Both the position numbers and the translations under genes were made by a program. Positions 1 through 64,000 of a stretch of 64,000 bases of DNA are shown piece after piece (the first letter of the stretch is position 1; every line of letters starts with the position of its first letter). This DNA comes from a virus. The stretch lies in the IMG/VR virus record IMGVR_UViG_3300034524_000090, positions 1 through 64,000 of that record. One strand, given 5' to 3'. The notes beneath the pieces were generated by a model that was not told where the DNA came from, searched no databases, and worked only from the letters and a program-made list of their open reading frames with translations.

Positions 1-254
1 TCTTCCATTGCCCATAAAAAGGCTTTAGCAACTGCTTCTTTACGGCTATTTCCTATAAATTTTTTCGATAAAAGCGGTTCAAGTTCATTTACAAAGTAAT
101 TCATTCGGTTTAATACACATTCATAATGATTTGGACTGATAACTACAATATCAGAATAATACCCATATTGTTCTAGTCTTGATAACATATAATCCAAGGG
201 AGGTATGTTATTATATCCATACTCTTGTAATTTTAATAATAATTCTTCTGTCAT
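1..254 (-). CDS. hypothetical phage protein, C-terminus cut by the window edge
   Basis: A leftward reading frame starts with ATG at 254 (MTEELLLKLQEYGY...) behind an AAAGGAAT ribosome binding site and stays open for 84 codons until it runs off the window. It contains a DIVVISPNHYECVLNRM stretch and ends in view with KEAVAKAFLWAMEE. The family is not recognised. The last visible part resembles the closing helix of small phage ABA-sandwich-type proteins, which is only an impression. It is probably the downstream end of the leftward transcript that carries the methyltransferase. Confidence 0.6.
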   Translation of the reverse strand, partial: MTEELLLKLQEYGYNNIPPLDYMLSRLEQYGYYSDIVVISPNHYECVLNRMNYFVNELEPLLSKKFIGNSRKEAVAKAFLWAME

Positions 255-353
255 CTCTTTATTCCTTTCTTTTTTTGGTATATTTTCATAGCTCTTAATC
301 TTGAAAAATCACGTTTTGTATTAGATATTTTTTACTCCTCGCTTTTAATTCTT

Positions 354-1151
354 TTACATCTCGCTTTTATTCTTACAACATTTATCAATTTCGCGTATAG
401 CAGTACCGATAACGTAAGGTATCAAGGGTATTACCGCATTTCCCAATGCTTGTATCCTTTCTTTCCAAAATGACGGTTTTTCTAATATTGTTCTGGGAGG
501 TTCCCAGTCATATTGTTCGCATCCTAATGGGGCAGGCCAGTTATACAAGTCCATCCAACAGGCAAGCCCATTAGCGATTCCACCCAATCGGGATTCAATC
601 TCCCCTTTGTTGCATCCGGTAACCTGTCTCGCTTGATCGACTCCCCCTTCCAGTCTCTTGCCTGCGGCGTGGGCCACAACCCATACCCTATCTCTCCTGT
701 GCGGGGCATTGACGGCGCAAGCTGGAATAATAAACGTTGCTGTTTCGTAGCCTTCACTTTCCAAGTCAGATAGCACAGTGTCGAGTGCCAGATTGACGAT
801 TCCAGCAACATTCTCACCAAGCACCCAACGGGGCCTGAGAGCTTTAATGACTCTAAACATTTCAGGCCAGAAGTAACGGTCATCTGCCGTGCCTCGACGC
901 TTCCCGGCTGTGGAGAAGGGTTGGCAGGGAAATCCCCCGCAAATAAGGTCAACTGGTTCGAGTTCATCAGGTTTCACCTCTCGTATATCTCCATATTTGG
1001 GTACTTCAGGCCAGTATTTCTGCAATACTTTGCGACAAAACTCGTCTATTTCCACCTGCCAAGCTATTTCCATTCCAGCCAATTGCAGGCCGTAATCCAT
1101 TGCCCCAATGCCACTGAATAAACTTCCTACATACATCTTTCTATTCTTCAT
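354..1151 (-). CDS. C5-cytosine DNA methyltransferase (Dcm family)
   Basis: Transfers a methyl group from S-adenosylmethionine to C5 of cytosine in DNA, probably to protect phage DNA from host restriction. From the start at 1151 (MKNRKMYVG) the protein has 265 residues with the motifs in order: SAM-binding LFSGIGAMDYGLQ (about 11-23), catalytic GGFPCQPFS with Cys76, GENV (about 112-115), RRDRVWV (about 152-158), a short target-recognition region and the final ALGNAVIPLIPYVIG. The start overlaps the stop of the upstream zinc-ribbon gene by 11 nt, which suggests translational coupling; Met at 1136 is an alternative. The central part is visibly richer in G+C than its neighbours, which suggests recent acquisition. 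Another frame of the same strand (524-967) also looks protein-coding. Confidence 0.93.
   Translation of the reverse strand: MKNRKMYVGSLFSGIGAMDYGLQLAGMEIAWQVEIDEFCRKVLQKYWPEVPKYGDIREVKPDELEPVDLICGGFPCQPFSTAGKRRGTADDRYFWPEMFRVIKALRPRWVLGENVAGIVNLALDTVLSDLESEGYETATFIIPACAVNAPHRRDRVWVVAHAAGKRLEGGVDQARQVTGCNKGEIESRLGGIANGLACWMDLYNWPAPLGCEQYDWEPPRTILEKPSFWKERIQALGNAVIPLIPYVIGTAIREIDKCCKNKSEM
524..967 (-). CDS. possible dual-coding frame inside the cytosine methyltransferase gene
   Basis: A 147-residue frame lies entirely inside the methyltransferase gene on the same strand. Its product is Pro/Trp-rich and ordered, with LTLFAGDFPANPSPQPGS near the start, RLLFQLAPSMPRTG and LWPTPQARDWKG in the middle and LNPDWVESLMGLPVGWT at the end. 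From memory, proteins with these blocks are often annotated at or over phage cytosine-methyltransferase genes, so this may be a real overprinted gene rather than a shadow. No strong ribosome binding site is seen at its ATG. It could equally be a side effect of conserved methyltransferase codons. Confidence 0.35.
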   Translation of the reverse strand: MNSNQLTLFAGDFPANPSPQPGSVEARQMTVTSGLKCLESLKLSGPVGCLVRMLLESSIWHSTLCYLTWKVKATKQQRLLFQLAPSMPRTGEIGYGLWPTPQARDWKGESIKRDRLPDATKGRLNPDWVESLMGLPVGWTCITGLPH

Positions 1152-1437
1152 CCTTCCACCCACAAAATGGGCAACGATATTCAACCATCGGCTCATAAGC
1201 AGGAAATCCAAAATGTTCTCCACGATTTTCTTTATAAATTCTTTGTTCTAATTGGGTAAAACATTGTGGACACAAATAATTTTCAAATGCCATTTCTTCT
1301 ATTGTGATCAATAAATCTTCGCCAAAACGACTGCCTTTATATTTTATTTCTTCGGCTAAACGTCTTAATGATAAAAAAGCATCCTGGGTTTCTTCTATAT
1401 CCATATAAACCTCAATAAGATCATATAACATTGACAT
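1141..1437 (-). CDS. small zinc-ribbon protein of unknown function
   Basis: This 98-residue protein has a helical N-terminal half and two CxxC knuckles, CPQC (about residue 57) and CPFC near the C-terminus, spaced like a zinc ribbon. Zinc binding is inferred from the cysteines; the function is unknown. A second Met two codons in is an alternative start. Its stop codon overlaps the start of the cytosine methyltransferase, so both are probably translated from one leftward mRNA. Confidence 0.7.
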   Translation of the reverse strand: MSMLYDLIEVYMDIEETQDAFLSLRRLAEEIKYKGSRFGEDLLITIEEMAFENYLCPQCFTQLEQRIYKENRGEHFGFPAYEPMVEYRCPFCGWKDEE

Positions 1438-1467
1438 TATATAACCCCCTTACAACTTTAATATAGA

Positions 1468-1845
1468 CTACTTTTTATCGTTTGTCAATATGGTTTTTGT
1501 TGTTTTTTTGTTGTTTATCTGGTCAAAATATAGTTCTTTTAGTTGTTCTGGTCTTATTCCTTCCCATAGCCCATTATCAACTAAAGTAATAAACAATAAA
1601 TGTGTTAATCCGATTAAAAATAAATTAGGTGGGCTTTTTTTGATTATACCCATTTCTTTCAGTTTAGCAACAGATAGATTAATAAGATGGTAAAGAAGAA
1701 GATAGTCCTGTTCTACTTCGCTTAAAGTGTCTTTCATAATAATCTCTTTAGCTTTAAAATCAATATACCCAAATCCCTGATCTAGATCTTTTTTTATAAT
1801 AGAATATTTTTCTTGTTGAGCAAAATTTATCTCTTTTATTAACAC
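1468..1845 (-). CDS. hypothetical protein, possibly a degenerate metallopeptidase-like fold
   Basis: The GTG at 1845 is preferred because GGAGG lies 7-8 nt upstream; an in-frame GTG at 1854 overlaps that site. The product is about 125 residues. The segment GYIDFKAKEIIMKDTLSEVE followed by DYLLLYHLINLSV has the layout of ImmA/IrrE-like or minimal metallopeptidase domains, but the HExxH motif is replaced by YHLIN, so catalysis is not expected. This resemblance is weak. A good promoter (1866-1894) lies just upstream, so this is likely the first gene of the leftward transcript that ends with the methyltransferase. Confidence 0.6.
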   Translation of the reverse strand: MLIKEINFAQQEKYSIIKKDLDQGFGYIDFKAKEIIMKDTLSEVEQDYLLLYHLINLSVAKLKEMGIIKKSPPNLFLIGLTHLLFITLVDNGLWEGIRPEQLKELYFDQINNKKTTKTILTNDKK

Positions 1846-1865
1846 TATTAACACCTCCAGATAAT

Positions 1866-1894
1866 ATTATACAATACAACTCAATACTTTGCAA
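1866..1894 (-). promoter_or_regulatory. sigma-A-type promoter for the leftward methyltransferase transcript
   Basis: Read on the minus strand, TTGCAA (1894-1889), a 17-nt spacer and a perfect TATAAT (1871-1866) stand about 20 nt before the start of the 125-residue gene, leaving a very short leader containing only the ribosome binding site. Confidence 0.65.
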
Positions 1895-1926
1895 TATTTT
1901 ATTTACGATATTTACGATTTGTTTAC

Positions 1927-1958
1927 AAAAAAACCAGTCTGATCAATACAGACTGGTT
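1927..1958 (-). terminator. Rho-independent terminator of the leftward glycosylase transcript
   Basis: A perfect 10-bp inverted repeat, AACCAGTCTG and CAGACTGGTT with a 7-nt loop, begins at the stop codon of the uracil-DNA glycosylase and is followed, on the minus strand, by seven T residues. It separates the glycosylase transcript from the methyltransferase transcript. Confidence 0.88.
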
Positions 1959-2586
1959 AAAAAGAAAAAAGTATATCTTTGACTTCAATTAAGAATGATA
2001 ATATTTTAGGTTCTATTTTTCTATTCCTTAAAACATAGCTTGGATGGGGCAAAGGAACTATTAATACTTTTTGTCTTTTAATTTGTGTTATATATATGTT
2101 GCCTAAGACTTTAGTTATGGTCGTTATATTATTGCCCAAAAAAAGTTTTGCCGCTTCGGTACCAAAAAGAATAATTAATTTAGGAATTTTTATAGTGGCA
2201 AATTCTATATATTTCCATCTAGAACATATCTCAATTTCTTCTTGAGTCGGCGGCCTATTTTTAGCCGTATAACACATTATAGTGTTTGTAATATATACTT
2301 CTGATCTATCCAAACCTAAATAAGATAAATATTTAGTAACTAATTTCCCGCTCGGAGCCTCAAAATAAAAAGGTTTATTGTGTTTATCTTCTAAAAAACC
2401 TGGGTTTCTGCCAACTACTATAGCTTTAGGTTCAATAGGCCCCAAAGGAGGAACGGGTTTCGTGCATTCTAAACGTGCCTTACAATGGGAACAATTTTTG
2501 ATCATGCCTCGCAATTGCAATAAATCAACACAAAAACAACTACCGTCAAAAAACGGCAACCTTTCGACTTGAATAAGTTGAAGCAT
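1957..2586 (-). CDS. uracil-DNA glycosylase, family 4-like
   Basis: Removes uracil from DNA. The 209-residue protein shows the family-4 layout: an N-terminal CSHC knuckle with a further Cys (iron-sulfur ligands in this family), the motif GRNPGFLEDKHNKPF corresponding to the usual GExPG.xED water-activating loop, a CYTAKNRPPTQEEIEIC pair matching the second pair of cluster cysteines, and the C-terminal HPS motif in PLPHPSYVLRN. The N-terminal stretch of about 25 residues before the first cysteines is unusual. It is the last gene of its transcript, with the terminator at its stop codon. Together with the phage dUTPase it suggests that uracil is kept out of phage DNA. Confidence 0.88.
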   Translation of the reverse strand: MLQLIQVERLPFFDGSCFCVDLLQLRGMIKNCSHCKARLECTKPVPPLGPIEPKAIVVGRNPGFLEDKHNKPFYFEAPSGKLVTKYLSYLGLDRSEVYITNTIMCYTAKNRPPTQEEIEICSRWKYIEFATIKIPKLIILFGTEAAKLFLGNNITTITKVLGNIYITQIKRQKVLIVPLPHPSYVLRNRKIEPKILSFLIEVKDILFSF

Positions 2587-2605
2587 AAAATAAACAACCC
2601 TACCC

Positions 2606-2746
2606 CTACGGCTTCAAGGCAAAAATTATCTCTTTAGCTTTTTGTTGGGCTTTATTGCAGTTACCTATAGTCCAAGTCTCAATACCCGAACAAAATTTCT
2701 CCCAAAGATAATTTTTCTTTTTACAGTTGACACAAATAGAATGCAT
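2606..2746 (-). CDS. 46-residue Cys-rich protein
   Basis: ATG at 2746 is preceded by AGGTAGGT. The product MHSICVNCKKKNYLW... has a CVNC knuckle and two later Cys (FCSG, GNC), enough for a small metal-binding fold. Its function is unknown. It lies between two genes of the same leftward transcript with normal spacing, which is the main reason to call it. Confidence 0.55.
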   Translation of the reverse strand: MHSICVNCKKKNYLWEKFCSGIETWTIGNCNKAQQKAKEIIFALKP

Positions 2747-2775
2747 ATTAGCACCTACCTAAAAAAATATTTAAT

Positions 2776-2925
2776 CTAATTAACACACCAATACAAATTT
2801 TCTTGTTCTATTTTTCTTACCCATTCGTCTACAGGTATCCAATCATAACAGTAACTACCATTATCCTTTATTTTCTTATAATCGTCTTTACAATTATTTA
2901 CACAGACTTTACACAAATCATTCAT
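2776..2925 (-). CDS. 49-residue Cys-rich protein
   Basis: The frame runs from ATG at 2925 (MNDLCKVCVNNCKDDY...) to TAG at 2776. Five Cys include a CKVC knuckle and a following NNC, followed by a Trp-rich C-terminus. An upstream in-frame ATG (MVGFIMND) near an AAAGG site is an alternative start. It resembles its neighbour at 2606-2746 in size and in placing a CxxC near the N-terminus, perhaps a pair of small zinc proteins. Function unknown. Confidence 0.55.
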   Translation of the reverse strand: MNDLCKVCVNNCKDDYKKIKDNGSYCYDWIPVDEWVRKIEQENLYWCVN

Positions 2926-2951
2926 AATAAAACCAACCATTTCCTTTCCCT

Positions 2952-3242
2952 TTAATCATCGACAGGCTCTTTATCGACTGAATTGTTTACTTGTTTCTCT
3001 TTTGGAGGCAAAGCTCCTAAACGTCTTAAAAGCGTAGTTGGCTTAAAAGGCGACATAAAAACATGACCAGTATCAAGGATAACTACTGATTTACGTTTTT
3101 TATTGCGTGTTACAAGAAAAAACTTGTTTTCTTTATCAGCCAAAGCTACTGTCCTTCTTGCAATACTATAATTAGGCGGCATTATAGTAACACATCTGTC
3201 CATATCTACATACACATCAGGCCCTACCTGAATAAAACGCAT
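2952..3242 (-). CDS. RemA/RemB-like DNA-binding regulator (DUF370 type)
   Basis: The 96-residue product matches the layout of RemA and RemB, small Firmicutes regulators that bind DNA as rings. It begins MRFIQVGPDVYVDMDRCVTI like RemB-type proteins, continues with a pattern of the RemA type (P-N-Y-S-I-A-R-R then an Ala-rich turn), and carries the family hallmark KRKSVVILDTGHVFMSP followed by TTLLRRL. The tail is charged and Lys-rich. RemA in Bacillus activates biofilm and osmoprotection operons; here it may regulate phage or host transcription. Its start overlaps the stop of the RuvC-like gene by one base. The assignment is by eye and would need a profile search. Confidence 0.65.
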   Translation of the reverse strand: MRFIQVGPDVYVDMDRCVTIMPPNYSIARRTVALADKENKFFLVTRNKKRKSVVILDTGHVFMSPFKPTTLLRRLGALPPKEKQVNNSVDKEPVDD

Positions 3243-3784
3243 TATCTCATCCCCGTTTCAATAAATAGATTATCAATAATATTTTGTTGAGTCTTATTTA
3301 ATTTTAATTCTTTTATTAAATCTGGTTTAATTTTACATAAACCGATTAGGGCTAATACGTAAGCATCAGCTAAATCACTATGATTAAATTCTATGCCCCA
3401 ATTTTTAAATACACTTAACATAATTAGGTCTTTATTAGCTTTTCCACTACCCGTAGCGAATAATTTTGCTCTTTTTGGCGGCACTACAGTAAAAGCTATT
3501 TTTTGATTATATACTATAAGTCTTATTACCCCTCCTACTTCGCCCAACTGATGGGCTTGAAAAGGTTTCCCATAGGCATAACCTTCAATCACGCATAAAT
3601 CAGGATTAAATTCTTTAAAAATCATTAATACACGATTATAGATTTGCCAAAGACGTTCTGTTCCTGATGTTTGTGGCTTAAATATCTCGCTTAATAAAAT
3701 ATTGTGTGGCGAATCTAAAATAACAATACCAGAATGATTAAGGGCTAGATCAAGCCCCATTGCAACTTTATTATTGCCCATCAA
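3242..3784 (-). CDS. RuvC-like Holliday junction resolvase
   Basis: A 180-residue RNase H-fold nuclease that would cut four-way DNA junctions during phage recombination or before packaging. Visible motifs are the first strand MGLDLALNHSGI with catalytic Asp12, VIEGYAYG with Glu67, the basic loop VPPKRAKLFATGSGKANKD, and HSDLADAYVLA supplying the last acidic pair (Asp137, Asp140). This is the phage-type RuvC arrangement and full length. It sits between the P-loop ATPase and the RemA-like gene in a tightly packed leftward transcript. Confidence 0.88.
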   Translation of the reverse strand: MMGNNKVAMGLDLALNHSGIVILDSPHNILLSEIFKPQTSGTERLWQIYNRVLMIFKEFNPDLCVIEGYAYGKPFQAHQLGEVGGVIRLIVYNQKIAFTVVPPKRAKLFATGSGKANKDLIMLSVFKNWGIEFNHSDLADAYVLALIGLCKIKPDLIKELKLNKTQQNIIDNLFIETGMR

Positions 3785-3792
3785 TATTCTAC

Positions 3793-4344
3793 CTACTTTT
3801 CAATTTGTTCCACAAAGGTTACAGCCTGTTTCAATCTTGAATCTAAATCACCACGCAAAATAACAACAGGAACAGATTGTAATTGTATTAGAGTATGCAT
3901 AATTAAACCTTCAACGAGATTTCTGCACTGCTCACATTGAAACCTAAAACCGTCATTTTCAACTGGAAATTCAATAGGCAAGAAAAAGATAACATCATAA
4001 CCTGTTTCAGCATGAGCAATTACCTTCTCATAGATACGAGAAAGGTTTATATAATTACATAACCCATAGATACTCCAATACGCATAATTATCTATAACTG
4101 TCCTATCTGAAACAAAACCATTGATATGTTTAATTTCTTCGGCAATTTGGTTTGCCAAAACATTACTTTGAAATTCTAATGCCAATTGCTTGTTTTCAAA
4201 TAAAGGGTCAAGTTGTTCTAGTTGCATTTTCTTTGCTATGTTACGTGCGACTTCTTCAATCAAGGGAAGTTCTAATGTGTCTGCAAGTTTTTTTGCCAAA
4301 ACACTTTTTCCTGTACCATGACTACCTGCTATTCCTATCCGCAT
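3793..4344 (-). CDS. P-loop ATPase/kinase, NadR- or AAA_28-like
   Basis: The 183-residue protein starts MRIGIAGSHGTGKSVLAKKL, a textbook Walker A motif (GSHGTGKS), followed by helical segments, FVSDRTVIDNYAYW (a kinase-like DR motif) and DVIFFLPIEFPVENDGFR. This layout is typical of the NadR/thymidylate-kinase-like phage ATPases. The substrate is not evident; nucleotide or nicotinamide-related phosphorylation is possible. The start overlaps the upstream membrane protein gene by 23 nt. Confidence 0.8.
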   Translation of the reverse strand: MRIGIAGSHGTGKSVLAKKLADTLELPLIEEVARNIAKKMQLEQLDPLFENKQLALEFQSNVLANQIAEEIKHINGFVSDRTVIDNYAYWSIYGLCNYINLSRIYEKVIAHAETGYDVIFFLPIEFPVENDGFRFQCEQCRNLVEGLIMHTLIQLQSVPVVILRGDLDSRLKQAVTFVEQIEK

Positions 4345-4603
4345 TTACATTATTCTCCCCTTGTTTTTCTTTGTCTTGCAAAACATAATAAGTCACTACA
4401 AAGTTATTTATAAGTTTATTAATAAAAGTCTCCGCCATTGTCGTTAAAGTAAAGACCCAAATAAAATAAATTATTGTCACGCCTAATGTTAGACCGAAAA
4501 TACTAATCGGGTTAAGACCGTTTATAATCAATAAGTTGAGTGTTTTAATTATAACGAAAACACATATTAGAAATACCGAAAATATCAAACTTAACCACAA
4601 CAT
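4322..4603 (-). CDS. small membrane protein with two transmembrane helices
   Basis: The 93-residue product has two hydrophobic segments (about residues 1-29 and 33-58) and a charged, Asn-rich tail (DKEKQGENNVNADRNSR). No family is recognised. It could act at the host membrane, for example in exclusion. It is in the leftward transcript and overlaps the ATPase start. Confidence 0.65.
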   Translation of the reverse strand: MLWLSLIFSVFLICVFVIIKTLNLLIINGLNPISIFGLTLGVTIIYFIWVFTLTTMAETFINKLINNFVVTYYVLQDKEKQGENNVNADRNSR

Positions 4604-4644
4604 GCCTTTGTAAACTCCTTTTCTGCTTTTCTGTTTTTCTGTTT

Positions 4645-4857
4645 TTACAGATATTCTTCAGGATCGAAAACCCAATAATTTTTTGCAATAATAATTTGAT
4701 TGCCGTTTGTTTTAATGGCTATCGTATTACCGCTTGTTATCCATGTACCAGGAGTATCTGAAATTAATTCTTGCACCCATTCATTGATTTTCGCATCAGA
4801 AATATCAATACCACTAACTCTATCAAAGTCATTCGGAAACTCTGGCACAAGTTTCAA
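4645..4857 (-). CDS. hypothetical protein, first gene of the leftward transcript
   Basis: A TTG start at 4857 is chosen because a perfect AAGGAGGT lies 8 nt upstream. The 70-residue acidic product (MKLVPEFPNDFDR...) has GTWITSGNTIAIKTNGNQIII, which looks like a short beta-sheet protein. No family is recognised. Confidence 0.6.
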   Translation of the reverse strand: MKLVPEFPNDFDRVSGIDISDAKINEWVQELISDTPGTWITSGNTIAIKTNGNQIIIAKNYWVFDPEEYL

Positions 4858-4997
4858 AACAGTTACCTCCTTGATTTTTTAACTTTGGTATTTAATTTAC
4901 TTTGACTCTTTTCGACATTTTTTACTGCGATTTAACAAAATTATTTTTGTGTAATAATATACACCTCCATTTTTGTTTTTTTAGGAAGAGGGGGATC

Positions 4998-5012
4998 AGG
5001 GAATAACTCAAA
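4998..5012. repeat. 15-nt direct repeat, left copy
   Basis: AGGGAATAACTCAAA occurs here and again at 7496-7510, flanking the sigma-like gene, the palindrome block and the recombinase gene. It could be an attachment-like core or a regulatory site shared by the two divergent transcripts. A chance match of this length in an AT-rich 64-kb window cannot be excluded. Confidence 0.4.
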
Positions 5013-5160
5013 TATAATAATATCACTTTTTTATTACCACGCAAGCCCTATTAAAACCTATTTTAGACTTTTTTGGTTGATTAATTATCGTTTTTTTGGT
5101 TTTTGATAACGTATCTTATTTTTTGCCCTTTTTTCTTTGTTTTTTGCATTAAATTACAAT

Positions 5161-5189
5161 TTGTATTTTGTCTAAATTTTTTGTATAAT
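5161..5189 (+). promoter_or_regulatory. promoter for the sigma-like gene
   Basis: TTGTAT, a 17-nt spacer and a perfect TATAAT stand about 45 nt before the start of the sigma-like gene. Confidence 0.6.
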
Positions 5190-5232
5190 TATCTACACAT
5201 ACTAAAATTTTTACCAACAGGAGGAATAATCA

Positions 5233-5721
5233 ATGTACGACTTTAATCAAATTATAGCAATTATTTCGCCTTATGTCAAGAGTTACCTTAAAAAAAAATG
5301 CAAAAAATATCGTCTAAATTTTAATGACACTTATGAGTATTTTTTATTGATTTTACTAGAGGAACTTGATAAAACTGGTAATTTTTCTGGTTTTTATCAA
5401 GTAAATATTAATAATTTATATCATACCGTTATGGGGCGTCTTAAAAAATACATTAGCGACAACATTCAATACCAAAAACACATAATTTTATCCGAAAATC
5501 TTGATAACGTAAAAAGCCACGATAAAGACTTTACGGAAGAAATTAACCTAAAAGCAGACTTAGAAAAAATCTTAACTCCCCTTGAGTTTTATATTGTCAA
5601 CATGAAATATAATCATGGGTTAACTAACACAGATTTGGCCCAAAACCTTGGACTTTCAGTCAGAACAATAGAACGCTACTTGGCTCAAATCAGAGAAAAA
5701 TTAAAAGACTATTTTGCGTGA
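5233..5721 (+). CDS. sigma-70-like / ECF-type small transcription factor
   Basis: A 162-residue protein with a helical N-terminal part resembling sigma region 2 and a C-terminal helix-turn-helix of the sigma region-4 type: GLTNTDLAQNLGLSVRTIER followed by YLAQIREKLKDYF. The start has an AGGAGG site 7 nt upstream and its own promoter. It may redirect host polymerase to phage late genes or control the adjacent recombinase. An ArpU- or Xpf-like phage late regulator is another label for the same fold. It stands alone between divergent and convergent neighbours. Confidence 0.75.
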   Translation: MYDFNQIIAIISPYVKSYLKKKCKKYRLNFNDTYEYFLLILLEELDKTGNFSGFYQVNINNLYHTVMGRLKKYISDNIQYQKHIILSENLDNVKSHDKDFTEEINLKADLEKILTPLEFYIVNMKYNHGLTNTDLAQNLGLSVRTIERYLAQIREKLKDYFA

Positions 5722-5744
5722 ATATTACCCCACCTTCTAGAATA

Positions 5745-5781
5745 CCCTTTAGAGCCTCATATTTGGCTTCTGAGGGGTTTT
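5745..5781 (+). terminator. imperfect terminator after the sigma-like gene
   Basis: A stem built from CCCT, AG and AGCC pairing with GGCT, CT and AGGG with small bulges is followed by GTTTT. It stands 24 nt after the stop codon of the sigma-like gene. Confidence 0.4.
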
Positions 5782-5950
5782 AAACTTTGGGGATATATGT
5801 TTATACCCCCCTGCGTTTTATTTAATTTTCTAGGGCATTTTAGAGGCCCTTGTATTCCGTGGGAACTTTCACATGCGGATTCTTTGTTTATGCAAGACTA
5901 ATTTTGGCTTTTACTTTTTCCCTTTCAACAGGAATTTTATGTAATAGGGG

Positions 5951-5972
5951 GTACGCCTCTTTTGAGGCGTAC
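5951..5972. repeat. perfect hairpin GTACGCCTC-TTTT-GAGGCGTAC
   Basis: A 9-bp perfect stem with a TTTT loop, the only GC-containing hairpin at the left edge of the palindrome block. It could be a terminator stem without a T tract or a DNA cruciform. Confidence 0.7.
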
Positions 5973-5978
5973 TTGTGC

Positions 5979-6031
5979 TTTATTAAATTCTATGGAGTAT
6001 TACGAAGTAATACGACATAGAATTTAATAAA
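5979..6031. repeat. nested palindrome with 16-bp perfect arms
   Basis: TTTATTAAATTCTATG (5979-5994) is the perfect reverse complement of 6016-6031. Inside lies a second hairpin, TATTAC-GAA-GTAATA (5998-6012). Confidence 0.85.
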
Positions 6032-6220
6032 ACTTCAAGTCTTATAAGACTCTATAAGACTTATAAAGGCTTATTATATTATATTATATATAGCCTTATT
6101 AGATCTTAGATCTTATACGTCAATAGATCTTATATGTCAGTATTAATATTTATAGACGTATATGTCTTTTTGTTTTTTTATTTTTTATTATTTTATTTTT
6201 TTATTTACCCAAGGTAAGTT

Positions 6221-6271
6221 TAATATATTAAGGCATTACTCCATTTCATTTCGTAATGCCTTAATATATTA
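6221..6271. repeat. palindrome with 19-bp perfect arms
   Basis: The arm at 6221-6239 (begins TAATATATTAAGG) is the perfect reverse complement of 6253-6271, with a 13-nt loop. It is followed 1 nt later by another large hairpin. Confidence 0.88.
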
Positions 6272-6272
6272 C

Positions 6273-6327
6273 ACATATCCCCAAGATATTACTTCGTAAT
6301 ATCTTGGCGATATGTTTTTTTTTTTTT
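6273..6327 (+). terminator. long hairpin followed by thirteen T residues
   Basis: ACATATC (6273-6279) and CCAAGATATTAC (6281-6292) pair with GTAATATCTTGG (6296-6307) and GATATGT (6309-6315), giving 19 bp with one C-C mismatch and a TTC loop. The following run of T residues gives it the look of a rightward Rho-independent terminator, although the stem is AT-rich. Confidence 0.6.
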
Positions 6328-6342
6328 AAGTTTATTAAGATC

Positions 6343-6381
6343 TATATGGCTTATTATATATTATAATATATAAGCCATATA
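6343..6381. repeat. palindrome TATATGGCTTAT / ATAAGCCATATA
   Basis: Twelve-base arms at 6343-6354 and 6370-6381 are perfect reverse complements around an AT-only loop. The next hairpin (6381-6405) begins at its last base, and GGCTTAT or AAGCC arms recur near 6068-6097 and 6427-6458. Confidence 0.8.
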
Positions 6382-6483
6382 AGTCTTATTAGATCTATAA
6401 GACTTATAAAATCTAGATCTATATAAGCCTTATTATTATATATTATATTATATAAGCCATATAGATCTTAATTGTGGATCTAA

Positions 6484-7338
6484 TTAAGCCAGAATACTAT
6501 CGTATTCTGTCTTAATTAGATCCCAATTCGCGTTTAGATAAACTTGGGTGGTTCGTAATGAGCTATGGCCTAAAAGTTCTTGGGCTACTTTGATATTGCC
6601 TCCTTTGACCAAAAAATGTGTAGCAAACGTATGTCTGAAAATATGTGGGTGAACGTTTGGAAAATATTTCTTAACCATGTACTCAAAATTTCTTGGAGTA
6701 ATAGACTTTTTGGTTTTATGGTTTTCAAATAAAAACTTATCTGGTTTAGTTTGTTTAAGATATTCTTGCAATAATTGTTCTATTTCTGGATGAAGGACGA
6801 TTTTCCTTGTTTTATTCCCTTTACCTTTGATTATCATGATTTTATAAGCGAAATTTATGTCTGATACTTTTAGGTTACTTAATTCGCTGATTCTTATACC
6901 TGTGTAAAGTAAAATTTTAAGTGCCAATTTGTCTCTAAGGTTATTAATCTTGTTAATTAACTGGTTTGCTTTTTCAAAGTCTATAATTGGCGGCACAGGA
7001 TCTTTTTCGTCTTTGAGAAAGTTAATATTTTTAAGCAACTGTATTGTTTTATTGCTATTAAACTCTATATCTGCCCATTGATAAAAAGATTTCAGACTGG
7101 CAATTTTGCGGTTAATAGTTGTTATATCCAGTTGTTTGTCATGTAGACTGTTAATAAAAGCCTGTATATCTTGTCTTTGAATATCTAGTATTGATTTTGT
7201 TCCGAGGAAGTTAATAAATTGTTTTAAGTCTACGCCATAGTTAGTGATTGTGTGAGGTGAATAGTTGCGTTGGTTTTTTAGATAATCCAAAAAGTCACCT
7301 ACCAGTTTAACATTTTCTGAAAAAATTTTTGAAAACAT
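6484..7338 (-). CDS. tyrosine recombinase, XerC/XerD-like integrase
   Basis: A 284-residue tyrosine recombinase with an N-terminal SAM-like core-binding domain (about 8-95) and the complete catalytic set: Arg149 in TGIRISEL, Lys173 in KGKGNKTRK, His232 and Arg235 in HPHIFRHTFATH, His258 in LLGHSS and the nucleophile Tyr267 in TTQVYLN. It is full length for the XerC/D group and lacks the long arm-binding domain of many phage integrases. It is transcribed leftward, towards the palindrome block, which may hold its recombination site. It could mediate lysogenic integration or resolve genome multimers. Confidence 0.93.
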   Translation of the reverse strand: MFSKIFSENVKLVGDFLDYLKNQRNYSPHTITNYGVDLKQFINFLGTKSILDIQRQDIQAFINSLHDKQLDITTINRKIASLKSFYQWADIEFNSNKTIQLLKNINFLKDEKDPVPPIIDFEKANQLINKINNLRDKLALKILLYTGIRISELSNLKVSDINFAYKIMIIKGKGNKTRKIVLHPEIEQLLQEYLKQTKPDKFLFENHKTKKSITPRNFEYMVKKYFPNVHPHIFRHTFATHFLVKGGNIKVAQELLGHSSLRTTQVYLNANWDLIKTEYDSILA

Positions 7339-7440
7339 TGACTTACCCCCTTGACAGACATAATTTGGTGTGTTATATTATACTTTGATTAACTCATCAA
7401 AAAGTCAACATAAAATTTTTTTCTAAATGCTGGCGGTATT

Positions 7441-7468
7441 TTTGCATTTCTAGGCTATATTATATACT
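7441..7468 (+). promoter_or_regulatory. candidate promoter for the morphogenesis genes
   Basis: TTTGCA, a 16-nt spacer and TATACT lie about 115 nt before the first morphogenesis gene. The match is moderate and neighbouring TATATT and TATTAT boxes make the exact position uncertain. Confidence 0.3.
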
Positions 7469-7495
7469 AGTGAGGGGGCAATGTAAAGTTTTTTT

Positions 7496-7510
7496 AGGGA
7501 ATAACTCAAA
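7496..7510. repeat. 15-nt direct repeat, right copy
   Basis: Second copy of AGGGAATAACTCAAA (first at 4998-5012), about 70 nt before the start of the morphogenesis genes. Confidence 0.4.
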
Positions 7511-7522
7511 ACAATAAGCGTT

Positions 7523-7543
7523 ATCCTGAATATTAGTCAGGAT
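7523..7543 (+). promoter_or_regulatory. leader hairpin before the morphogenesis genes
   Basis: ATCCTGA and TCAGGAT pair perfectly around a 7-nt loop and are followed by TCTTTCTTGTT. It lies between the candidate promoter and the first gene, so it could be an attenuator or a stabilising 5' hairpin. Confidence 0.4.
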
Positions 7544-7582
7544 TCTTTCTTGTTAATATTTTAGCTAGTTTGGGGGATGGGG

Positions 7583-8542
7583 ATGAAAATCATTGAAGCA
7601 ACAGGAGGGAAGTCTAATAAACAAATCAGCATTACTGAGGAGATTGCGCTTAGGCGGCAAATAACCGAAAAAGAACGAGAAAACGAAGAACTAAAACAGT
7701 TACTTGAGAATTATAAAACTCAAGTAAAACAATTGACGGGGGAACGAGATGACTTAATAAGACAATTAAAAAACACTCAAAATCAGTTAAATTCTTTTCT
7801 GAAAGAACGAGAAAAATTTCTTGAGGAAAAAGAGCGGTTAATTCAAACCAGAAATTCGTTACAAAATCAACTTCGTGAATTACAAACTGAGTTGCATAAT
7901 TATGCAGACAAGGTTAAAAAATTACAAAAAGAGAATGAAGAACTTAGGCAGTTTAAAGAGCAGATAGAAAAGCATAATGGCGAGATTTTGGGTGATATTG
8001 ATAATTTACAATCAATGGATGAAGATTTAATAGTCTCATTGTTAACCCCTGCTGAATATAAAATTTATCAACACCGTAAACAAAAATATCTTGATGAATT
8101 TGAAATAAATTCTTCTTCGGATTTGATTTTATTACAAGATACATTATTTCATGAGATTATGCATGTAAGACTTTTACAGCAGAAATATCAAGATCCCAAA
8201 GCTGATGTTTTAAAACAGATTGAAGAATGTGTCGGTAGAATCCAAAAAAATTTAGAGGCTTTAGGTATGCTGAGAAAGCAGAGGTTAACACAAAAAGAAC
8301 AGGTAGAAGCATCGATTGCAGACCTGATCATGCAGTTTGACAAGGAAAAATTACTGCATAAGACAGAATTGTATACTGAAGAAGAACAGAGAGAAGCTTT
8401 ATTAAAACAAGAGCGAGATAAAGAACTTGTAGACTATGAGAGTGCTGTTAAAAAATTCCATGAAGTCTTTTTGCAAGCCCCCGTTGTCGATAATACGGAT
8501 GGGGTTGAGATAGATGGCGACACCGAAGAAGTTGTTGAGTAA
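7583..8542 (+). CDS. coiled-coil protein in the small-terminase position
   Basis: The 319-residue product is dominated by a heptad-rich coiled coil (about residues 15-135, many E, K, L and Q), followed by a shorter helical domain around SLLTPAEYKIYQ and a second coiled coil up to about 290, ending in an acidic tail. No helix-turn-helix is clear. It overlaps the large terminase gene by 29 nt, the position where a small terminase subunit is expected, so it may do that job or be a packaging accessory; this is inference from position. ATG at 7577 is an alternative start. Confidence 0.65.
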   Translation: MKIIEATGGKSNKQISITEEIALRRQITEKERENEELKQLLENYKTQVKQLTGERDDLIRQLKNTQNQLNSFLKEREKFLEEKERLIQTRNSLQNQLRELQTELHNYADKVKKLQKENEELRQFKEQIEKHNGEILGDIDNLQSMDEDLIVSLLTPAEYKIYQHRKQKYLDEFEINSSSDLILLQDTLFHEIMHVRLLQQKYQDPKADVLKQIEECVGRIQKNLEALGMLRKQRLTQKEQVEASIADLIMQFDKEKLLHKTELYTEEEQREALLKQERDKELVDYESAVKKFHEVFLQAPVVDNTDGVEIDGDTEEVVE

Positions 8543-10112
8543 TACTGAAGTTGAATTTGTTAATTTTCTTCGAGAACATCCTGATATAGCGGCAGAATTG
8601 CTTTTAAATTACCGTGGAAAACCTGTTAGGTTAAACTGGTATCAAAGAGATTTGCTGAAAAAGTTTTGGAAAAGACAGTTTGGATTAATTATTTGGTCAC
8701 GTGGCGCAGGTAAGAGTTTTATTATGGCCGTAGTTGCTATTTTAAAAGCTTTATTGTATCCCCATCATGCGGTTTTGATTGTGGCTGGTTCTTATCGTCA
8801 GGCCCAAAACGTATTCAAAGAAGTTAGTAAAATTTGGGATGAAAGTGTTTTTGTACAACAGAGTACGACAAAACCTCCTTCGATGACACCTGTTAGGTGT
8901 GAAGTTATTTTTAAACACGGCAGTAGGATTTCGGCCTTACCTCTTGGCGATGGTAATAAAATTCGTGGTGAACGATGCCAGACTTTGATTGTTGATGAGT
9001 TTTTAGCTGTACCTGAAGATGTGGTTGATACTGTATTACTTCCCTTCTTGAACGTAGGTTCCGATCCTTGGTCTGCTTCAGCCACAGAAAACTCAATTTT
9101 GTTTGGCACTACTGCCACTTATCAGTTTAACCACGTTTATAGGCGGTATCAACTTTTTCAGGAAAAAACTAATCCTAATTCTCCTGAATATGATCCGAAT
9201 TATGTTTTGTCGGTAATGAATATTTTTGATGCCCCAAAAGATTGGCTAAATGTTAAGATGCTAACAATGCAGTTAAAAACCATGAGCCGAGTTAAGTGGC
9301 TGATGGAAAATATGTCTATGTTTCCTGCTGATTCTGAGGGATATTATTCGGCTAAAGAGATTAATGATGCACGTAAAGATTTTGTCTATGTAGAACACAT
9401 AGGACAACCTGATGCTGAGTATGTTTTAGGTATTGACCCTGGCCGTGAGAGTTCTAATTTTGCTACTACGGTAATCAAATTAGGCGATAGTCAGCATCAA
9501 TGGGTTTTCACAAAAGCTTTAACTCGTAAAACAACTCAGGAACAGATAAATTTAATCCGTGAAATTGTTAGAAAGTTCAATATTGTATTAATTGAGATGG
9601 ACGAAGGTGGGGGCGGTCTTAATCTACGAGATTATTTGGCCGAACCCTACAAATTTTATGATAAGCAAAGAGGCATTTGGGTTGAAGAACCCCCAATTGT
9701 TCCCATTGATAGTAATTTACCTGGGTTAAGGATTTTGGAATTAAAACACTGTACTGCCAAAGAAAATACAGAAATGAATGAAAATCTACGTACATGGCTT
9801 GAAAATGAGACCTTAATTTTACCAAGACGAGAACCTGAAAAAAACGAAGAACAAAGGAAAATTTTTTATGAAATTGAAGAGGCGATTAATGAGATTTTAG
9901 ATGTAACAGCTACTCCTTTAGAATCTGGTTATTTTAGATTTACTACTAAATCTTCTCGCAAAAAAGACCGTTATAGTTCTTTATTGTTGGCTAGTGCAGG
10001 TGTTAAACAGTATTTAGCCAGAAAACGCAAGAAACCAAATGGGGACTATGAACTGCGAGGATTAGTGGTAGACGGAGTACCTTGGCAGAATAATTTTCTT
10101 TTGGCAATGTAA
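8514..10112 (+). CDS. terminase large subunit
   Basis: DNA-packaging motor with ATPase and headful or cos nuclease. The 532-residue protein has an N-terminal ATPase domain with Walker A WSRGAGKSF (about 61-69), Walker B TLIVDEF (Asp161, Glu162) and the coupling motif FGTTATYQF, and a C-terminal RNase H-like nuclease starting YVLGIDPGRESSNFA (about 304-318), then IVLIEMDEGGGG and a final acidic site in KKDRYSSLLLA. Full length for the family. It overlaps the upstream coiled-coil gene and is followed 15 nt later by the portal gene. Confidence 0.94.
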   Translation: MATPKKLLSNTEVEFVNFLREHPDIAAELLLNYRGKPVRLNWYQRDLLKKFWKRQFGLIIWSRGAGKSFIMAVVAILKALLYPHHAVLIVAGSYRQAQNVFKEVSKIWDESVFVQQSTTKPPSMTPVRCEVIFKHGSRISALPLGDGNKIRGERCQTLIVDEFLAVPEDVVDTVLLPFLNVGSDPWSASATENSILFGTTATYQFNHVYRRYQLFQEKTNPNSPEYDPNYVLSVMNIFDAPKDWLNVKMLTMQLKTMSRVKWLMENMSMFPADSEGYYSAKEINDARKDFVYVEHIGQPDAEYVLGIDPGRESSNFATTVIKLGDSQHQWVFTKALTRKTTQEQINLIREIVRKFNIVLIEMDEGGGGLNLRDYLAEPYKFYDKQRGIWVEEPPIVPIDSNLPGLRILELKHCTAKENTEMNENLRTWLENETLILPRREPEKNEEQRKIFYEIEEAINEILDVTATPLESGYFRFTTKSSRKKDRYSSLLLASAGVKQYLARKRKKPNGDYELRGLVVDGVPWQNNFLLAM

Positions 10113-10127
10113 TCGGGGGGATTAATA

Positions 10128-12326
10128 TTGGCACGTCGAAAAGCTAAAGGTCAAGAAATTGTTTTACCAGATGAAATAGTAGGCAAACAAGGACATTTAT
10201 TAGGTGTTCAAGATAATCCCGATGGGAGTAAGTCGCTTTATATTGCTTACTCTCCTTTGGCATATAAAGATGAAACCATAGAGGAATTAAAAAAGGCTGG
10301 TGCTTCAGCAACAGTTTTTAACCGCTATAATCCTGTTTACTATCCTGTTGAAAGTTATTATTCTTCTTCTTTGGGGTTACCTTATTCAAATGCTATTACT
10401 ATCCCCACCGATCCCCATGAGAGAATGAAGCTTTGCAAAGAAATTCGTATTTTAGAACCTGTTGTGGGTACAGTTGTTGATATTTTAGTTGATATATCGT
10501 TTAATGGCTTTAAAATTGATACTACTGGCGACGAGAAAATAGATAATTTTTACCATGAATTTAATAAAGCTGTTGATATGGATACTGTTTTAAACTGGAT
10601 TTTCCAGGAATATTACGATTCTGGTAATGTTACGGTTTATCGTGATTTAGATCCTTCAGGTTTGCCGACAGGTTATACTGTTTTAAACCCTTTGTGTGTC
10701 TATATTGAGGGGTCATTATTGTTTAATAATGAGATTGTGACAATCGATATAAGCAAAGAACTAGGACGTTTAAATCAACTTTCACCAGATTTTCGGCAAC
10801 AGGTAATAAATAATTTTCCTTCTGATTTGCGTAAATTATTCGATGGCAATACTTCTGGCCGTATTCCTTTACCGCCTGAAAGAGTTTCAAGGATAACTAG
10901 AAAAAAACAACCTTATGAACGTTATGCTACACCGATGTTAACTAGACTTATTTTTCCTGTTTTATTTAAACATAAATTACACTTAATGGATTTATCGACT
11001 ATTGAGGGTGTAATAAATCAGCTTATGATAGTTACAGTAGGTGATAAAGATCATCCACCTACAGATCAGACGTTAAAACAAGTAGCCAGTTTATTTTTAA
11101 CTCCTAAAAAAAGTTTTAGCGTATTTTGGGATTGGACATTGAAGGTCGATATTAAAACTCCTAATGCAATTGAAACGCTTTATCAGGATAAATATAAACA
11201 AGTTGATGATGATATTTCTAAGGGACTAGGGGTTCCACGGACTTTAATCGATGGTAGTGGAGCCAATTATTCTACTGCTTTTATAGCAGTTCAGATGCTT
11301 ATTGAACGTGCTTCTCGTGAAGTAATGGCAGTTAAAAATTGGCTAGAAAAAGAATATCAAGAAATTGCCCGTATAAAGGGTTTTAAAACTTATCCTAAAG
11401 TTCGTTTTGATAAAACTCAACTACGCCAGGAAACTTATGTACGTCAAATTCTTTCGCCGCTTTATGATCGTGGCTTATTGAGTGCTGAGACTATTTTAAC
11501 CGAGGCAGGCTTTAATTATCAATCTGAATTAGAACGTAAAAAACGTTATATGGACGATAATCTACAACAGTATTTTATTCCTCCTGCACTTCCCTATACT
11601 GGCAAAACACCTAATCCATTACAACATCAAGGTCGTGAGCCAGGGAATCCTAGTCAGGATTATCAACGCGATATAGTAAACACTCCTGATAGTGGCCCTA
11701 AGAATATAAGAAAACCTGATCAAGCTACTAAAGCTGTAAAAGATATAAATGAGGTTTTGGATGCCTATATTGATAAATATAATAAAAATTTTTTAGAAAT
11801 TTATGACGGGGTTTGGGATGATTTAGTTACTATATATAATAATGAGGGGGATTCTTGGGAGGAAAAACAGAAAAAAATTGCTCGTGTATTTGAAGCATTT
11901 AAAGAAACTGCTTTTGATAAAACTTTTAACATAATGTCTGAAGCAATGACAGAATTTCATGATCCTGATCCTCATGATTTATTAAAACTATCTTTTTGGC
12001 ATGGTGGAGCTTTAAATAAATTAGTCCATGATCTTTCTAAAGAGGTATATCAGACTAAAAATTTAGATGAACTAAAACAGGTTTTTGATTCTAATCGTTA
12101 TCGAGTTAGCCTTTTTGCTACAGAAGGTATAATGGAAAGTTACCGTATAGCTGAATTAGCCAATTTTAAAAATAATGGCATTAGTCAAGTAAGATGGATT
12201 GCTATGATGGATGATCGTGTATGCTCAGTTTGTGCTAGTAGACATGGGGTGGTGTATCCGATAAATGCTGTGCCAAGAAGGCCCCACATTCTATGTAGAT
12301 GTTATTTAGAACCAGTTTATGATTAG
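10128..12326 (+). CDS. portal protein fused to a MuF-like C-terminal domain
   Basis: Twelve-subunit channel at one capsid vertex through which DNA is packaged. The TTG start follows a GGGGGG site. The first ~510 residues have portal features (an LEPVVGTVVDILVDI helix, NPLCVYIEG, GLGVPRTLIDGSGANYSTA). The last ~50 residues read RWIAMMDDRVCSVCASRHG then RRPHILCRCYLEP, the signature end of Mu gpF-like head morphogenesis proteins. The two are normally separate or adjacent genes; here they are one 732-residue chain joined by a Pro/Gln-rich and helical linker. Confidence 0.88.
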   Translation: MARRKAKGQEIVLPDEIVGKQGHLLGVQDNPDGSKSLYIAYSPLAYKDETIEELKKAGASATVFNRYNPVYYPVESYYSSSLGLPYSNAITIPTDPHERMKLCKEIRILEPVVGTVVDILVDISFNGFKIDTTGDEKIDNFYHEFNKAVDMDTVLNWIFQEYYDSGNVTVYRDLDPSGLPTGYTVLNPLCVYIEGSLLFNNEIVTIDISKELGRLNQLSPDFRQQVINNFPSDLRKLFDGNTSGRIPLPPERVSRITRKKQPYERYATPMLTRLIFPVLFKHKLHLMDLSTIEGVINQLMIVTVGDKDHPPTDQTLKQVASLFLTPKKSFSVFWDWTLKVDIKTPNAIETLYQDKYKQVDDDISKGLGVPRTLIDGSGANYSTAFIAVQMLIERASREVMAVKNWLEKEYQEIARIKGFKTYPKVRFDKTQLRQETYVRQILSPLYDRGLLSAETILTEAGFNYQSELERKKRYMDDNLQQYFIPPALPYTGKTPNPLQHQGREPGNPSQDYQRDIVNTPDSGPKNIRKPDQATKAVKDINEVLDAYIDKYNKNFLEIYDGVWDDLVTIYNNEGDSWEEKQKKIARVFEAFKETAFDKTFNIMSEAMTEFHDPDPHDLLKLSFWHGGALNKLVHDLSKEVYQTKNLDELKQVFDSNRYRVSLFATEGIMESYRIAELANFKNNGISQVRWIAMMDDRVCSVCASRHGVVYPINAVPRRPHILCRCYLEPVYD

Positions 12327-12338
12327 GAGATGGTTAAA

Positions 12339-12379
12339 ATGGGACGAAGAAAACAATAGGGTGGCATTTTATTGCTGAT
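12339..12379 (+). other. frame-disrupted 5' end of the SpeD-like gene
   Basis: AGGAG at 12325-12329 points to ATG at 12339, but this frame ends after six codons (MGRRKQ, TAG). One base back, the frame of the SpeD-like gene reads KKTIGWHFIADLSFC, which looks like the usual N-terminus of SpeD (compare LGRHLLVEV in the second copy). Re-reading or adding one A in the A4 run at 12350-12353 joins the two as MGRRKTIGWHF. Confidence 0.7.
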
Positions 12380-12712
12380 TTGAGTTTTTGTCATTATAAC
12401 ATATATGCCGCAAAAGATTTAAAAATATTGTGTCAATATGTTGTAAGTTTGGCTGGTATGCATCAAATAGCTGATTGTGCTGTTACGGTTATTGATGGTG
12501 ATAATTCTGGTAGTAGTTGTTTGATATGTATTGTGCCTTTACAAGAGTCACATTTGTCGGTACACACTTGGCCCGAATTAAGATATGTTTCTGCTGATTT
12601 GTATACTTGTGGTGATTATCAAAGGGGCTATATGGCGTTTAAATATTTAGTTTCTTGTTTTCAGGCAGAAAAGGTCAATATACAAGAAATAGAACGTGTT
12701 GCTCATGTTTAA
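12380..12712 (+). CDS. S-adenosylmethionine decarboxylase-like protein (SpeD paralogue 1), 5' end damaged
   Basis: Members of this family self-cleave to form a pyruvoyl group and decarboxylate S-adenosylmethionine for spermidine synthesis; some relatives act on ornithine or arginine instead. The visible frame from TTG has 110 residues and keeps the processing site LQESHLSVHTWPE, where cleavage would fall between Glu56 and Ser57, the catalytic His62 and Cys77 in LYTCGDY, with the same spacing as in the copy at 62385-62756. TTG lacks a ribosome binding site; the true N-terminus appears to be encoded upstream across a one-base frame disruption. It sits oddly among head genes, between portal and prohead protease. 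Confidence 0.75.
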   Translation: MSFCHYNIYAAKDLKILCQYVVSLAGMHQIADCAVTVIDGDNSGSSCLICIVPLQESHLSVHTWPELRYVSADLYTCGDYQRGYMAFKYLVSCFQAEKVNIQEIERVAHV

Positions 12713-12727
12713 GGTGGTGATTTTTTC

Positions 12728-13468
12728 TTGAAAAGATTTGTTCTTGATAATTTGGCAGTTGCTTCTATAGAAGCCCCCAAACAAAAAGATCGAGATTTGC
12801 TCTATATTATGTTTAAACTTTGTCATGAAGGCCCTAATGCTAATCATGATTATTTTACTTCTGATGTTTTAAAAAATGCTTATGCAACATGCATTAATAA
12901 ACCGATTAATTGGGAACATGGTAAAGTATGTTTTGGTTTTATAGACAAAAGCGAACTAGCCAAAGAAGACGATGGAAAATATTATATTAAATGTGGTGGT
13001 TATGTTTGGCAGTATAATTTCCCCACTATTGCTAGAGAAATTACTGACGGTTTTGCTGATGGCACTCTAAAAGTGAGTATGGAATGTTGGTTTAGAGAAG
13101 CTGAATATTGGGTTGGTGATGGCGAGGATAAAGTTGTTTTAGCTGAAGATGAAGCTAGGGATTTAGGTCTTTTAAATAATAATGATCAACTGGTACGGAG
13201 TTATGAAGGAAAACCAGTATACAGAGTATTTAAAGATGTTTTATTTGGCGGTGCGGCCTTAACAAGAAATCCTGCTGATGTACAGGCTGTATTGTTGGCT
13301 GTAGCTGAAAATCAAAATACTTTTAATCCAGTAAAAATTTATCATGATGCTTTGCATAAAGCTTATGAGTTAAATTTATTTAATTCCCTTACATCTGAGG
13401 AAGTGGTAGCGGAACATAAACGGTTACATCAACAGTTTGCCAAGTTTCTTGAGAAAGGAGGAAATTAA
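12728..13468 (+). CDS. prohead maturation protease
   Basis: Expected to cleave scaffold and capsid proteins during head maturation. TTG start behind AAGGTGGTGA. The 246-residue protein begins like phage capsid proteases (GPNANHDYFTSDVLKNAY), has INWEHG with a candidate catalytic His, DGTLKVSMECWF with a candidate catalytic Ser, and GGAALTRNPADVQA, the typical segment after the active site in XkdF/gp21-like proteases. A helical tail follows. Its place between the portal and the scaffold gene supports this role. The exact peptidase family is not certain. Confidence 0.75.
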   Translation: MKRFVLDNLAVASIEAPKQKDRDLLYIMFKLCHEGPNANHDYFTSDVLKNAYATCINKPINWEHGKVCFGFIDKSELAKEDDGKYYIKCGGYVWQYNFPTIAREITDGFADGTLKVSMECWFREAEYWVGDGEDKVVLAEDEARDLGLLNNNDQLVRSYEGKPVYRVFKDVLFGGAALTRNPADVQAVLLAVAENQNTFNPVKIYHDALHKAYELNLFNSLTSEEVVAEHKRLHQQFAKFLEKGGN

Positions 13469-13470
13469 TT

Positions 13471-14847
13471 TTGGGTGTTAATGATCTTGATCAGACTTTA
13501 GTAGATAATGTGGCAAACGCAGTAGGAAATGCAATTTTATCTACTCATATTGCTGATTACGCTTCTGTGCATAAAAGTGTTGCTAAAATACCTAAAGTGG
13601 TTAATGAGCCTTCTTCGGATAGTGAGAACTGGGACTGGGACTGGACAACTTCGGCTGATCAAATCATCGAGAAGCTTGGCTGGCGGGGATTAGCCCAGGC
13701 AGTGGCTTGGTACGACCCTGATGGTGCTGAAAAGAAGGACGAAAATGGATACCCCATGTCTAAGGATTGCTACTTTCTTCCTCACCATAAACTTATTAAT
13801 GGTGAATTAACCTTAGTATGGGGCGGCGTCAGGGCCGCAATGCAGAGGCTTCTTCAAACAAAGGCCCGAAAAGAAGAAGGTAAAATTGATTCTAAAATTG
13901 ATTTTAAAGGAGCTTATGACCATTTAGTTTCTCATTATAAACATTTTGGTAAAGAGCCTCCTGATTTTGAACAAAGTAAAGGTAGTTTATTAGAAATTCC
14001 TTCGGTGGATACAGATTGGCAAATTGATCCTAATTTAAATACTGGTGATATTACAGAAATTGTATGGCAAATGTTAGAAAGATGGTTAGAGCAGGCTGAA
14101 ATGTTTATTAATTCTTTGTTGCCAAGCCCTTATGATGGCGACATTGATGATCAAACTTTAAGTCGTATTTTGAATGGTTTAGATATTTTTGATGCTTTAA
14201 AGACTAAACTTACTCAGTTATGTACTTTGTATAGCACTATAAAACAATCGCAAGGAGGTTTCAAAATGGAATTTTTAGATGAATTACTCAAAAAAATTGA
14301 GGCAGGTGAACTAACCAAAGAAGCTATCAAAGAGGCTTTGGGATTTGTAGAGGCTAGTGAAATAGAAAGTTTACAGAAAGAAATTGAGGCTTTAAAACAG
14401 GCCAAAGAAGCACTTGAACAGGAATATCAGGAATTTCGTAAGGCTGTTGAAGCAGAAAAGGAGGCTCAGAGGAAAGCTGAGTTAGCTAATACTAGGTTTA
14501 ATGAACTAGTAGAGGCTGGTATTGAATTTACTGCTGAACGTGCTGAAAAAGTTAAAGCTAAACTAGCTGAAATGTCTGATGAAGATTATGCAGATTATAA
14601 GGCAGAACTATTAGAGGTTTTGGCTTCTAACAAGAAAGCAGACACTCAAGATGTAGTTGATACTAAAAAGACTGCTGAAAAAGACAATATTTTTGATGAT
14701 GAAATTAATAATGAAGTTTATAATCCTAATTTAGCTTTTCAGTTGCGTCAACGTAGGGCGGCCTTAAATATTGAACTTAGCCCTATTACTGCTGATAATG
14801 AACTTACTGAAAAATTTCAGAAAGTTTTCTTTGGGGAGGTAAAATAA
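13471..14847 (+). CDS. capsid scaffold with an N-terminal LPHH-type domain
   Basis: Directs capsid assembly and is then removed. The 458-residue protein from TTG has an N-terminal globular part with SKDCYFLPHHKLINGELTLV, GGVRAAMQRLLQT and AYDHLVSHYKHFGKEPP, a module often attached to phage prohead proteases, then a linker and a C-terminal coiled coil (about 266-390) rich in E, K, A and L, the normal build of a scaffold. The module between about 13620 and 13870 is clearly richer in G+C than the rest, suggesting a separate origin. An internal start (14266) may give a scaffold-only product. It is 3 nt after the protease and one base before the decoration gene. Confidence 0.78.
   Translation: MGVNDLDQTLVDNVANAVGNAILSTHIADYASVHKSVAKIPKVVNEPSSDSENWDWDWTTSADQIIEKLGWRGLAQAVAWYDPDGAEKKDENGYPMSKDCYFLPHHKLINGELTLVWGGVRAAMQRLLQTKARKEEGKIDSKIDFKGAYDHLVSHYKHFGKEPPDFEQSKGSLLEIPSVDTDWQIDPNLNTGDITEIVWQMLERWLEQAEMFINSLLPSPYDGDIDDQTLSRILNGLDIFDALKTKLTQLCTLYSTIKQSQGGFKMEFLDELLKKIEAGELTKEAIKEALGFVEASEIESLQKEIEALKQAKEALEQEYQEFRKAVEAEKEAQRKAELANTRFNELVEAGIEFTAERAEKVKAKLAEMSDEDYADYKAELLEVLASNKKADTQDVVDTKKTAEKDNIFDDEINNEVYNPNLAFQLRQRRAALNIELSPITADNELTEKFQKVFFGEVK
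14266..14847 (+). CDS. nested scaffold-only product from an internal start
   Basis: An in-frame ATG at 14266 has a perfect AAGGAGGT 6-7 nt upstream (14252-14259), better than the site of the full-length gene. It would yield a 193-residue protein (MEFLDELLKKIEAGEL...) containing only the coiled-coil scaffold. This is the same logic as lambda C and Nu3, where the scaffold is made from an internal start in the protease gene. Confidence 0.65.
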   Translation: MEFLDELLKKIEAGELTKEAIKEALGFVEASEIESLQKEIEALKQAKEALEQEYQEFRKAVEAEKEAQRKAELANTRFNELVEAGIEFTAERAEKVKAKLAEMSDEDYADYKAELLEVLASNKKADTQDVVDTKKTAEKDNIFDDEINNEVYNPNLAFQLRQRRAALNIELSPITADNELTEKFQKVFFGEVK

Positions 14848-15285
14848 ATGGCAGTTAAAATGTTTTTTGACGCTAAAGCTTATCCTTCTTTTAAAGCTCC
14901 GCAGAAAGATTTGGTTGCAGGCCGTGTTGTAGTTGCTGGTACTGATGGTGTAGTAGATTATCCTGCTGATGCTACCATTGGTGGTATTAAAGGAATTATT
15001 GCTCAAAACGTTATAGCCCCTAATGTAAATACCCATATTCTACCTAGTATTAACAATGTTGCCCGCTATGGTGAAGTAGTTGGTGTTTATATCCAGCCTG
15101 GCACTATTATTGAAACCGATCAGATTGTTGATAATGTGGCTATTGGTGATGTCTTGTATGCCGCTGAAGGAGCCGATGCTGGCAAACTAACCAAGACTGA
15201 TCCTAATACTGGTACTGGTACTCCTATTGCTAAAGCATTGACTGCTGGCAATGCTGGTACTTTTGTTCGTATTATGCTTCTATAA
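14848..15285 (+). CDS. capsid decoration/stabilisation protein (DUF2190-like)
   Basis: A 145-residue beta-rich protein with many Gly, Val and Ala residues: VVVAGTDGVVDYPADATIGG, then GDVLYAAEGADAGKLT and TPIAKALTAGNAGTFVRIMLL. The pattern matches small proteins encoded just before the major capsid protein in many phages, which fold as capsid spikes or cement. It follows the scaffold gene directly with a GGGGAGGT site. Family assignment is by pattern and place. Confidence 0.72.
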   Translation: MAVKMFFDAKAYPSFKAPQKDLVAGRVVVAGTDGVVDYPADATIGGIKGIIAQNVIAPNVNTHILPSINNVARYGEVVGVYIQPGTIIETDQIVDNVAIGDVLYAAEGADAGKLTKTDPNTGTGTPIAKALTAGNAGTFVRIMLL

Positions 15286-15317
15286 TTTTTAGAATTTATC
15301 AAAGGGAGTGATATACA

Positions 15318-16190
15318 TTGTTTGATAAAGCTATGAATGAACTTGAAAAAATTAAACTAATGCAGAGTGTAGCTGAAGATCCGAAGGCCCGTAGGGCTTT
15401 TGCCGCTTCTCTTTCTATTCCTGTTCGTCAGGTAGTTGCTGAACAGACTTCTGTTCGCAGTATTTTTGCCGAAGATCCTCTTCCTGCTGGCGCTTTGGCA
15501 AGCTATCCTTGTGATTTTGGCGAAACTACTGCTTGGCTTCTCCCCCGCCTTGGGGCCACTCCTGTTAATCAGGTAGATGGCGATGAAGTTTTAGTACCTA
15601 CTTTTGAGATTACTGGCCGTATTTCCTTTAAAATGTCTTATGCACGTGATGGTCGTTACAATGTGTCGGATCGTGCAAAACAGCGTCTTGCCAATGATAT
15701 TATTAAACAGGAAGAAGAAGCAGGTTGGTCTGTTATTAGGGCCTCTGTTCCTGCTAGTAACGTGATTACTGTTGCTGGTACTGAGGGAACCTATTTCTCG
15801 AAAAAACTGATTAATGAAATGATTGCAAAAATGCAATCTATTGGACTTGAGCCTAGTTTAATTGTTTGTTCTGTTAATAGTTTTGCTGAGATCCGTGAAT
15901 GGGATAATACTAAGTTGGATGAAGTAACTCGGCGTGAAGTATTCCAAAATGCTGGCCTCAAGAGTATTTGGGGTGTACCCGTAATGGCTTTGCGTCGATT
16001 AGCTGATACTGAAGTCTATCTGTTTGATACAAGCCGTTATGGTGTGATGCCTATTCGTCAGAATCTTGTAACTTTTGACGATCCTACTGTTGTGCCTGAT
16101 CTTAAGATTGGCATTATTGCTTATGAGGAAATTGGTTTTGGTGTGCTTGATTCTAGGGCTGTCGTGAAAGGTGTTATTACTCGTAGCTAA
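15318..16190 (+). CDS. major capsid protein
   Basis: Main head subunit, expected HK97 fold. TTG start with AAAGGGAGTG upstream. The 290-residue protein has a helical N-terminal arm, GDEVLVPTFEITGRISFKM (E-loop-like strands), a spine helix region GRYNVSDRAKQRLANDIIKQEEEA (described here in part), and a C-terminal domain with GVPVMALRRLAD and VLDSRAVVKGVI. Codon use is more GC-rich than in neighbouring genes, as expected for the most expressed gene. It follows the decoration gene and is followed by a strong RNA hairpin. Confidence 0.85.
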   Translation: MFDKAMNELEKIKLMQSVAEDPKARRAFAASLSIPVRQVVAEQTSVRSIFAEDPLPAGALASYPCDFGETTAWLLPRLGATPVNQVDGDEVLVPTFEITGRISFKMSYARDGRYNVSDRAKQRLANDIIKQEEEAGWSVIRASVPASNVITVAGTEGTYFSKKLINEMIAKMQSIGLEPSLIVCSVNSFAEIREWDNTKLDEVTRREVFQNAGLKSIWGVPVMALRRLADTEVYLFDTSRYGVMPIRQNLVTFDDPTVVPDLKIGIIAYEEIGFGVLDSRAVVKGVITRS

Positions 16191-16208
16191 ATAGTTCTTA
16201 TTTGGTAT

Positions 16209-16285
16209 AGCGGCCCCATGTCATAATTGTTAATGCTCCGTTTAGCGGAGAATAAATTGGTTTGAATATGCGGCATGGGGCCGCT
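16209..16285 (+). promoter_or_regulatory. long-range GC-rich RNA structure after the capsid gene
   Basis: AGCGGCCCCATG (16209-16220) pairs perfectly over 12 bp with CATGGGGCCGCT (16274-16285), enclosing a second hairpin CTCCG-TTTAG-CGGAG (16236-16250). There is no T tract, so it is not a standard terminator. It may be an mRNA processing or stabilising element that lets capsid mRNA accumulate over the downstream genes. Confidence 0.7.
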
Positions 16286-16312
16286 GTTAAATAATATATA
16301 GGAGGGTTAGCG

Positions 16313-16711
16313 TTGAAATATAAAAATAATTTGTCTTGTACTTTAGTTGTAGGTAGTATTAGGTTTGAACCTCATGGTATGATTGATATAAATGAGGCGC
16401 GGTTAGGAGAGGAAAATATTAATTTATTAAAAGAGGCTATTGATAATAAATTTATTAGTAAAATTTATGATGAAGATGTTGGAGAAGTAAAGGAAGAAAA
16501 AGGTGAGACTATTGTAGTTGGTAATGTAGATGATAATTATATTAATCTATTTAATCTCCATTGGCGAGTTTTCGAGAAGGAAATAGAAAAAATTGACGAT
16601 GTAAATATTATTTTAGAACTAGAGCAGTATGCTATCGAGACAGACAAATCTTCGGCTTATAAAAAAATATTGTATAATAGGAAATTGGCATTGCAAAGAG
16701 ATGATGGATAA
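16313..16711 (+). CDS. hypothetical protein, probable head-tail region
   Basis: TTG start behind AGGAGGG. The 132-residue product has a beta-rich start (LSCTLVVGSIRFEPHG) and an acidic helical second half. No family is recognised. It is the first gene after the capsid hairpin and its stop overlaps the start of the connector gene, so a structural or chaperone role at the head-tail joint is a guess from position. Confidence 0.6.
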   Translation: MKYKNNLSCTLVVGSIRFEPHGMIDINEARLGEENINLLKEAIDNKFISKIYDEDVGEVKEEKGETIVVGNVDDNYINLFNLHWRVFEKEIEKIDDVNIILELEQYAIETDKSSAYKKILYNRKLALQRDDG

Positions 16712-17118
16712 TGCCTAACTTGGCTGATGTTATTCAAAATATAAGAATCCGTATAGGCGATTATGATGCATCTAATCAACGTTATAATGATGATTTTATT
16801 AAAAGAATTATTTCTATGGCACTTAGCAGTACCCCATTGAATAATTTAATTACTAATTTATTTATTAATGGGGATGATTTTAACAGAGTTATTACTCCTG
16901 CTGAGGAGAATTTAATTGCTATAAAAAGTCATTTGCAATATTTATATTCGTTAAAAACTACAACAGATAGGGATAATATTAGTATTACAAAGGGTCGTTT
17001 GCGTATCGATAATACCCAACAAAGCCGTGATATTGCTAATTCAATTACTATGGTTGAAGAAGAATTTAATAAAGCACTTTATTATAGTTTTGGTGTGAGT
17101 GGGGTACGGGTAGAATGA
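16711..17118 (+). CDS. head-tail connector protein, gp6/gp15-like
   Basis: A 135-residue mainly helical protein: DVIQNIRIRIGDYDASNQRYNDDFIKRII (given only in outline), a central loop and a C-terminal helix ending FNKALYYSFGVSGVRVE. The opening D..Q.IR.R.GD......Y.D..I is the usual start of phage connector/adaptor proteins that dock on the portal. It overlaps both neighbours by a few bases. Confidence 0.6.
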   Translation: MPNLADVIQNIRIRIGDYDASNQRYNDDFIKRIISMALSSTPLNNLITNLFINGDDFNRVITPAEENLIAIKSHLQYLYSLKTTTDRDNISITKGRLRIDNTQQSRDIANSITMVEEEFNKALYYSFGVSGVRVE

Positions 17119-17564
17119 TTAAAATACCTGATGCCAGTAGAATTGTTTCTTTGATCAGTGAAATTAATCATATTTATCCTGATACGATACAGATTTATAG
17201 GATTAAATCTCAACAGTATTGTCCTAGAAATCATTATGATCCTATTAGAAAAGTCGCTACTGATGTGAATTGTCCTATTTGTAAAGGCAAGGGTATTATT
17301 TATGAATATGAAAGTATTACTTTACCTGCTAATATAGATTATGTTGACGAAATACAGGCTCAATTTATCGAAGCAGGTACGGTTTTTATTGATAAATTAT
17401 ATATAACAATAGATAAAAACGAAATTACGACATATAATATTGAGCCTGATCAGATACAGTTTATTATGTATGATAATGTTAAATATAAAGTTAAGCAGTT
17501 CAGGAAGGAATATTTGAATGGTATTTATTATGAATTAGTTTTAGAAGTTGAAAGGATCGACTAG
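17115..17564 (+). CDS. head-closure / joining protein with a zinc-knuckle motif
   Basis: 149 residues. After a helix comes QYCPRNHYDPIRKV, then VNCPICKGKGIIYEY, four Cys/His groups that may bind zinc, followed by beta-strands to the end. The CPxCxGxG motif with a beta domain is common in phage head-tail joining proteins. Start overlaps the previous gene by 4 nt. Confidence 0.55.
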   Translation: MIKIPDASRIVSLISEINHIYPDTIQIYRIKSQQYCPRNHYDPIRKVATDVNCPICKGKGIIYEYESITLPANIDYVDEIQAQFIEAGTVFIDKLYITIDKNEITTYNIEPDQIQFIMYDNVKYKVKQFRKEYLNGIYYELVLEVERID

Positions 17565-17567
17565 TTA

Positions 17568-18269
17568 ATGTTTGAGGAACTAATTCAGATGGCTATAGCA
17601 TTGACTGTAAATTCAATTAAAACTTTAACTATAGAAGATAATCATGAAGAGATAGAACGGAAAATAGAAAAATTAAGTAAGGTTTTTGAACAAGATAGCT
17701 TAACACAACTCATGAAGAGTGCTGGTAAAGAACTTAAAAAACAAGTGTTAAATAAGGGTAATTGGGCTTCTTCTTATGATTTAAGCGATTATGGGCAATT
17801 ATTGAATTATTTAGCCAATGAAGAGCCAACAGTTATTTATGATACTAAAACATCTAAAGTGGTGCTTGGATTTGGTAATATTGCCAATCTTAATCAAATA
17901 AAACGTTCTGCCGACACAGGTTTAATTAGATTGAGTCGTGATGGTCAAGTACGGGAAATTAATTTAAAAGCAGGCGATTTTCCTTATTGGATTGCGGCAG
18001 AATTTGGTATTTTGGCTCGTGGTGAAGATCCTCCAGGTTATTTAGGCTTACCCCCAAGAAAATCAACTACAAAGTATTCTCCTTTAAAACTAGATTCGCT
18101 TAAACCTAGTGGTAAACCTCATTTCATTATGGTTAAATCTAAAGTTAGACCGCCGCATCCAGGTGTTTATCCTACAAGATTATTTAGACGTGGGTTAAAT
18201 GTTGTGCGTCAAAAACAATTTATTGAAAAGAAATTGGATGCTTTAGTTAAAAAAGCCCTGCAATCTTAA
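17568..18269 (+). CDS. neck / minor tail protein, HK97 gp10-like
   Basis: 233 residues with an N-terminal helical part and a C-terminal segment HFIMVKSKVRPPHPGVYPTR followed by LFRRGLNVVRQKQF, close to the HPG...F.R.A motif at the end of gp10-like tail completion proteins. It also carries a loop GEDPPGYLGLPPRKSTT. Position after the closure protein supports a neck or tail-terminator role. Confidence 0.6.
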   Translation: MFEELIQMAIALTVNSIKTLTIEDNHEEIERKIEKLSKVFEQDSLTQLMKSAGKELKKQVLNKGNWASSYDLSDYGQLLNYLANEEPTVIYDTKTSKVVLGFGNIANLNQIKRSADTGLIRLSRDGQVREINLKAGDFPYWIAAEFGILARGEDPPGYLGLPPRKSTTKYSPLKLDSLKPSGKPHFIMVKSKVRPPHPGVYPTRLFRRGLNVVRQKQFIEKKLDALVKKALQS

Positions 18270-18285
18270 TTGGGGGTGAGTTTTA

Positions 18286-18639
18286 TTGAGTGAATTTGAT
18301 GTTTTACAAGAGCGTATTACGGCGTTAAAAAGTGAAAATAATTTAGTTCATGAACAGTTGGCCCAACAGATAAGTAATGTTTCACAAATGTTAGTTGAAG
18401 AACGTAGAAGAACTAATGGTAGTTTAGATAAATTAGGCATTGAGATGCAAAGAATGAGAGAAACTTTTGAAGAAAAGATAAATGTATTATCAACCAATAT
18501 TGATGATATACAAGCGCAGGTTGTTGTTTTAACCCAATCAAGACCAGATTGGAAAAATTCATATATAATAACTTTTTTAAGTACCTTATGTGGAATACTT
18601 ATGTCGTATGTTATTACTATGAAGTTTTTTGTTAGGTAG
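18286..18639 (+). CDS. coiled-coil protein with a C-terminal membrane helix
   Basis: TTG start after GGGGGTGAG. About 85 residues of heptad coiled coil are followed by one hydrophobic helix (IITFLSTLCGILMSYVITM) near the C-terminus. This is the build of XhlA-like haemolysin/holin partner proteins, but its place between neck genes is unusual for lysis. A membrane-linked role during infection or lysis is possible. Confidence 0.6.
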   Translation: MSEFDVLQERITALKSENNLVHEQLAQQISNVSQMLVEERRRTNGSLDKLGIEMQRMRETFEEKINVLSTNIDDIQAQVVVLTQSRPDWKNSYIITFLSTLCGILMSYVITMKFFVR

Positions 18640-18662
18640 TTGGTTAAAGGTGGCGAAGTCCG

Positions 18663-19364
18663 ATGGGCATGTCACGACTAAGGAATATAGAAGCCAGTTT
18701 GTATTATTATATTTTTGATTTGCTTTCTATAAAAAATGACCCTAATGATGCGACATTGTTACCATTATCTACAACTAACTTTAAATTTCCTAAAGGCGAA
18801 ATAAATTTTTTTAAGCCTATAGCGGTTTATGTTGACGGTATTTTAGCTCAAAATTATGTAATTAATTATAATGAGGGGACAGTAATTTTTAATAATCCCC
18901 TTTCTACTGATGTAGTATGTACTGCCGATTATTATTATACTCCTGTTAAGGTGTTAACAGCTTTTCCTGATATGTTAAATGAAGTTGTAATTTTGCCATC
19001 AGTAGCTATTGAATACGATGAAAGTAGTTATATGCCAGTAGAGCTTGGTACATCTACAAAAAAAGAAGCACGTCATCAGTTTACATTTGGCGTTTTTGCA
19101 GGTAGTGGTGCTGAAAAACTTGATATTAGTGATAAATTAATTGAAAATATGTTTGACAAAACAATACCTTTAATCGACTTTAATATTGCTTTTCCATTGA
19201 CAGCAGATGGTTTTTTAAATGTTAGTTTTAATAAAGAAAAACAAACAATTGGATTTTTGGATTTTGAGGAGGTTGTTCAAAGATCATTTAGGACTGAAAA
19301 ATATGGCGACATAGAACTCAATGTGATGCTGATTGATGCTGTTGTTGTTGATTATATTCTTTAA
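18663..19364 (+). CDS. tail completion / tail terminator candidate
   Basis: 233 residues with beta-rich sequence. The first half contains KPIAVYVDGILAQNYVINYN, a short repeat-like beta module, and the second half LPSVAIEYDESSYMPVELG then KKEARHQFTFGVFAG, reminiscent of tail terminator proteins that have a conserved centre V..E........ELG......F...V.A. It immediately precedes the tail tube gene. Assignment is mainly by position. Confidence 0.5.
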   Translation: MGMSRLRNIEASLYYYIFDLLSIKNDPNDATLLPLSTTNFKFPKGEINFFKPIAVYVDGILAQNYVINYNEGTVIFNNPLSTDVVCTADYYYTPVKVLTAFPDMLNEVVILPSVAIEYDESSYMPVELGTSTKKEARHQFTFGVFAGSGAEKLDISDKLIENMFDKTIPLIDFNIAFPLTADGFLNVSFNKEKQTIGFLDFEEVVQRSFRTEKYGDIELNVMLIDAVVVDYIL

Positions 19365-19381
19365 AAAAGGAGTGATTTGCT

Positions 19382-20935
19382 TTGGCAAAACCTACCAGGG
19401 TAAGATATTCTAGTGTTGGTGTTTTTGTTGATGATATTGATATGGATCGTGTACAGACTGTAGGAGCTAGTACACGATACAACGATCAGGAACTTCGTGA
19501 ATTAGGTACTCTAAATATTATTGAAGTTGCTGAGGATTTGCCGACTATTGATGTAATTCTTGACACTAATGAATATGGTTCCAATAAGACTTTGGCTACT
19601 TTTGCCAATAAAGGCTTTGGGTGTAGGGTGTTTGCTGTACCTACTGATACCGCCGCAGGTTCTAATAAAGTTAAACTTGAAGCAGGTGCAGTAGTAATTA
19701 ATGGGGTTCGTATTCCTGTGCAAGCCGCCGAGATTGAGATTACCCAACGTGGAGCTTATACTATTTCTATTAAGCCTGATCCGAATGCTAGTCCACAATA
19801 CAGTCTAACAGTTGATGCGTATGATGCGACCAATAATCCTAATCCTACTCCTCCTGCTGTACCTGCTGGCGAAGTAGGAATTGCTCAAATTAGTGCAACT
19901 GATGATACTTTGGTTGTAACTCAAGATATGATTACTGATATACGTGATTTCAAGACTATTAATATAACCGATTTTGAATTGGCTAAGGCTGATATTTATA
20001 TTCCTGTTATTCCGTCTGGTTCTAATACGATTGAACGTACCTGTTATTTAGAGAATGTTTATATTACTCGTATTGATATGTCTTATTCTGTAGACGGTGT
20101 TGCTACTGAAAACTATTCTGCTGAAACTGATGCTAAGAAATGGCTATTTAATGATGCTAAACAGGTCATTGTAGAACAGTTTAGGGCTACCAATGATCAG
20201 ACAACTTATACTTTGGCCTATACGCCTACTAAATTGGCCGATGGTAGGTATTATCTGAAAATTGTTAAGAATGGTCAGGAAATTGATGCTACAGTTGATC
20301 CTGCTACTAAAACTGTAACCTTCTCTCCTGCTTTGGTGTTGGGCGATCAGGTAAAAATCAGGTATTGTTCCAACCAGGGTGGTTTATTCCATGTTCAAAC
20401 TGATAATATGGTGCCCGATAGTTATGAACATCCTGGCGGTGTAAGAAGGGCCTATGTTGAGGTTTATTTAACTGAAGGTGGTTCTGATAATAAACTTGGC
20501 CGTGTTCAGTCTAGTAGGATTACTGCTAATTTAACTCGTCAAGCTCTCCAGGAACTTGGTAAGATGAAGCCTTATGATCGTCCGTTGAATTTGCCTGTTG
20601 AGATTACTGCTTCTCTGGAATTTACTGATAGTGATCTTGAGGTTTTGGCAAGGTTGGCTGGCAAGGCTTATAATCCTGATACTGGTGTTGATCCGAGTGT
20701 TGTTGAGCTTAATGTGCGAGATCTTTTGAAAGACCGTGGTCTTTTGATTGAGATTTATAGGCTCGACGATGAAAAACGGGCCAAGTTGCCTGCTAATCAT
20801 CCTTGGCTGTATCCGCTAAAGAAGATTAGGATACCCTATCTGATCCCGACTTCTGAAAACTGGGAAGTGCGGGTTGAAAATAATGCTACTCAGACGTTTG
20901 AATTTAGGAGTTATCAGTTGCAGATTACTGCTTAG
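19382..20935 (+). CDS. major tail (tube) protein with an inserted domain
   Basis: TTG start behind AAAGGAGTG. The 517-residue protein starts with tube-like beta strands (PTRVRYSSVGVFVDDIDM; LPTIDVILDTNEYGSNKTL), has a variable middle with Pro-rich linker NPNPTPPAVPAGE, a further beta domain ending in YCSNQGG, and closes with GRVQSSRITANLTRQALQEL and YQLQITA. Codon use is more GC-rich than around it, like the capsid gene, in line with high expression. It is larger than typical tube proteins, probably because of surface domains. A sheath was considered and not supported. Confidence 0.68.
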   Translation: MAKPTRVRYSSVGVFVDDIDMDRVQTVGASTRYNDQELRELGTLNIIEVAEDLPTIDVILDTNEYGSNKTLATFANKGFGCRVFAVPTDTAAGSNKVKLEAGAVVINGVRIPVQAAEIEITQRGAYTISIKPDPNASPQYSLTVDAYDATNNPNPTPPAVPAGEVGIAQISATDDTLVVTQDMITDIRDFKTINITDFELAKADIYIPVIPSGSNTIERTCYLENVYITRIDMSYSVDGVATENYSAETDAKKWLFNDAKQVIVEQFRATNDQTTYTLAYTPTKLADGRYYLKIVKNGQEIDATVDPATKTVTFSPALVLGDQVKIRYCSNQGGLFHVQTDNMVPDSYEHPGGVRRAYVEVYLTEGGSDNKLGRVQSSRITANLTRQALQELGKMKPYDRPLNLPVEITASLEFTDSDLEVLARLAGKAYNPDTGVDPSVVELNVRDLLKDRGLLIEIYRLDDEKRAKLPANHPWLYPLKKIRIPYLIPTSENWEVRVENNATQTFEFRSYQLQITA

Positions 20936-20971
20936 TTTTACATTTTAAATTAAGGAAGGGGGGTTGGGTTT

Positions 20972-21124
20972 ATGGTTGATTATTTGCATGTAAGAGCTGT
21001 AGATCCTAATGCTTTGTATAAATCTGATGGGACAGTTATAGCGTTAGGTAGAGCTTATAGTCGAGGTGAATATATTGTAAAAGAAAATAAGATATATATA
21101 CCTAATCCGTTTTTGATGGTTTAA
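20972..21124 (+). CDS. 50-residue hypothetical protein
   Basis: ATG at 20972 after AAGGAAGGGGGGTTGGG; product MVDYLHVRAVDPNALYKSDG... with a closing KIYIPNPFLMV. No family recognised. It reads like a small beta protein and stands in a good operon position between the tail tube and the next gene. Confidence 0.55.
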   Translation: MVDYLHVRAVDPNALYKSDGTVIALGRAYSRGEYIVKENKIYIPNPFLMV

Positions 21125-21191
21125 GGGTATTTGATATGGTGATGACAAATGGTAAAAATAAAACCTAATAATAAGTTGGGGGTAGGTTTAA

Positions 21192-21455
21192 TTGGTCTTA
21201 GGAAGTAAAAATAGTAAGGATCGGGAAATTCTCCTGAATAAAATTTCAGGGGCAATTACGAGGGTTTTTGTAGAAGCTTTGAAAATACTTGAAACTAATA
21301 TTAAAGATGAAGAACTTTATAGGCAGTTGCGTTATAGAATTTTACAGACTGGCAATGAACAAATTAATTATGTTTATCGGCTTTTAAATCGATATGAAGT
21401 AGTGTATAAACCTGTACGGCGTGAAGTGTTTGAGCGTGACGATAAAAGAAGTTAA
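21192..21455 (+). CDS. 87-residue hypothetical tail-region protein
   Basis: TTG start after GGGGGTAGG. A mostly helical, basic product (MVLGSKNSKDREILLNKISG...). No family recognised. A strong terminator follows 11 nt after its stop, so it is the last gene of the abundant capsid-tube transcript. Confidence 0.55.
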   Translation: MVLGSKNSKDREILLNKISGAITRVFVEALKILETNIKDEELYRQLRYRILQTGNEQINYVYRLLNRYEVVYKPVRREVFERDDKRS

Positions 21456-21466
21456 GTAGCCTTGGA

Positions 21467-21506
21467 GGACAAAGGAATACCTACTGGTGTTCTTTTGTCC
21501 TTTTTT
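21467..21506 (+). terminator. Rho-independent terminator within the tail gene cluster
   Basis: A 15-bp stem with two G.U pairs (21467-21481 with 21486-21500, beginning GGACAAA and ending TTTGTCC), a TACT loop and six T residues. It lies between the 87-residue gene and the tail chaperone gene and would lower expression of the tape measure relative to capsid and tube. Confidence 0.85.
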
Positions 21507-21542
21507 ATCTTAATTGTTGAAAATTTATTAGGAGGGTTTACG

Positions 21543-22211
21543 ATGGGAGAGGCTAAAAATAAGGAACGTGAAAAACAGCTTAATGATGCTTTGCAGGAGA
21601 CAATAACTGGCTACAAGGTTTTTGAGGTTGAAGATTTCGGCACTGTTAAAGTAAGACATCCTTCTATCGAAGAAGGTCACATGGCCGATTATTATTACAC
21701 TAAAGCTTATAACAAGGCTCTTATGGATGATATTCCAATTAATGAGGAAATGGAAAAGATTATTAGAAAAAGAGGATTGTGGACTGAGGAAGACGATAAA
21801 AAGTTAAAAGAATTAGAAGAAAAAATTGGTAGCGTAATGACTGCAATTAGCAAAGTTAAAGGTGAAAAAGCGAAAGAACCTTTCTATAAAGAACTTAATG
21901 AACTTCAAAATGAACGCATTGCTTTGAGAAATAGATATAATAGTCATTTTAATTATACTGTTGAATCTATTGCGGAACAGCAACGGGTAAGTTATTTGAC
22001 TTGGGCTTGTACTTATAATACTGAAACTAATGAACGTCTATGGCCTACTTATGAAGATTTTAAAAAGGAAACCAATCAAAAAGCTGTGGCAGATATTGCT
22101 TTTAACCTTCTCTCGTTCTTGATGGGTTTGGATGACAAAATACTTTCTGAACCCCTCCAGGAACTCGAAGAAGGCCCTGGAGGGGAAGACAATACTGAGA
22201 GCAATAGCTAA
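21543..22211 (+). CDS. tail assembly chaperone, short form (gpG-like)
   Basis: ATG at 21543 has AGGAGGG 6 nt upstream; the longer in-frame opening before it runs through a terminator and is not used. The 222-residue product is highly charged and helical, with WTEEDDKKLKELEEK and AVADIAFNLLSFLMGLDDKI near the end. Placed directly before the tape measure, it matches the chaperone that coats the tape measure during tail assembly. The zero frame ends at 22211, but a +1 frameshift at 22152-22155 would fuse it to the next frame. Confidence 0.75.
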   Translation: MGEAKNKEREKQLNDALQETITGYKVFEVEDFGTVKVRHPSIEEGHMADYYYTKAYNKALMDDIPINEEMEKIIRKRGLWTEEDDKKLKELEEKIGSVMTAISKVKGEKAKEPFYKELNELQNERIALRNRYNSHFNYTVESIAEQQRVSYLTWACTYNTETNERLWPTYEDFKKETNQKAVADIAFNLLSFLMGLDDKILSEPLQELEEGPGGEDNTESNS

Positions 22212-22581
22212 AGGTGAAGGGTCAGCAGGTGCTAGGTGGCGTTTAATTTGGCGTTCTGCTAAAGCTTCTGGCACTGCCCCCTTCCCTGGTAATCCTGCTG
22301 ATTGGGATATTAATAAATTACGGTTAGTATATTGGGCTAATTTTTATGATTCTGTTTACAATAGTCTTAATCGTCCTCCACAGTGGGTTATTGAGGATGA
22401 TGAGTTGTTAGATAAATGGGCCGAAGAGCAAGGAAAAGAAATGGAAGAGCGTGCTGAAGCAGAATATCAAAAAGCCCAAAAGAATTTACACCATACGATG
22501 CCTACAGCTTGGGATAAGCCAACAGTTTTTGTAATAGAACGAGATAATTTAAGATACGATCCTATTCCACGTTCTGAGTAA
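22132..22581 (+). CDS. tail assembly chaperone, frameshift extension (gpT-like)
   Basis: This +1 frame overlaps the end of the short chaperone and has no ribosome binding site for its ATG at 22132. It continues KGEGSAGARWRLIWRSAKAS, TAPFPGNPADWDINKLRLVYW (outlined) and an acidic helical end. It is most simply read as the C-terminal part of a 345-residue fusion made by +1 frameshifting at overlapping CCC codons (22152-22155), comparable to lambda gpGT. The tape measure starts 15 nt after its stop. Confidence 0.72.
   Translation: MTKYFLNPSRNSKKALEGKTILRAIAKGEGSAGARWRLIWRSAKASGTAPFPGNPADWDINKLRLVYWANFYDSVYNSLNRPPQWVIEDDELLDKWAEEQGKEMEERAEAEYQKAQKNLHHTMPTAWDKPTVFVIERDNLRYDPIPRSE
22152..22185 (+). 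promoter_or_regulatory. probable +1 programmed frameshift site and stem-loop
   Basis: The zero frame reads GAA CCC CTC CAG. CCC followed by C lets a proline tRNA move from CCC (22152-22154) to CCC (22153-22155). The slip bases are also the 5' arm of a perfect 10-bp inverted repeat, CCCCTCCAGG (22152-22161) with CCTGGAGGGG (22176-22185). Overlapping proline codons are a known +1 shift type in Listeria phage PSA. Confidence 0.7.
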
Positions 22582-22596
22582 AAAGGGGGGACTACA

Positions 22597-25500
22597 ATGG
22601 CAAAAGGGGAAACAACGGCGGCGGGTGGGCTTAGTACACAATATGTAATTACTGCCGAAATGCAGGCAGAAGGTGTAAAAGAAACATTAAGTAGTATAGC
22701 AGAGGCTTTAACAAAGATTAATACTGCGCTTCAGGGTATACGCGGTGGGCCTACTATACCTCCTCCTCAACCTGATCCTAAAGCGGGAGAAAAATATAAA
22801 GATCAGCTTAATAAACAAATAGATGATGCTCATAAGGATGTATCTAGGAATCGACGTGGTAAAAAAACTCAAGTAGAAATTCCGATTGATTTTAAGCCCC
22901 AGGTTACTTCTACTACTACTTCTTTTTTAGAAAAACAAATTACAGCGACTTATGGTAATAAAAGTCTAAAAGATATTAATAAAGCACTGAATTCTTATAC
23001 TAATCAACTTAAAAATCTTTTTACAAGATTCGCCGTAGAAACAGAAAAAATAATGCGGGGCGAAGAAAGCAAGGTTGATTTAAAAGCTTTAGAGAAAAAA
23101 GCTTCAGTTTTAGCTACTAGTACTGATATTTTAAACCAAATGGCAGAAAAGGCCAAGGTAAAAGAAGAACAAGAAGCATTACGACTGATTGAGCAACAAA
23201 AAGCTCAAGCAGAACAATTTGCTCAAAAATATGAACAACACCGTAAAGATACTTTGGAAAGAATTAAAAACATAACTTTACAGAGCTATCAAGGTAAAGA
23301 TTATTCTTCCATTCAACGGGCCTACGAGTCTGCTTTAAAACAAAGAACTGATTTATTAGTTAAATTGCAAGAGCTTGATGTGCAGGCTTTACAAGATCCC
23401 ACTTCAGGTAAAAAAACTAGAGAAAAAATGCTTTTTAAGCAGGAAGTTTTAGATGCTAGAATTGAGGCTTTACGTTCTTTATTAGATAATGCTAATGAAC
23501 AAGAAAGAATAGCGCAAGAGTATTTAGCTAAACTACAGAGAGTAAGAGAATTATTGAATAAATCTAAACTTGATTTTGAAGCTTATAAACAAAGCCTTAC
23601 GCCTTTAGAATTTTATCGTAATGTCCAACAAATTGGTCGTTTAGCTCATACACTTCGTCAAGCAGAGGAGTATTTTGAAATAGTCCAGCAAACTGGTTCT
23701 GCTAAAGCTTTAGATAAAGCACAAAGTTTATTGGAAAGATTTAAAAATCAATCTGATTTGATTACTGGTCGTCAAGAGCTACTACAGCATTTTTCTAAAG
23801 AGCAGGTTGCAGAAATTGAACACCAGATGCGATGGGAGCAGGCTTTGATAAGAAGCAGGAATGCTATTGCGGCTCGTGCTATGGGCGGTGCGGCAGAAAG
23901 CCATTCTATTATTTATCGTGATTTGGCTAAAGGTTTTGATCCTGAAAAATGGCAAAAATACTATACTCTAGGCAAACAATTAGAACGGATTCGGGCGCAA
24001 TTAATAGAAAGTATTGTGCGGCAAAAAGTTTTAGGTATTAGTAGTTATAGCGTTATTCCTCTTTTTGATGAAATGGGAAACAAAGTAGGCCAGTTTGCTG
24101 TTTTAGTAGACAGAAGCGGTAAAGTATTAATTAATTTTGAACGTGGTTTGAAAGAACTATTTACCACAATGTTTTATCGTATGAGCGTTTGGGCTGTTGC
24201 TACACAGGGCGTTTATATGTTTATTAACGGTCTTAAAAATGCTGTTAATTATATTATTGAAGTATCTCGTAATATTGCTCTTTTAAAAGTGGCCGCTGAA
24301 GGTATGGACTTTGGTAAATTGTTTAAGGGCCTCATTAATACTGTTGCTGAATATGGTGGCGATTTAAAATCTGTTATTGATATTGTTTATGAATTTGTTA
24401 AGGTTTTAGGTAATGAACAAGAAGCTTTAAGGGCTACTAGATTGGCTTTGATAGCCTATAATATTTCTGGTTTGGACTATAAGGAATCTGCTACCCTATT
24501 AATTGGCGTAATGAAACAATATGGCCTGACTATAAAAGAAACAGAGCAGTTATTAGACGCCTGGGCTTTGGCTTCTAAACGGGGTACTGTTGACTTCAAA
24601 GAGATGGCTCAAGCTTTTAACCAAACAGCCGCTTCTGCTAAATCTTTAGGTATTTCTATGCAGGAACTAACTGCTTTAATTGAATTAGTTGGTACTGCTA
24701 CTGGTGAAAGCGGCGCTGTTTTAGGTACGTTTATGAAATTTATTCTTGAACATGCTCGTGATTTAGACGTTTTGAGTATTTTACAAAATAATTTAGGAAT
24801 TAATGTGTTAAAAGCCAATGGAGCTTATCGTGATACTGCCGATATTTTAGCTGAATTGGCAGAAAAATGGAATAATCTTAATGATTCTCAAAAACAATAT
24901 ATTAGTGAAGCATGGGCTGGTGTACGTCAAGGGCCTAGATTTAAAGCTTTAATGGAAACAATGAGTAGTGGCGAGTATGGTGATTTATTAAGAGAAATCA
25001 ATATGGCTCAAGGCGAAGCTGCCGCTCAAAATGCCGAAGTTATGAATACTTTAGAAGGCCAATTAAGACGTTTGCGTAGCAACTATAGTGGTTTTATTAC
25101 TTCCTTTTCTGATACAGGGCCAGCTAGAGCTTTAAAAGAATTATTAATAATACTTAATAGTTTTATTGGTGGCGTACAAAAATTAAATAATATTGGTATT
25201 CATACTGCTGATATAATTTTGGGTATTTTAGGTGCAATTGGATTAAAATTTTATGAACTTGGTCGTAAGACAAAAAGTGTAGTTGGCGAATTGGTTCAAG
25301 ATATTACGGTGGCTACCAAATCGGTTCAAAGTAATTTAGATGCAATAGCGGCTAAATTAGGCGCAACTATGCGTGTTGTTCCAGGTGATATTAAGAGACG
25401 TATTGAGGTTGCCTTTGGTTCAGAATTATCACCAGAAGAAATTAATCGGGTTTCACAACAATTTATGGCTTTTGCTGAAAGCCAGGGTTGGACTAAAACA

Positions 25501-28500
25501 GAAAAACCAGAACGTTCTTTTATTTTCGAGCAGAGATTTAAAGAATTACGAGCACAATATCAGGTTATAAATCGTTATAGTGTCAGAAGTGATTTTACAA
25601 AAAATTTATTAACTGATTTTCAGGCTTTAAAACAAGCATTAATTGAGCTTGGTCAACATTGGAGAGTGGTTAGCGCTGAAACTTTAAATTGGTCTAGGAT
25701 TAGTAGAATTGCTATAAGTGGTGTTAGAACTGCTGTTTTAGGTTTAGGGACCGCTATTGTTAGTGCTTTTAAGTGGTTTCTTATTATTGAAGCTGTTATG
25801 AAAGCATTTGAATTATTCTCGAGAATGCTTGATAAAATTAGGGAAGAACGTATAGAACGCCAAGAAATGGGTTATAAGTTACCTTATCTTAACTATCAAG
25901 AAGTACAGGATATTTATAATCGTTGGGATGAGATTAGAAATATTCGGCCATTGAGCGAAGAAGAACAAAATAAACTAAGTGAATTACAATCGAGGATTTT
26001 ACAGGGCGAAGTTTTATCGGCGGGCGATGAATCTTATTATAAAGCGTTAAAAGAACGTCAGGAAATGTTGCGTCAACGTAATAATTTAGAGGTTATAGCT
26101 AAGGCTATGCAGGAAGCTACTTTGGCTTATTACTCGCAATTTTCTGATATTCTTATAACTCCTTCTGTTAGTTTAGATGAATTTAGGGAACAATATTTAA
26201 AAGAACATTATGGTTTAAGTACACAGAAAAAGGCTACTGAAGAACAACAGAAGACAATGCAAGCGATTATACCAGATCTTAATGCTATTAAAGCCCAAGA
26301 AGAAGAATTAAATCGTTGGTTAGATATTAATAATAGACTATTAGATCGACGTTTTACTATTTTACAAAGGTTAAAAGATAGTTATATGGACTTAGGCTTC
26401 AGTGAGAATTATTATGCTAATGTAGTGGGCGAGATCTACTCTACTTTTGATTCTGTAGTTCAATATTATGAAAATCTTTCTGGCCGTTATAGTCAGGCCC
26501 AGGCTAACTTTTTACGGGCGCAAGCGGCTTTAATTAATGAGCGTCAACGTCTAGCAAGTGAGGGCAAGTTAGAAGCTGTTGAGAGGGCTTATTATAGTGG
26601 CGTTACTACGGAAAATGATGATGTAACTGCGATTAACCAATATAAACAAATAATGGAAGCTTATGAGCGCAGTTATAGCATTTATACTAAGACACAAGAT
26701 GCTATGACTGAAGCTGAAAATAAAATGATAGATTTAAAGAAACAGACGTTAGAAACCATTTTATCAACAGAACAGTACGCTGGCGTTTGGGATAATATTC
26801 AGCAAAGAGTTAAATTAGTACAACAGCTTTTGAGCGAAGTAAGGTATCATCCATTTAAGATACAAGGTATTTTTAATGTGGCTGATTTTGGTAAGACGGT
26901 TTTTGGTCGTGGTTGGGATAGTATTGATTATATGGTAAGTAATATTACCCAACAAATTAATTCTATGTTTGGTCAAATTGCAGAAATAGAATTTATGAGA
27001 TTAACTGCTGGTAGCGATACGGAAGCTTTAAAGAAAGCCCTTGAAGATTTGTTGCCAATGGATGAAAAAATTTATAAAAAAGTAACAGAGCCTTTATTAT
27101 CTAAAACAGATCAATTAATGGTTAGTATGGGAAATTTGCGTGATAGTATTGATAAATTAAAGAGCAGTTTTGAATCTGGTGGGCAAAACATTTCTTTTCC
27201 TGGTGCGGGAACCGTTGCGGGCATTTCTCGTTATAAAGAATCAGATAATGAAAGTTCTTTCCCTGGTGCTGGAACTGTGGCTGGACTTAATTATGGCCTT
27301 ACTCAACCACAAAAAGCGTCTACTGGTCTTAAAACGGGAAGAGACATAATGCAACATTTAATGAAGTATGGTATTCCTGAAGCTGATGCTAGAATTTTGG
27401 CGGCAGTTGCTTTTGGAGAAAGTAGTTATAATCCTAATGCGGTGGGCGATTCTGGTCAAAGTATTGGCTTATTCCAGATTCATATGCCTGCTCATGCGGA
27501 CAAATTAAGGAGAGTTACTGGTAGTGATAATCCTGAAGATTGGATAAGGTATTTACAAGATCCCTATAAGAATATTTATATGGCTTATGAGGTTTATAAG
27601 AGTCAGGGTCTTGGGGCTTGGACTGTATATAAAAAGGGTACTTATAAACCCTATTTGGATATATTAGATCGATTGGAAATCGGAAAAGGTACAAATAATG
27701 CTTTGATTACTAAAACAATGGGCGAGCATCAAAAAGCAATTAATACATTAGAAGATATGAGAATACGTTATTATGAAATGATTAATAGCAATATTAATTT
27801 GTTGCCAAAGGCTTTTGAGGGCGTTGTGGAATTTATTCAAGATCGAATTAATTTATTAAATAAAATTGGCGAAATATGGTATGAGGCTAATAATGCACGT
27901 ACCGAAGTTGTAAAAACTAAATTGGATTTGGTTTATAATACCATGTTGCAGTTTCCGCAGTTAGTTGATCAATTATATGACAGGTTAAAAGAGACAGTAA
28001 CGGAATTATTTAATATTAGTAGACGAAATATAGAAGAACAAACCCAACGTCAATTAATTTTCAATAATTTATTAGGTAGCGTTAGTTTTGATAAAAAACG
28101 TTCTGAAGTATTTCAACAAGCAATACAACAATATGAAGAATTGGCTAATAATTTGCCTATAGAACAGTTGCCGCAGGTTAGGGATGCAATTAAAGAGAAA
28201 TTATCGTTATGGTTAAGTGCGTTCTTAAAAGAATCTTTTGACAAAACTATAAACGAATTTAATATTAATTTATTGACTAGTGGTTTAACAGTTTTGGGTG
28301 TAAGGGGTTTAGGTGATAGCATAATTCAAACACTTGTAGAAGCGATACAAACTGCTCCTTTGGCTTTACGGCCACAATTGTTTAATCTTTTACAGAAAAC
28401 TTTGCCTGTTGTAGAAGATTTAAGAAATAATCCTGGTTTAGATGCCAGTATCGTAAAACAAAGTGTGATTAATTTAATTAATAGTGCAGTAGATACACCT

Positions 28501-30804
28501 GAATTCTATAAGAATTTAAATTTGGTAACGGAAAATTACCAGCAGGCTACTACTCTGTCTAAAGTAGCGGAACAACTGCAAAGTGTTTTTGATAATCTTG
28601 CAGGACTAGTTAATGTTTATCCTAAATTAGCCGAAATTAAGACGACTTTGGCTAATATTAACTTAAATAAGCTTTATACGCAGATTAGCCAAGTAGAAGA
28701 CGTTTTTAAAAACTTAACTCCCCTATCTATGTCTTATTATGCTGTTCTTTCTGATCTGGTCAACTTATATCAGAAAGAACACGATTTAATGAGTCAGCGT
28801 GTCGAAGATACTAGAAAGTATTTTGAACTAACTGGTAAGGGCCTTAATGAATTTATTGCTACAAGTGGTAAAGTAGATCGGTATAATATTAGCCTTTTGC
28901 AAAATTTAAGGGCGCAAACTTTTAATACTGCTCGTGATTTTAGCGGCGATATTGATGAATATTATGCTTTATTACGTGAAGTAGTTAGTTTAGAGAAAGA
29001 ATGGCGTGATATTTTACGTGAGCGCACCGATGCTTTAGCAGAAGCTTTTAGACTAGGTATTATTGATCTTCAAGAATATGTTGATAAATTAGAAGAATTA
29101 CGTGACAAAACTTATGAATTAAGAGATTTAGGTTTAAAATCATATGATAGTATTTTTGGTGGTATTCAAAGTGGGTTTAGCAGAGCCTTAGCTGAAGCTT
29201 TACAGGGAACTTCAATAAATCCCCAAGGCGATTTTGTAACTGCAATTAAAGAAACTTTAGCTACTACTGTTTCTGATATATTTACTCAGACCTTATTTAA
29301 TGCAACCAATATCAGACAAATGTTAGAGCAAAATGTTGTTGGTGTTATTAATTCTATATTTACTGGTCAATCTAATATTGATATTGATACTATCCGCAAT
29401 AATTTAAATACCATTGTTAGCACTTTATCTTCATATTTTCCTGTTTTTAAACAGGCTTTGGGTGGTATTTTTGAAACCCTAAAAGATCAGGTTTTTAATG
29501 CGCCTAGTGGTTTTAAGATTGAGCCGTATGTTTATGAGTATATTAAAGGTAAGGGTATGGAGGATATACCAGGACTTATTACGCCTGGAACCCCTTCTGA
29601 ATTACCTAATTTGCCTATAATGCCCGATTTGGGAGTAGAACCTTCTAAAACTGTACCAGAAATAAATACTAATCTTCTTCAAGAAACTTTGGAGCGAGTA
29701 GCTAATATTTCTGATGAATTATTGACTACTGGTAATGAGGAAGTTAATGCTTTAAATAAGATTTCTTCATTTTTTGAGCAATTATTAGCTATTTTTAATG
29801 TTCAGCCTGAACAATGGCCTGGATATATTGAGACAGCCAGAATAGAGCCTGGAGATTATAAATTAGAAAATGGTCGGGCATATATGTGGTCTAGGGAATT
29901 AGCAAGACTATTGAATACTTCTGTTGAGTGGAATGAAACTACAGGACAAGTTATTATTGGTGGCAAAGTTTTTACTCCTAAAGAAGTTACTCCTGAAGGT
30001 AAAAGTTATGTATCTGTTCGTGAAGTAGCTGAGGCGTTAGGTTATCAAGTAGACTATCTAAATGATAGTCAAGAAATTGTAATCAGACAACTTATAGATC
30101 AAAATTCTGCGACCAATAAAATTGCCAACAATATTAATTCTTTAAATCAGTCTGTAGGACAACTTAATAATGTTAATAATACGCAAAACAATATTTTAGG
30201 CAATACCTATTCTTTGCTTGGCACTATTAATGGTAAAATTAGTCAACAAGTAGATATATTAAGTAATATTAATAGTAATATAAAAAATTTAACTAATACT
30301 TCTACTAAGACTGTAACAAGCTCCATTATAACAGGTTCAACTACTACAACAACTTCTTCTACTGGAATTAAATATAAAGATGCTACTGGTAAATTATATT
30401 CTGCTGACCAAGTAGAATATTTTATGGGAACTTATTATGTTAAAGGTACTTCTATTGCTGTTACACCAGTAAAATATCATAGTGGGGGTATTGTAAATAA
30501 TGAACAATTAGCTATTTTACGCCGTGATGAAATGGTATTACCACCTAATTTAACTAGTTCATTTATTAGTTTCTTAGATAACGCTGATAAATTATTACTA
30601 AATAATACTCCTAGTATTTCTACTGCTAATAGTTATAGTTTCCAAGTCGAGGTTAATATTAATGGCAATACAAATATAGATGATAATATGCTTAATTTAA
30701 TTAAGTCTTCTGTTAACGAAGGCATACAAAATGCTTTACGTCAGCAAAATCGAGATAATCGTTTAGCAAGACTAAGACGAACTGGTGTTAGTTATTCTTA
30801 TTAG
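22597..30804 (+). CDS. tail tape measure protein with lytic transglycosylase and stalk domains
   Basis: Sets tail length and helps DNA pass the cell envelope. The 2735-residue chain has long helical and coiled-coil regions (about 30-480), hydrophobic segments near 520-570, 875-895 and 1045-1075, a tape-measure core typical of TP901-type proteins (LLIGVMKQYGLTIKE; AWAGVRQGPRFKALME), a soluble lytic transglycosylase domain (about 1590-1690; AVAFGESSYNPNAVGDSGQS with catalytic Glu1608, then IGLFQIHMPAH), and a copper-amine-oxidase N-terminal-like stalk domain (about 2419-2500; YVSVREVAEALGYQVDY). Two copies of SFPGAGTVAG stand just before the transglycosylase. Confidence 0.92.
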   Translation: MAKGETTAAGGLSTQYVITAEMQAEGVKETLSSIAEALTKINTALQGIRGGPTIPPPQPDPKAGEKYKDQLNKQIDDAHKDVSRNRRGKKTQVEIPIDFKPQVTSTTTSFLEKQITATYGNKSLKDINKALNSYTNQLKNLFTRFAVETEKIMRGEESKVDLKALEKKASVLATSTDILNQMAEKAKVKEEQEALRLIEQQKAQAEQFAQKYEQHRKDTLERIKNITLQSYQGKDYSSIQRAYESALKQRTDLLVKLQELDVQALQDPTSGKKTREKMLFKQEVLDARIEALRSLLDNANEQERIAQEYLAKLQRVRELLNKSKLDFEAYKQSLTPLEFYRNVQQIGRLAHTLRQAEEYFEIVQQTGSAKALDKAQSLLERFKNQSDLITGRQELLQHFSKEQVAEIEHQMRWEQALIRSRNAIAARAMGGAAESHSIIYRDLAKGFDPEKWQKYYTLGKQLERIRAQLIESIVRQKVLGISSYSVIPLFDEMGNKVGQFAVLVDRSGKVLINFERGLKELFTTMFYRMSVWAVATQGVYMFINGLKNAVNYIIEVSRNIALLKVAAEGMDFGKLFKGLINTVAEYGGDLKSVIDIVYEFVKVLGNEQEALRATRLALIAYNISGLDYKESATLLIGVMKQYGLTIKETEQLLDAWALASKRGTVDFKEMAQAFNQTAASAKSLGISMQELTALIELVGTATGESGAVLGTFMKFILEHARDLDVLSILQNNLGINVLKANGAYRDTADILAELAEKWNNLNDSQKQYISEAWAGVRQGPRFKALMETMSSGEYGDLLREINMAQGEAAAQNAEVMNTLEGQLRRLRSNYSGFITSFSDTGPARALKELLIILNSFIGGVQKLNNIGIHTADIILGILGAIGLKFYELGRKTKSVVGELVQDITVATKSVQSNLDAIAAKLGATMRVVPGDIKRRIEVAFGSELSPEEINRVSQQFMAFAESQGWTKTEKPERSFIFEQRFKELRAQYQVINRYSVRSDFTKNLLTDFQALKQALIELGQHWRVVSAETLNWSRISRIAISGVRTAVLGLGTAIVSAFKWFLIIEAVMKAFELFSRMLDKIREERIERQEMGYKLPYLNYQEVQDIYNRWDEIRNIRPLSEEEQNKLSELQSRILQGEVLSAGDESYYKALKERQEMLRQRNNLEVIAKAMQEATLAYYSQFSDILITPSVSLDEFREQYLKEHYGLSTQKKATEEQQKTMQAIIPDLNAIKAQEEELNRWLDINNRLLDRRFTILQRLKDSYMDLGFSENYYANVVGEIYSTFDSVVQYYENLSGRYSQAQANFLRAQAALINERQRLASEGKLEAVERAYYSGVTTENDDVTAINQYKQIMEAYERSYSIYTKTQDAMTEAENKMIDLKKQTLETILSTEQYAGVWDNIQQRVKLVQQLLSEVRYHPFKIQGIFNVADFGKTVFGRGWDSIDYMVSNITQQINSMFGQIAEIEFMRLTAGSDTEALKKALEDLLPMDEKIYKKVTEPLLSKTDQLMVSMGNLRDSIDKLKSSFESGGQNISFPGAGTVAGISRYKESDNESSFPGAGTVAGLNYGLTQPQKASTGLKTGRDIMQHLMKYGIPEADARILAAVAFGESSYNPNAVGDSGQSIGLFQIHMPAHADKLRRVTGSDNPEDWIRYLQDPYKNIYMAYEVYKSQGLGAWTVYKKGTYKPYLDILDRLEIGKGTNNALITKTMGEHQKAINTLEDMRIRYYEMINSNINLLPKAFEGVVEFIQDRINLLNKIGEIWYEANNARTEVVKTKLDLVYNTMLQFPQLVDQLYDRLKETVTELFNISRRNIEEQTQRQLIFNNLLGSVSFDKKRSEVFQQAIQQYEELANNLPIEQLPQVRDAIKEKLSLWLSAFLKESFDKTINEFNINLLTSGLTVLGVRGLGDSIIQTLVEAIQTAPLALRPQLFNLLQKTLPVVEDLRNNPGLDASIVKQSVINLINSAVDTPEFYKNLNLVTENYQQATTLSKVAEQLQSVFDNLAGLVNVYPKLAEIKTTLANINLNKLYTQISQVEDVFKNLTPLSMSYYAVLSDLVNLYQKEHDLMSQRVEDTRKYFELTGKGLNEFIATSGKVDRYNISLLQNLRAQTFNTARDFSGDIDEYYALLREVVSLEKEWRDILRERTDALAEAFRLGIIDLQEYVDKLEELRDKTYELRDLGLKSYDSIFGGIQSGFSRALAEALQGTSINPQGDFVTAIKETLATTVSDIFTQTLFNATNIRQMLEQNVVGVINSIFTGQSNIDIDTIRNNLNTIVSTLSSYFPVFKQALGGIFETLKDQVFNAPSGFKIEPYVYEYIKGKGMEDIPGLITPGTPSELPNLPIMPDLGVEPSKTVPEINTNLLQETLERVANISDELLTTGNEEVNALNKISSFFEQLLAIFNVQPEQWPGYIETARIEPGDYKLENGRAYMWSRELARLLNTSVEWNETTGQVIIGGKVFTPKEVTPEGKSYVSVREVAEALGYQVDYLNDSQEIVIRQLIDQNSATNKIANNINSLNQSVGQLNNVNNTQNNILGNTYSLLGTINGKISQQVDILSNINSNIKNLTNTSTKTVTSSIITGSTTTTTSSTGIKYKDATGKLYSADQVEYFMGTYYVKGTSIAVTPVKYHSGGIVNNEQLAILRRDEMVLPPNLTSSFISFLDNADKLLLNNTPSISTANSYSFQVEVNINGNTNIDDNMLNLIKSSVNEGIQNALRQQNRDNRLARLRRTGVSYSY

Positions 30805-30819
30805 GGAGGGGAGTAGGTA

Positions 30820-31785
30820 ATGTATAAGTTGGGTGATTATATATTTACTATTGCGCCTAATAAACGACAAGATGAAGTGGAATATGTTGGAGCAGATGTG
30901 ATAACTTTATCAGGTCGACAAATTTTTCAGCCAAGTTATTATAAAAAAAATCTTAATTTGTCTTCTATTATTTGGCAACCTATGCCTAAAACTCTTTCTT
31001 CTACTCCCCTTTCTGTTGATTTTATAGGTATGGATACCAATAATATTTTTATGTTAACTATTAATAATAAATTATTACAAGTCTTTAATTACAATTTTGT
31101 ATTATTAAATCAACTAACTCTTACTGTTGATTTGACGGGTTGTGTAGGTATCGGAGTAGGGGCAGATTATTTTTATATTTTAACTGCCCCTAACTCTATT
31201 ATTCTTTATATATTTAATAAAAATAATTTGGCATTAGTAGAAACTAGAACGTTATCATTTATAAATAGTGTTCAATGTTTTACTGCGGTCGGCGATAAAA
31301 TCTATATTATTGATGGTAGTAATAATATAGTTTTATATGATGTTATCCAAGCTACTTCTTCTTTAGTGGGACGATTACCTTTTGTTGTAGGTGGTTATCA
31401 GTGTATTACCTATCAACAACAAGGATTTTTTTTAGTAACAAATTTCTTTGTTAATAAGTCTACATGGTATGTTTTTGATGTACAAAAACTATATTTGGTT
31501 GATACTTTTGTTTTCAATGATCAAAATAAAGGAATATTTTTAGGGTTTATTGATAAAAATAATGTTTATTTTTATGATACTTCCAAATATCTATGGAAAA
31601 TTTATCTGAATTTAGTTGAATGTGATCTATTTCTTTTAAAGAAAGCTTTGTCTTATGGTAGTGTTAATTTGGTTGACAATTATAATAGAACAATCAAGTT
31701 TAATATAGACAATATGGAGATTAAAAGACTATCTAATTTATTTAAGGCATACGAGGTTAATTTGACAGGTTTCACGATAATGTAG
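30820..31785 (+). CDS. tail protein with a propeller-like insertion, paralogue A
   Basis: 321 residues. The first ~50 residues (MYKLGDYIFTIAPNKRQDEV...) and last ~50 (VDNYNRTIKFNIDNMEIKRL...) look like the two halves of a small beta-rich tail protein, the place where distal-tail or XkdM/Q-like proteins are encoded. Between them are about six or seven repeating strands such as DYFYILTAPNSIILYIF, DKIYIIDGSNNIVLYDV and NNVYFYDTSKYLWKIYL, the look of a beta-propeller. The fold is inferred from pattern. The next gene is built the same way. Confidence 0.55.
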   Translation: MYKLGDYIFTIAPNKRQDEVEYVGADVITLSGRQIFQPSYYKKNLNLSSIIWQPMPKTLSSTPLSVDFIGMDTNNIFMLTINNKLLQVFNYNFVLLNQLTLTVDLTGCVGIGVGADYFYILTAPNSIILYIFNKNNLALVETRTLSFINSVQCFTAVGDKIYIIDGSNNIVLYDVIQATSSLVGRLPFVVGGYQCITYQQQGFFLVTNFFVNKSTWYVFDVQKLYLVDTFVFNDQNKGIFLGFIDKNNVYFYDTSKYLWKIYLNLVECDLFLLKKALSYGSVNLVDNYNRTIKFNIDNMEIKRLSNLFKAYEVNLTGFTIM

Positions 31786-31799
31786 AAAGAAGGTGTTTT

Positions 31800-32831
31800 A
31801 TGGAATGGTTAAAATGGAATATTAATGGTATTAATGTATTATATAATCCTACTGAAGATAGTTCTACTATCTCATTTAATAAATTACAAAATATATCTTT
31901 GTCTGGTAAATTATATACTAATTATTTGTACGCTAAAGAAGAACGTAATTTTAATTTAGTGCTATGGGATGATAAAGCGATAAGTATAGTTTCATCATAT
32001 AATGTTAATCGTGCATATAATCATTTTACTTATGTTTCTATTGTGATGAAATACTATTTTTCCCAAGGAAATATTGTTGATGTTTATGATTACAAATTTA
32101 ACTTTATTAAATCTGTTGCTTTTAATAATGTTGATTATATTGTAGGTATGACACATAATCTTAATACCAGTAGAGTTTATATTATGGGCTTAGTCACTGG
32201 CAGTAATTTTATTATATATGAATGCGACTGGGATTTAAATATTTTGGGTACTAATAGTTTGACTTTAATTGATATTACTCTTTATGATTTTTTAGAAGGA
32301 TTAGGTATTAATACTATTAATAATAAGTTCTATACTTTTGATGTGCGTGGTAGAGTGTACACAATAGATTTAGCTAGTAATACCATTACTTCAGTTTTTA
32401 CGACAGATGATTTTGCCACCAATATCAATAACAATTTAAGCCCATATAAGGCATTAAAAATAGATGATTATTATGCTTTTTTCATTGATAAATTTAAGAA
32501 AGAAATATATCAGGTTGATTTAGATAGAGCTATTATAGTTAATACATTTGAAATATCTACTCTTGATAATTTTAAGGATTTAAGTTTTGATAGTTTTAAT
32601 AAGTATTTTTATGTGTTAGTGGATGGTTACCTATATAAATTTTATTGGAATCAAGTCAATCAGTTCTTGTATGAATTGGAAAATAGTCTAGCTAGTAAGG
32701 ATATCTTAATTATAACTGATGATTTAGGCAAGTCTTTTGGTTTTTATGTTAAGTCGTATAGTATAGAACATAAACGTCAAGAACACAATAAGCCTTATTA
32801 TGTAATTAGTTTGAAGGGGAAGATTGTTTAG
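31800..32831 (+). CDS. tail protein with a propeller-like insertion, paralogue B
   Basis: 343 residues, same build as the preceding protein: a short N-terminal beta segment (MEWLKWNINGINVLYN...), repeated strands such as NKFYTFDVRGRVYTIDL, DYYAFFIDKFKKEIYQVDL and KYFYVLVDGYLYKFYW, and a C-terminal segment ILIITDDLGKSFGFYVKSYS that resembles the closing strands of small tail-tip proteins. Likely part of the tail tip between tape measure and hub. No catalytic motif is seen. Confidence 0.55.
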   Translation: MEWLKWNINGINVLYNPTEDSSTISFNKLQNISLSGKLYTNYLYAKEERNFNLVLWDDKAISIVSSYNVNRAYNHFTYVSIVMKYYFSQGNIVDVYDYKFNFIKSVAFNNVDYIVGMTHNLNTSRVYIMGLVTGSNFIIYECDWDLNILGTNSLTLIDITLYDFLEGLGINTINNKFYTFDVRGRVYTIDLASNTITSVFTTDDFATNINNNLSPYKALKIDDYYAFFIDKFKKEIYQVDLDRAIIVNTFEISTLDNFKDLSFDSFNKYFYVLVDGYLYKFYWNQVNQFLYELENSLASKDILIITDDLGKSFGFYVKSYSIEHKRQEHNKPYYVISLKGKIV

Positions 32832-32845
32832 GAGGAGGTGTAGAT

Positions 32846-35353
32846 ATGATTGATGCTCCTGATAGTTTTAAGCAGGCATTTAAAAATAGTGATGTTAGGA
32901 ACCTGATTTATAAGGTTACAATAATGAGAAATACGGAGCCTACGGAAATAGATATAACCGATAGAGTTAAAGATATAGAAATTACTCGTGATCTTGATAG
33001 TGCTAATGCAACTTGTAAACTTACTATAGACAATAGCGATTTTCAATTAAGTATTAATAATAAAGATAGTAATTATAATTTATGTAGAGGGGCTTATGAT
33101 CCTTTATTATATCCAAATCATATTGTAAAGGTTTATGCGGGTTTAGGAGAGACTAGTACAGAAAATGGTGCTAGTGTTTATATAGATAAATCAGCCACTA
33201 TTAATAATTTTTCAGAAGCAGAATTTTATAATACTGAGCCTATCCAAGATGGCATTATGTTATCTTATACTTTGGGGCAAGAATATTTGTTACAATCTCA
33301 GGAAACTATTACTTCTTATAACGATTGGGGCAAACGTTATTATACTAGTGGTTATGACGAATATCAGTGGGGTCAAATTTTGCGTTTAAATGGTACTGTT
33401 AAAAAAAAGATTTCAAGATTTTCTGTTATGATTTTAGCGGCCAGTTCAAAATTATATTATGGGCAAGGCTCTTTACAATGTTATTTGAAAAAGTGGTCTT
33501 GGGATGGAACTTATTGGAATAGTCATGATAATCCAGGGCCTCCACCGTTTAGTATCGGAGGTAGTATCAGTTCTAATATTATTACTAATCGTGTTGATGG
33601 TTGGATTGATTTTAAGTTTAACGATGCATACTTAGAACCTAATACAGATTATATATTTTATTTGTTTACTACTGCTCAAATTACTAAAAGAGATAAGTAT
33701 CTTAATCTTGATAGAATAGGTATTAATGATAACGCCCCAGGCTATAAACGTTATTATGAATTTGAAAATGAAGTTGTCACACAGCAACACCAACAGTTAG
33801 ATAAAAGTCTTGCGTTTAGATTATATGTTAGAGATATTATTTATAAAAATGAGGGTTATGCTGTTGTGCGTTTTGATTGTGGCCCTAATGTAAGTGAATA
33901 TATTTCTCTTTCTGGTATTTATTCTGGTAGCAGTGTTAGTTTTGAGTTCAGTAGTAGTATTGATAATATAAATTGGTCAGCTTGGTATCAGGATTTACAA
34001 CAAGTTCCTGTGGCAAGGTATTTAAAAGTCAAGATAAAATTAAGTACAACTGATACTTTATATAGTCCTATTGTAAATAGTATTACTCTTAATTATAGAG
34101 TATTAATATCTGCTTCTCCAGATGGTATGGTACAGATTTTTACTGGCATCACTGGCGATGATATTGAGGAAGATGCCAATAATGGTTTGATTCTAGTAGG
34201 ATGTCGTGATTTTTCTAAGTGTTTACAGGATGTCTATGTTTCCTTATCTAAGTCCTATGATTATAAATTAGTAGAGGATATTATAAGTGATTTAATAAAA
34301 ACTTATTTGCCCCAATCAGCTATTTATTCTGTTTTGGGAGATATAGATTTTGTTTATGAGCCTACTTTTTATATGATTCAACACTATCAGTTAAAGAATA
34401 TTAATTTGTGGGAAGGGTTACAACAATTGTCAGATTTAATGGGTTGGTATTTGATGTTTGATGAAAGTGGTGTATTGAGGCTATTTAGCAGAAAAAAACA
34501 AAGTGTGGCTGATGATATTTTTAATGAAGATTATATTGTAATGGAAACTCTAAATTTATCAGATGCAGACATAAGAAATGATATATTAGTTAAAGCAGAA
34601 CAACCTTCAGGCATAATACAGGTTGAGGTTAAAGATGAAGATTCTATAAGGGAATTTGGACGCAGATTTATGGAGGTAGATCGTAGTCTTACGTCTTATA
34701 TATATGATCATCAGTCTGCCCAAAATTTAGCTAATGCTATTCTTGAGGATTTACATTCACTAAGAAGCAAAGATGTTATAACTTTACCTTTTTATCCTTT
34801 TATTCAATTAGGTGATATTATTGGTATTAATAGTAATAGAGTTAGTTTAAGTAGTGACGAGCAATTATATAAAGTAATAGGCATTACCCATACCTTGAAC
34901 GAAACAAGTAAACAAACAGTAATACAGACGCAGTTATTTAAAAATCTATGGGAAACTGTTAGCTTTACTCCTTCTGCTCCTACAAATTTAACTACTGAAA
35001 TTGTATCTCGTACTATTAAACAATATCCAGGTTGTGGATGGAACGATCCTCAGAGAACGTTTTATTATCCAAGATTAACTTGGTCTATACCTACTACCAA
35101 TACCGATGGAAGCCCAATAGAGGGCCTTACAGGTTTTAATATATATCGTTCTACTGATAATGCAAATTATGTCTTTATAGCTTTTGTGCCTGCTAAATTG
35201 TCAGGAGTTGATACTAATGTTAATTGGTTTATTGACTATGGTAGTGGGCCAGGGACGTTTTATTATAGGATTTCGGCTATAAATAAATGGAATAAAAAAT
35301 CTCCTTATTCTGATACAGTAACTATTACTGTACCTAATTTTAGTGTAGGTTAG
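32846..35353 (+). CDS. tail hub / tail-associated protein with a fibronectin III domain
   Basis: 835 residues. The start VTIMRNTEPTEIDITDRVKD and EITRDLDSANATCKLTIDN is the usual opening of gp27/Tal-type hub proteins. A discoidin-like insertion follows (about 60-420; EYISLSGIYSGSSVSFEF; WSAWYQDLQQVPVARYLKV), then the second hub half (SYDYKLVEDIISDLIKTYL; LWEGLQQLSDLMGWYLMFD; LGDIIGINS). The C-terminal ~120 residues form a fibronectin III-type domain (LTGFNIYRSTDNANYVFIA; GTFYYRISAINKW). It would cap the tube and carry the fibres. Confidence 0.78.
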   Translation: MIDAPDSFKQAFKNSDVRNLIYKVTIMRNTEPTEIDITDRVKDIEITRDLDSANATCKLTIDNSDFQLSINNKDSNYNLCRGAYDPLLYPNHIVKVYAGLGETSTENGASVYIDKSATINNFSEAEFYNTEPIQDGIMLSYTLGQEYLLQSQETITSYNDWGKRYYTSGYDEYQWGQILRLNGTVKKKISRFSVMILAASSKLYYGQGSLQCYLKKWSWDGTYWNSHDNPGPPPFSIGGSISSNIITNRVDGWIDFKFNDAYLEPNTDYIFYLFTTAQITKRDKYLNLDRIGINDNAPGYKRYYEFENEVVTQQHQQLDKSLAFRLYVRDIIYKNEGYAVVRFDCGPNVSEYISLSGIYSGSSVSFEFSSSIDNINWSAWYQDLQQVPVARYLKVKIKLSTTDTLYSPIVNSITLNYRVLISASPDGMVQIFTGITGDDIEEDANNGLILVGCRDFSKCLQDVYVSLSKSYDYKLVEDIISDLIKTYLPQSAIYSVLGDIDFVYEPTFYMIQHYQLKNINLWEGLQQLSDLMGWYLMFDESGVLRLFSRKKQSVADDIFNEDYIVMETLNLSDADIRNDILVKAEQPSGIIQVEVKDEDSIREFGRRFMEVDRSLTSYIYDHQSAQNLANAILEDLHSLRSKDVITLPFYPFIQLGDIIGINSNRVSLSSDEQLYKVIGITHTLNETSKQTVIQTQLFKNLWETVSFTPSAPTNLTTEIVSRTIKQYPGCGWNDPQRTFYYPRLTWSIPTTNTDGSPIEGLTGFNIYRSTDNANYVFIAFVPAKLSGVDTNVNWFIDYGSGPGTFYYRISAINKWNKKSPYSDTVTITVPNFSVG

Positions 35354-35364
35354 GGGGGATAAAG

Positions 35365-38300
35365 TTGCCTACTTATTTAAAATATGAAACACAAACTAAA
35401 AATATAACTTATGATAATGGGAAAATTATTGCTATATATAATGATAATACAGTTGATATTGTCTTAGGTAATGGTGTAGATTTTTATGGTAATCCTATTA
35501 GCATCCAAAGAGTGCCTATTAAGGGTACTTATGTGCCTAAAATTGGTGATAATGTTTTAATTTCTTGGGAAGGCAATACGCCTGTTGTTATTGGAAGCAA
35601 CACTTCCACTCCTATTGATCTAAATTATTCTACAATAATATCTAGTCCAAATAGTATTGCTCCTAATATTATTAATAATTTGCATATTGAAAATGGTACA
35701 ATTACAGCTAGTAAATTACAAGCAGGGACAATCACTGCTGAATCTGGTGTAATTGCTAATGCGGCTATTGGAACGGCTCAAATTCAAGATTTAGCTGTAA
35801 CTAATGCCAAAATTGCTGATGCGGCTATAGATGCTGCTAAAATTAAGGATTTGACTGTAACTGATGCTAAGATACTTAATCTTGATGCCTCTAAAATTAC
35901 TAGCGGCGATATTTCTACAGAACGTTTAACTGCTAATATTATTTCGGCTATTAATTTATCAACTGGGGATGCCAAGATTGATGGCGCTAAAATTAAAGAG
36001 GCTTCTATAGATGATGCTCAAATTATTTCATTAACTGCTGATAAGATTGTTACTGGTGATTTAAGAGCCAATGTAATGACTACTAATGTTATAGATGCTA
36101 TAAATCTTTCTACTTCTTCAGCCACAATCGATCAAGCCAAAATTGGCAATTTAGATGCTTCTAAAATTACTTCAGGCGATATTGATGTTGAACGTTTAAA
36201 GGCTAATGTTATAGATGCTATAAATCAGACGGCGGTAACAGCTAGGATTTCACAGGCGAAAATTGAGGATTTAGATGCCTCTAAGATAGTATCAGGTAGT
36301 ATTTCTACTGATAGAATGAAAGCTAATGTAATTGATGCTATTAATTTGTCTACTAGTAGTGCCACTATTGACGGCGCAAAAATTACCGATGCTACTATTA
36401 CTAATGCTAAAATAGCTAGTATAGATGCTTCTAAGATGGTTTCTGGCGACATTTCTGCTGATAGGATGAAGACTAATGTTATAGAGGCTATTAATTTATC
36501 TACTTCAGGAGCAGTAATTGATCAAGCTAAAATAGGTTATTTGGATGCTTCTAAGATTCTTAGTGGTACTATTGACACCTCTAAGGTTACTATTTCGACT
36601 AATGCTTCTGGCCAAGGGGCCAGAATTGATATACAGCACGATGGTATTAATTTAATAGATGCTAATAATAATGTAATTGCTAGATTTAATACCGATTTAG
36701 GTTTTGTTGTGCATAGTCCTGCTGGCATGAAACTGGATAACCAGGGTAGTATTAGAATTGGCCCTACTGATGATATAGTTATTGATGCTGAAGGAATTAA
36801 AGCTAAAGCTGGCGGTATGGAATATACAGCTTTATTTACTGGTGATGGTTTAACTTTTATTGAGCCTAATAATCCAGATAATAAGTTAATTATAACTTCA
36901 GGCCAGTTAAAAATTACTACTGATGGTGGTCAAACTTTTAAAACTGCATTGACTGCTGAAGGTTTTTATGGAGATATTTTACTTGATAAAACTTTGCCGC
37001 CTAGCAAATTTGATACTACTCCTCCTGCTATTCCTACTTGGCGTGAAGAAGGGGTTACTTCTATTTTAGAACAGACACCAGAGACACAAATAGTAACGAT
37101 TGTTGTTAAGTGGAACGAAGTAACCGACAGTGATCTTGAAGGGTATAAAATATATCTTGAAGAGAACAATTCAGGTAATTTTTATCCTGTAGCAATTGTA
37201 GGTAAAACTAATGAGTATCATATTAGGGGTATTAAACCCAATACCCTTTATAGGGTTATGGTTTCTTCTTTTGACATACAGGGCAATGAATGTTCTACTA
37301 AATTGCCTAGTAATACTAATTTTACCACTTATCCTAGATCGGTTATTACGGCAAGCGATACTGTAGCTCCTGCTACTCCTTCTACTCCCCCTGAAGTTAC
37401 AACTGGTTTTAAACTTTTTATGTTAACTTGGCAGGAAGTAGTACAAAACCAAGATAGTACTCCATGTTACGATTTAAGTTATTATGAAATACAACGTTCT
37501 TCTTCTTTAAATTGGGACGAATGGACTACTATTGCGAAAATCAAAGGCACTTCTCTTATAGATAAAGATGTAGATTACAATATTAGATACCGTTATCGTT
37601 ACAGGGCCGTTGATACTTCGGGTAATGTTTCTGGTTGGTCGCCTGTAGTGGATGCTGGAAGTCCTGCTCAGGTTGGGGCTGGCGATATAGTAGCTCATTC
37701 TATTACTACAGAACATATTTCTACTGCTGGTCTTTCTGCTGATATTATTACTTCGGGTAAAATTAAAGGTGACTTAATTGAGGCTAATACAATTACTGCC
37801 GATAAATTTGAAAGCAGGCTTTATGGCGATTTAGTCCAAGCACTACGATATGTAGAAAGTCGTTTAAAAGTAAAGGTTTTTGAGTGGCTAGGTACAACTG
37901 ATAATTATAACCAAGGCACTTTTAATGGCACTTATGCTTCCAATGATATTTTGATGCTAGATACAGTTTATCATTGGGATACAAATATTAATTGGGACAG
38001 TGGTTATTATTGGGATAAGCCTGTAGTGACTTCTGGTTTTTGGGAAAGTAATGTATTAGATATGGGAGCCTTGAATACTATTTTATGTTTACCAAAGTTG
38101 TCATATACGGCCCCTTCTGGCGGTTATGCTAAATTTTATCTGAAATATTCTGAAGATAATATTACGTGGACTGATTATGTTGAATTTTCTGGTACTGTTA
38201 TTACTGCTCGTTATCTTAAAATGAAAGTTGAATTATACACGCCTGATAATAATAACAATGTTTTAGTTAATAGTTTACTGCTTCAGTGTTATGTTGATGA

Positions 38301-40797
38301 GCCAACTATTATACAAAATGATATAGAGGCCCACAAGAATGATTTTAATAATCCTCATCATGTTTACCATAATCAAACTCAGCCATTAGAGGTTAATGAG
38401 GCAGATACCAATACTATTAGAGATAAACACATTTCTAACTTAATGGCTAAACAATGGGAAGAACATAGATTAAACGATGATCTTGCGGCGCACGGAACAA
38501 ACACTACTTCTGTTATTAGTGTTGGCGGTATTAATATTAATAATAGTATTAATCTTAGCGGAAAAGCTTATATTGAAAGTGGTGCTACCGATTTAGTCCA
38601 AATAAGAAATGCCAGTAACAGCGACTATGGGGATTTAATTGTGAGAAATTTGACCGTCAAAGGGACTACTACTGTAATTGAATCTCAAAATCTCCAAGTG
38701 GGCGATAATATTATTACTTTAAATAGTTCTTATACTGGTAGTAGTCCTACTCAGAATGGTGGACTTGAAATTGAACGGGGAACTTTAACTAATGCATCTT
38801 TAATTTGGGATGAAGGTAATGATGTTTGGAAAGCAGGTTTAGCAGGTTCAGAAGCTATTATTTGGACTTCTGCGACAGATGGTAGTGGTTCGGGGCTGGA
38901 TGCAGATCTTTTAGATGGTCAACATGCTAGTTATTTTGCTCCTGCTAGTCATAATCATGATTCTACTTACTTGAAATTAAGTGGTGGAACTTTAACTGGT
39001 GATTTAACCTTTAGTATAACAACAAAAAATGCCGCTACTAAGGGATTAATTTGGTCTGGATTAACTGATGCCCATAAAATATTTGTTGAAGAATATGGGA
39101 ATTCAGAATCTACTAGATTGGTTATTTATAATGCAGATAATGGCGATGTAGATTATACTGTATTTAGATCAGGTACTAGTATAGATACACTTGAGGTTAG
39201 ACGGAACTATCTTTATACACCAGTCCAATTTAGATCTGGAGTAACTACTGGAACGGCCCCATTTACAATTAATAGCACAACAAAAGTAACAAATCTTAAT
39301 GTAGATATGGTTGATGATTGTCATGTCGGTAATGGTGCAAATAATATTCTACTGCTTGATACTAATGGCTTAGTACCATTAACAAATATACCTAATGTGC
39401 TTACTGGTAAAGATGCTGATACTGTTGATGGTAAACATGCTACCGATTTTGTCCAAAAAGTTTCAAATGCACAAATAATTTTAGGTTTTACTGGCTGGTC
39501 TAGAAATAATGGAGAGGCAAATGTTTTAGGAGAAATCTCTGCCAATAACGTATCTGGTGATGCAAGATTAATGATACACAGTATAGGCAGTGGTAAAACT
39601 AATGTTTATGTAGATGGGGAAATATATGTTAATGAAGGAAATTATAAAGTTTGGCACGCAGGCAACGATGGTGCTAGTTCTGGTTTAGATGCGGATCTAT
39701 TAGATGGCTATCATGCTGGCAATGCTTCTGGTCAGATACCTTTATCTAATGGCACCGTAAATACAAACTTAAATGCTGATTTGTTAGATGGCAAACATGC
39801 TTCGGATTTTGTTTTAAAGTCTGGAGATACAATAAATGGTAATCTTGTGATAAATGGTTATACCAATGTTTCTTTACCTTCTAGTATAGCTGGTTGGCGT
39901 TGGGGAGATGGAACAGGTTTATGGAATCCTAAGACTTCTTGGAAATTAGTGGGTGGTAGACATGCGGCTGATGGTGATTGTTATATATCGTTAGCTTCTT
40001 CTTCGGGCAAGATGCATTTAGTCTTAGATGGTGAAGTGTATGCTAATGAAGGTCAGTATGTATGTTGGAATGCTGGTAATGACGGCTCTGGCTCTGGTTT
40101 AGATGCAGATCTATTAGATGGTATGCAACCATCTACTTCTGCTACGGCTAATACTATAGTTCAACGTGATACTTCTGGCAATATTACTGCTAATACTTTT
40201 AATGGTGTCTTAAATGGCAATGCCACTACAGCCTCTAAATTACAAACAGCCAGAACAATAACTTTATCTGGAGATATTAGTGGTTCGGCTTCTTTTGACG
40301 GTTCTTCTGATATTACTATTTCAACTACTTTACCTAATTCTGGTGTAACTGCTGGCACATATACAAAAGTAACTGTTGATGCTAAAGGTAGAGTAACCAG
40401 TGGAACTACTTTATCTGCTTCTGATATTCCTAATTTAGATTGGTCTAAAATTACTACTGGTAAACCTACTACTCTTTCTGGTTATGGAATTACAGATGCA
40501 GTACGAAATGCTGGCAATACTCCTTCTATTCAGGCTGGTCTAGATGCTAATAAACCTACTGCTGGTATTGCTGGAAGATTATATATTGCTACCGATACTA
40601 AGACAATTTATAGAGATGATGGGACACAATGGATTATTTTAAGTTCAGGTAGTGGCGGGACTTCTCTTGATCCTGAAAGCGAGCAGATATTAAGCGCTTC
40701 TGAATATAGAGTACAATCTACTACTTCTACGGCCAAATTTGTTATTGAATATAATGAGGCCAATGATAGTTTAGATTTTGTTTATTATGCTAGTTAA
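35365..40797 (+). CDS. central tail fibre / tip protein with modular repeats
   Basis: 1810 residues from a TTG start. Order of modules: an OB-like start (about 1-85, VLISWEGNTPVVIGS), about seven copies of a ~35-45-residue repeat (95-410; ANVIDAINLST, LDASKITSGDI), a beta region, two fibronectin III-like domains (about 555-765; EGYKIYLEENNSGNFYPVA; YRYRYRAVDTSGNVSGWSP), a discoidin-like part (about 890-970), a DKHISNLMAKQWEEH unit shared with the later fibre, and several collar-type units DADLLDGxHAS between about 1170 and 1600. Probably a trimeric fibre whose tail end contacts the cell. Confidence 0.8.
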   Translation: MPTYLKYETQTKNITYDNGKIIAIYNDNTVDIVLGNGVDFYGNPISIQRVPIKGTYVPKIGDNVLISWEGNTPVVIGSNTSTPIDLNYSTIISSPNSIAPNIINNLHIENGTITASKLQAGTITAESGVIANAAIGTAQIQDLAVTNAKIADAAIDAAKIKDLTVTDAKILNLDASKITSGDISTERLTANIISAINLSTGDAKIDGAKIKEASIDDAQIISLTADKIVTGDLRANVMTTNVIDAINLSTSSATIDQAKIGNLDASKITSGDIDVERLKANVIDAINQTAVTARISQAKIEDLDASKIVSGSISTDRMKANVIDAINLSTSSATIDGAKITDATITNAKIASIDASKMVSGDISADRMKTNVIEAINLSTSGAVIDQAKIGYLDASKILSGTIDTSKVTISTNASGQGARIDIQHDGINLIDANNNVIARFNTDLGFVVHSPAGMKLDNQGSIRIGPTDDIVIDAEGIKAKAGGMEYTALFTGDGLTFIEPNNPDNKLIITSGQLKITTDGGQTFKTALTAEGFYGDILLDKTLPPSKFDTTPPAIPTWREEGVTSILEQTPETQIVTIVVKWNEVTDSDLEGYKIYLEENNSGNFYPVAIVGKTNEYHIRGIKPNTLYRVMVSSFDIQGNECSTKLPSNTNFTTYPRSVITASDTVAPATPSTPPEVTTGFKLFMLTWQEVVQNQDSTPCYDLSYYEIQRSSSLNWDEWTTIAKIKGTSLIDKDVDYNIRYRYRYRAVDTSGNVSGWSPVVDAGSPAQVGAGDIVAHSITTEHISTAGLSADIITSGKIKGDLIEANTITADKFESRLYGDLVQALRYVESRLKVKVFEWLGTTDNYNQGTFNGTYASNDILMLDTVYHWDTNINWDSGYYWDKPVVTSGFWESNVLDMGALNTILCLPKLSYTAPSGGYAKFYLKYSEDNITWTDYVEFSGTVITARYLKMKVELYTPDNNNNVLVNSLLLQCYVDEPTIIQNDIEAHKNDFNNPHHVYHNQTQPLEVNEADTNTIRDKHISNLMAKQWEEHRLNDDLAAHGTNTTSVISVGGININNSINLSGKAYIESGATDLVQIRNASNSDYGDLIVRNLTVKGTTTVIESQNLQVGDNIITLNSSYTGSSPTQNGGLEIERGTLTNASLIWDEGNDVWKAGLAGSEAIIWTSATDGSGSGLDADLLDGQHASYFAPASHNHDSTYLKLSGGTLTGDLTFSITTKNAATKGLIWSGLTDAHKIFVEEYGNSESTRLVIYNADNGDVDYTVFRSGTSIDTLEVRRNYLYTPVQFRSGVTTGTAPFTINSTTKVTNLNVDMVDDCHVGNGANNILLLDTNGLVPLTNIPNVLTGKDADTVDGKHATDFVQKVSNAQIILGFTGWSRNNGEANVLGEISANNVSGDARLMIHSIGSGKTNVYVDGEIYVNEGNYKVWHAGNDGASSGLDADLLDGYHAGNASGQIPLSNGTVNTNLNADLLDGKHASDFVLKSGDTINGNLVINGYTNVSLPSSIAGWRWGDGTGLWNPKTSWKLVGGRHAADGDCYISLASSSGKMHLVLDGEVYANEGQYVCWNAGNDGSGSGLDADLLDGMQPSTSATANTIVQRDTSGNITANTFNGVLNGNATTASKLQTARTITLSGDISGSASFDGSSDITISTTLPNSGVTAGTYTKVTVDAKGRVTSGTTLSASDIPNLDWSKITTGKPTTLSGYGITDAVRNAGNTPSIQAGLDANKPTAGIAGRLYIATDTKTIYRDDGTQWIILSSGSGGTSLDPESEQILSASEYRVQSTTSTAKFVIEYNEANDSLDFVYYAS
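35765..36610 (+). repeat. tandem coding repeats in the central fibre
   Basis: About seven degenerate units of roughly 105-135 nt encode variants of ANVIDAINLSTSSATID and LDASKITSGDIS. DNA identity between units is partial, so the repeats are held at protein level. Confidence 0.75.
38880..40130 (+). repeat. collar-type DADLLDG repeats in the central fibre
   Basis: Units reading GSGSGLDADLLDGQHAS, ASSGLDADLLDGYHAG, LNADLLDGKHAS and GSGSGLDADLLDGMQ, plus KDADTVDGKHATD, recur through this part, often preceded by WHAGN or WNAGN. The same unit forms most of the 49-residue protein at 43986-44135. Confidence 0.75.
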
Positions 40798-40812
40798 AAA
40801 GGAGGGGTAGAT

Positions 40813-43800
40813 ATGGGTGTAATTGGAAGATTAAATAAAAATGGGGACTTACTAATTGCGGGAGAGGTAAATGAAAGACTACCAGCCGTGACGGATGGGT
40901 TGATAGCCTATTTTCCTTTTGATGGTACGTTAAATAAAAAAAAGGTTTCTATTACTGGCGCAAAGGTTCTTGGTTATCATGGAGGTACATCTCGACATCC
41001 TTGGTATGATTATTTTAATACTAATGCTATATTAACACATACTGATGATATATTGAGTATTTCAGTAGACATTGCTAAACAATACGATTTAATTGTTGTT
41101 GATAGGTATGTTTGGGATATTTCTTCTGTTATAATAAACAAACTTAAAGAATTTGTTGACGCTGGCATATCATGTGTTGCTATGGGTAATGATACAAGAA
41201 CTAATGTGTTTGTAAAGTCGTATAATACAACAGCTCATACTACGCATGATATTTATATAGAATCTGATATTCCTATAAAAGTTGAGAGTTATGTTTATAC
41301 TTGTGGCAGTGGCGATTTATATGGTGGAATAACTGAATTGCAAAATGGGGCTTATCCTTATTATAGAAGAGCAGATACAAATGAGATAACAGGATATATT
41401 TATGAATCTCCACAAAGTGGGGCTATATTTTATTTTGATCAAGAAGGGTTAACTGTTCAACCTTTTATAGAAAAGGCATTTTTATATGCTTTAGAAAGAA
41501 GTTCTGGAGGCATAACATATTCTAATGTCAGTTGGTTTAATGATAGTATAGCTATTGAATCGGGTACATCAAATTATATAACTATTTCCAACATGGAATC
41601 CTATGAAATTGGTTATACTGGTAATGTATGCGGTTTTACTAATAATTTTGATTCTAGGTTTGGGGCTGGTAATTGGAAAACAGAAATTATTCCAGCAAGT
41701 TATTCGCCAGTTCCAGGTTTGACAAAATGTCAAAGAATTGAAACTTATAGTAGTGGTTGGGGTGGTTGGATATCAGGTAATATTGGTCCTACTACTGGTA
41801 ATATTGTTTACGGGGTTTGGATTAGATTATTTTATGGTGAGATACAATGGGGAGATTTAAATACAACTAGTAGGTTATATATTACTACTGATGTAAGTAA
41901 AAAAACAGATCCGAAATATGATGTAATAGAACCTGGAAAATGGGTTTACGTAGCAAGGACTTTTCCTGCTACAAGTTCTGGCAGACATTTATATGCTAAT
42001 GGCCCTACTAAGGCCGATATATTAGCTGTGCAAATAGAAGATAAAATGTATCCTACTTCGTATGTTAATGGCAGTAGAAGTAATGCGCTTTTTGCTTTAC
42101 CCTCTACTCTATTAAATATTAATAATGGTGCAATAGTGGTTGATTTTTATTGGGAAGGGGTAAAGTATTCTAACCCAAGTAATCCTTGGATGATGATAAC
42201 TCATTCTTATACTTCGGCAGGATATGAGTACAATAAAATTAATATAGCCATATATGGAAATGCCAATAAATTATGTTGTAGATTAGCTAATAATACTCCT
42301 TCAACTTGGGTTTCTAATGGTTTTGATTTAAGTTTATTAACTAAGGGATGGAATCGTTATATAGTTACTTGGGATAAAGTGAATGGGAAATTAAAAGAAT
42401 GTTTGAATGGAAATATAACTGTTGAACAGACTCCAACATATTTTCCAGACTTAGCTCCTGAATATTTTTATATTGGTTCATGGGGTACATCTGGATTGTG
42501 GGCTAATATGAGATTTAAAAACCTGATTATTTACAATAAGTATTTGTCTGATGAAGAAATAAGTAAATTATGTAGATCACAGCATTCTTTTACGACAGTT
42601 GGGAATTTAATTGTTCAAAGTTATTTAGAAAGACCTATCGGAATATCTGAAGATATATTTTATTTTCCGTTAGGTAATGATACTAGAGATGAATATAAGT
42701 TTATAAAACCTGTTTCGGAGTCTAATGTAGTTTATGAGAATAATGCAGTATGGCTTGGAACCAGTGTAGCTAATCAGGTATCGAATCCCGATGGTAAGTC
42801 TGTAAATCTTACTTATCTTCCTCCAGGTACTTATAAACCAGGGTGGAATACTTCTCTCCATAATGACGCTATTGTTATTAATAATTGGAGTACAGGGTAT
42901 AATAGCGGCGTTCCTTCTCCTGATGTTGGGTATCATGCTAAATGGGTATTTGAGGGTATTGATGGTGCTAATGACCCTTGTATGAAATTTATTGATTTAA
43001 ATTCTCAGTTTGGCTTAACTCATAGATGGTTAGGTATTGCTCAAACTTTAGGTACACCTTCTAGTTTAGGGTGGTCTGTAGGGACAACAATTACTATATC
43101 ATGGTATCAGAAAAGTAGTGTTTTAAATAAAGGGGCACGTGTAGGTATCTACCATAAATGTTTAGATACAGGCAGTTATAGTTTTGAGACTTGTATACAG
43201 ACATTATATGTATCTAGAACTAATATTTGGGAAAAAGTTGGTTTTACTTATACTATTACAGATAATTGGGATTTAAGTGCAAGTTGTTTAATTTATGTGT
43301 ATGGTCATTATGGTGATGAGGGTATTTTATGGGTAGACAATGTGCAAGTAGAGCAACGCAATTTTATTACACCTTTTGTTAGCGGCACAAGAGGTATTTC
43401 AGACCTAGAATTTAATCTATATAGTTCTGTAGGGTTAGATTGGAACGGAGATTGGTCAATTATTTACTGGAAAAAACCAGTTGGAACTCATACTGGCAAT
43501 ACATTAACGGGGTATAATATTGAAAGTATTGGCTGTAACTCTAATAGTGTTGGTGGGGGTTATAGATGGTGGGGTAAGGATAGCGGTTATGATAGATTTA
43601 GAGTTTCTGGTATGGTATTATCAACATTTTCTCCATCAGATTATTTTAATAAATGGCAAATGGTAAGCATAGTTAAAAACGGAACTACTGTAACTTGGAA
43701 GTTTTGGATTTCTACAGGTGTTATTACTTACAGTGAAACATGGGGGACTATAGCTTCTAATTATTTTGTAACTCAATATGGGTATGATTTAAAACTTGGC

Positions 43801-43965
43801 GGTTGGGATAATAGCAATGTTTGCAATACTTATTTTAGAGATTTAATTGTTGTAAAAAAGGCTTTGTCTAATGATGAATTAAGTGCTTTATATAGATGTT
43901 TTATGCGGATACAGAGCAATAAACTTTATGTGCAAAATAATGTAAAAGAATGTTTTGTATTTTAA
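40813..43965 (+). CDS. LamG-type tail fibre / receptor-binding candidate
   Basis: 1050 residues. The N-terminus (MGVIGRLNKNGDLLIAGEVN, TDGLIAYFPFDGTL) introduces concanavalin/LamG-like lectin modules; one lies around residues 415-600 (GWNRYIVTWDKVNGKLKECL; FKNLIIYNKYLSDEEISKL) and another at the end (about 860-1040; KWQMVSIVKNGTTVTWKFWI; FRDLIVVKKALSNDELSAL). Carbohydrate-binding-like beta sandwiches fill the gap between them. These modules usually bind sugars, so it is a good candidate for host recognition. Confidence 0.75.
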   Translation: MGVIGRLNKNGDLLIAGEVNERLPAVTDGLIAYFPFDGTLNKKKVSITGAKVLGYHGGTSRHPWYDYFNTNAILTHTDDILSISVDIAKQYDLIVVDRYVWDISSVIINKLKEFVDAGISCVAMGNDTRTNVFVKSYNTTAHTTHDIYIESDIPIKVESYVYTCGSGDLYGGITELQNGAYPYYRRADTNEITGYIYESPQSGAIFYFDQEGLTVQPFIEKAFLYALERSSGGITYSNVSWFNDSIAIESGTSNYITISNMESYEIGYTGNVCGFTNNFDSRFGAGNWKTEIIPASYSPVPGLTKCQRIETYSSGWGGWISGNIGPTTGNIVYGVWIRLFYGEIQWGDLNTTSRLYITTDVSKKTDPKYDVIEPGKWVYVARTFPATSSGRHLYANGPTKADILAVQIEDKMYPTSYVNGSRSNALFALPSTLLNINNGAIVVDFYWEGVKYSNPSNPWMMITHSYTSAGYEYNKINIAIYGNANKLCCRLANNTPSTWVSNGFDLSLLTKGWNRYIVTWDKVNGKLKECLNGNITVEQTPTYFPDLAPEYFYIGSWGTSGLWANMRFKNLIIYNKYLSDEEISKLCRSQHSFTTVGNLIVQSYLERPIGISEDIFYFPLGNDTRDEYKFIKPVSESNVVYENNAVWLGTSVANQVSNPDGKSVNLTYLPPGTYKPGWNTSLHNDAIVINNWSTGYNSGVPSPDVGYHAKWVFEGIDGANDPCMKFIDLNSQFGLTHRWLGIAQTLGTPSSLGWSVGTTITISWYQKSSVLNKGARVGIYHKCLDTGSYSFETCIQTLYVSRTNIWEKVGFTYTITDNWDLSASCLIYVYGHYGDEGILWVDNVQVEQRNFITPFVSGTRGISDLEFNLYSSVGLDWNGDWSIIYWKKPVGTHTGNTLTGYNIESIGCNSNSVGGGYRWWGKDSGYDRFRVSGMVLSTFSPSDYFNKWQMVSIVKNGTTVTWKFWISTGVITYSETWGTIASNYFVTQYGYDLKLGGWDNSNVCNTYFRDLIVVKKALSNDELSALYRCFMRIQSNKLYVQNNVKECFVF

Positions 43966-43985
43966 ATTTAAAGGAGGGGTTTGTA

Positions 43986-44135
43986 ATGGCCGATTTACGT
44001 GGCGGTAGTACGGTAGCTGGTTATATTATTTGGCACGCAGGCAATCAGGGTTCGGGTAGTGGCATGGACGCTGATAGTTTAGATACTTTTCATTTAGACG
44101 ATATACTTTGTCAAATATGGATGAGTTTATTTTAG
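43986..44135 (+). CDS. 49-residue mini fibre-module protein
   Basis: ATG at 43986 follows AAAGGAGGGG. The product contains one fibre repeat unit, IIWHAGNQGSGSGMDADSLD, and ends with TFHLDDILCQIWMSLF. The end closely matches the end of the 532-residue fibre (LHADDFLCQMWMEV). It may be a remnant of a fibre gene or a small capping partner. Confidence 0.65.
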   Translation: MADLRGGSTVAGYIIWHAGNQGSGSGMDADSLDTFHLDDILCQIWMSLF

Positions 44136-44193
44136 TTGGCGGGATTAAAGGAAAATGACCTCATAATAATATAATGAGAGGGGGAATATTTTA

Positions 44194-45792
44194 ATGCCTC
44201 TTAGTCTTTTACCTTATCAATCCCCTTTAATAAGCCAAGCTGTTAATGACAATCTGAATTATTTAGATGCAAGCATAAAAAATGTGGTCAAAGATAATAT
44301 CGGCTATGGAATCAGGACGGGTTTATCTGTTAGTGCCCAAACTACCCCTAATATGACAGTTAAAGTATTACCAGGAGTAGCTTATTTACCTTCGGGGCAA
44401 AGAGTACAATTTTCTACAGAAACGGTTTTAACTATACCTAATCCTTCTGTAGTGCAACATTCTAGTGAGCCTCATACTACTGATACTAGCGGTGTATTTA
44501 CTACAGATTTAAAACCAATTACCGATTCTAGTGGTAATTATGCGACTATAAGTGCTATTACTGTTAGAAATGCTAGTGATAATACTGTAGTAACAGTTGA
44601 ATCGGTTGATCCAGTGAACGGTACGGTAGATACTGTTTTAACTGCCGCTACAAACGTTAAGATTGATTACTTTCACGGCCAACAGCGAATAGATATTATT
44701 GTTATTAATTCTTCTGGTGCCTTACAAGTAATTAGTGGAACACCAGCCGATAGTAATCCTCAAGTTCCTACCACTCCTACTGGAGCTATTAAACTAGCTG
44801 AAATCAAAGTTAACCCTAAAGCTAATATTTGTATTGAAAGTACCGATATAACTAATATTATAGATGCTGGCGGTCTAAAAATAGATGATAATTTAAATGT
44901 GGTAGTTTTTAAAGATTTAGTAGTTCTAGGTTCTCAGGTTGTAGGTAATACTGTTCAGCAAGATATAATTGTGCGTGGAAATATTTATAATGACCAAACT
45001 TCACAGCCCGTTACTATTAATGATGATGTATCAATAACAGGTAATATTACTATTACTGGTACTGTTGATGGCCGCGATATTTCGATAGACGGTGCTACAT
45101 TAGATACTCATATTGTTAAACAAGTCGATCCTACTTCTACTGATACTACAAAAGATAAACATCTTTCTAATGCCCTTGCTAAAGGTTGGGAAGATCATAA
45201 AAATTCTACTGGTAATCCTCATTCTACTCAACATAATCAATTGTTAAATATACCTACTGTCGATGTAACCTCTACTGATACAGTTTTAGATAAACATATT
45301 TCTAATGCTTTAGCTAAAGGATGGGAGGATCATAAAAATTCGCCGCACCTCCAATTAGGTGAAACTTCTACTACTGCCTATAGAGGTGATAGAGGAGCTT
45401 CTGCTTATAGTCATTCTATTACTGTTGGTAATCCCCACAGCACAACTCACGCCCAATTAGTAAGCGTTTTAGGAGCTAATCCTGCTTCTACTGATACAAC
45501 CAAAGATAAACATATTTCTGATCAAATGGCGAAACAATGGGAAGATCATAGACTTAATACCTCTAACCCTCACAATACTACTGCCGCCCAAGTAGGAGCT
45601 TTAGTAAGTATTAATTCTATTACAAACGCAGGTGGTAATATAGATCTTATTGCAGGTTCTAATATTTCTATTTCTGCTGATACGGTTAATAAAAAAATAA
45701 CTATAACTGGTTCTGGTACTTGGCCTGATTCGGATACCTTAGATACTCTTCATGCTGATGATTTTCTTTGTCAGATGTGGATGGAAGTGTAA
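44194..45792 (+). CDS. tail fibre protein with DKHIS-type repeats
   Basis: 532 residues. The N-terminal domain (MPLSLLPYQSPLISQAVNDN; GIRTGLSVSAQTTPN; VLPGVAYLPSGQRV) looks like the virion-attachment part of phage fibres. The second half has three or four units STDTTxDKHISNxxAKGWEDHxNS followed by NPHST, shared with the central fibre. It ends in SDTLDTLHADDFLCQMWMEV (described here as the tail motif). Probably a trimeric side fibre. Confidence 0.75.
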   Translation: MPLSLLPYQSPLISQAVNDNLNYLDASIKNVVKDNIGYGIRTGLSVSAQTTPNMTVKVLPGVAYLPSGQRVQFSTETVLTIPNPSVVQHSSEPHTTDTSGVFTTDLKPITDSSGNYATISAITVRNASDNTVVTVESVDPVNGTVDTVLTAATNVKIDYFHGQQRIDIIVINSSGALQVISGTPADSNPQVPTTPTGAIKLAEIKVNPKANICIESTDITNIIDAGGLKIDDNLNVVVFKDLVVLGSQVVGNTVQQDIIVRGNIYNDQTSQPVTINDDVSITGNITITGTVDGRDISIDGATLDTHIVKQVDPTSTDTTKDKHLSNALAKGWEDHKNSTGNPHSTQHNQLLNIPTVDVTSTDTVLDKHISNALAKGWEDHKNSPHLQLGETSTTAYRGDRGASAYSHSITVGNPHSTTHAQLVSVLGANPASTDTTKDKHISDQMAKQWEDHRLNTSNPHNTTAAQVGALVSINSITNAGGNIDLIAGSNISISADTVNKKITITGSGTWPDSDTLDTLHADDFLCQMWMEV

Positions 45793-45825
45793 TAAAAATT
45801 TAACACAATTTTAACAAAATTACAC

Positions 45826-45854
45826 TTGACAAAAGCGTTTTTCTGAATTATAAT
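45826..45854 (+). promoter_or_regulatory. perfect consensus sigma-A promoter
   Basis: TTGACA (45826-45831), a 17-nt spacer and TATAAT (45849-45854) stand 25 nt before the gene at 45880. No other such match is seen in the structural gene region. Confidence 0.9.
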
Positions 45855-45879
45855 TATTTATCGAAAGGAGTTAATTGTT

Positions 45880-46209
45880 ATGGCTTATACTCCAAAACGT
45901 TTTTATATTGGTCAACCAGGAACTTCTGCTACTACCTTAGCTACTGTTCCTTCTGGTAAGACATGGATTGTAAAACAAATATGTCTTGCCAATACTACTG
46001 CTTCTGATGCTACTGTTACTATACATCTTGTTCCTTCGGGAGGGAGTGCTGGTGTAGGTAATATGATTGTGCCTGGAATAACCGTATATGCCAAATCTGT
46101 AGTTACAGTTGATTTAGCTCAAGTTATGACTGCTGGTGATTTTATTGCGGGTTTACAAGGTACTACTAGTGCTATTACTGTAACTATTTCTGGAGTGGAG
46201 GTTGGTTAG
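45880..46209 (+). CDS. small beta-rich fibre-type protein
   Basis: 109 residues behind its own consensus promoter and AAAGGAG site. Sequence such as TLATVPSGKTWIVKQICLAN, TVTIHLVPSG and TSAITVTISGVEVG fits a compact beta-sandwich as in small phage fibre or head-fibre attachment proteins. The strong promoter suggests it is needed in quantity. Confidence 0.6.
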   Translation: MAYTPKRFYIGQPGTSATTLATVPSGKTWIVKQICLANTTASDATVTIHLVPSGGSAGVGNMIVPGITVYAKSVVTVDLAQVMTAGDFIAGLQGTTSAITVTISGVEVG

Positions 46210-46210
46210 A

Positions 46211-46591
46211 ATGGGGGTGCAGACTTTTCCACCAATTAGTTCTGCTGTAAAAAAAGTTCAGTCTGGTACAACCACTGCGGCGGGGAATGTAACTATAATG
46301 GCTGTTAACCCTCAAAAGACGATAGTATTAAGTGCATCTAAAAGTAGTGCAGGTTATGTGGCGGTGCGGGGAGATTTGTTTGTAGAAAGTGGTGCCAGTG
46401 CAAATCCTTTTGTAAAAAAATTTTATAATGCCACTGGCTCGTTTGATACCGCCGTCAGTAGCGGTAGATTTGGATACCTAGGCAATGGTTCTACCAATTT
46501 AACCGTAAAAGTCTACTCCGCAAGATTAGTTAATTCTACTACGATTTATTGCGATGGCCCCGTTGAATGGCAGGTGATTGAATATGTATAA
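46211..46591 (+). CDS. small beta-rich structural protein
   Basis: ATG at 46211 is chosen because GGAGG stands 9 nt upstream. About 126 residues of beta type: VQSGTTTAAGNVTIMAVNPQ, GYVAVRGDLFVESGAS, RLVNSTTIYCDGPVEWQVIE. Similar in style to the preceding protein and probably a fibre or virion surface protein. No named family. Confidence 0.55.
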   Translation: MGVQTFPPISSAVKKVQSGTTTAAGNVTIMAVNPQKTIVLSASKSSAGYVAVRGDLFVESGASANPFVKKFYNATGSFDTAVSSGRFGYLGNGSTNLTVKVYSARLVNSTTIYCDGPVEWQVIEYV

Positions 46592-47045
46592 TTATGTATT
46601 AGTTGATAAATTAACAGGTAAGATTATCAATGCCCTTCAAACACCAAATAAAGGTGTGACTTTAAAGCCAGAAAATAATAATCAAAAGGTGTGGGAAATT
46701 TCAGTAGAAGACTTTGATAATATTCTATCTGGACAATTTGGTTATTATAATTATATTACTAATCATTTTGAACCTGAAATTATACGTAAATGGGTATTAG
46801 TTACACCTGGTCCGTATAAAGTGGGTCTTGTTAATCTTGTATTTGAGCAATGGGATTTAAGTGATCGACCTTCTCTTATGCCAGTAACGACAATAATTAC
46901 TATTAATGGTCAAGCACAAGAAATATTTGTTGATGATGGTACGCTGGAAGTAGAATTGGATTGTCCTGATCCAAGTATAGTAAAAATTAAGATTGAGGCC
47001 TCACGTCATGAAACCCTGGAAACCGAGGTGGTCATTGGTGGCTAA
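46584..47045 (+). CDS. tail fibre assembly-like or virion protein
   Basis: Starts MYNYVLVDKLTGKIINALQT, which resembles the opening of small fibre-associated proteins; then a beta domain with TIITINGQAQEIFVDDGTLE, like a bacterial Ig-type carbohydrate-binding module. About 153 residues. It overlaps both neighbours. Function unproven. Confidence 0.55.
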   Translation: MYNYVLVDKLTGKIINALQTPNKGVTLKPENNNQKVWEISVEDFDNILSGQFGYYNYITNHFEPEIIRKWVLVTPGPYKVGLVNLVFEQWDLSDRPSLMPVTTIITINGQAQEIFVDDGTLEVELDCPDPSIVKIKIEASRHETLETEVVIGG

Positions 47046-47250
47046 AATTGCGACTAAAATGGAGATACCTGAAGAGGTTAAAGAAATTAGACGGAAAGAG
47101 GAACAGTTGCGACTTGAGCGTGAAAAGAAAAAGCAAGAGTATCAAAATAAACTTGCTGTAATTGCCGATAAAAAAAACAAAGGGAAATTAACATTAGATG
47201 ACATAGACACGAAATTAGACATTATTTTAAGTATATTACAGGGCGAATGA
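47038..47250 (+). CDS. small coiled-coil protein
   Basis: GTG at 47038 is preferred, with GAGGTGG 7 nt upstream; a longer frame opens at 46993. The ~70-residue basic product is one helix rich in E, K and R (EVKEIRRKEEQLRLEREKKK) with a C-terminal LTLDDIDTKLDIILSIL. Its place before the holin candidate suggests a lysis or fibre helper; unknown. Confidence 0.5.
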   Translation: MAKIATKMEIPEEVKEIRRKEEQLRLEREKKKQEYQNKLAVIADKKNKGKLTLDDIDTKLDIILSILQGE

Positions 47251-47275
47251 TTTATTTTAAAGGAGGTGAAAATAT

Positions 47276-47596
47276 ATGTCTATGCCTGATACTCTTTTTA
47301 CTTTTCAATATCTATCTACTTTAGCTGGCGCTTCTTTATTAACCTATTTAATTGTCCAATATACAAAAAGCTATATTGACAGCATAAAAAAGTTTTCTAC
47401 TGATTTATATGCGGTATTAGTGGGCACTGTAATTTTACTTTTGGCCCAAATTGCCCAAGGAGCCAATGCGTTAGATTGGCGTATTTATGTTTTATGTTTA
47501 TTTAATGGTTTTCTTGTGGCCGTTACATCTGGCAAAATTAATGACGTGGCTATTAAACCGCCCGCTTCCAATCAACAAAAAGACAATAATAATTAA
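47276..47596 (+). CDS. holin candidate
   Basis: 106 residues with hydrophobic segments at about 10-28, 42-62 and 68-84 and a hydrophilic, charged C-terminus (INDVAIKPPASNQQKDNNN), the usual build of small holins that form the lysis pore in the host membrane. An AAAGGAGGTG site precedes ATG. Cell wall-active proteins are encoded later (54.9 kb). No sequence family is certain. Confidence 0.6.
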   Translation: MSMPDTLFTFQYLSTLAGASLLTYLIVQYTKSYIDSIKKFSTDLYAVLVGTVILLLAQIAQGANALDWRIYVLCLFNGFLVAVTSGKINDVAIKPPASNQQKDNNN

Positions 47597-47606
47597 CCAA
47601 TAATGC

Positions 47607-47635
47607 TTGACAAATTGGTAGACATAATCTATAAT
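47607..47635 (+). promoter_or_regulatory. perfect consensus sigma-A promoter of the replication genes
   Basis: TTGACA (47607-47612), a 17-nt spacer and TATAAT (47630-47635) precede the 91-residue gene and probably drive the early replication genes. Confidence 0.9.
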
Positions 47636-47667
47636 TAGTAGCGAAGCTAAATGCTTCGCTACTAATT
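47633..47667 (+). promoter_or_regulatory. operator-like dyad overlapping the -10 box
   Basis: A perfect inverted repeat with 15-bp arms, core TAGTAGCGAAGC and GCTTCGCTACTA around TAAAT, starts inside the TATAAT and covers the start of transcription. A repressor bound here would block the promoter; alternatively it is a 5' mRNA hairpin. A related dyad overlaps the promoter near 61504-61540. Confidence 0.7.
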
Positions 47668-47683
47668 TCAAGGAGGTATTTTT

Positions 47684-47959
47684 GTGGATTGTTTAGAAAA
47701 AGCTTTGGGAGTTGTAAAAGAAATAGCTATGAAGAATGAAGAATTAGAGAGTTATAATAATGAATTAGAGCAACGTATTGATGAATTAAGACGTTTAAAA
47801 GATGATTATCAACATCTGCTTTGTTTTTTTAAATACCTTGTTAAAAAGAATGGTGGTGTAGTACAAATTCCTGAGTTAGCTTACTTAGATCCTGTTAGAG
47901 ACTTATATATGAGTTATAATCCTAGTAGTTCGTCTTATATATTTAGAGTAAATAATTGA
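47684..47959 (+). CDS. hypothetical coiled-coil protein
   Basis: GTG start behind AAGGAGG. 91 residues, with a coiled coil at about 12-45 (ELESYNNELEQRIDELRRLK) and a Tyr/Ser-rich end. First gene after the consensus promoter, so probably early. Function unknown. Confidence 0.6.
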   Translation: MDCLEKALGVVKEIAMKNEELESYNNELEQRIDELRRLKDDYQHLLCFFKYLVKKNGGVVQIPELAYLDPVRDLYMSYNPSSSSYIFRVNN

Positions 47960-47975
47960 TTAGGGAGGTATTATT

Positions 47976-48422
47976 TTGAGATTTTATTCTGAGGATTTAA
48001 TTAATCTTATTGGTAATTTTGAATTGTATATGTTGGGTTTTTTAGTATCTCAAACACTACAACAAAAAAGCAATGAAATTACAATAACAACAGATCAATA
48101 TCTTAATATGGAAATTAGAGATATTGTGACCGACAAAATTTTAGGCTATGAAGATAACAGCCATGAAAGTCTAGAATTTATGCTAAACATAATGGTATCT
48201 CTGGAATCAATGGGCTTATTAACTTTTGCGGTAGATTATGATAAAACTATGCATGTTAAGTTAAATCCCCAGGTATTCCAATATTTTATTACTGTTCCTG
48301 ATGAAGTTTTACATGACATAATTTTAGGCGATCAAAAAATAACAGATGAGAGACAAGCATTAGGCGAAGACGAAGAAAATATAGTACAATCTTCCTGCAA
48401 GGTGATACCTTTTCCAAAATGA
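47976..48422 (+). CDS. hypothetical early protein
   Basis: TTG start after AGGGAGGT. 148 residues, acidic, mostly helical, with DLINLIGNFELYMLGFLVSQ at the start. No family recognised. Its stop overlaps the nuclease-like gene. Confidence 0.55.
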   Translation: MRFYSEDLINLIGNFELYMLGFLVSQTLQQKSNEITITTDQYLNMEIRDIVTDKILGYEDNSHESLEFMLNIMVSLESMGLLTFAVDYDKTMHVKLNPQVFQYFITVPDEVLHDIILGDQKITDERQALGEDEENIVQSSCKVIPFPK

Positions 48423-48772
48423 GAAGTGGTTTGCAGGCTCATATTTTTTCCTTATTAAAAGAATTATTCCCTAATGCCCGTATACGTTGTGAACATTTAA
48501 TTAAATATAAAGGGCAAAATTTATATCTGGATTTTTTTATTCCTTTTTTGAATGTTGCTATTGAAGTTGACGGCAGACAACATGATGAGTACAACGATTT
48601 TTTTTATAATAGTTTTTTGCAGTATTATGAGGCGTATAGAAGAGATCGCCTAAAAGAAGAGTGGGCCGAAAAAAACAATGTAGCTTTGATAAGGATTAAG
48701 GAGCATGAGGTTTGCAAAGTAACCAAAGAACAATTATGGGAGAGGATAGTTGATGCCCGAAAAGAATACTGA
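48419..48772 (+). CDS. Vsr/DUF559-like PD-(D/E)XK nuclease
   Basis: 117 residues: ARIRCEHLIKYKGQNLYLDF with an acidic active-site Asp, then NVAIEVDGRQHDEYNDFFY giving the E-x-D/G core and RRDRLKEEWAEKNNVALIRI, the layout of small Vsr-like endonucleases. It could nick DNA in recombination or repair. It lies directly before the RecA-like gene, with overlapping ends. Confidence 0.72.
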   Translation: MRSGLQAHIFSLLKELFPNARIRCEHLIKYKGQNLYLDFFIPFLNVAIEVDGRQHDEYNDFFYNSFLQYYEAYRRDRLKEEWAEKNNVALIRIKEHEVCKVTKEQLWERIVDARKEY

Positions 48773-49829
48773 GCTAGATGTTCTTTTAAAAGAGGTTAAT
48801 AGGATTTTAGAACAAGATGAACAATTCTTTTTGGCTTCTAAACAGCCAGAAGGAACTACAGTACGTGTTATCCCAACTGGCTCTTTTAGTTTGGATATTG
48901 CTCTAGGCATTGGCGGTTGGCCTGTTGGGTGTTTTAATGAGCTATATGGACAAGAATCAGTTGGCAAAAGTTTTTTGGCCCTTATGTCCATTAAAGAAGC
49001 GCAAAAACTTTTTCCTGATAAATTTGCCCTTTACATTGATGCCGAACAGTCTTTAAATCCTCAATTAGCCCAACAGCTAGGCGTAAATCTTGATCGGTTG
49101 CTTATCAGCCGTACTAACAGTGCCAGAAAAGCATTTGGGTCATTGACCAAATGGTTAGAAAGTGGCGCAGTTAGTTTTGTTGTAGTGGATTCAATAGCGT
49201 CTTTGATAACGGAGAATGAAGAAGATGAGCAAGAAAATGTGGAAAAAGCCCAGGTGGGTTCTTTAGCTAGAGTTATGAATCAGGTAGCTAGAAAATTAAC
49301 TGCTTTGGTGGCACGTTCTGGTGCTACTGTGTTGTTATTGAATCAAATCCGTGAAAAGATCAATATGGGTTACGGCAGTAGTGATGTTACAACTCCAGGC
49401 GGCCATGCTTTACTCCATTCGGTATCGACAAGGGTATTTTTAAACTTTGCTAGCAGTACAAATACTATCAATGATAAACCTGTTTTTGTGCCACGTCAGA
49501 GTAAGCCTTTTTATTATAATGCCCAAGGAAAGGTTATTGGGGCTAGGATACATGCCGTAGTTAAGAAGAATAAAAAAGGGCCTTCTTTGGGGCAAGCGTT
49601 TTATGATGCTTACTGGCAAAAAGGCATAGATCGTGCAGGTGAAATAATTGATTTAGGGGTTTTTTATGAACTGCTTGGCTTACACAATGGCTGGTATTCC
49701 TACAAAGGTCAAAAATTTGCTCATGGACGTGAAAATGCTATTAAAAAACTACAGGATGATCCAGAATTTGCCGCTGAATTAGAAAGCCAAATAAAAGAAA
49801 TTGCTGGCATTATCAATAAGGAGGATTAA
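48753..49829 (+). CDS. RecA/UvsX-like recombinase
   Basis: Forms filaments on single-stranded DNA and drives strand exchange in phage recombination-dependent replication. From ATG at 48753 (GGGAGAGG upstream) it has 358 residues: GSFSLDIALGIGGWPVG, Walker A YGQESVGKSFL (about 65-75), Walker B VSFVVVDSIASL, ATVLLLNQIREKI as loop 2 region and TTPGGHALLHSVSTRVFL, all hallmarks of RecA. It overlaps the nuclease-like gene. Confidence 0.92.
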   Translation: MPEKNTELDVLLKEVNRILEQDEQFFLASKQPEGTTVRVIPTGSFSLDIALGIGGWPVGCFNELYGQESVGKSFLALMSIKEAQKLFPDKFALYIDAEQSLNPQLAQQLGVNLDRLLISRTNSARKAFGSLTKWLESGAVSFVVVDSIASLITENEEDEQENVEKAQVGSLARVMNQVARKLTALVARSGATVLLLNQIREKINMGYGSSDVTTPGGHALLHSVSTRVFLNFASSTNTINDKPVFVPRQSKPFYYNAQGKVIGARIHAVVKKNKKGPSLGQAFYDAYWQKGIDRAGEIIDLGVFYELLGLHNGWYSYKGQKFAHGRENAIKKLQDDPEFAAELESQIKEIAGIINKED

Positions 49830-49834
49830 TTGTT

Positions 49835-50284
49835 GTGTCGCTAAAGAAGACAATAGAGATATTACAGAATCTAGGTATCCATATTTTTTCTTTTGACGAA
49901 ACATTTAAAGATACTGTTACAATGTCTATTGATGATTTAGACGATCTTGATGTTGTTACTATGTCTAAGTATATTTACATTTTAGCTCAATATATTACTT
50001 ATCTATTCCAGCAACGTAATTTTATTAAAATTAAAGAGGAGCAACTACAGAAGAAATATGAGGCTGTGTTAGCTTCTCTTATTCCCAAACAGCAGGCTAA
50101 AACCTTAAAGGAAAAACGGATGTTGGCGGCTAATACCCAAGAAGCCCAAGAAATTGAAAAACAACTTAATGAAGTTATGGCATTAAGAAAAAGTCTAGAA
50201 AATATCCCTGAAGGCTATATTGAAATATTAAATGCCTTAAAAAGGTATCATGAGACGTTGTTGAAACTCGGAGGTAAAAATTAA
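49835..50284 (+). CDS. hypothetical helical protein between recombinase and helicase
   Basis: GTG start. 149 residues, largely helical, with a coiled coil around LKEKRMLAANTQEAQEIEKQ. Position suggests a replication accessory such as a helicase loader or mediator, without motif support. Confidence 0.5.
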   Translation: MSLKKTIEILQNLGIHIFSFDETFKDTVTMSIDDLDDLDVVTMSKYIYILAQYITYLFQQRNFIKIKEEQLQKKYEAVLASLIPKQQAKTLKEKRMLAANTQEAQEIEKQLNEVMALRKSLENIPEGYIEILNALKRYHETLLKLGGKN

Positions 50285-50286
50285 GT

Positions 50287-51642
50287 ATGGCTAAAATTGC
50301 GCCAGAACAACTTAGTCAATTGTCAGATGTGGCGGCTGAAAGGTCTATTTTGTCTATATTATTACATCATCAAGATTTAATGTATGAAGTTTTTGCTAAG
50401 ATTACTCCTGATGATTTTTATAATATCGGCAATCGTATAATTGCCAGGATTATTAAGTTATATTTTCTAGAAAAATCTACGGTAAAAAAGTTTAATATAG
50501 AAGTTCTGTCAGATATTTTAATCCAGGAAAACCTTTTAAGTAAAATTGGGGGTCAAGAATATCTAGAGGCTTTAAGTATCTTAGATATTCCCCAAGAAAA
50601 TCTTGATTATTATATTAAACGTGTTAAGTTTTGTTCTATGCGGCGTAAACTTTTGCAGGCAATTAAGGATATAGAAGAGGATCTATTTGATATAGAGGAT
50701 GTCGAAAATATAAATGATTTTTTTGCGGCTCAAGAAAATAAAGTACGAGAAGTGTTGTTAGAAAATACTCTTACTGAAGATGTTTATAATTTAACTGATG
50801 CGGCTACTATTTTAGAACAAGAAACAAGACATATAGTTATTCCTACTCTCTTTCCTGCTCTTGATAAAGAGTTGGGTGGCGGTCTTGAAGATGGTAAATT
50901 GTATGTGATAGCGGCTCGTTCTAAGGGTTTTAAATCTACTACTCTCTTAAATTTTGCCGCCAATATAGGTGTTAAACAAAATATTCCTGTTTTATATCTT
51001 GATACAGAAATGGATTCTCGTTCGCAACAACGCCGTTTATTGGCAATGACAGCTAATATTCCTGAAAAACGTTTACGGCAAAAAAATCTTTTAACCAACG
51101 AAGACATACAACGTCTTAATGACACCTTGAATTATCTTCAAGGCAAAAAAATCTATCATAAACTGATACCTAATTTTTCTGTAGAGCAAATTATATCTTA
51201 TGCTCGGCGGTACTGTTTACAAGAAGGTATTAAACTGTTAATTTTTGATTATATTAAAATGCCTAACGGCAATACTAATTTACAGGAACGTCAATTATTA
51301 GGCGTTATTACTAGCACTTTAAAAGATCTTGCTTCTGAATTAAGAATACCAGTTTTGACAGCCTGCCAACTTAACAGACAGGCTGTAGGTAAAGATAGTT
51401 ACAATGAAACATATATTGCTGAAAGTGACCGTATCCTTTGGTTTACTGATTATCTTTTTTACCAAAGACGTAAAACTGAAGAAGAAATTGAAGAACATGG
51501 CCGTGAAAATGGTACTTTGGTTATAGAAGCTGGCCCTTGCAGGCATCAATGTAATTATATTGGCTGGTTTAATATAGAACCTTCATTGAGATTAACTGAA
51601 ATTAAAAATATTGATTTAAGTTTAGATGCCCTATTTGATTAA
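50287..51642 (+). CDS. DnaB-like replicative helicase
   Basis: 451 residues. The N-terminal helical domain (DVAAERSILSILLHHQDLMY) and LGGGLEDGKLYVIAARSKGF followed by KSTTLLNF match DnaB-type helicases; Walker B is IKLLIFDYIKM and the conserved LTACQLNRQAVG and EAGPCRHQ segments follow. The Walker A reads AARSKGFKST, with Phe where a Gly normally precedes the Lys, an unusual variant. It unwinds DNA at the fork and works with the primase encoded next. Overlap is minimal, 11 nt spacing to the next start. Confidence 0.87.
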   Translation: MAKIAPEQLSQLSDVAAERSILSILLHHQDLMYEVFAKITPDDFYNIGNRIIARIIKLYFLEKSTVKKFNIEVLSDILIQENLLSKIGGQEYLEALSILDIPQENLDYYIKRVKFCSMRRKLLQAIKDIEEDLFDIEDVENINDFFAAQENKVREVLLENTLTEDVYNLTDAATILEQETRHIVIPTLFPALDKELGGGLEDGKLYVIAARSKGFKSTTLLNFAANIGVKQNIPVLYLDTEMDSRSQQRRLLAMTANIPEKRLRQKNLLTNEDIQRLNDTLNYLQGKKIYHKLIPNFSVEQIISYARRYCLQEGIKLLIFDYIKMPNGNTNLQERQLLGVITSTLKDLASELRIPVLTACQLNRQAVGKDSYNETYIAESDRILWFTDYLFYQRRKTEEEIEEHGRENGTLVIEAGPCRHQCNYIGWFNIEPSLRLTEIKNIDLSLDALFD

Positions 51643-51653
51643 GGATGGGGATT

Positions 51654-52742
51654 ATGGCTAATGTTCATTATTTAGAACTACTGGCCTATATTGAAGAATA
51701 TATTGATGTAGAAAAATTGCTTTATATGTTAGGGGCCAAACACGTTAAAGTCTATGGTAGTAATATTAGGTCTGAGTGCGTGATTCATGGCGGTGATAAT
51801 GTTTTAGCTTTTAGTTATGATTTAAATAAGAAGGTCTGGAGTTGTTTTTCTAATAATTGTGGTGAAGGTTATAGGCGTAATCTTTATGATTTAGTATATC
51901 TTTATTTGTTAAAACAAAATAGTGCTCCTCCTACTGAGAAAGAGGTTTTTACTCTATTATTACAAGCCACTGATGTAAAAATTGAATTAGATGAGATTGA
52001 GTTTGGCTTTAGTAAGCCCATACAAGATAAGTTTGATAATATTTTATTTGCCACTAGGGTTAAACAACGGTACAATAAAAAATCGACAAAAAATAATTTG
52101 TTGGCTCTTGACGAATCAATAATAAATTGCTACAATATAACTGTTCATCCTTATTTGATAAATCGTGGACTAACACCAGAAACTATCCAGTTTTTCGATT
52201 TAAGATATGCTCCTCAGGGCTTATCTGAAAAAAACACTAAAAATTTTCCAGGGCGAATTATTATCCCAATACGGTCTATAGATAATAAACTCTTGGGTTT
52301 ATCAGGTAGATTGGCTACTGATGATAAAAAAATAATTAAGCAGTACAGTAAATATAAGCATTTATATTCGTTTCCACGTAATTCTGTTTTGTATAATGCA
52401 AATCATGCATTACCCTACATTAAAAAAACGAAAGCAGTTATTTTGGTTGAAGGGTTTTTTGATGTTATAGGTTTATGGCAAAAAGATATTAAAAATGTAG
52501 TTGCGGCAATGGGTAATTCAATAACAATTCAACAGGTTCAAGATTTGTTACCATATTTAAATAAAGTCTATGTATGTTTTGATGGCGATAAAGGAGGGAG
52601 AGATGGGGTTAAAAAGGTTGCTAGGATTTTAGGTAGACTGTGTAGTATTTATAATGTTAGGTTGCCCGAAGGGAAAGATCCAGATGAACTTTCAAAGACT
52701 GAATTAGTACAGAGCATTTTACAAGCAAAGAAAATTATCTAA
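51654..52742 (+). CDS. DnaG-like primase
   Basis: Makes RNA primers. From ATG at 51654 the protein has 362 residues: a zinc-binding domain with Cys42, His45, Cys64 and Cys69 (SECVIHGGDN; SCFSNNCGEG), the RNA polymerase basic region NFPGRIIIPIRSIDNKLLGL with SGR, and a TOPRIM domain with KAVILVEGFFDVIGLW and VYVCFDGDKGGRDG (acidic triad). Ends soon after the TOPRIM, lacking the helicase-binding domain of bacterial DnaG, as usual for phages. ATG at 51645 is an alternative start. Confidence 0.88.
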   Translation: MANVHYLELLAYIEEYIDVEKLLYMLGAKHVKVYGSNIRSECVIHGGDNVLAFSYDLNKKVWSCFSNNCGEGYRRNLYDLVYLYLLKQNSAPPTEKEVFTLLLQATDVKIELDEIEFGFSKPIQDKFDNILFATRVKQRYNKKSTKNNLLALDESIINCYNITVHPYLINRGLTPETIQFFDLRYAPQGLSEKNTKNFPGRIIIPIRSIDNKLLGLSGRLATDDKKIIKQYSKYKHLYSFPRNSVLYNANHALPYIKKTKAVILVEGFFDVIGLWQKDIKNVVAAMGNSITIQQVQDLLPYLNKVYVCFDGDKGGRDGVKKVARILGRLCSIYNVRLPEGKDPDELSKTELVQSILQAKKII

Positions 52743-52755
52743 GGAGGAGTTTATT

Positions 52756-53262
52756 TTGGCTTTTAAATCTAAAAAAATGGCAAGTAAGAAAGGTTACAGT
52801 AAGTCTTTTTCTAGTTCTAAGGATAAAAACAGTTATAAAAAAGTACGTTTAACTGTTTCAGCACTTAACCAATGCGAATTTCAAGGCAATGTTACTGATG
52901 TAAAATATTCTAAGTCGCAAAATGGCCCTATGTTTTCTGGTCGTCTTTTGTTAGATCGTAATAAGTTTGTGTTTGTAAGGGCTTTTGAAGATGAAGCTAG
53001 AGAACTATATAAAGCTAAAGTGAAAGACGGAGATCCCTTGCATGTTATAGCCGAATATAGTCCATTCAGAACACAGGAAGGCAATTATCTTTATCAGTTT
53101 GTAATTCGTGAAATTTTGGATGTGGAAAACAAAAAAAAGGCGAAGAAAAACGTAGATGATTTTGATGATGAGGGTTATGAAGAAGATAGTGATGAAGAAA
53201 TAGAGGATGATGAAGAAGAATTTGAAGACGAAGAAGAGGAGGATGATGATCTATGGAGTTAA
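52756..53262 (+). CDS. single-stranded DNA-binding protein-like, with a long acidic tail
   Basis: TTG start after AAGGAGGAG. 168 residues: a basic start rich in Lys and Ser, an OB-like beta domain (about 34-120; NQCEFQGNVTDVKYSKSQNG; LYQFVIREIL) and a strongly acidic Glu/Asp tail ending DDDLWS. This is the build of SSB proteins, whose acidic tail with a hydrophobic tip recruits replication proteins. Placed between primase and RNR, it fits that role. Assignment is by architecture. Confidence 0.72.
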   Translation: MAFKSKKMASKKGYSKSFSSSKDKNSYKKVRLTVSALNQCEFQGNVTDVKYSKSQNGPMFSGRLLLDRNKFVFVRAFEDEARELYKAKVKDGDPLHVIAEYSPFRTQEGNYLYQFVIREILDVENKKKAKKNVDDFDDEGYEEDSDEEIEDDEEEFEDEEEEDDDLWS

Positions 53263-53510
53263 AAAACTATGCTTTAGTTTTGCATTTTGACAATCAACAG
53301 GAATACAATGTAATGTTTCAAGCACCAGCACTAGAAAATAATCAGATCGATAATATTCTTAATGCGGTTGTCAGAGGTAGCACTAATATTCAAGGTATTG
53401 TTGTTAATCCACAACGGATTTTGTTTGCTCGTATTATGGAAATTCCTAATAAAACCCAGGAGGCAAATGTAGTAGTTGAGGAAGGAAATAAAGAGGATAT
53501 AAAGGGTTGA
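53253..53510 (+). CDS. hypothetical protein after the SSB gene
   Basis: 85 residues; starts MELKNYALVLHFDNQQEYNV inside the end of the SSB-like gene with GAAGAGGAGG upstream. A short beta and helix pattern and a Glu-rich tail. No family recognised. Confidence 0.55.
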   Translation: MELKNYALVLHFDNQQEYNVMFQAPALENNQIDNILNAVVRGSTNIQGIVVNPQRILFARIMEIPNKTQEANVVVEEGNKEDIKG

Positions 53511-53514
53511 TGCT

Positions 53515-54876
53515 ATGTCTGTAGCCTTAGAGCAATTTGTTGTTACCAATGAATCTCCTTATAGCTTTAATGTTAGCCAAATTATTGATCCAGCAACATT
53601 TAATCCAGATAAATGGCTTCCTATTTCTTTAAATTTATTAGGTGCTGATTTTAATTTATCTGTTGTTAATGCTTATAGGGCTGTTGAAACACCTTTAATA
53701 AAAGTTATGACTAAATTGGGTTATTCTGTACTTTTGTCACCAGAACAATCTATAGGTAGTTTAATTTCTACGCCTGCTTTTGTTTGGCGTAAAGCAAAAG
53801 AGTTAATGTGCGGACAATGGCTAATAGTTCAGTTAGGGGGTGGGTCAGGTATAGAAAATACCTGGCCCACAAAAAGAAACACGGTATTAGATATTGATCC
53901 TCCTGATGAAGAATGTAAAATACTCTGGCAGGATTATCCTACAATTTTAACTGTCGAACTTGCTGAATGGCTAGGTTATTTTATGGCTGATGGCTTTATA
54001 ATACGCCAGGAAGATAGCGATCTAGTAGGATTTATTATAGATCTTGCTGATGATGGGCGTATTGAGACACATCTTTTAGGATTAACATATAAGCTTTTTA
54101 AGTTAGGTTCTCCTATTGAAGCAAAAGATGAGCTTATTGGACATGGCATCTATCATGGTCAACGTAGAGCTATTTATTGGCCTACTGCGGGTTTAGGTAA
54201 ATGGTTAGTATTACTGTTAGGTGAAAATCTAAGTCAAATTCCAGTTTGTATTCTTAGGGGTGGTATTGATTATATTCGTGCTTTTTTAAGAGGATTATTT
54301 ACTGCTAAATGTGAACCTGCCTTGGTAAAAGGCATAAGGATTTTTAGTAAGGATTTAAAATTCCTGCAACATATTCAGTCTGTTTTAGCGAGTTTAGGTA
54401 TTATTGCTAGTATCCATACTGGCGTTACCAGACAGGTTCCAACTAATCGAGAATATATTTATTATTTATCAGTAGTCTCAATTAAAAGCAAAAATATTTT
54501 TGCTGATACTATAGGTTTTTTCGATTCTCGCCAGCAGGATAGATTAAAAGAATTACAAAAAAATGGATGGAATAATGATTTTATTGATGTGATTCCATAT
54601 GAAGTTATTGAGACTACTGAACGCACAGTCGATAATAGCATTATTGTTCGTGCTAACGCTAGATCCAAGGTATCAAGCATTTTAGATAAGCACAAAATCA
54701 ATATTATCAATAAATATGCTATTCTGGAGGTGTTAAAACGCAATCAATTTTATGATCAAATAATCTATATAGAGCATTTAAAGTCTAATAATCTTGGATT
54801 AGAGTTTAATTTAGAGCATGGCGATAATATTTTAGTAAATAATTTTATTATACAAATGCCAAATTCAGAAATCTAA
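53515..54876 (+). CDS. free-standing degenerate intein-like protein with LAGLIDADG domain
   Basis: 453 residues with the order of an intein but no host protein around it. Near the N-terminus VETPLIKVMTKLGYSVLLSP and FVWRKAKELMCGQWLIVQ match Hint blocks, with the usual T..H replaced by SPEQ. A LAGLIDADG domain follows: first motif LAEWLGYFMADGFI with its acidic residue, second motif FLRGLFTAKCEP with Lys where the catalytic Asp should be. The end FNLEHGDNILVNNFIIQMPN has the shape of the C-terminal intein block but lacks the penultimate His. Splicing and cutting are probably lost; it may be a domesticated or decaying element between the SSB and cell wall genes. Confidence 0.72.
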   Translation: MSVALEQFVVTNESPYSFNVSQIIDPATFNPDKWLPISLNLLGADFNLSVVNAYRAVETPLIKVMTKLGYSVLLSPEQSIGSLISTPAFVWRKAKELMCGQWLIVQLGGGSGIENTWPTKRNTVLDIDPPDEECKILWQDYPTILTVELAEWLGYFMADGFIIRQEDSDLVGFIIDLADDGRIETHLLGLTYKLFKLGSPIEAKDELIGHGIYHGQRRAIYWPTAGLGKWLVLLLGENLSQIPVCILRGGIDYIRAFLRGLFTAKCEPALVKGIRIFSKDLKFLQHIQSVLASLGIIASIHTGVTRQVPTNREYIYYLSVVSIKSKNIFADTIGFFDSRQQDRLKELQKNGWNNDFIDVIPYEVIETTERTVDNSIIVRANARSKVSSILDKHKINIINKYAILEVLKRNQFYDQIIYIEHLKSNNLGLEFNLEHGDNILVNNFIIQMPNSEI

Positions 54877-54886
54877 AGGAGAGGCA

Positions 54887-55348
54887 ATGCAAAAACTAGG
54901 TAGGATATTTTGGGCCAGTATAGTTTTTATATGTATTATAGTTATTTATCCCAAGCCTATTGAGGTAGAAGTTTTAGCATCAAAATTTCATTATACTTCT
55001 AGTGTTTCTCGTGCAGGAGATAAAATTAACAACCATAATAAAACAATCGAAGTTATTGCAACAGCTTATACTCAGTCAAAAAAAGAAGGCACTTTTGATG
55101 GTATAACATATACGGGACATAAAGTTAGGCGTGGTGTGGTAGCTGTAGATCCTAAAGTTATTCCTTTAGGATCTAAGCTTTGGATTGAGGGGTATGGCTA
55201 TGGCGAAGCCCTGGATACTGGTGGAGCCATAAAAGGTTATCGAATTGATCTTTTTATGGAGTCTAAAAAAGAGGCCCTTCAGTGGGGCCGTAAAAAAGTT
55301 AAAGCAATTATTTTAGAAACTGGAGGAATGTCTAATGGAAGTATTTGA
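54887..55348 (+). CDS. secreted 3D-domain (MltA/RpfB-type) cell wall enzyme
   Basis: 153 residues with an N-terminal membrane anchor or signal peptide (about 6-23, IFWASIVFICIIVIYP) and a 3D domain: IEVIATAYTQSKKEG, GVVAVDPKVIPLGSKLWIEG (outlined), EALDTGGAIKGYRIDLFMES. The three conserved Asp lie in AVDP, LDTGG and RIDLF. Such domains cleave or remodel peptidoglycan, so this is the best endolysin-type candidate here. It overlaps the protease gene by 14 nt. Confidence 0.82.
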   Translation: MQKLGRIFWASIVFICIIVIYPKPIEVEVLASKFHYTSSVSRAGDKINNHNKTIEVIATAYTQSKKEGTFDGITYTGHKVRRGVVAVDPKVIPLGSKLWIEGYGYGEALDTGGAIKGYRIDLFMESKKEALQWGRKKVKAIILETGGMSNGSI

Positions 55349-56441
55349 ACACTGGTATTCATTAAAAAATTATCTTACCACACAAGCTGAAAAAAAAGAA
55401 CCTAAATTGGATGGTTATTTTTTAGGATGTCAACCTTCTGCTCCTGATAAGCGTACTTACCAATTTAGCGTTTTAGCTCAATCTGTTTTACAAGTTCCAA
55501 CAGAATTGCCTGAGAGCTTTACTTCTGAAAATAATTTGCCTGATTGTTTTGAGCAGGGTAGGCGAGGAAGCTGTACTGCAAGCGCTCTTGTCTGGACAGT
55601 AAAGGCTTACCAAGAAGTTTCACAAGCTGATTGGCCCAGTAAAGGCTTATCAGTAGCTTATCTTTATGCTGAAGAGAAGAAAATCGATGGTATGCCTGAT
55701 CAGGAAGGTTCTACTATTTTTGCAGGTTTGAAAGTTTTACAGAAAAAGGGTGTTTGTCTAGAAACTACTCTCTCCTATTCTTCTCTTTTAAATTTGCCAG
55801 CCCCAAAAGTTCCTGCTACTAATGAGGTTATGGATCGGGAGGCTGTAAAATATAAAATCGGAAATTATGCCCAGATATGTGCTTCTAATGATAAAGAACG
55901 CAATGAAAATACAATAAAATTAATTAAACAAGGTATTTATGCTAATGGTGCTGTTGTTGTTGCTGTTGTAGTTGCCGAGAATTTTAACAACTATGACAAA
56001 AACTATATTATACCTTTACCTGAAGGTTATTTATTGGGTTTACATGCGGTTGGCCTTGTAGGATGGGATGATAAAAAACAGGCGTTTAGACTGCGTAATA
56101 GTTGGGGTAAATGGGGAGATAAAGGTTATGCTTGGTTACCTTATGACTTTGTTACTAAGGGTATGGATATTGACGGATATGGTCATATAATGTGGTATCT
56201 TCTAGAAGCTTGGACAGCATTAGATGAAATTGTTATCGATGATGCCAAAGAAATTAAACTTATTCCATATAATACTCGTGCCGTAGTTGATGGAGTTGAA
56301 TATTATGTTGATCAACCACCTATTATTGATCCTACTACGAATAGAACACTTGTACCGATACGGTTTGTCAGTAACCATATGGGCCGTATTGTAAGCTGGA
56401 ATGAAGCTACTAACGAGATTATAATTAAAAAACTTAATTAA
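55335..56441 (+). CDS. papain-like (C1) cysteine protease with a C-terminal stalk domain
   Basis: 368 residues. The catalytic set of papain-type peptidases is complete: Gln74 and Cys80 in FEQGRRGSCTASA, His237 in GLHAVGLVGW and Asn255 in FRLRNSWGKWGDKGYAWLPY. The last ~70 residues are a copper-amine-oxidase N-terminal-like domain (AVVDGVEYYVDQPPI; RTLVPIRFVSNHMGRIVSWN), a wall- or surface-associated module in clostridia, also present in the tape measure. No signal peptide is visible. It may cut wall peptides or host proteins during lysis or entry. Confidence 0.85.
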   Translation: MEVFEHWYSLKNYLTTQAEKKEPKLDGYFLGCQPSAPDKRTYQFSVLAQSVLQVPTELPESFTSENNLPDCFEQGRRGSCTASALVWTVKAYQEVSQADWPSKGLSVAYLYAEEKKIDGMPDQEGSTIFAGLKVLQKKGVCLETTLSYSSLLNLPAPKVPATNEVMDREAVKYKIGNYAQICASNDKERNENTIKLIKQGIYANGAVVVAVVVAENFNNYDKNYIIPLPEGYLLGLHAVGLVGWDDKKQAFRLRNSWGKWGDKGYAWLPYDFVTKGMDIDGYGHIMWYLLEAWTALDEIVIDDAKEIKLIPYNTRAVVDGVEYYVDQPPIIDPTTNRTLVPIRFVSNHMGRIVSWNEATNEIIIKKLN

Positions 56442-56465
56442 GATTAAGTTATAGGTATTACTGGT

Positions 56466-56494
56466 GGCGGGTAGGTAATACCTACCCGCCTTTT
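56466..56494 (+). terminator. Rho-independent terminator before the reductase gene
   Basis: GGCGGGTAGG and CCTACCCGCC form a perfect 10-bp GC-rich stem with a TAATA loop, followed by TTTT. It ends the transcript of the cell wall genes. Confidence 0.88.
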
Positions 56495-56515
56495 AAATAT
56501 AAAGGAGGAGGCTTT

Positions 56516-59500
56516 ATGGATTCTAACGTCTTAGATCTGCTACAAAGGCGTTATTTTCTAAAAGATGAAAATGGTAATCTTATAGAAAATTCTTGGGAAG
56601 AACTTTGCGCTAGAGTTGCCGAAAATATTGCCAGCGCAGAGACTTCTCTTGAAAATAAAGAGCGATATAAAGATTTGTTTTATAAGGCGTTAGTTAATAT
56701 GGATATGCTAGCTTCCAGTCCAGTATTGTTTAATGCCAATACTCCACTACAGCAATTAAGTAGTTGTTTTGTGGGCGAACAACCAATTTTAACTTCTGAA
56801 GGGTTTAAGCTAATTAAAGATATTAAGGTTGGAGATTTAGTTGTTACCCATCAAGGCAGATTACGTTCAGTTTTAAAGACTTCTAAGCGTTATACCGAAG
56901 AGACATTATATACAATTTCGGTTGATAAAATGTATAAAGATACTTTAAAGGTTACTGGTGATCATCCTATATTAGGGATAAAAAGAAAAGATCTTATATG
57001 TAAGCGTGCCCGTAATTTAATCTGCACAGGTAAATTAAATAAACGTTGTTTATCTCAACCTAAACAATATAAACATGATTGTGAAAGACTAGGTGAGCAA
57101 TTATTACCATATTGGATTAAAGCGGAAGATTTAGAAGTAGGCGATTATGTTGTTGTTGGTACTATAAAGGAAACCAAAGATATTGATTATATTCGGATTA
57201 GTGATTTTATACCTTGTGATGTGTATATTAAAGATGGAGACTTTATTAAAGTTGCAGGACGGCCAAATTATGGTAAAGAAATTCCAGATAAAATACAGAT
57301 TGATGAAGATTTTATGTATATTGTTGGCTTATATCTTGGCGATGGTAGTGTAGTTCATAAAGATTATAATGTATCAAGTTGTGTAGGCTTTAGTATTAAT
57401 TCTAATAGGAATGATGTAGTTGATAAAATATGTGATTGTATGTATAGGGTATTTAATCTTAAACCCAATATTCATAATTATCCTGAACAGAATACTATCC
57501 AGGTCAGGTATCATTCCTTAATACTTGGATTATTTTTTGAACAATTATTGGGTTCTTTTTGTGATAAAAAAAGAATTCCTGATTGGATTTTATATTTACC
57601 CGAATCTAAACTAAAAAGTTTATTGGAAGGAATTATGGATAGCGATGGTTATCATTATAAAAATGATGTTTATATTGTCATGTGTAATCGTGACATTATA
57701 GAAAAGTTGTGGCTTATTTTGTTGCGTTTAGGGATATTGGCTAATATAAAAGAATTACCTATTCCTAAAGGTGGCAACAAGACTCCTTACTTGCTTAATT
57801 ATAAAGTAAGTCATAATTCTCAACATATTAAACTTGATGATTATGTACTTTTTAGGGTTAATGATATATCTACAGATATTATATCTGACTATGTTTATAA
57901 CCTTGAAGTAGAAGAAGATAACACATATGTTGCCAATGGGATTGTTGTGCATAATTGTTTTATTATAGATATAGATGACAATATGGAAAGTATAGCAGAG
58001 GCATGGAAAGAAGCGAGTCTAATCTTTAAATCGGGCGGGGGTGTAGGTTTTAACATTAGTTCTTTAAGGCCCAAAGGGGCTTTGGTTAAATCTTCTAATG
58101 GCGAAGCATCAGGCCCTATATCGTTTATGAAGGTATTTAATACTATCGTTGAACAAGTTAAACAGGGTGGTCGTCGAAAAGGTGCAATTAAAGTTGATCT
58201 TAATGTTGAACATCCTGATATAATTGATTTTATCCATTGTAAAGATAATACTTCTGAACTTAATAATATGAATATATCGGTTTCCATTTCTGATGCTTTT
58301 ATGGAAGCTGTTAAAAATAACAAAGATTGGCCTTTAGTGTTTAATAATAAAGTATATAAAGTAGTAAAGGCCCGTGATCTTTGGGATGAAATTATTAAGT
58401 CGGCCTGGGCTACTGGCGAACCTGGATTATCTTTTAGGGATACAATGGATAGGGCTAATCCTAATCCACATTTGGGGCATGTGTGGGCCACAAATCCCTG
58501 CAGTGAGTTTGTTAATATCCCTTATTCAAGTTGTCTAACTGGAGATACTAAAGTATTAACATTAGAAGGTGTTCGAGAAATAAAAGATTTAGTAGGTACA
58601 AGTGGTTTTATTTTAAGTGAAAATAATAAGTTTAATAAGTATCAAAATGTAGTATTTAAAGGCGTAAGGCCAGTTTATGAAATTATATTAGAAGGCAATT
58701 TAAAAATACAGGCAACAAAAGATCATAAATTCTTTACTAATAATGGATGGAAGCCTTTAGAGGAAATTAAAAAGGGAATTAAAATTAAAACTAGATCGGG
58801 TTATCCGTTAGTTAGTATAGAAGATTATGATGAAGAATATGAGATGTATGGATGGATGCATGGTGACGGGTGGTTTACAGAAAATAGTGTTGGCATTTCT
58901 TTTAATGGTAAAGATGGAGATTTTGATGTAAAAGAACGGTTGTTGCCGATATTTCGTTCTGTTTTTGAAGCTAATAATATAAAACCATTAAAAGATGATT
59001 TATGTTCTTTTCAACTTCAGATAACCAATAAAAAGGCAATAAAAAAGTGTGAAGAATTGGGATTTGTTAAAGGTCATGCTGATAGTAAAAGGTTGCCAAT
59101 TAGTTTTTATACTTGGAATATTAAACAACAAATATCGTTTATAAGAGGTTTGTTTACGGCTGATGGGTATATTGGCAAGGGGAAAAATAGGGGTATTATT
59201 TTATGTTCTACTAGTCTTGTTTTACTTGAAGAAGTTCAAAAGTTTTTAGCATCTATTGGTATTCAAAGTAGAATTACTACGGCCTCATTTAAAACTTGTA
59301 AGAGGAAAGATCAGCATAAATTGATAATTAATAAAGAATCATCTTATATATTTTATAATGTTATTGGATTTTCTGGTACAGCAAAAAGAAATAAATTTAG
59401 TAATGAAGTTGTCTCGAAAATATATAAAGACAAAGACTTTTTAGAGGTTATCGATATTAGATATGTTGGCAATAAAAGTGTTTTTGATATTATAGAAGTT

Positions 59501-60916
59501 GAACAAACTAATAGTTTTTATGCCAATGGTTTATTAGTTCATAACTGTAACTTAGCCTCAATTAATCTTGAAAATATGGTTGAAAATGGTGAACTTAATT
59601 GGGAAAAGGTTGAATATTATACAAGACTAACGGTACGCTTTTTGGATGATATGATTGATGTTAATAAATTACCATTGAAAAAGATTGAAGAAGTTACTAA
59701 ACTTATTCGGCCTATAGGTTTGGGTACTATGGGCTATGCCAATATGTTATATAAGTTAGGCATCCCTTATGGCTCCCAAGAAGCTGAAAATCTAACAAAA
59801 TTACTCTATGAATTTATCTATGAGACAGCTCTAGATGAATCTCAAAAGTTGGCTGAAGAAAGAGGTGTTTATCCTGGTTGGAAAGGCTCAGTATGGGAAC
59901 AAAAAGGCATTAAAGTACGTAATGCTAATTTAATGTCGATAGCTCCTAATGGCTCTATTAGTTTTATTGCCCAAACTACAGGTGGTATTGAGCCTGAATT
60001 TGCTTTAGTTTATCAACGAACTACTAACGAAGGGGTTAAATATTTTGTTTGTAATAAGGTCTTTAAGAAGGTATTACAGGAAAATGGTTTGTATTCTGAA
60101 GAACTTTTAAAAGAAATTTTTGAAGCAGGAGGATCAATACAGGAACTAGATTTGCCTCAACAATTAAAAGATATTTTTGTTGTAGCTCATGATCTTGATC
60201 CTTATAAACATCTAAAGACATTGGCTGTAGTACAGAGATATGTCGATATGGCTTGTTCGAAAACTATAAATCTACCCTCCTCTGCTACACCTGACGTGGT
60301 AGGAGCTATTTATATGAAAGCCTGGGAATTGGGCATTAAAGGGGTTACTGTATATAGAGATGGTTGTAGACCCAATCAGGTTTTAGCTACTGGTGCAACT
60401 ACTAAGGTTGAACAAGAAAAAGGTCAGGATAATAATAGTCGTGGTTACATTATTCCTGCTAAACAAAAAGCCAAAGGAATTAGAACTAAACTTTCTACAG
60501 GTTGCGGTTCTTTGTGGCTTTCTGCTTTTGCTGATGAAGATGGTAATATAATTGAAGTGTTTACAGATATTGGCCGTGGTAATTGTATTAGTAACACACA
60601 GGCACTTTCCAGAATGATTAGTCTTGCTTTGAGAGGAGGGATTAAATTAGAAGATATTATTGAGCAGTTACAAAGCGCTTGCACCTGTCCAAGTTATGCT
60701 GTTGCCAAAGCTACAGGTAAAGGAGTTTCTCCTGGCAAGTCTTGTCCTTCTGCTATTGCTGTTGCTTTAAAAGAATTACAAAAAGAATTTAAGCCCAATA
60801 TTGAAAAAGAAACTAAAGTTGTTGTTAAAACTTTATGTCCTCAATGTGGTAATGAATTAGTGTCACAGAGCGGATGTTGGCAATGTAATAACTGTGGTTA
60901 TAGTAAATGTGGTTAA
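56516..60916 (+). CDS. nrdJ: class II (B12-dependent) ribonucleotide reductase with two inteins
   Basis: Makes deoxyribonucleotides for phage replication using adenosylcobalamin. The 1466-residue precursor carries inteins at residues 84-480 and 673-1010; the spliced enzyme would have 731 residues. Extein marks: PVLFNANTPLQQLSS joined to CFIIDIDDNMESIAEAWKEA, KSGGGVGFNISSLRPKG, NPCSEFVNIPYSS joined to CNLASINLENM, the PNGSISFIAQTTGGIEPEF segment and a C-terminal zinc motif with CPQCG and CNNCGYSKC. Cys in NPCSE is the expected radical site, and the two Cys just after the inteins are the expected redox pair. ATG follows AAAGGAGGAGG. Confidence 0.92.
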   Translation: MDSNVLDLLQRRYFLKDENGNLIENSWEELCARVAENIASAETSLENKERYKDLFYKALVNMDMLASSPVLFNANTPLQQLSSCFVGEQPILTSEGFKLIKDIKVGDLVVTHQGRLRSVLKTSKRYTEETLYTISVDKMYKDTLKVTGDHPILGIKRKDLICKRARNLICTGKLNKRCLSQPKQYKHDCERLGEQLLPYWIKAEDLEVGDYVVVGTIKETKDIDYIRISDFIPCDVYIKDGDFIKVAGRPNYGKEIPDKIQIDEDFMYIVGLYLGDGSVVHKDYNVSSCVGFSINSNRNDVVDKICDCMYRVFNLKPNIHNYPEQNTIQVRYHSLILGLFFEQLLGSFCDKKRIPDWILYLPESKLKSLLEGIMDSDGYHYKNDVYIVMCNRDIIEKLWLILLRLGILANIKELPIPKGGNKTPYLLNYKVSHNSQHIKLDDYVLFRVNDISTDIISDYVYNLEVEEDNTYVANGIVVHNCFIIDIDDNMESIAEAWKEASLIFKSGGGVGFNISSLRPKGALVKSSNGEASGPISFMKVFNTIVEQVKQGGRRKGAIKVDLNVEHPDIIDFIHCKDNTSELNNMNISVSISDAFMEAVKNNKDWPLVFNNKVYKVVKARDLWDEIIKSAWATGEPGLSFRDTMDRANPNPHLGHVWATNPCSEFVNIPYSSCLTGDTKVLTLEGVREIKDLVGTSGFILSENNKFNKYQNVVFKGVRPVYEIILEGNLKIQATKDHKFFTNNGWKPLEEIKKGIKIKTRSGYPLVSIEDYDEEYEMYGWMHGDGWFTENSVGISFNGKDGDFDVKERLLPIFRSVFEANNIKPLKDDLCSFQLQITNKKAIKKCEELGFVKGHADSKRLPISFYTWNIKQQISFIRGLFTADGYIGKGKNRGIILCSTSLVLLEEVQKFLASIGIQSRITTASFKTCKRKDQHKLIINKESSYIFYNVIGFSGTAKRNKFSNEVVSKIYKDKDFLEVIDIRYVGNKSVFDIIEVEQTNSFYANGLLVHNCNLASINLENMVENGELNWEKVEYYTRLTVRFLDDMIDVNKLPLKKIEEVTKLIRPIGLGTMGYANMLYKLGIPYGSQEAENLTKLLYEFIYETALDESQKLAEERGVYPGWKGSVWEQKGIKVRNANLMSIAPNGSISFIAQTTGGIEPEFALVYQRTTNEGVKYFVCNKVFKKVLQENGLYSEELLKEIFEAGGSIQELDLPQQLKDIFVVAHDLDPYKHLKTLAVVQRYVDMACSKTINLPSSATPDVVGAIYMKAWELGIKGVTVYRDGCRPNQVLATGATTKVEQEKGQDNNSRGYIIPAKQKAKGIRTKLSTGCGSLWLSAFADEDGNIIEVFTDIGRGNCISNTQALSRMISLALRGGIKLEDIIEQLQSACTCPSYAVAKATGKGVSPGKSCPSAIAVALKELQKEFKPNIEKETKVVVKTLCPQCGNELVSQSGCWQCNNCGYSKCG
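56765..57955 (+). mobile_element. intein 1 with LAGLIDADG endonuclease domain (397 residues)
   Basis: Begins CFVGEQPILTSEGFKLIKDI with Cys1 and the Hint start, has VTGDHPILGIK (block B with T..H), LAGLIDADG-type motifs FMYIVGLYLGDGSVV and SLLEGIMDSDGYHY, and ends YVANGIVVHN followed by Cys+1. All splicing residues (Cys1, His, His-Asn, Cys+1) are present and both endonuclease acids look intact. A long Lys/Arg/Cys-rich insert (KRKDLICKRARNLICTGK) follows block B. Confidence 0.93.
58532..59545 (+). mobile_element. intein 2 with LAGLIDADG endonuclease domain (338 residues)
   Basis: Begins CLTGDTKVLTLEGVREIKDL, has block B QATKDHKFFTNNGWKPLEEI, LAGLIDADG-type motifs MYGWMHGDGWF and FIRGLFTADGYIG, and ends SFYANGLLVHN followed by Cys+1 (CNLASINL). 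All splicing residues are present and both endonuclease motifs keep an acidic residue. Confidence 0.93.
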
Positions 60917-60939
60917 TTAAAAGTTGGGAGGGATTAGGT

Positions 60940-61500
60940 TTGAGTATTTTTCAAGAAGGTAGATTAGGCATAGGCGTACAACCTTATCACATTAAATGGG
61001 CCAAGGTTAGACCTAATGCAATAATTCCTTCTAAGCGTCCTGGTGATGCTGGTTTTGATGTTTATGCTTGTATAGATGAGGATATTTGGATAGAGCCTGG
61101 GGAAACAGTTCTTGTCTCTACAGGAATTGCTTATGAAATTACTCCAGGCTGGCATCTAATTGCTAAAGAAAGAGGAAGTACGGGCAAAATAGGGTTAAAG
61201 ACTAGTGCGGGCGTAGTAGATGGGAGTTTTAGGGGAGAGATTTTTGCTTGCCTATATAATGCCAATGAAGAAAAGACTATTATACTAAGTGTTAATGAAG
61301 AACAGACTAAAGCTAAACTTCGTGCTGATGGTTTTACAGTTGATGATTATGATGAATTCTTTATTATCTATCCTATTACAAAAGCAATTCAACAATTAAT
61401 TCCCGTATACAGTCCAGATGGCACATGGGAAGAAGTTGACTATGAAAATTTGTCAAAAACTGAACGCGGTGATGGAAAATTAGGTAGTACAGGCAAATAA
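60940..61500 (+). CDS. dut: dUTPase (trimeric type)
   Basis: Hydrolyses dUTP to dUMP and pyrophosphate, lowering uracil in DNA and feeding dTMP synthesis. TTG at 60940 is preferred because GGGAGGG lies 6-9 nt upstream; a longer frame opens at 60907 inside the reductase gene. The five motifs are visible: DAGFDVYA, ERGSTGKIGLKTSAG, VVDGSFRGEIFACLYN, a fourth motif around AIQQLIPVY and ERGDGKLGSTGK at the end. An unusual insert of ~30 acidic residues (about 120-145) separates motifs 3 and 4. Confidence 0.88.
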   Translation: MSIFQEGRLGIGVQPYHIKWAKVRPNAIIPSKRPGDAGFDVYACIDEDIWIEPGETVLVSTGIAYEITPGWHLIAKERGSTGKIGLKTSAGVVDGSFRGEIFACLYNANEEKTIILSVNEEQTKAKLRADGFTVDDYDEFFIIYPITKAIQQLIPVYSPDGTWEEVDYENLSKTERGDGKLGSTGK

Positions 61501-61503
61501 ATC

Positions 61504-61540
61504 TTGACAAAATAATCTCTAAGTGCTACTATAATAGTAG
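61504..61540 (+). promoter_or_regulatory. promoter with a dyad over the -10 region
   Basis: TTGACA (61504-61509) is followed 17 nt later by TACTAT and 20 nt later by TATAAT within a perfect dyad GCTACTAT-A-ATAGTAGC. The TAGTAGC arm is shared with the dyad at the promoter near 47630, pointing to a common regulator. Confidence 0.6.
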
Positions 61541-61575
61541 CTAATTACCCTTGTCATTGTTGTATTCCTCCCTCG

Positions 61576-61612
61576 AGGCCCTGCTGTTCAGGGCAGGGCC
61601 TACTTTCTTTTA
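61576..61612 (+). terminator. GC-rich hairpin after a nearby promoter, possible attenuator or small RNA end
   Basis: AGGCCCTGC (61576-61584) pairs perfectly with GCAGGGCCT (61593-61601), followed by ACTTTCTTTT. Since a promoter starts about 40 nt upstream, the stretch 61540-61612 could be a small RNA or a leader with an attenuator before the methyltransferase gene. Confidence 0.6.
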
Positions 61613-61627
61613 AAATAGGAGGTTAAA

Positions 61628-62428
61628 ATGCAGTTAAATACAGTTTATAATATGGATTGTAGGCAAGGATTTTGGGAATTAGAAAAAGAAAATTTAAAAT
61701 TTGATCTTATTCTGGCTGATCCGCCTTATTTTTTAGACCGCAGTAAGACTATTAAGTTTAAAAATCGTAAAGATATAAACTCTCCTATTGAGTGGGATAC
61801 TTTTACAAGTGAGGATGAATATTTAAAGTGGACTGCCGATTGGCTAAATGAAGCTATTAATCTTCTTTCTCCTACTGGTCAATTAATTTGTTACTGTCGT
61901 GCTGAGTATATAAGCGATATAATTTCAATGATAAAGCAAAAAATAAACCACAAATGTACTATGTACTATGTAAAAACTAATCCTCCCCCTTCGGTGCGTA
62001 AACGTAATTACGTGTCAACGGTGGAGACTCTTCTTTGGTTCGTTAAAAATTCAACAAAATATACGTTTAATTTTCAACGACAACAAGATATGCGTAATGC
62101 TTTTATATTACCAATCCCAGGAGGCAAAGTAAGAAAGCAATATCCTCACCCTACCATGAAACCTTTACAACTTAGTGAGCATCTTATTAAAGTCCATACT
62201 AATGAAAATGATAATATTTTAATTCCGTTTGCTGGTGTTGGTACTGAATGTGTGGCCGCAAAAAGACTAAATAGGAATTTTGTAGGTTTTGAGATTGACC
62301 CTTATTATTATGAATTATGCCTTAAACGGCTTGGTATTAATAATATTGGTATCAATAATAATACGATAGAAAGGGCTGATACCAATGAACGACAAAAAAA
62401 TCCAACTAGGGAGGCATCTGTTGGTTGA
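61628..62428 (+). CDS. DNA amino-methyltransferase (N6-adenine or N4-cytosine)
   Basis: 266 residues. The catalytic motif FDLILADPPYFL is near the N-terminus (about 25-36), and the SAM-binding motif ILIPFAGVGTECVAAKRLNR then FVGFEIDPYYYELCLKRL near the C-terminus, the beta-group order. A target-recognition part with KTNPPPSVRKRNYVSTVETL lies between. It probably protects phage DNA against restriction, as a second methyltransferase beside the C5 enzyme at 354-1151. Its end overlaps the SpeD gene by 44 nt. Confidence 0.85.
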   Translation: MQLNTVYNMDCRQGFWELEKENLKFDLILADPPYFLDRSKTIKFKNRKDINSPIEWDTFTSEDEYLKWTADWLNEAINLLSPTGQLICYCRAEYISDIISMIKQKINHKCTMYYVKTNPPPSVRKRNYVSTVETLLWFVKNSTKYTFNFQRQQDMRNAFILPIPGGKVRKQYPHPTMKPLQLSEHLIKVHTNENDNILIPFAGVGTECVAAKRLNRNFVGFEIDPYYYELCLKRLGINNIGINNNTIERADTNERQKNPTREASVG

Positions 62429-62756
62429 GGTAGTTTTAAAAGAAGAAAATGCTGATATTCTTGACAACATTAATCAAATTAAAAAGGAATTAATTGAAGC
62501 TGTAAGTTATACGGGCGCAACAATTAAAGATGTTAGTTTTGTAAGATTTGAGCCTCAAGGAGTTAGTGGCGTAATTGTGATTTCTGAATCTCATTTTTCT
62601 GTTCATACTTGGCCTGAATACAATACAGCCGTATTTGACTTTTTTACCTGTGGTAATTGTAATCCTTGGAAAGCCATATCGTATTTAGTTGAATCATTGG
62701 AGGTGAAAGATTTGGTTGTCCATGAAGTGCCGAGGTATATGCCAATAGCTGTTTGA
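62385..62756 (+). CDS. speD: S-adenosylmethionine decarboxylase-like protein (SpeD paralogue 2), intact
   Basis: 123 residues, class 1b size. Starts MNDKKIQLGRHLLVEVVL (the usual LGRH opening), and carries the self-processing site VIVISESHFSVHTWPE, where cleavage between Glu68 and Ser69 makes the pyruvoyl group, the catalytic His74 and Cys89 in DFFTCGNCNPWKA, all in the spacing known for the Thermotoga enzyme (63, 68, 83). Related phage proteins may act on S-adenosylmethionine, ornithine or arginine; the substrate cannot be told from sequence here. It links to polyamines, which condense DNA. Confidence 0.88.
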   Translation: MNDKKIQLGRHLLVEVVLKEENADILDNINQIKKELIEAVSYTGATIKDVSFVRFEPQGVSGVIVISESHFSVHTWPEYNTAVFDFFTCGNCNPWKAISYLVESLEVKDLVVHEVPRYMPIAV

Positions 62757-62790
62757 CTGAAACAAAGTAAGGAGAGGATGGGATGGGGGC

Positions 62791-63951
62791 ATGTATGTTC
62801 CTTTACACGTCCATACCGAGTATTCGACATTAGACGGCATAGTTAAAGTACCAGATTATGTCAATAAAGTTAAAGAGTATGGATTGGAAGCTTGTGCTGT
62901 AACCGATCATGGTAATCTTGGTAGTGTTGTTAAATTTTATACTGAGTGCCGCAAAAATAATATTAAGCCTATTATTGGCTTAGAAGCTTATATTGTAGAT
63001 GATGTCAATGTTAAAGAACGTGATATGGCTCATATTGTCCTTTTAGCTAAGGACAAAGAAGGTTATTTAAATCTATTAAAGCTTAATAACTTATCTTTTC
63101 AGTATTTCTATTATAAACCACGCTTGGATTATAAGATTTTAAAAGAATACAGTAGTGGCCTTGTATGTATGTCAGCTTGTATGGCTGGACATATTCCTTC
63201 TGCCCTTCTACAAGGCGAGCATGATCGGGCCAGATATTATATTAACTTACTTTTGGAGATTTTTAAGGATGATTTTTACCTGGAAATCCAGGACAACAAT
63301 CTAGAAGATCAGTTCCTTGTTAATTCTCTTTTAGCCTCTTTGGGCAAAGAAAAAGGTGTACCTTTAGTGGCTACCAGTGATATACATTATCTTAATCCTG
63401 AAGAACAGGAAGCACATTTGGCGATTTTAGCCATACAGACGAAAAAAACCTTACAACAAATTCTTGATGGCAAAGATTTTTCAGGATTTGTTAATTCAGC
63501 CGATTTCTGTTTAAAGCCTTATGAGGTATTTAAAAATAACCTACAACAGTATCCAGAGGCTATAGCTGCCACTACCGTTATAGCTGATAAATGTAATCTT
63601 ACTATAGATGAGTTAGAAAATCCTAAGCCACTTTTTCCTGTTATTCAGTTGCCCAATAATATCACACCTGAAGAATACTTAACTAGATTAGTTAAATCAT
63701 CTTTATTACAACTAGATTTGCCGATAGACGATTACCAGAAATATTTTGATCGACTTCAGTATGAGTTGGAGGTTATTAATAAGCAAGGATTTGCTCCTTA
63801 TTTTTTGGTATTGAAGGATATAATTGATTTTTGTAGACGTGAAGGGATAAGGGTCGGACACGGCAGGGGTTCGGCCAGCGGTAGTTTAGTGAGTTATTTA
63901 TTAGGGATTACAAGAGTAGATCCGATTAGGCACGGTCTGTTATTTGAGCGT
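62791..63951 (+). CDS. dnaE: DnaE-like DNA polymerase III alpha subunit, exon 1
   Basis: Exon of 387 codons. The PHP domain is complete in its visible part: YVPLHVHTEYSTLDGIVKV (His6, His8), ACAVTDHGNLGSVVKFYTEC (outlined), VATSDIHYLNPEEQEAHLAI, then the palm start APYFLVLKDIIDFCRREGIR, VGHGRGSASGSLVSYLLGIT and DPIRHGLLFER. In DnaE this is followed within about ten codons by the catalytic PDxD. Here the frame continues only with SVGCAR and a stop, because an intron is thought to begin after 63951. RBS is AAGGAGAGG. Confidence 0.88.
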
Positions 63952-64000
63952 AGTGTAGGTTGCGCTCGTTAAATCCCGTGAATTCGGTAAAAGCCCAAAC
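63952..64000 (+). ncRNA. 5' end of a probable group I intron in dnaE, cut by window end
   Basis: The exon end GAGCGT (63946-63951) pairs with GCGCTC (63962-63967) as a P1 helix whose last pair is U.G at the splice site, the group I rule. The following AAATCCCGTGAATTCGG and TAAAAGCCC resemble the P2-P3-P4 start of many bacterial and phage group I introns. The break falls in codon phase 0. The rest of the intron and exon 2 lie beyond the window. Confidence 0.82.

What the first reader, a model, noticed from the sequence alone, without database searches (positions are those of the whole stretch)
53515..54876. Orphan intein-like protein with lost splicing and nuclease residues
A complete gene with start, ribosome site and stop encodes Hint-like blocks and a LAGLIDADG domain but no exteins. 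The splice His-Asn is Pro-Asn, block B TxxH is SPEQ, and one endonuclease acid is Lys. A free-standing intein-derived protein, comparable in kind to yeast HO, is uncommon; it may have a new role such as DNA binding, or be a fossil.
Basis: partly seen in the sequence, partly recalled or inferred. Interest (0 to 1): 0.78.

Follow-up and report, generated by a model that had tools for sequence, protein, structure and literature searches.

The report
Phage stand-alone intein that cannot splice
A phage carries, as an ordinary separate gene, a complete former intein that has lost its host protein, all its protein-splicing residues and one of its two DNA-cutting acids, yet still reads and models as an intact protein; the only close parallel found is yeast HO.

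Summary
ORF 53515-54876 (+, 453 aa), in a 119.8-kb IMG/VR phage contig, encodes Hint-N, LAGLIDADG and Hint-C domains and no exteins. Residues 2-450 (449 aa) match the full length (430-462 aa) of one intein family: those inserted in NrdJ-type ribonucleotide reductase at QGG|T. Each domain independently matches a profile of 18 such inteins (single-sequence E 1e-9, 2e-27, 8e-9; no shuffle of either Hint part reached its score). A model built with relatives has pLDDT 78, pTM 0.86 and finds TliVMA and PI-PfuI. D159 is kept; D265 is Lys. Codon use is normal; neutral decay that far should have left 8 or more stops, and there are none. No stand-alone relative appeared in about 720 genomes or the phage collections. 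The phage's nrdJ, about 1.6 kb downstream, is empty at QGG. Best reading: a splicing-dead intein kept as a DNA-binding, non-double-strand-cutting protein. Identity is well supported; function is inferred. Comparable in kind to yeast HO/WHO, not a member.

The parts
53515..54876 (+). Stand-alone intein-derived gene, 453 aa, ATG to TAA
   Evidence: codon-position GC 0.45/0.34/0.20 and codon adaptation 0.663, like neighbouring genes
53501..53506 (+). Shine-Dalgarno-like AAAGGG, 8 nt before the ATG
   Evidence: read from the sequence
53518..53934 (+). Hint-N half (residues 2-140); Ser2 at the Cys1 position
   Evidence: QGG-intein profile E 1.1e-9, 0 of 2000 shuffles reach it; S2 = C1 column
53737..53748 (+). 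Block B SPEQ (residues 75-78) in place of TxxH
53959..53994 (+). First LAGLIDADG helix LAEWLGYFMADG (149-160); catalytic acid D159 kept
54280..54312 (+). Second LAGLIDADG helix AFLRGLFTAKC (256-266); acid D->K265, next G->C266
54649..54864 (+). Linker and Hint-C half (379-450), with the shared NQFYDQ motif (410-415)
   Evidence: profile E 7.7e-9, 0 of 2000 shuffles reach it; the motif NQFYDQ occurs in L022, L023 and L031
54853..54861 (+). QMP (447-449) in the register of splice-site His-Asn and the +1 Thr
47607..56490 (+). Putative transcription unit: perfect TTGACA-17-TATAAT (47607-47635), then RecA-like, DnaB, primase, OB/SSB-like, 85-aa, this gene, 3D protein, papain-like protease, terminator (56466-56490)
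   Evidence: consensus scan, not proof; gene names; SSB-like by position and acidic tail only
56516..60916 (+). nrdJ with two inteins keeping C1 and HN, after extein residues 83 and 275; the QGG site (junction 58171/58172) is empty and its +1 residue is Arg

Best explanation
The gene is a complete intein, most likely of the NrdJ (class II ribonucleotide reductase) QGG|T type, that became a separate, exteinless gene in a phage replication operon. Shown: full-length similarity of all three intein parts, replacement of every splicing residue, loss of one of the two catalytic acids, an intact coding frame, and a confident predicted Hint plus LAGLIDADG fold. Inferred: it can no longer splice or make a normal double-strand cut; the protein has been kept by selection for its LAGLIDADG DNA-binding surface, with the Hint part as scaffold; it binds (and at most nicks) a specific DNA site, probably in phage or host DNA, as a regulator or competitor of homing. 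My split: exteinless former intein 0.95; cannot splice 0.93; no double-strand cutting 0.8; maintained rather than decaying 0.75; DNA-binding role 0.45.
For: Profile of 18 QGG inteins: 125 bits over the whole protein, every domain significant alone. At equal profile depth QGG inteins beat all other tested groups: 1 sequence 68 against 41 (site 415), 44 (site 60), 32 (phage polymerase), 28 (helicase/RecA); 3 sequences 101 against 81 and 51. Without pattern bias, the dozen best hits in 399 Bacillota and 301 Chloroflexota genomes are all QGG-site inteins. Length 449 aa against 430-462. AlphaFold2 with 43 relatives: pLDDT 78, pTM 0.86; PDB matches TliVMA 7e-21, PI-PfuI 2e-19. Catalytic positions 1 of 9 kept against 46 of 94 other QGG-invariant positions, Fisher p 0.037. 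Neutral simulation to the same catalytic loss: 8 or more stops in every one of 400 runs, mean 18; observed 0. Normal codon usage; frame-shifted readings 0.40 and 0.50 against 0.66.
Against: No close homologue was found, so dN/dS could not be measured and selection is argued only indirectly. The Fisher test is borderline and the split of sites was chosen knowing the family. Net charge is -7 (LAGLIDADG part +2), so no strongly basic DNA-binding surface is evident, though embedded relatives are similar. No added DNA-binding domain was recognised. The tree leaves the origin open: branch length 3.9; neither the QGG grouping (AU p 0.26) nor a grouping with other phage inteins is rejected. The structure model used an alignment of inteins, so it is not independent of the homology call.
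Confidence: 0.45

Rival explanations
1. Fossil: a homing element recently stranded without exteins, no longer useful, still intact only because too little time has passed.
For: Homing endonuclease genes usually decay and are lost (PMC13405050). Splicing and nuclease residues are gone. No homologue shows maintenance.
Against: The losses are too many for a short time: neutral change enough to alter 8 of 9 catalytic codons gives 8-plus stops in all 400 simulated runs, against none here. Codon usage, SD and start are normal; many structural positions, including all four conserved tryptophans, are kept.
Confidence: 0.25
2. Still an active selfish element: a free-standing nicking homing endonuclease using the remaining D159 site, as phages carry other free-standing homing nucleases.
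For: Fold and first catalytic acid kept; free-standing homing genes are common in phages such as T4 (PMC13405050); the same phage carries a LAGLIDADG gene inside its split dnaE.
Against: D265->K with G266->C removes the second acid; no direct repeats or target-site signature flank the gene; no second copy of the element was found.
Confidence: 0.2
3. RNA-splicing helper (maturase) for the phage's own interrupted dnaE, as some LAGLIDADG proteins are.
For: dnaE is split exactly within a conserved motif by about 1 kb holding a LAGLIDADG ORF; maturase moonlighting of LAGLIDADG proteins is known (PMC13405050).
Against: The dnaE insertion has its own LAGLIDADG protein; it was not recognised by Rfam as an intron; no sequence feature of this gene points to RNA.
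Confidence: 0.05
4. Not orphan: a split or trans-splicing intein, or an intein whose extein is hidden by frameshift or assembly error.
For: Flanking genes are close (4 nt upstream, 10 nt downstream).
Against: The flanking genes are out of frame or complete and not NrdJ-like; block B, block F and HN are all replaced, so splicing would fail anyway; D->K needs two base changes.
Confidence: 0.03

Closest known systems
NrdJ inteins at the QGG|T site (for example loci L022, L023, L101, L102, L127)
   Same: Same three-part layout and length (430-462 aa); significant match over Hint-N, LAGLIDADG and Hint-C; shared NQFYDQ and D(I/V)IP motifs
   Different: Those sit inside NrdJ with C1, TxxH, HN and two Asp; this is a separate gene with all splicing positions changed and one Asp turned to Lys; identity only about 24%
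Yeast HO and WHO proteins (PMC7282813)
   Same: Stand-alone, exteinless, intein-derived proteins that do not splice; both lost block G
   Different: HO/WHO carry a C-terminal zinc finger and an active nuclease and are related to the VDE intein; this has no extra domain, lacks one catalytic acid and is related to bacterial/archaeal inteins
PI-PfuI (P. furiosus intein-encoded endonuclease, from ribonucleotide reductase; 1dq3) and TliVMA intein (7qss)
   Same: Best solved-structure matches, whole fold
   Different: Embedded inteins with splicing domains; PI-PfuI is an active endonuclease
WhiA
   Same: A LAGLIDADG-derived bacterial DNA-binding regulator; the LAGLIDADG part matches its structure weakly (8dy7)
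   Different: WhiA has a helix-turn-helix domain and no Hint domain

Membership tests
Intein (class 1) | Hint fold, N and C halves | tested here: met
Intein (class 1) | N-terminal Cys/Ser nucleophile and block B TxxH | tested here: not met
   Ser2 possible in place of Cys1, but TxxH is SPEQ
Intein (class 1) | C-terminal His-Asn followed by Cys/Ser/Thr | tested here: not met
   QM then P in register
Intein (class 1) | Insertion in frame in a host protein (exteins) | tested here: not met
   own start and stop; one Met before, Ser-Glu-Ile after Asn450
Intein (class 1) | Self-splicing | not testable with these tools
   predicted absent from the residues
LAGLIDADG (DOD) homing endonuclease | Two LAGLIDADG helices and fold | tested here: met
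LAGLIDADG (DOD) homing endonuclease | One catalytic acid per helix | tested here: not met
   D159 kept, D265->K
LAGLIDADG (DOD) homing endonuclease | Site-specific double-strand cutting and homing | not testable with these tools
   needs purified protein and DNA substrates
HO/WHO exteinless intein proteins | Stand-alone, exteinless, block G lost | tested here: met
   definition from PMC7282813
HO/WHO exteinless intein proteins | C-terminal zinc finger fused to the intein | tested here: not met
   protein ends at the intein end; no such Pfam domain
NrdJ QGG-site intein lineage | Groups with QGG inteins in a tree | tested here: inconclusive
   best profile score at every depth, but long branch; AU p 0.255
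WhiA | Helix-turn-helix plus LAGLIDADG, no Hint | tested here: not met

The most novel reading that the evidence does not exclude
A prokaryotic-virus counterpart of yeast HO: an intein whole in fold that left its host protein and was taken over as a phage DNA-binding or single-strand-nicking protein in the replication operon, possibly guarding or regulating nrdJ or other DNA against homing by related inteins.
Probability: 0.3. Interest if true: 0.78.

Novelty: new variant of a known kind. Interest (0 to 1): 0.55.

Why it matters
Inteins are usually either active selfish elements or lost; yeast HO/WHO is the only stand-alone exteinless case met in the papers searched. A phage example with its likely parent family identified (NrdJ QGG site) and the matching site present but empty about 3.3 kb downstream, in the nrdJ gene that starts 1.6 kb away, makes the question of how an intein becomes an ordinary gene testable by simple biochemistry.

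Tried and rejected
Close relatives by peptide patterns in viral and genome collections: none; the single viral hit L003 is spurious. Sister phages through RecA-like, primase and terminase genes: none in viral contigs; only distant phages in GenBank, so no synteny or dN/dS test. Single-sequence AlphaFold2 was useless (pLDDT 32) and was replaced by a run with 43 intein relatives. Tree placement: unresolved because of the long branch; own NrdJ inteins attract each other and were left out of a second tree. Rfam around the gene and at the dnaE split: nothing credible. Flanking direct repeats: only short chance matches. Search for stand-alone QGG-type inteins in IMG/VR: 34 loci, no complete free-standing gene recognised; two short frames (L171, L172) run off a contig end. 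All hits in the genome searches lie in frames of about 680 aa or longer.

Full report
What is there. The window is the first 64 kb of a 119,804-base virus record. ORF 53515-54876 has its own SD-like site, ATG and stop, and lies in another frame than the preceding 85-aa gene. Its codon-position GC (0.45/0.34/0.20) and codon adaptation (0.663) are those of neighbouring phage genes, while the other two frames give 0.40 and 0.50. It lies in a putative unit that starts at a perfect sigma-70-type consensus (47607-47635) and ends at an 11-bp terminator-like hairpin (56466-56490), with RecA-like, DnaB, primase and SSB-like genes before it and 3D-domain and papain-like protease genes after it (consensus matches are not proof).

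Domains. Pfam gives LAGLIDADG_3 (6.6e-11) and only a sub-threshold Intein_splicing match (0.015); NCBIfam hits are the intein parts of RFC and ribonucleotide reductase models. Phage-collection matches are intein LAGLIDADG regions at 23-27% identity. The Hint halves were established separately: a profile of 18 NrdJ inteins inserted at QGG|T matches residues 1-140 (23.7 bits, E 1.1e-9 for one sequence), 141-364 (82.4 bits) and 365-453 (21.0 bits, 7.7e-9); the best of 2000 shuffles reached 2.5 and 10.6 bits for the two Hint parts.

Origin. A profile-based genome scan returned 79 loci, nearly all ribonucleotide reductase inteins. Its pattern came from an alignment with two such inteins, so this alone is biased. 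Two searches of whole genomes with the bare protein (399 Bacillota, 301 Chloroflexota) carry no such bias, and there too the top dozen hits are QGG-site inteins. With profiles built at equal depth, QGG inteins score highest at 1, 2 and 3 sequences. The remnant, from Ser2 to Asn450, is 449 aa against 430-462 aa for QGG inteins. A maximum-likelihood tree cannot settle it: the branch is 3.9 changes per site long, and neither grouping with QGG inteins (AU p 0.255), nor with all these RNR inteins (0.276), nor with site-415 inteins (0.161) is rejected; the best tree puts it beside phage polymerase, helicase and RecA inteins with modest support. I therefore call the QGG origin likely, not shown.

The parent site. 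The phage's own nrdJ (56516-60916) carries two inteins with Cys1 and His-Asn intact, after extein residues 83 and 275. At the QGG site it is empty and reads QGG-RRKGA where intein-bearing homologues read QGG-TRRGA, so the +1 nucleophile is absent. Whether the stand-alone gene came from this nrdJ or arrived from elsewhere is unknown.

Residues. Of 103 positions conserved in at least 17 of 18 QGG inteins, 47 are kept. Splicing positions: C1->S2, T->S75, H->Q78, D->E430, H->Q447, N->M448, and the +1 T->P449: none kept. Nuclease: first acid D159 kept; second acid D->K265, with the following G->C; a conserved Lys before the second helix is not kept in the alignment (weakly aligned region). Catalytic 1 of 9 kept against 46 of 94 others, Fisher p 0.037, borderline.

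Fold. With 43 inteins from fetched loci as alignment, AlphaFold2 gives pLDDT 78 and pTM 0.86. Foldseek against the PDB gives TliVMA intein 7.3e-21, PI-PfuI (a ribonucleotide reductase intein, from my own knowledge) 1.8e-19, then PI-SceI, I-DmoI, and weakly WhiA. The alignment lends its fold to the model, so the independent support is the shuffle-tested profile scores. Several viral proteins named homing endonuclease, of 358-607 aa, are in the viral list; whether any is exteinless was not checked.

Maintained or fossil. If the catalytic codons had changed by neutral drift after splicing was lost, reaching 8 of 9 changed would have put at least 8 (mean 18) stop codons in the frame in every one of 400 simulations; there are none. 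The argument assumes those changes were neutral and came after the exteins were lost. No sister sequence was available for dN/dS.

How it may work. Best guess: the LAGLIDADG domain still binds DNA and no longer makes a double-strand break; a nick from the D159 site is possible. Most similar in kind are HO and WHO (stand-alone, exteinless, block G lost; PMC7282813) and, for a LAGLIDADG protein turned regulator, WhiA. It is a member of neither: no zinc finger, no helix-turn-helix. By definition it is no longer an intein. The searches of the open-licence paper library for stand-alone or exteinless inteins found only HO/WHO; that library is partial, so 'first in a prokaryotic virus' is not claimed as fact.

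Noticed in passing
window 63934 to genome 65007 (L012; window end and L004 1-1010): dnaE (DNA polymerase III alpha) is split exactly inside the conserved LLFER|FLNP motif by about 1.03 kb holding a LAGLIDADG ORF (L004 154-924) and about 250 nt of structured sequence with GTGTAGAGACTAGAG; it looks like a group I intron, but Rfam gave no match.
   Followed up: partly
window 56516-60916: Phage nrdJ carries two inteins with intact Cys1 and His-Asn, at extein residues 83 and 275.
   Followed up: partly
window 12380-12712 and 62385-62756: Two phage-encoded S-adenosylmethionine decarboxylase (SpeD) genes, both above the Pfam cut-off (E 3e-19 and 1e-32).
   Followed up: no
window 47607-47635 and 56466-56490: A perfect 12/12 sigma-70-type promoter consensus and an 11-bp terminator-like hairpin bracket the replication gene block.
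   Followed up: no
window 55335-56441: Phage gene joining a papain-like cysteine protease with a copper amine oxidase N-terminal-type domain, next to a 3D-domain protein.
   Followed up: no
BFVD entries A0A1V0SJ38 (607 aa, Klosneuvirus) and A0A481YWE8 (358 aa, Marseillevirus LCMAC201): Short viral proteins named homing endonuclease that match the whole model; they may be further stand-alone intein-like proteins.
   Followed up: no
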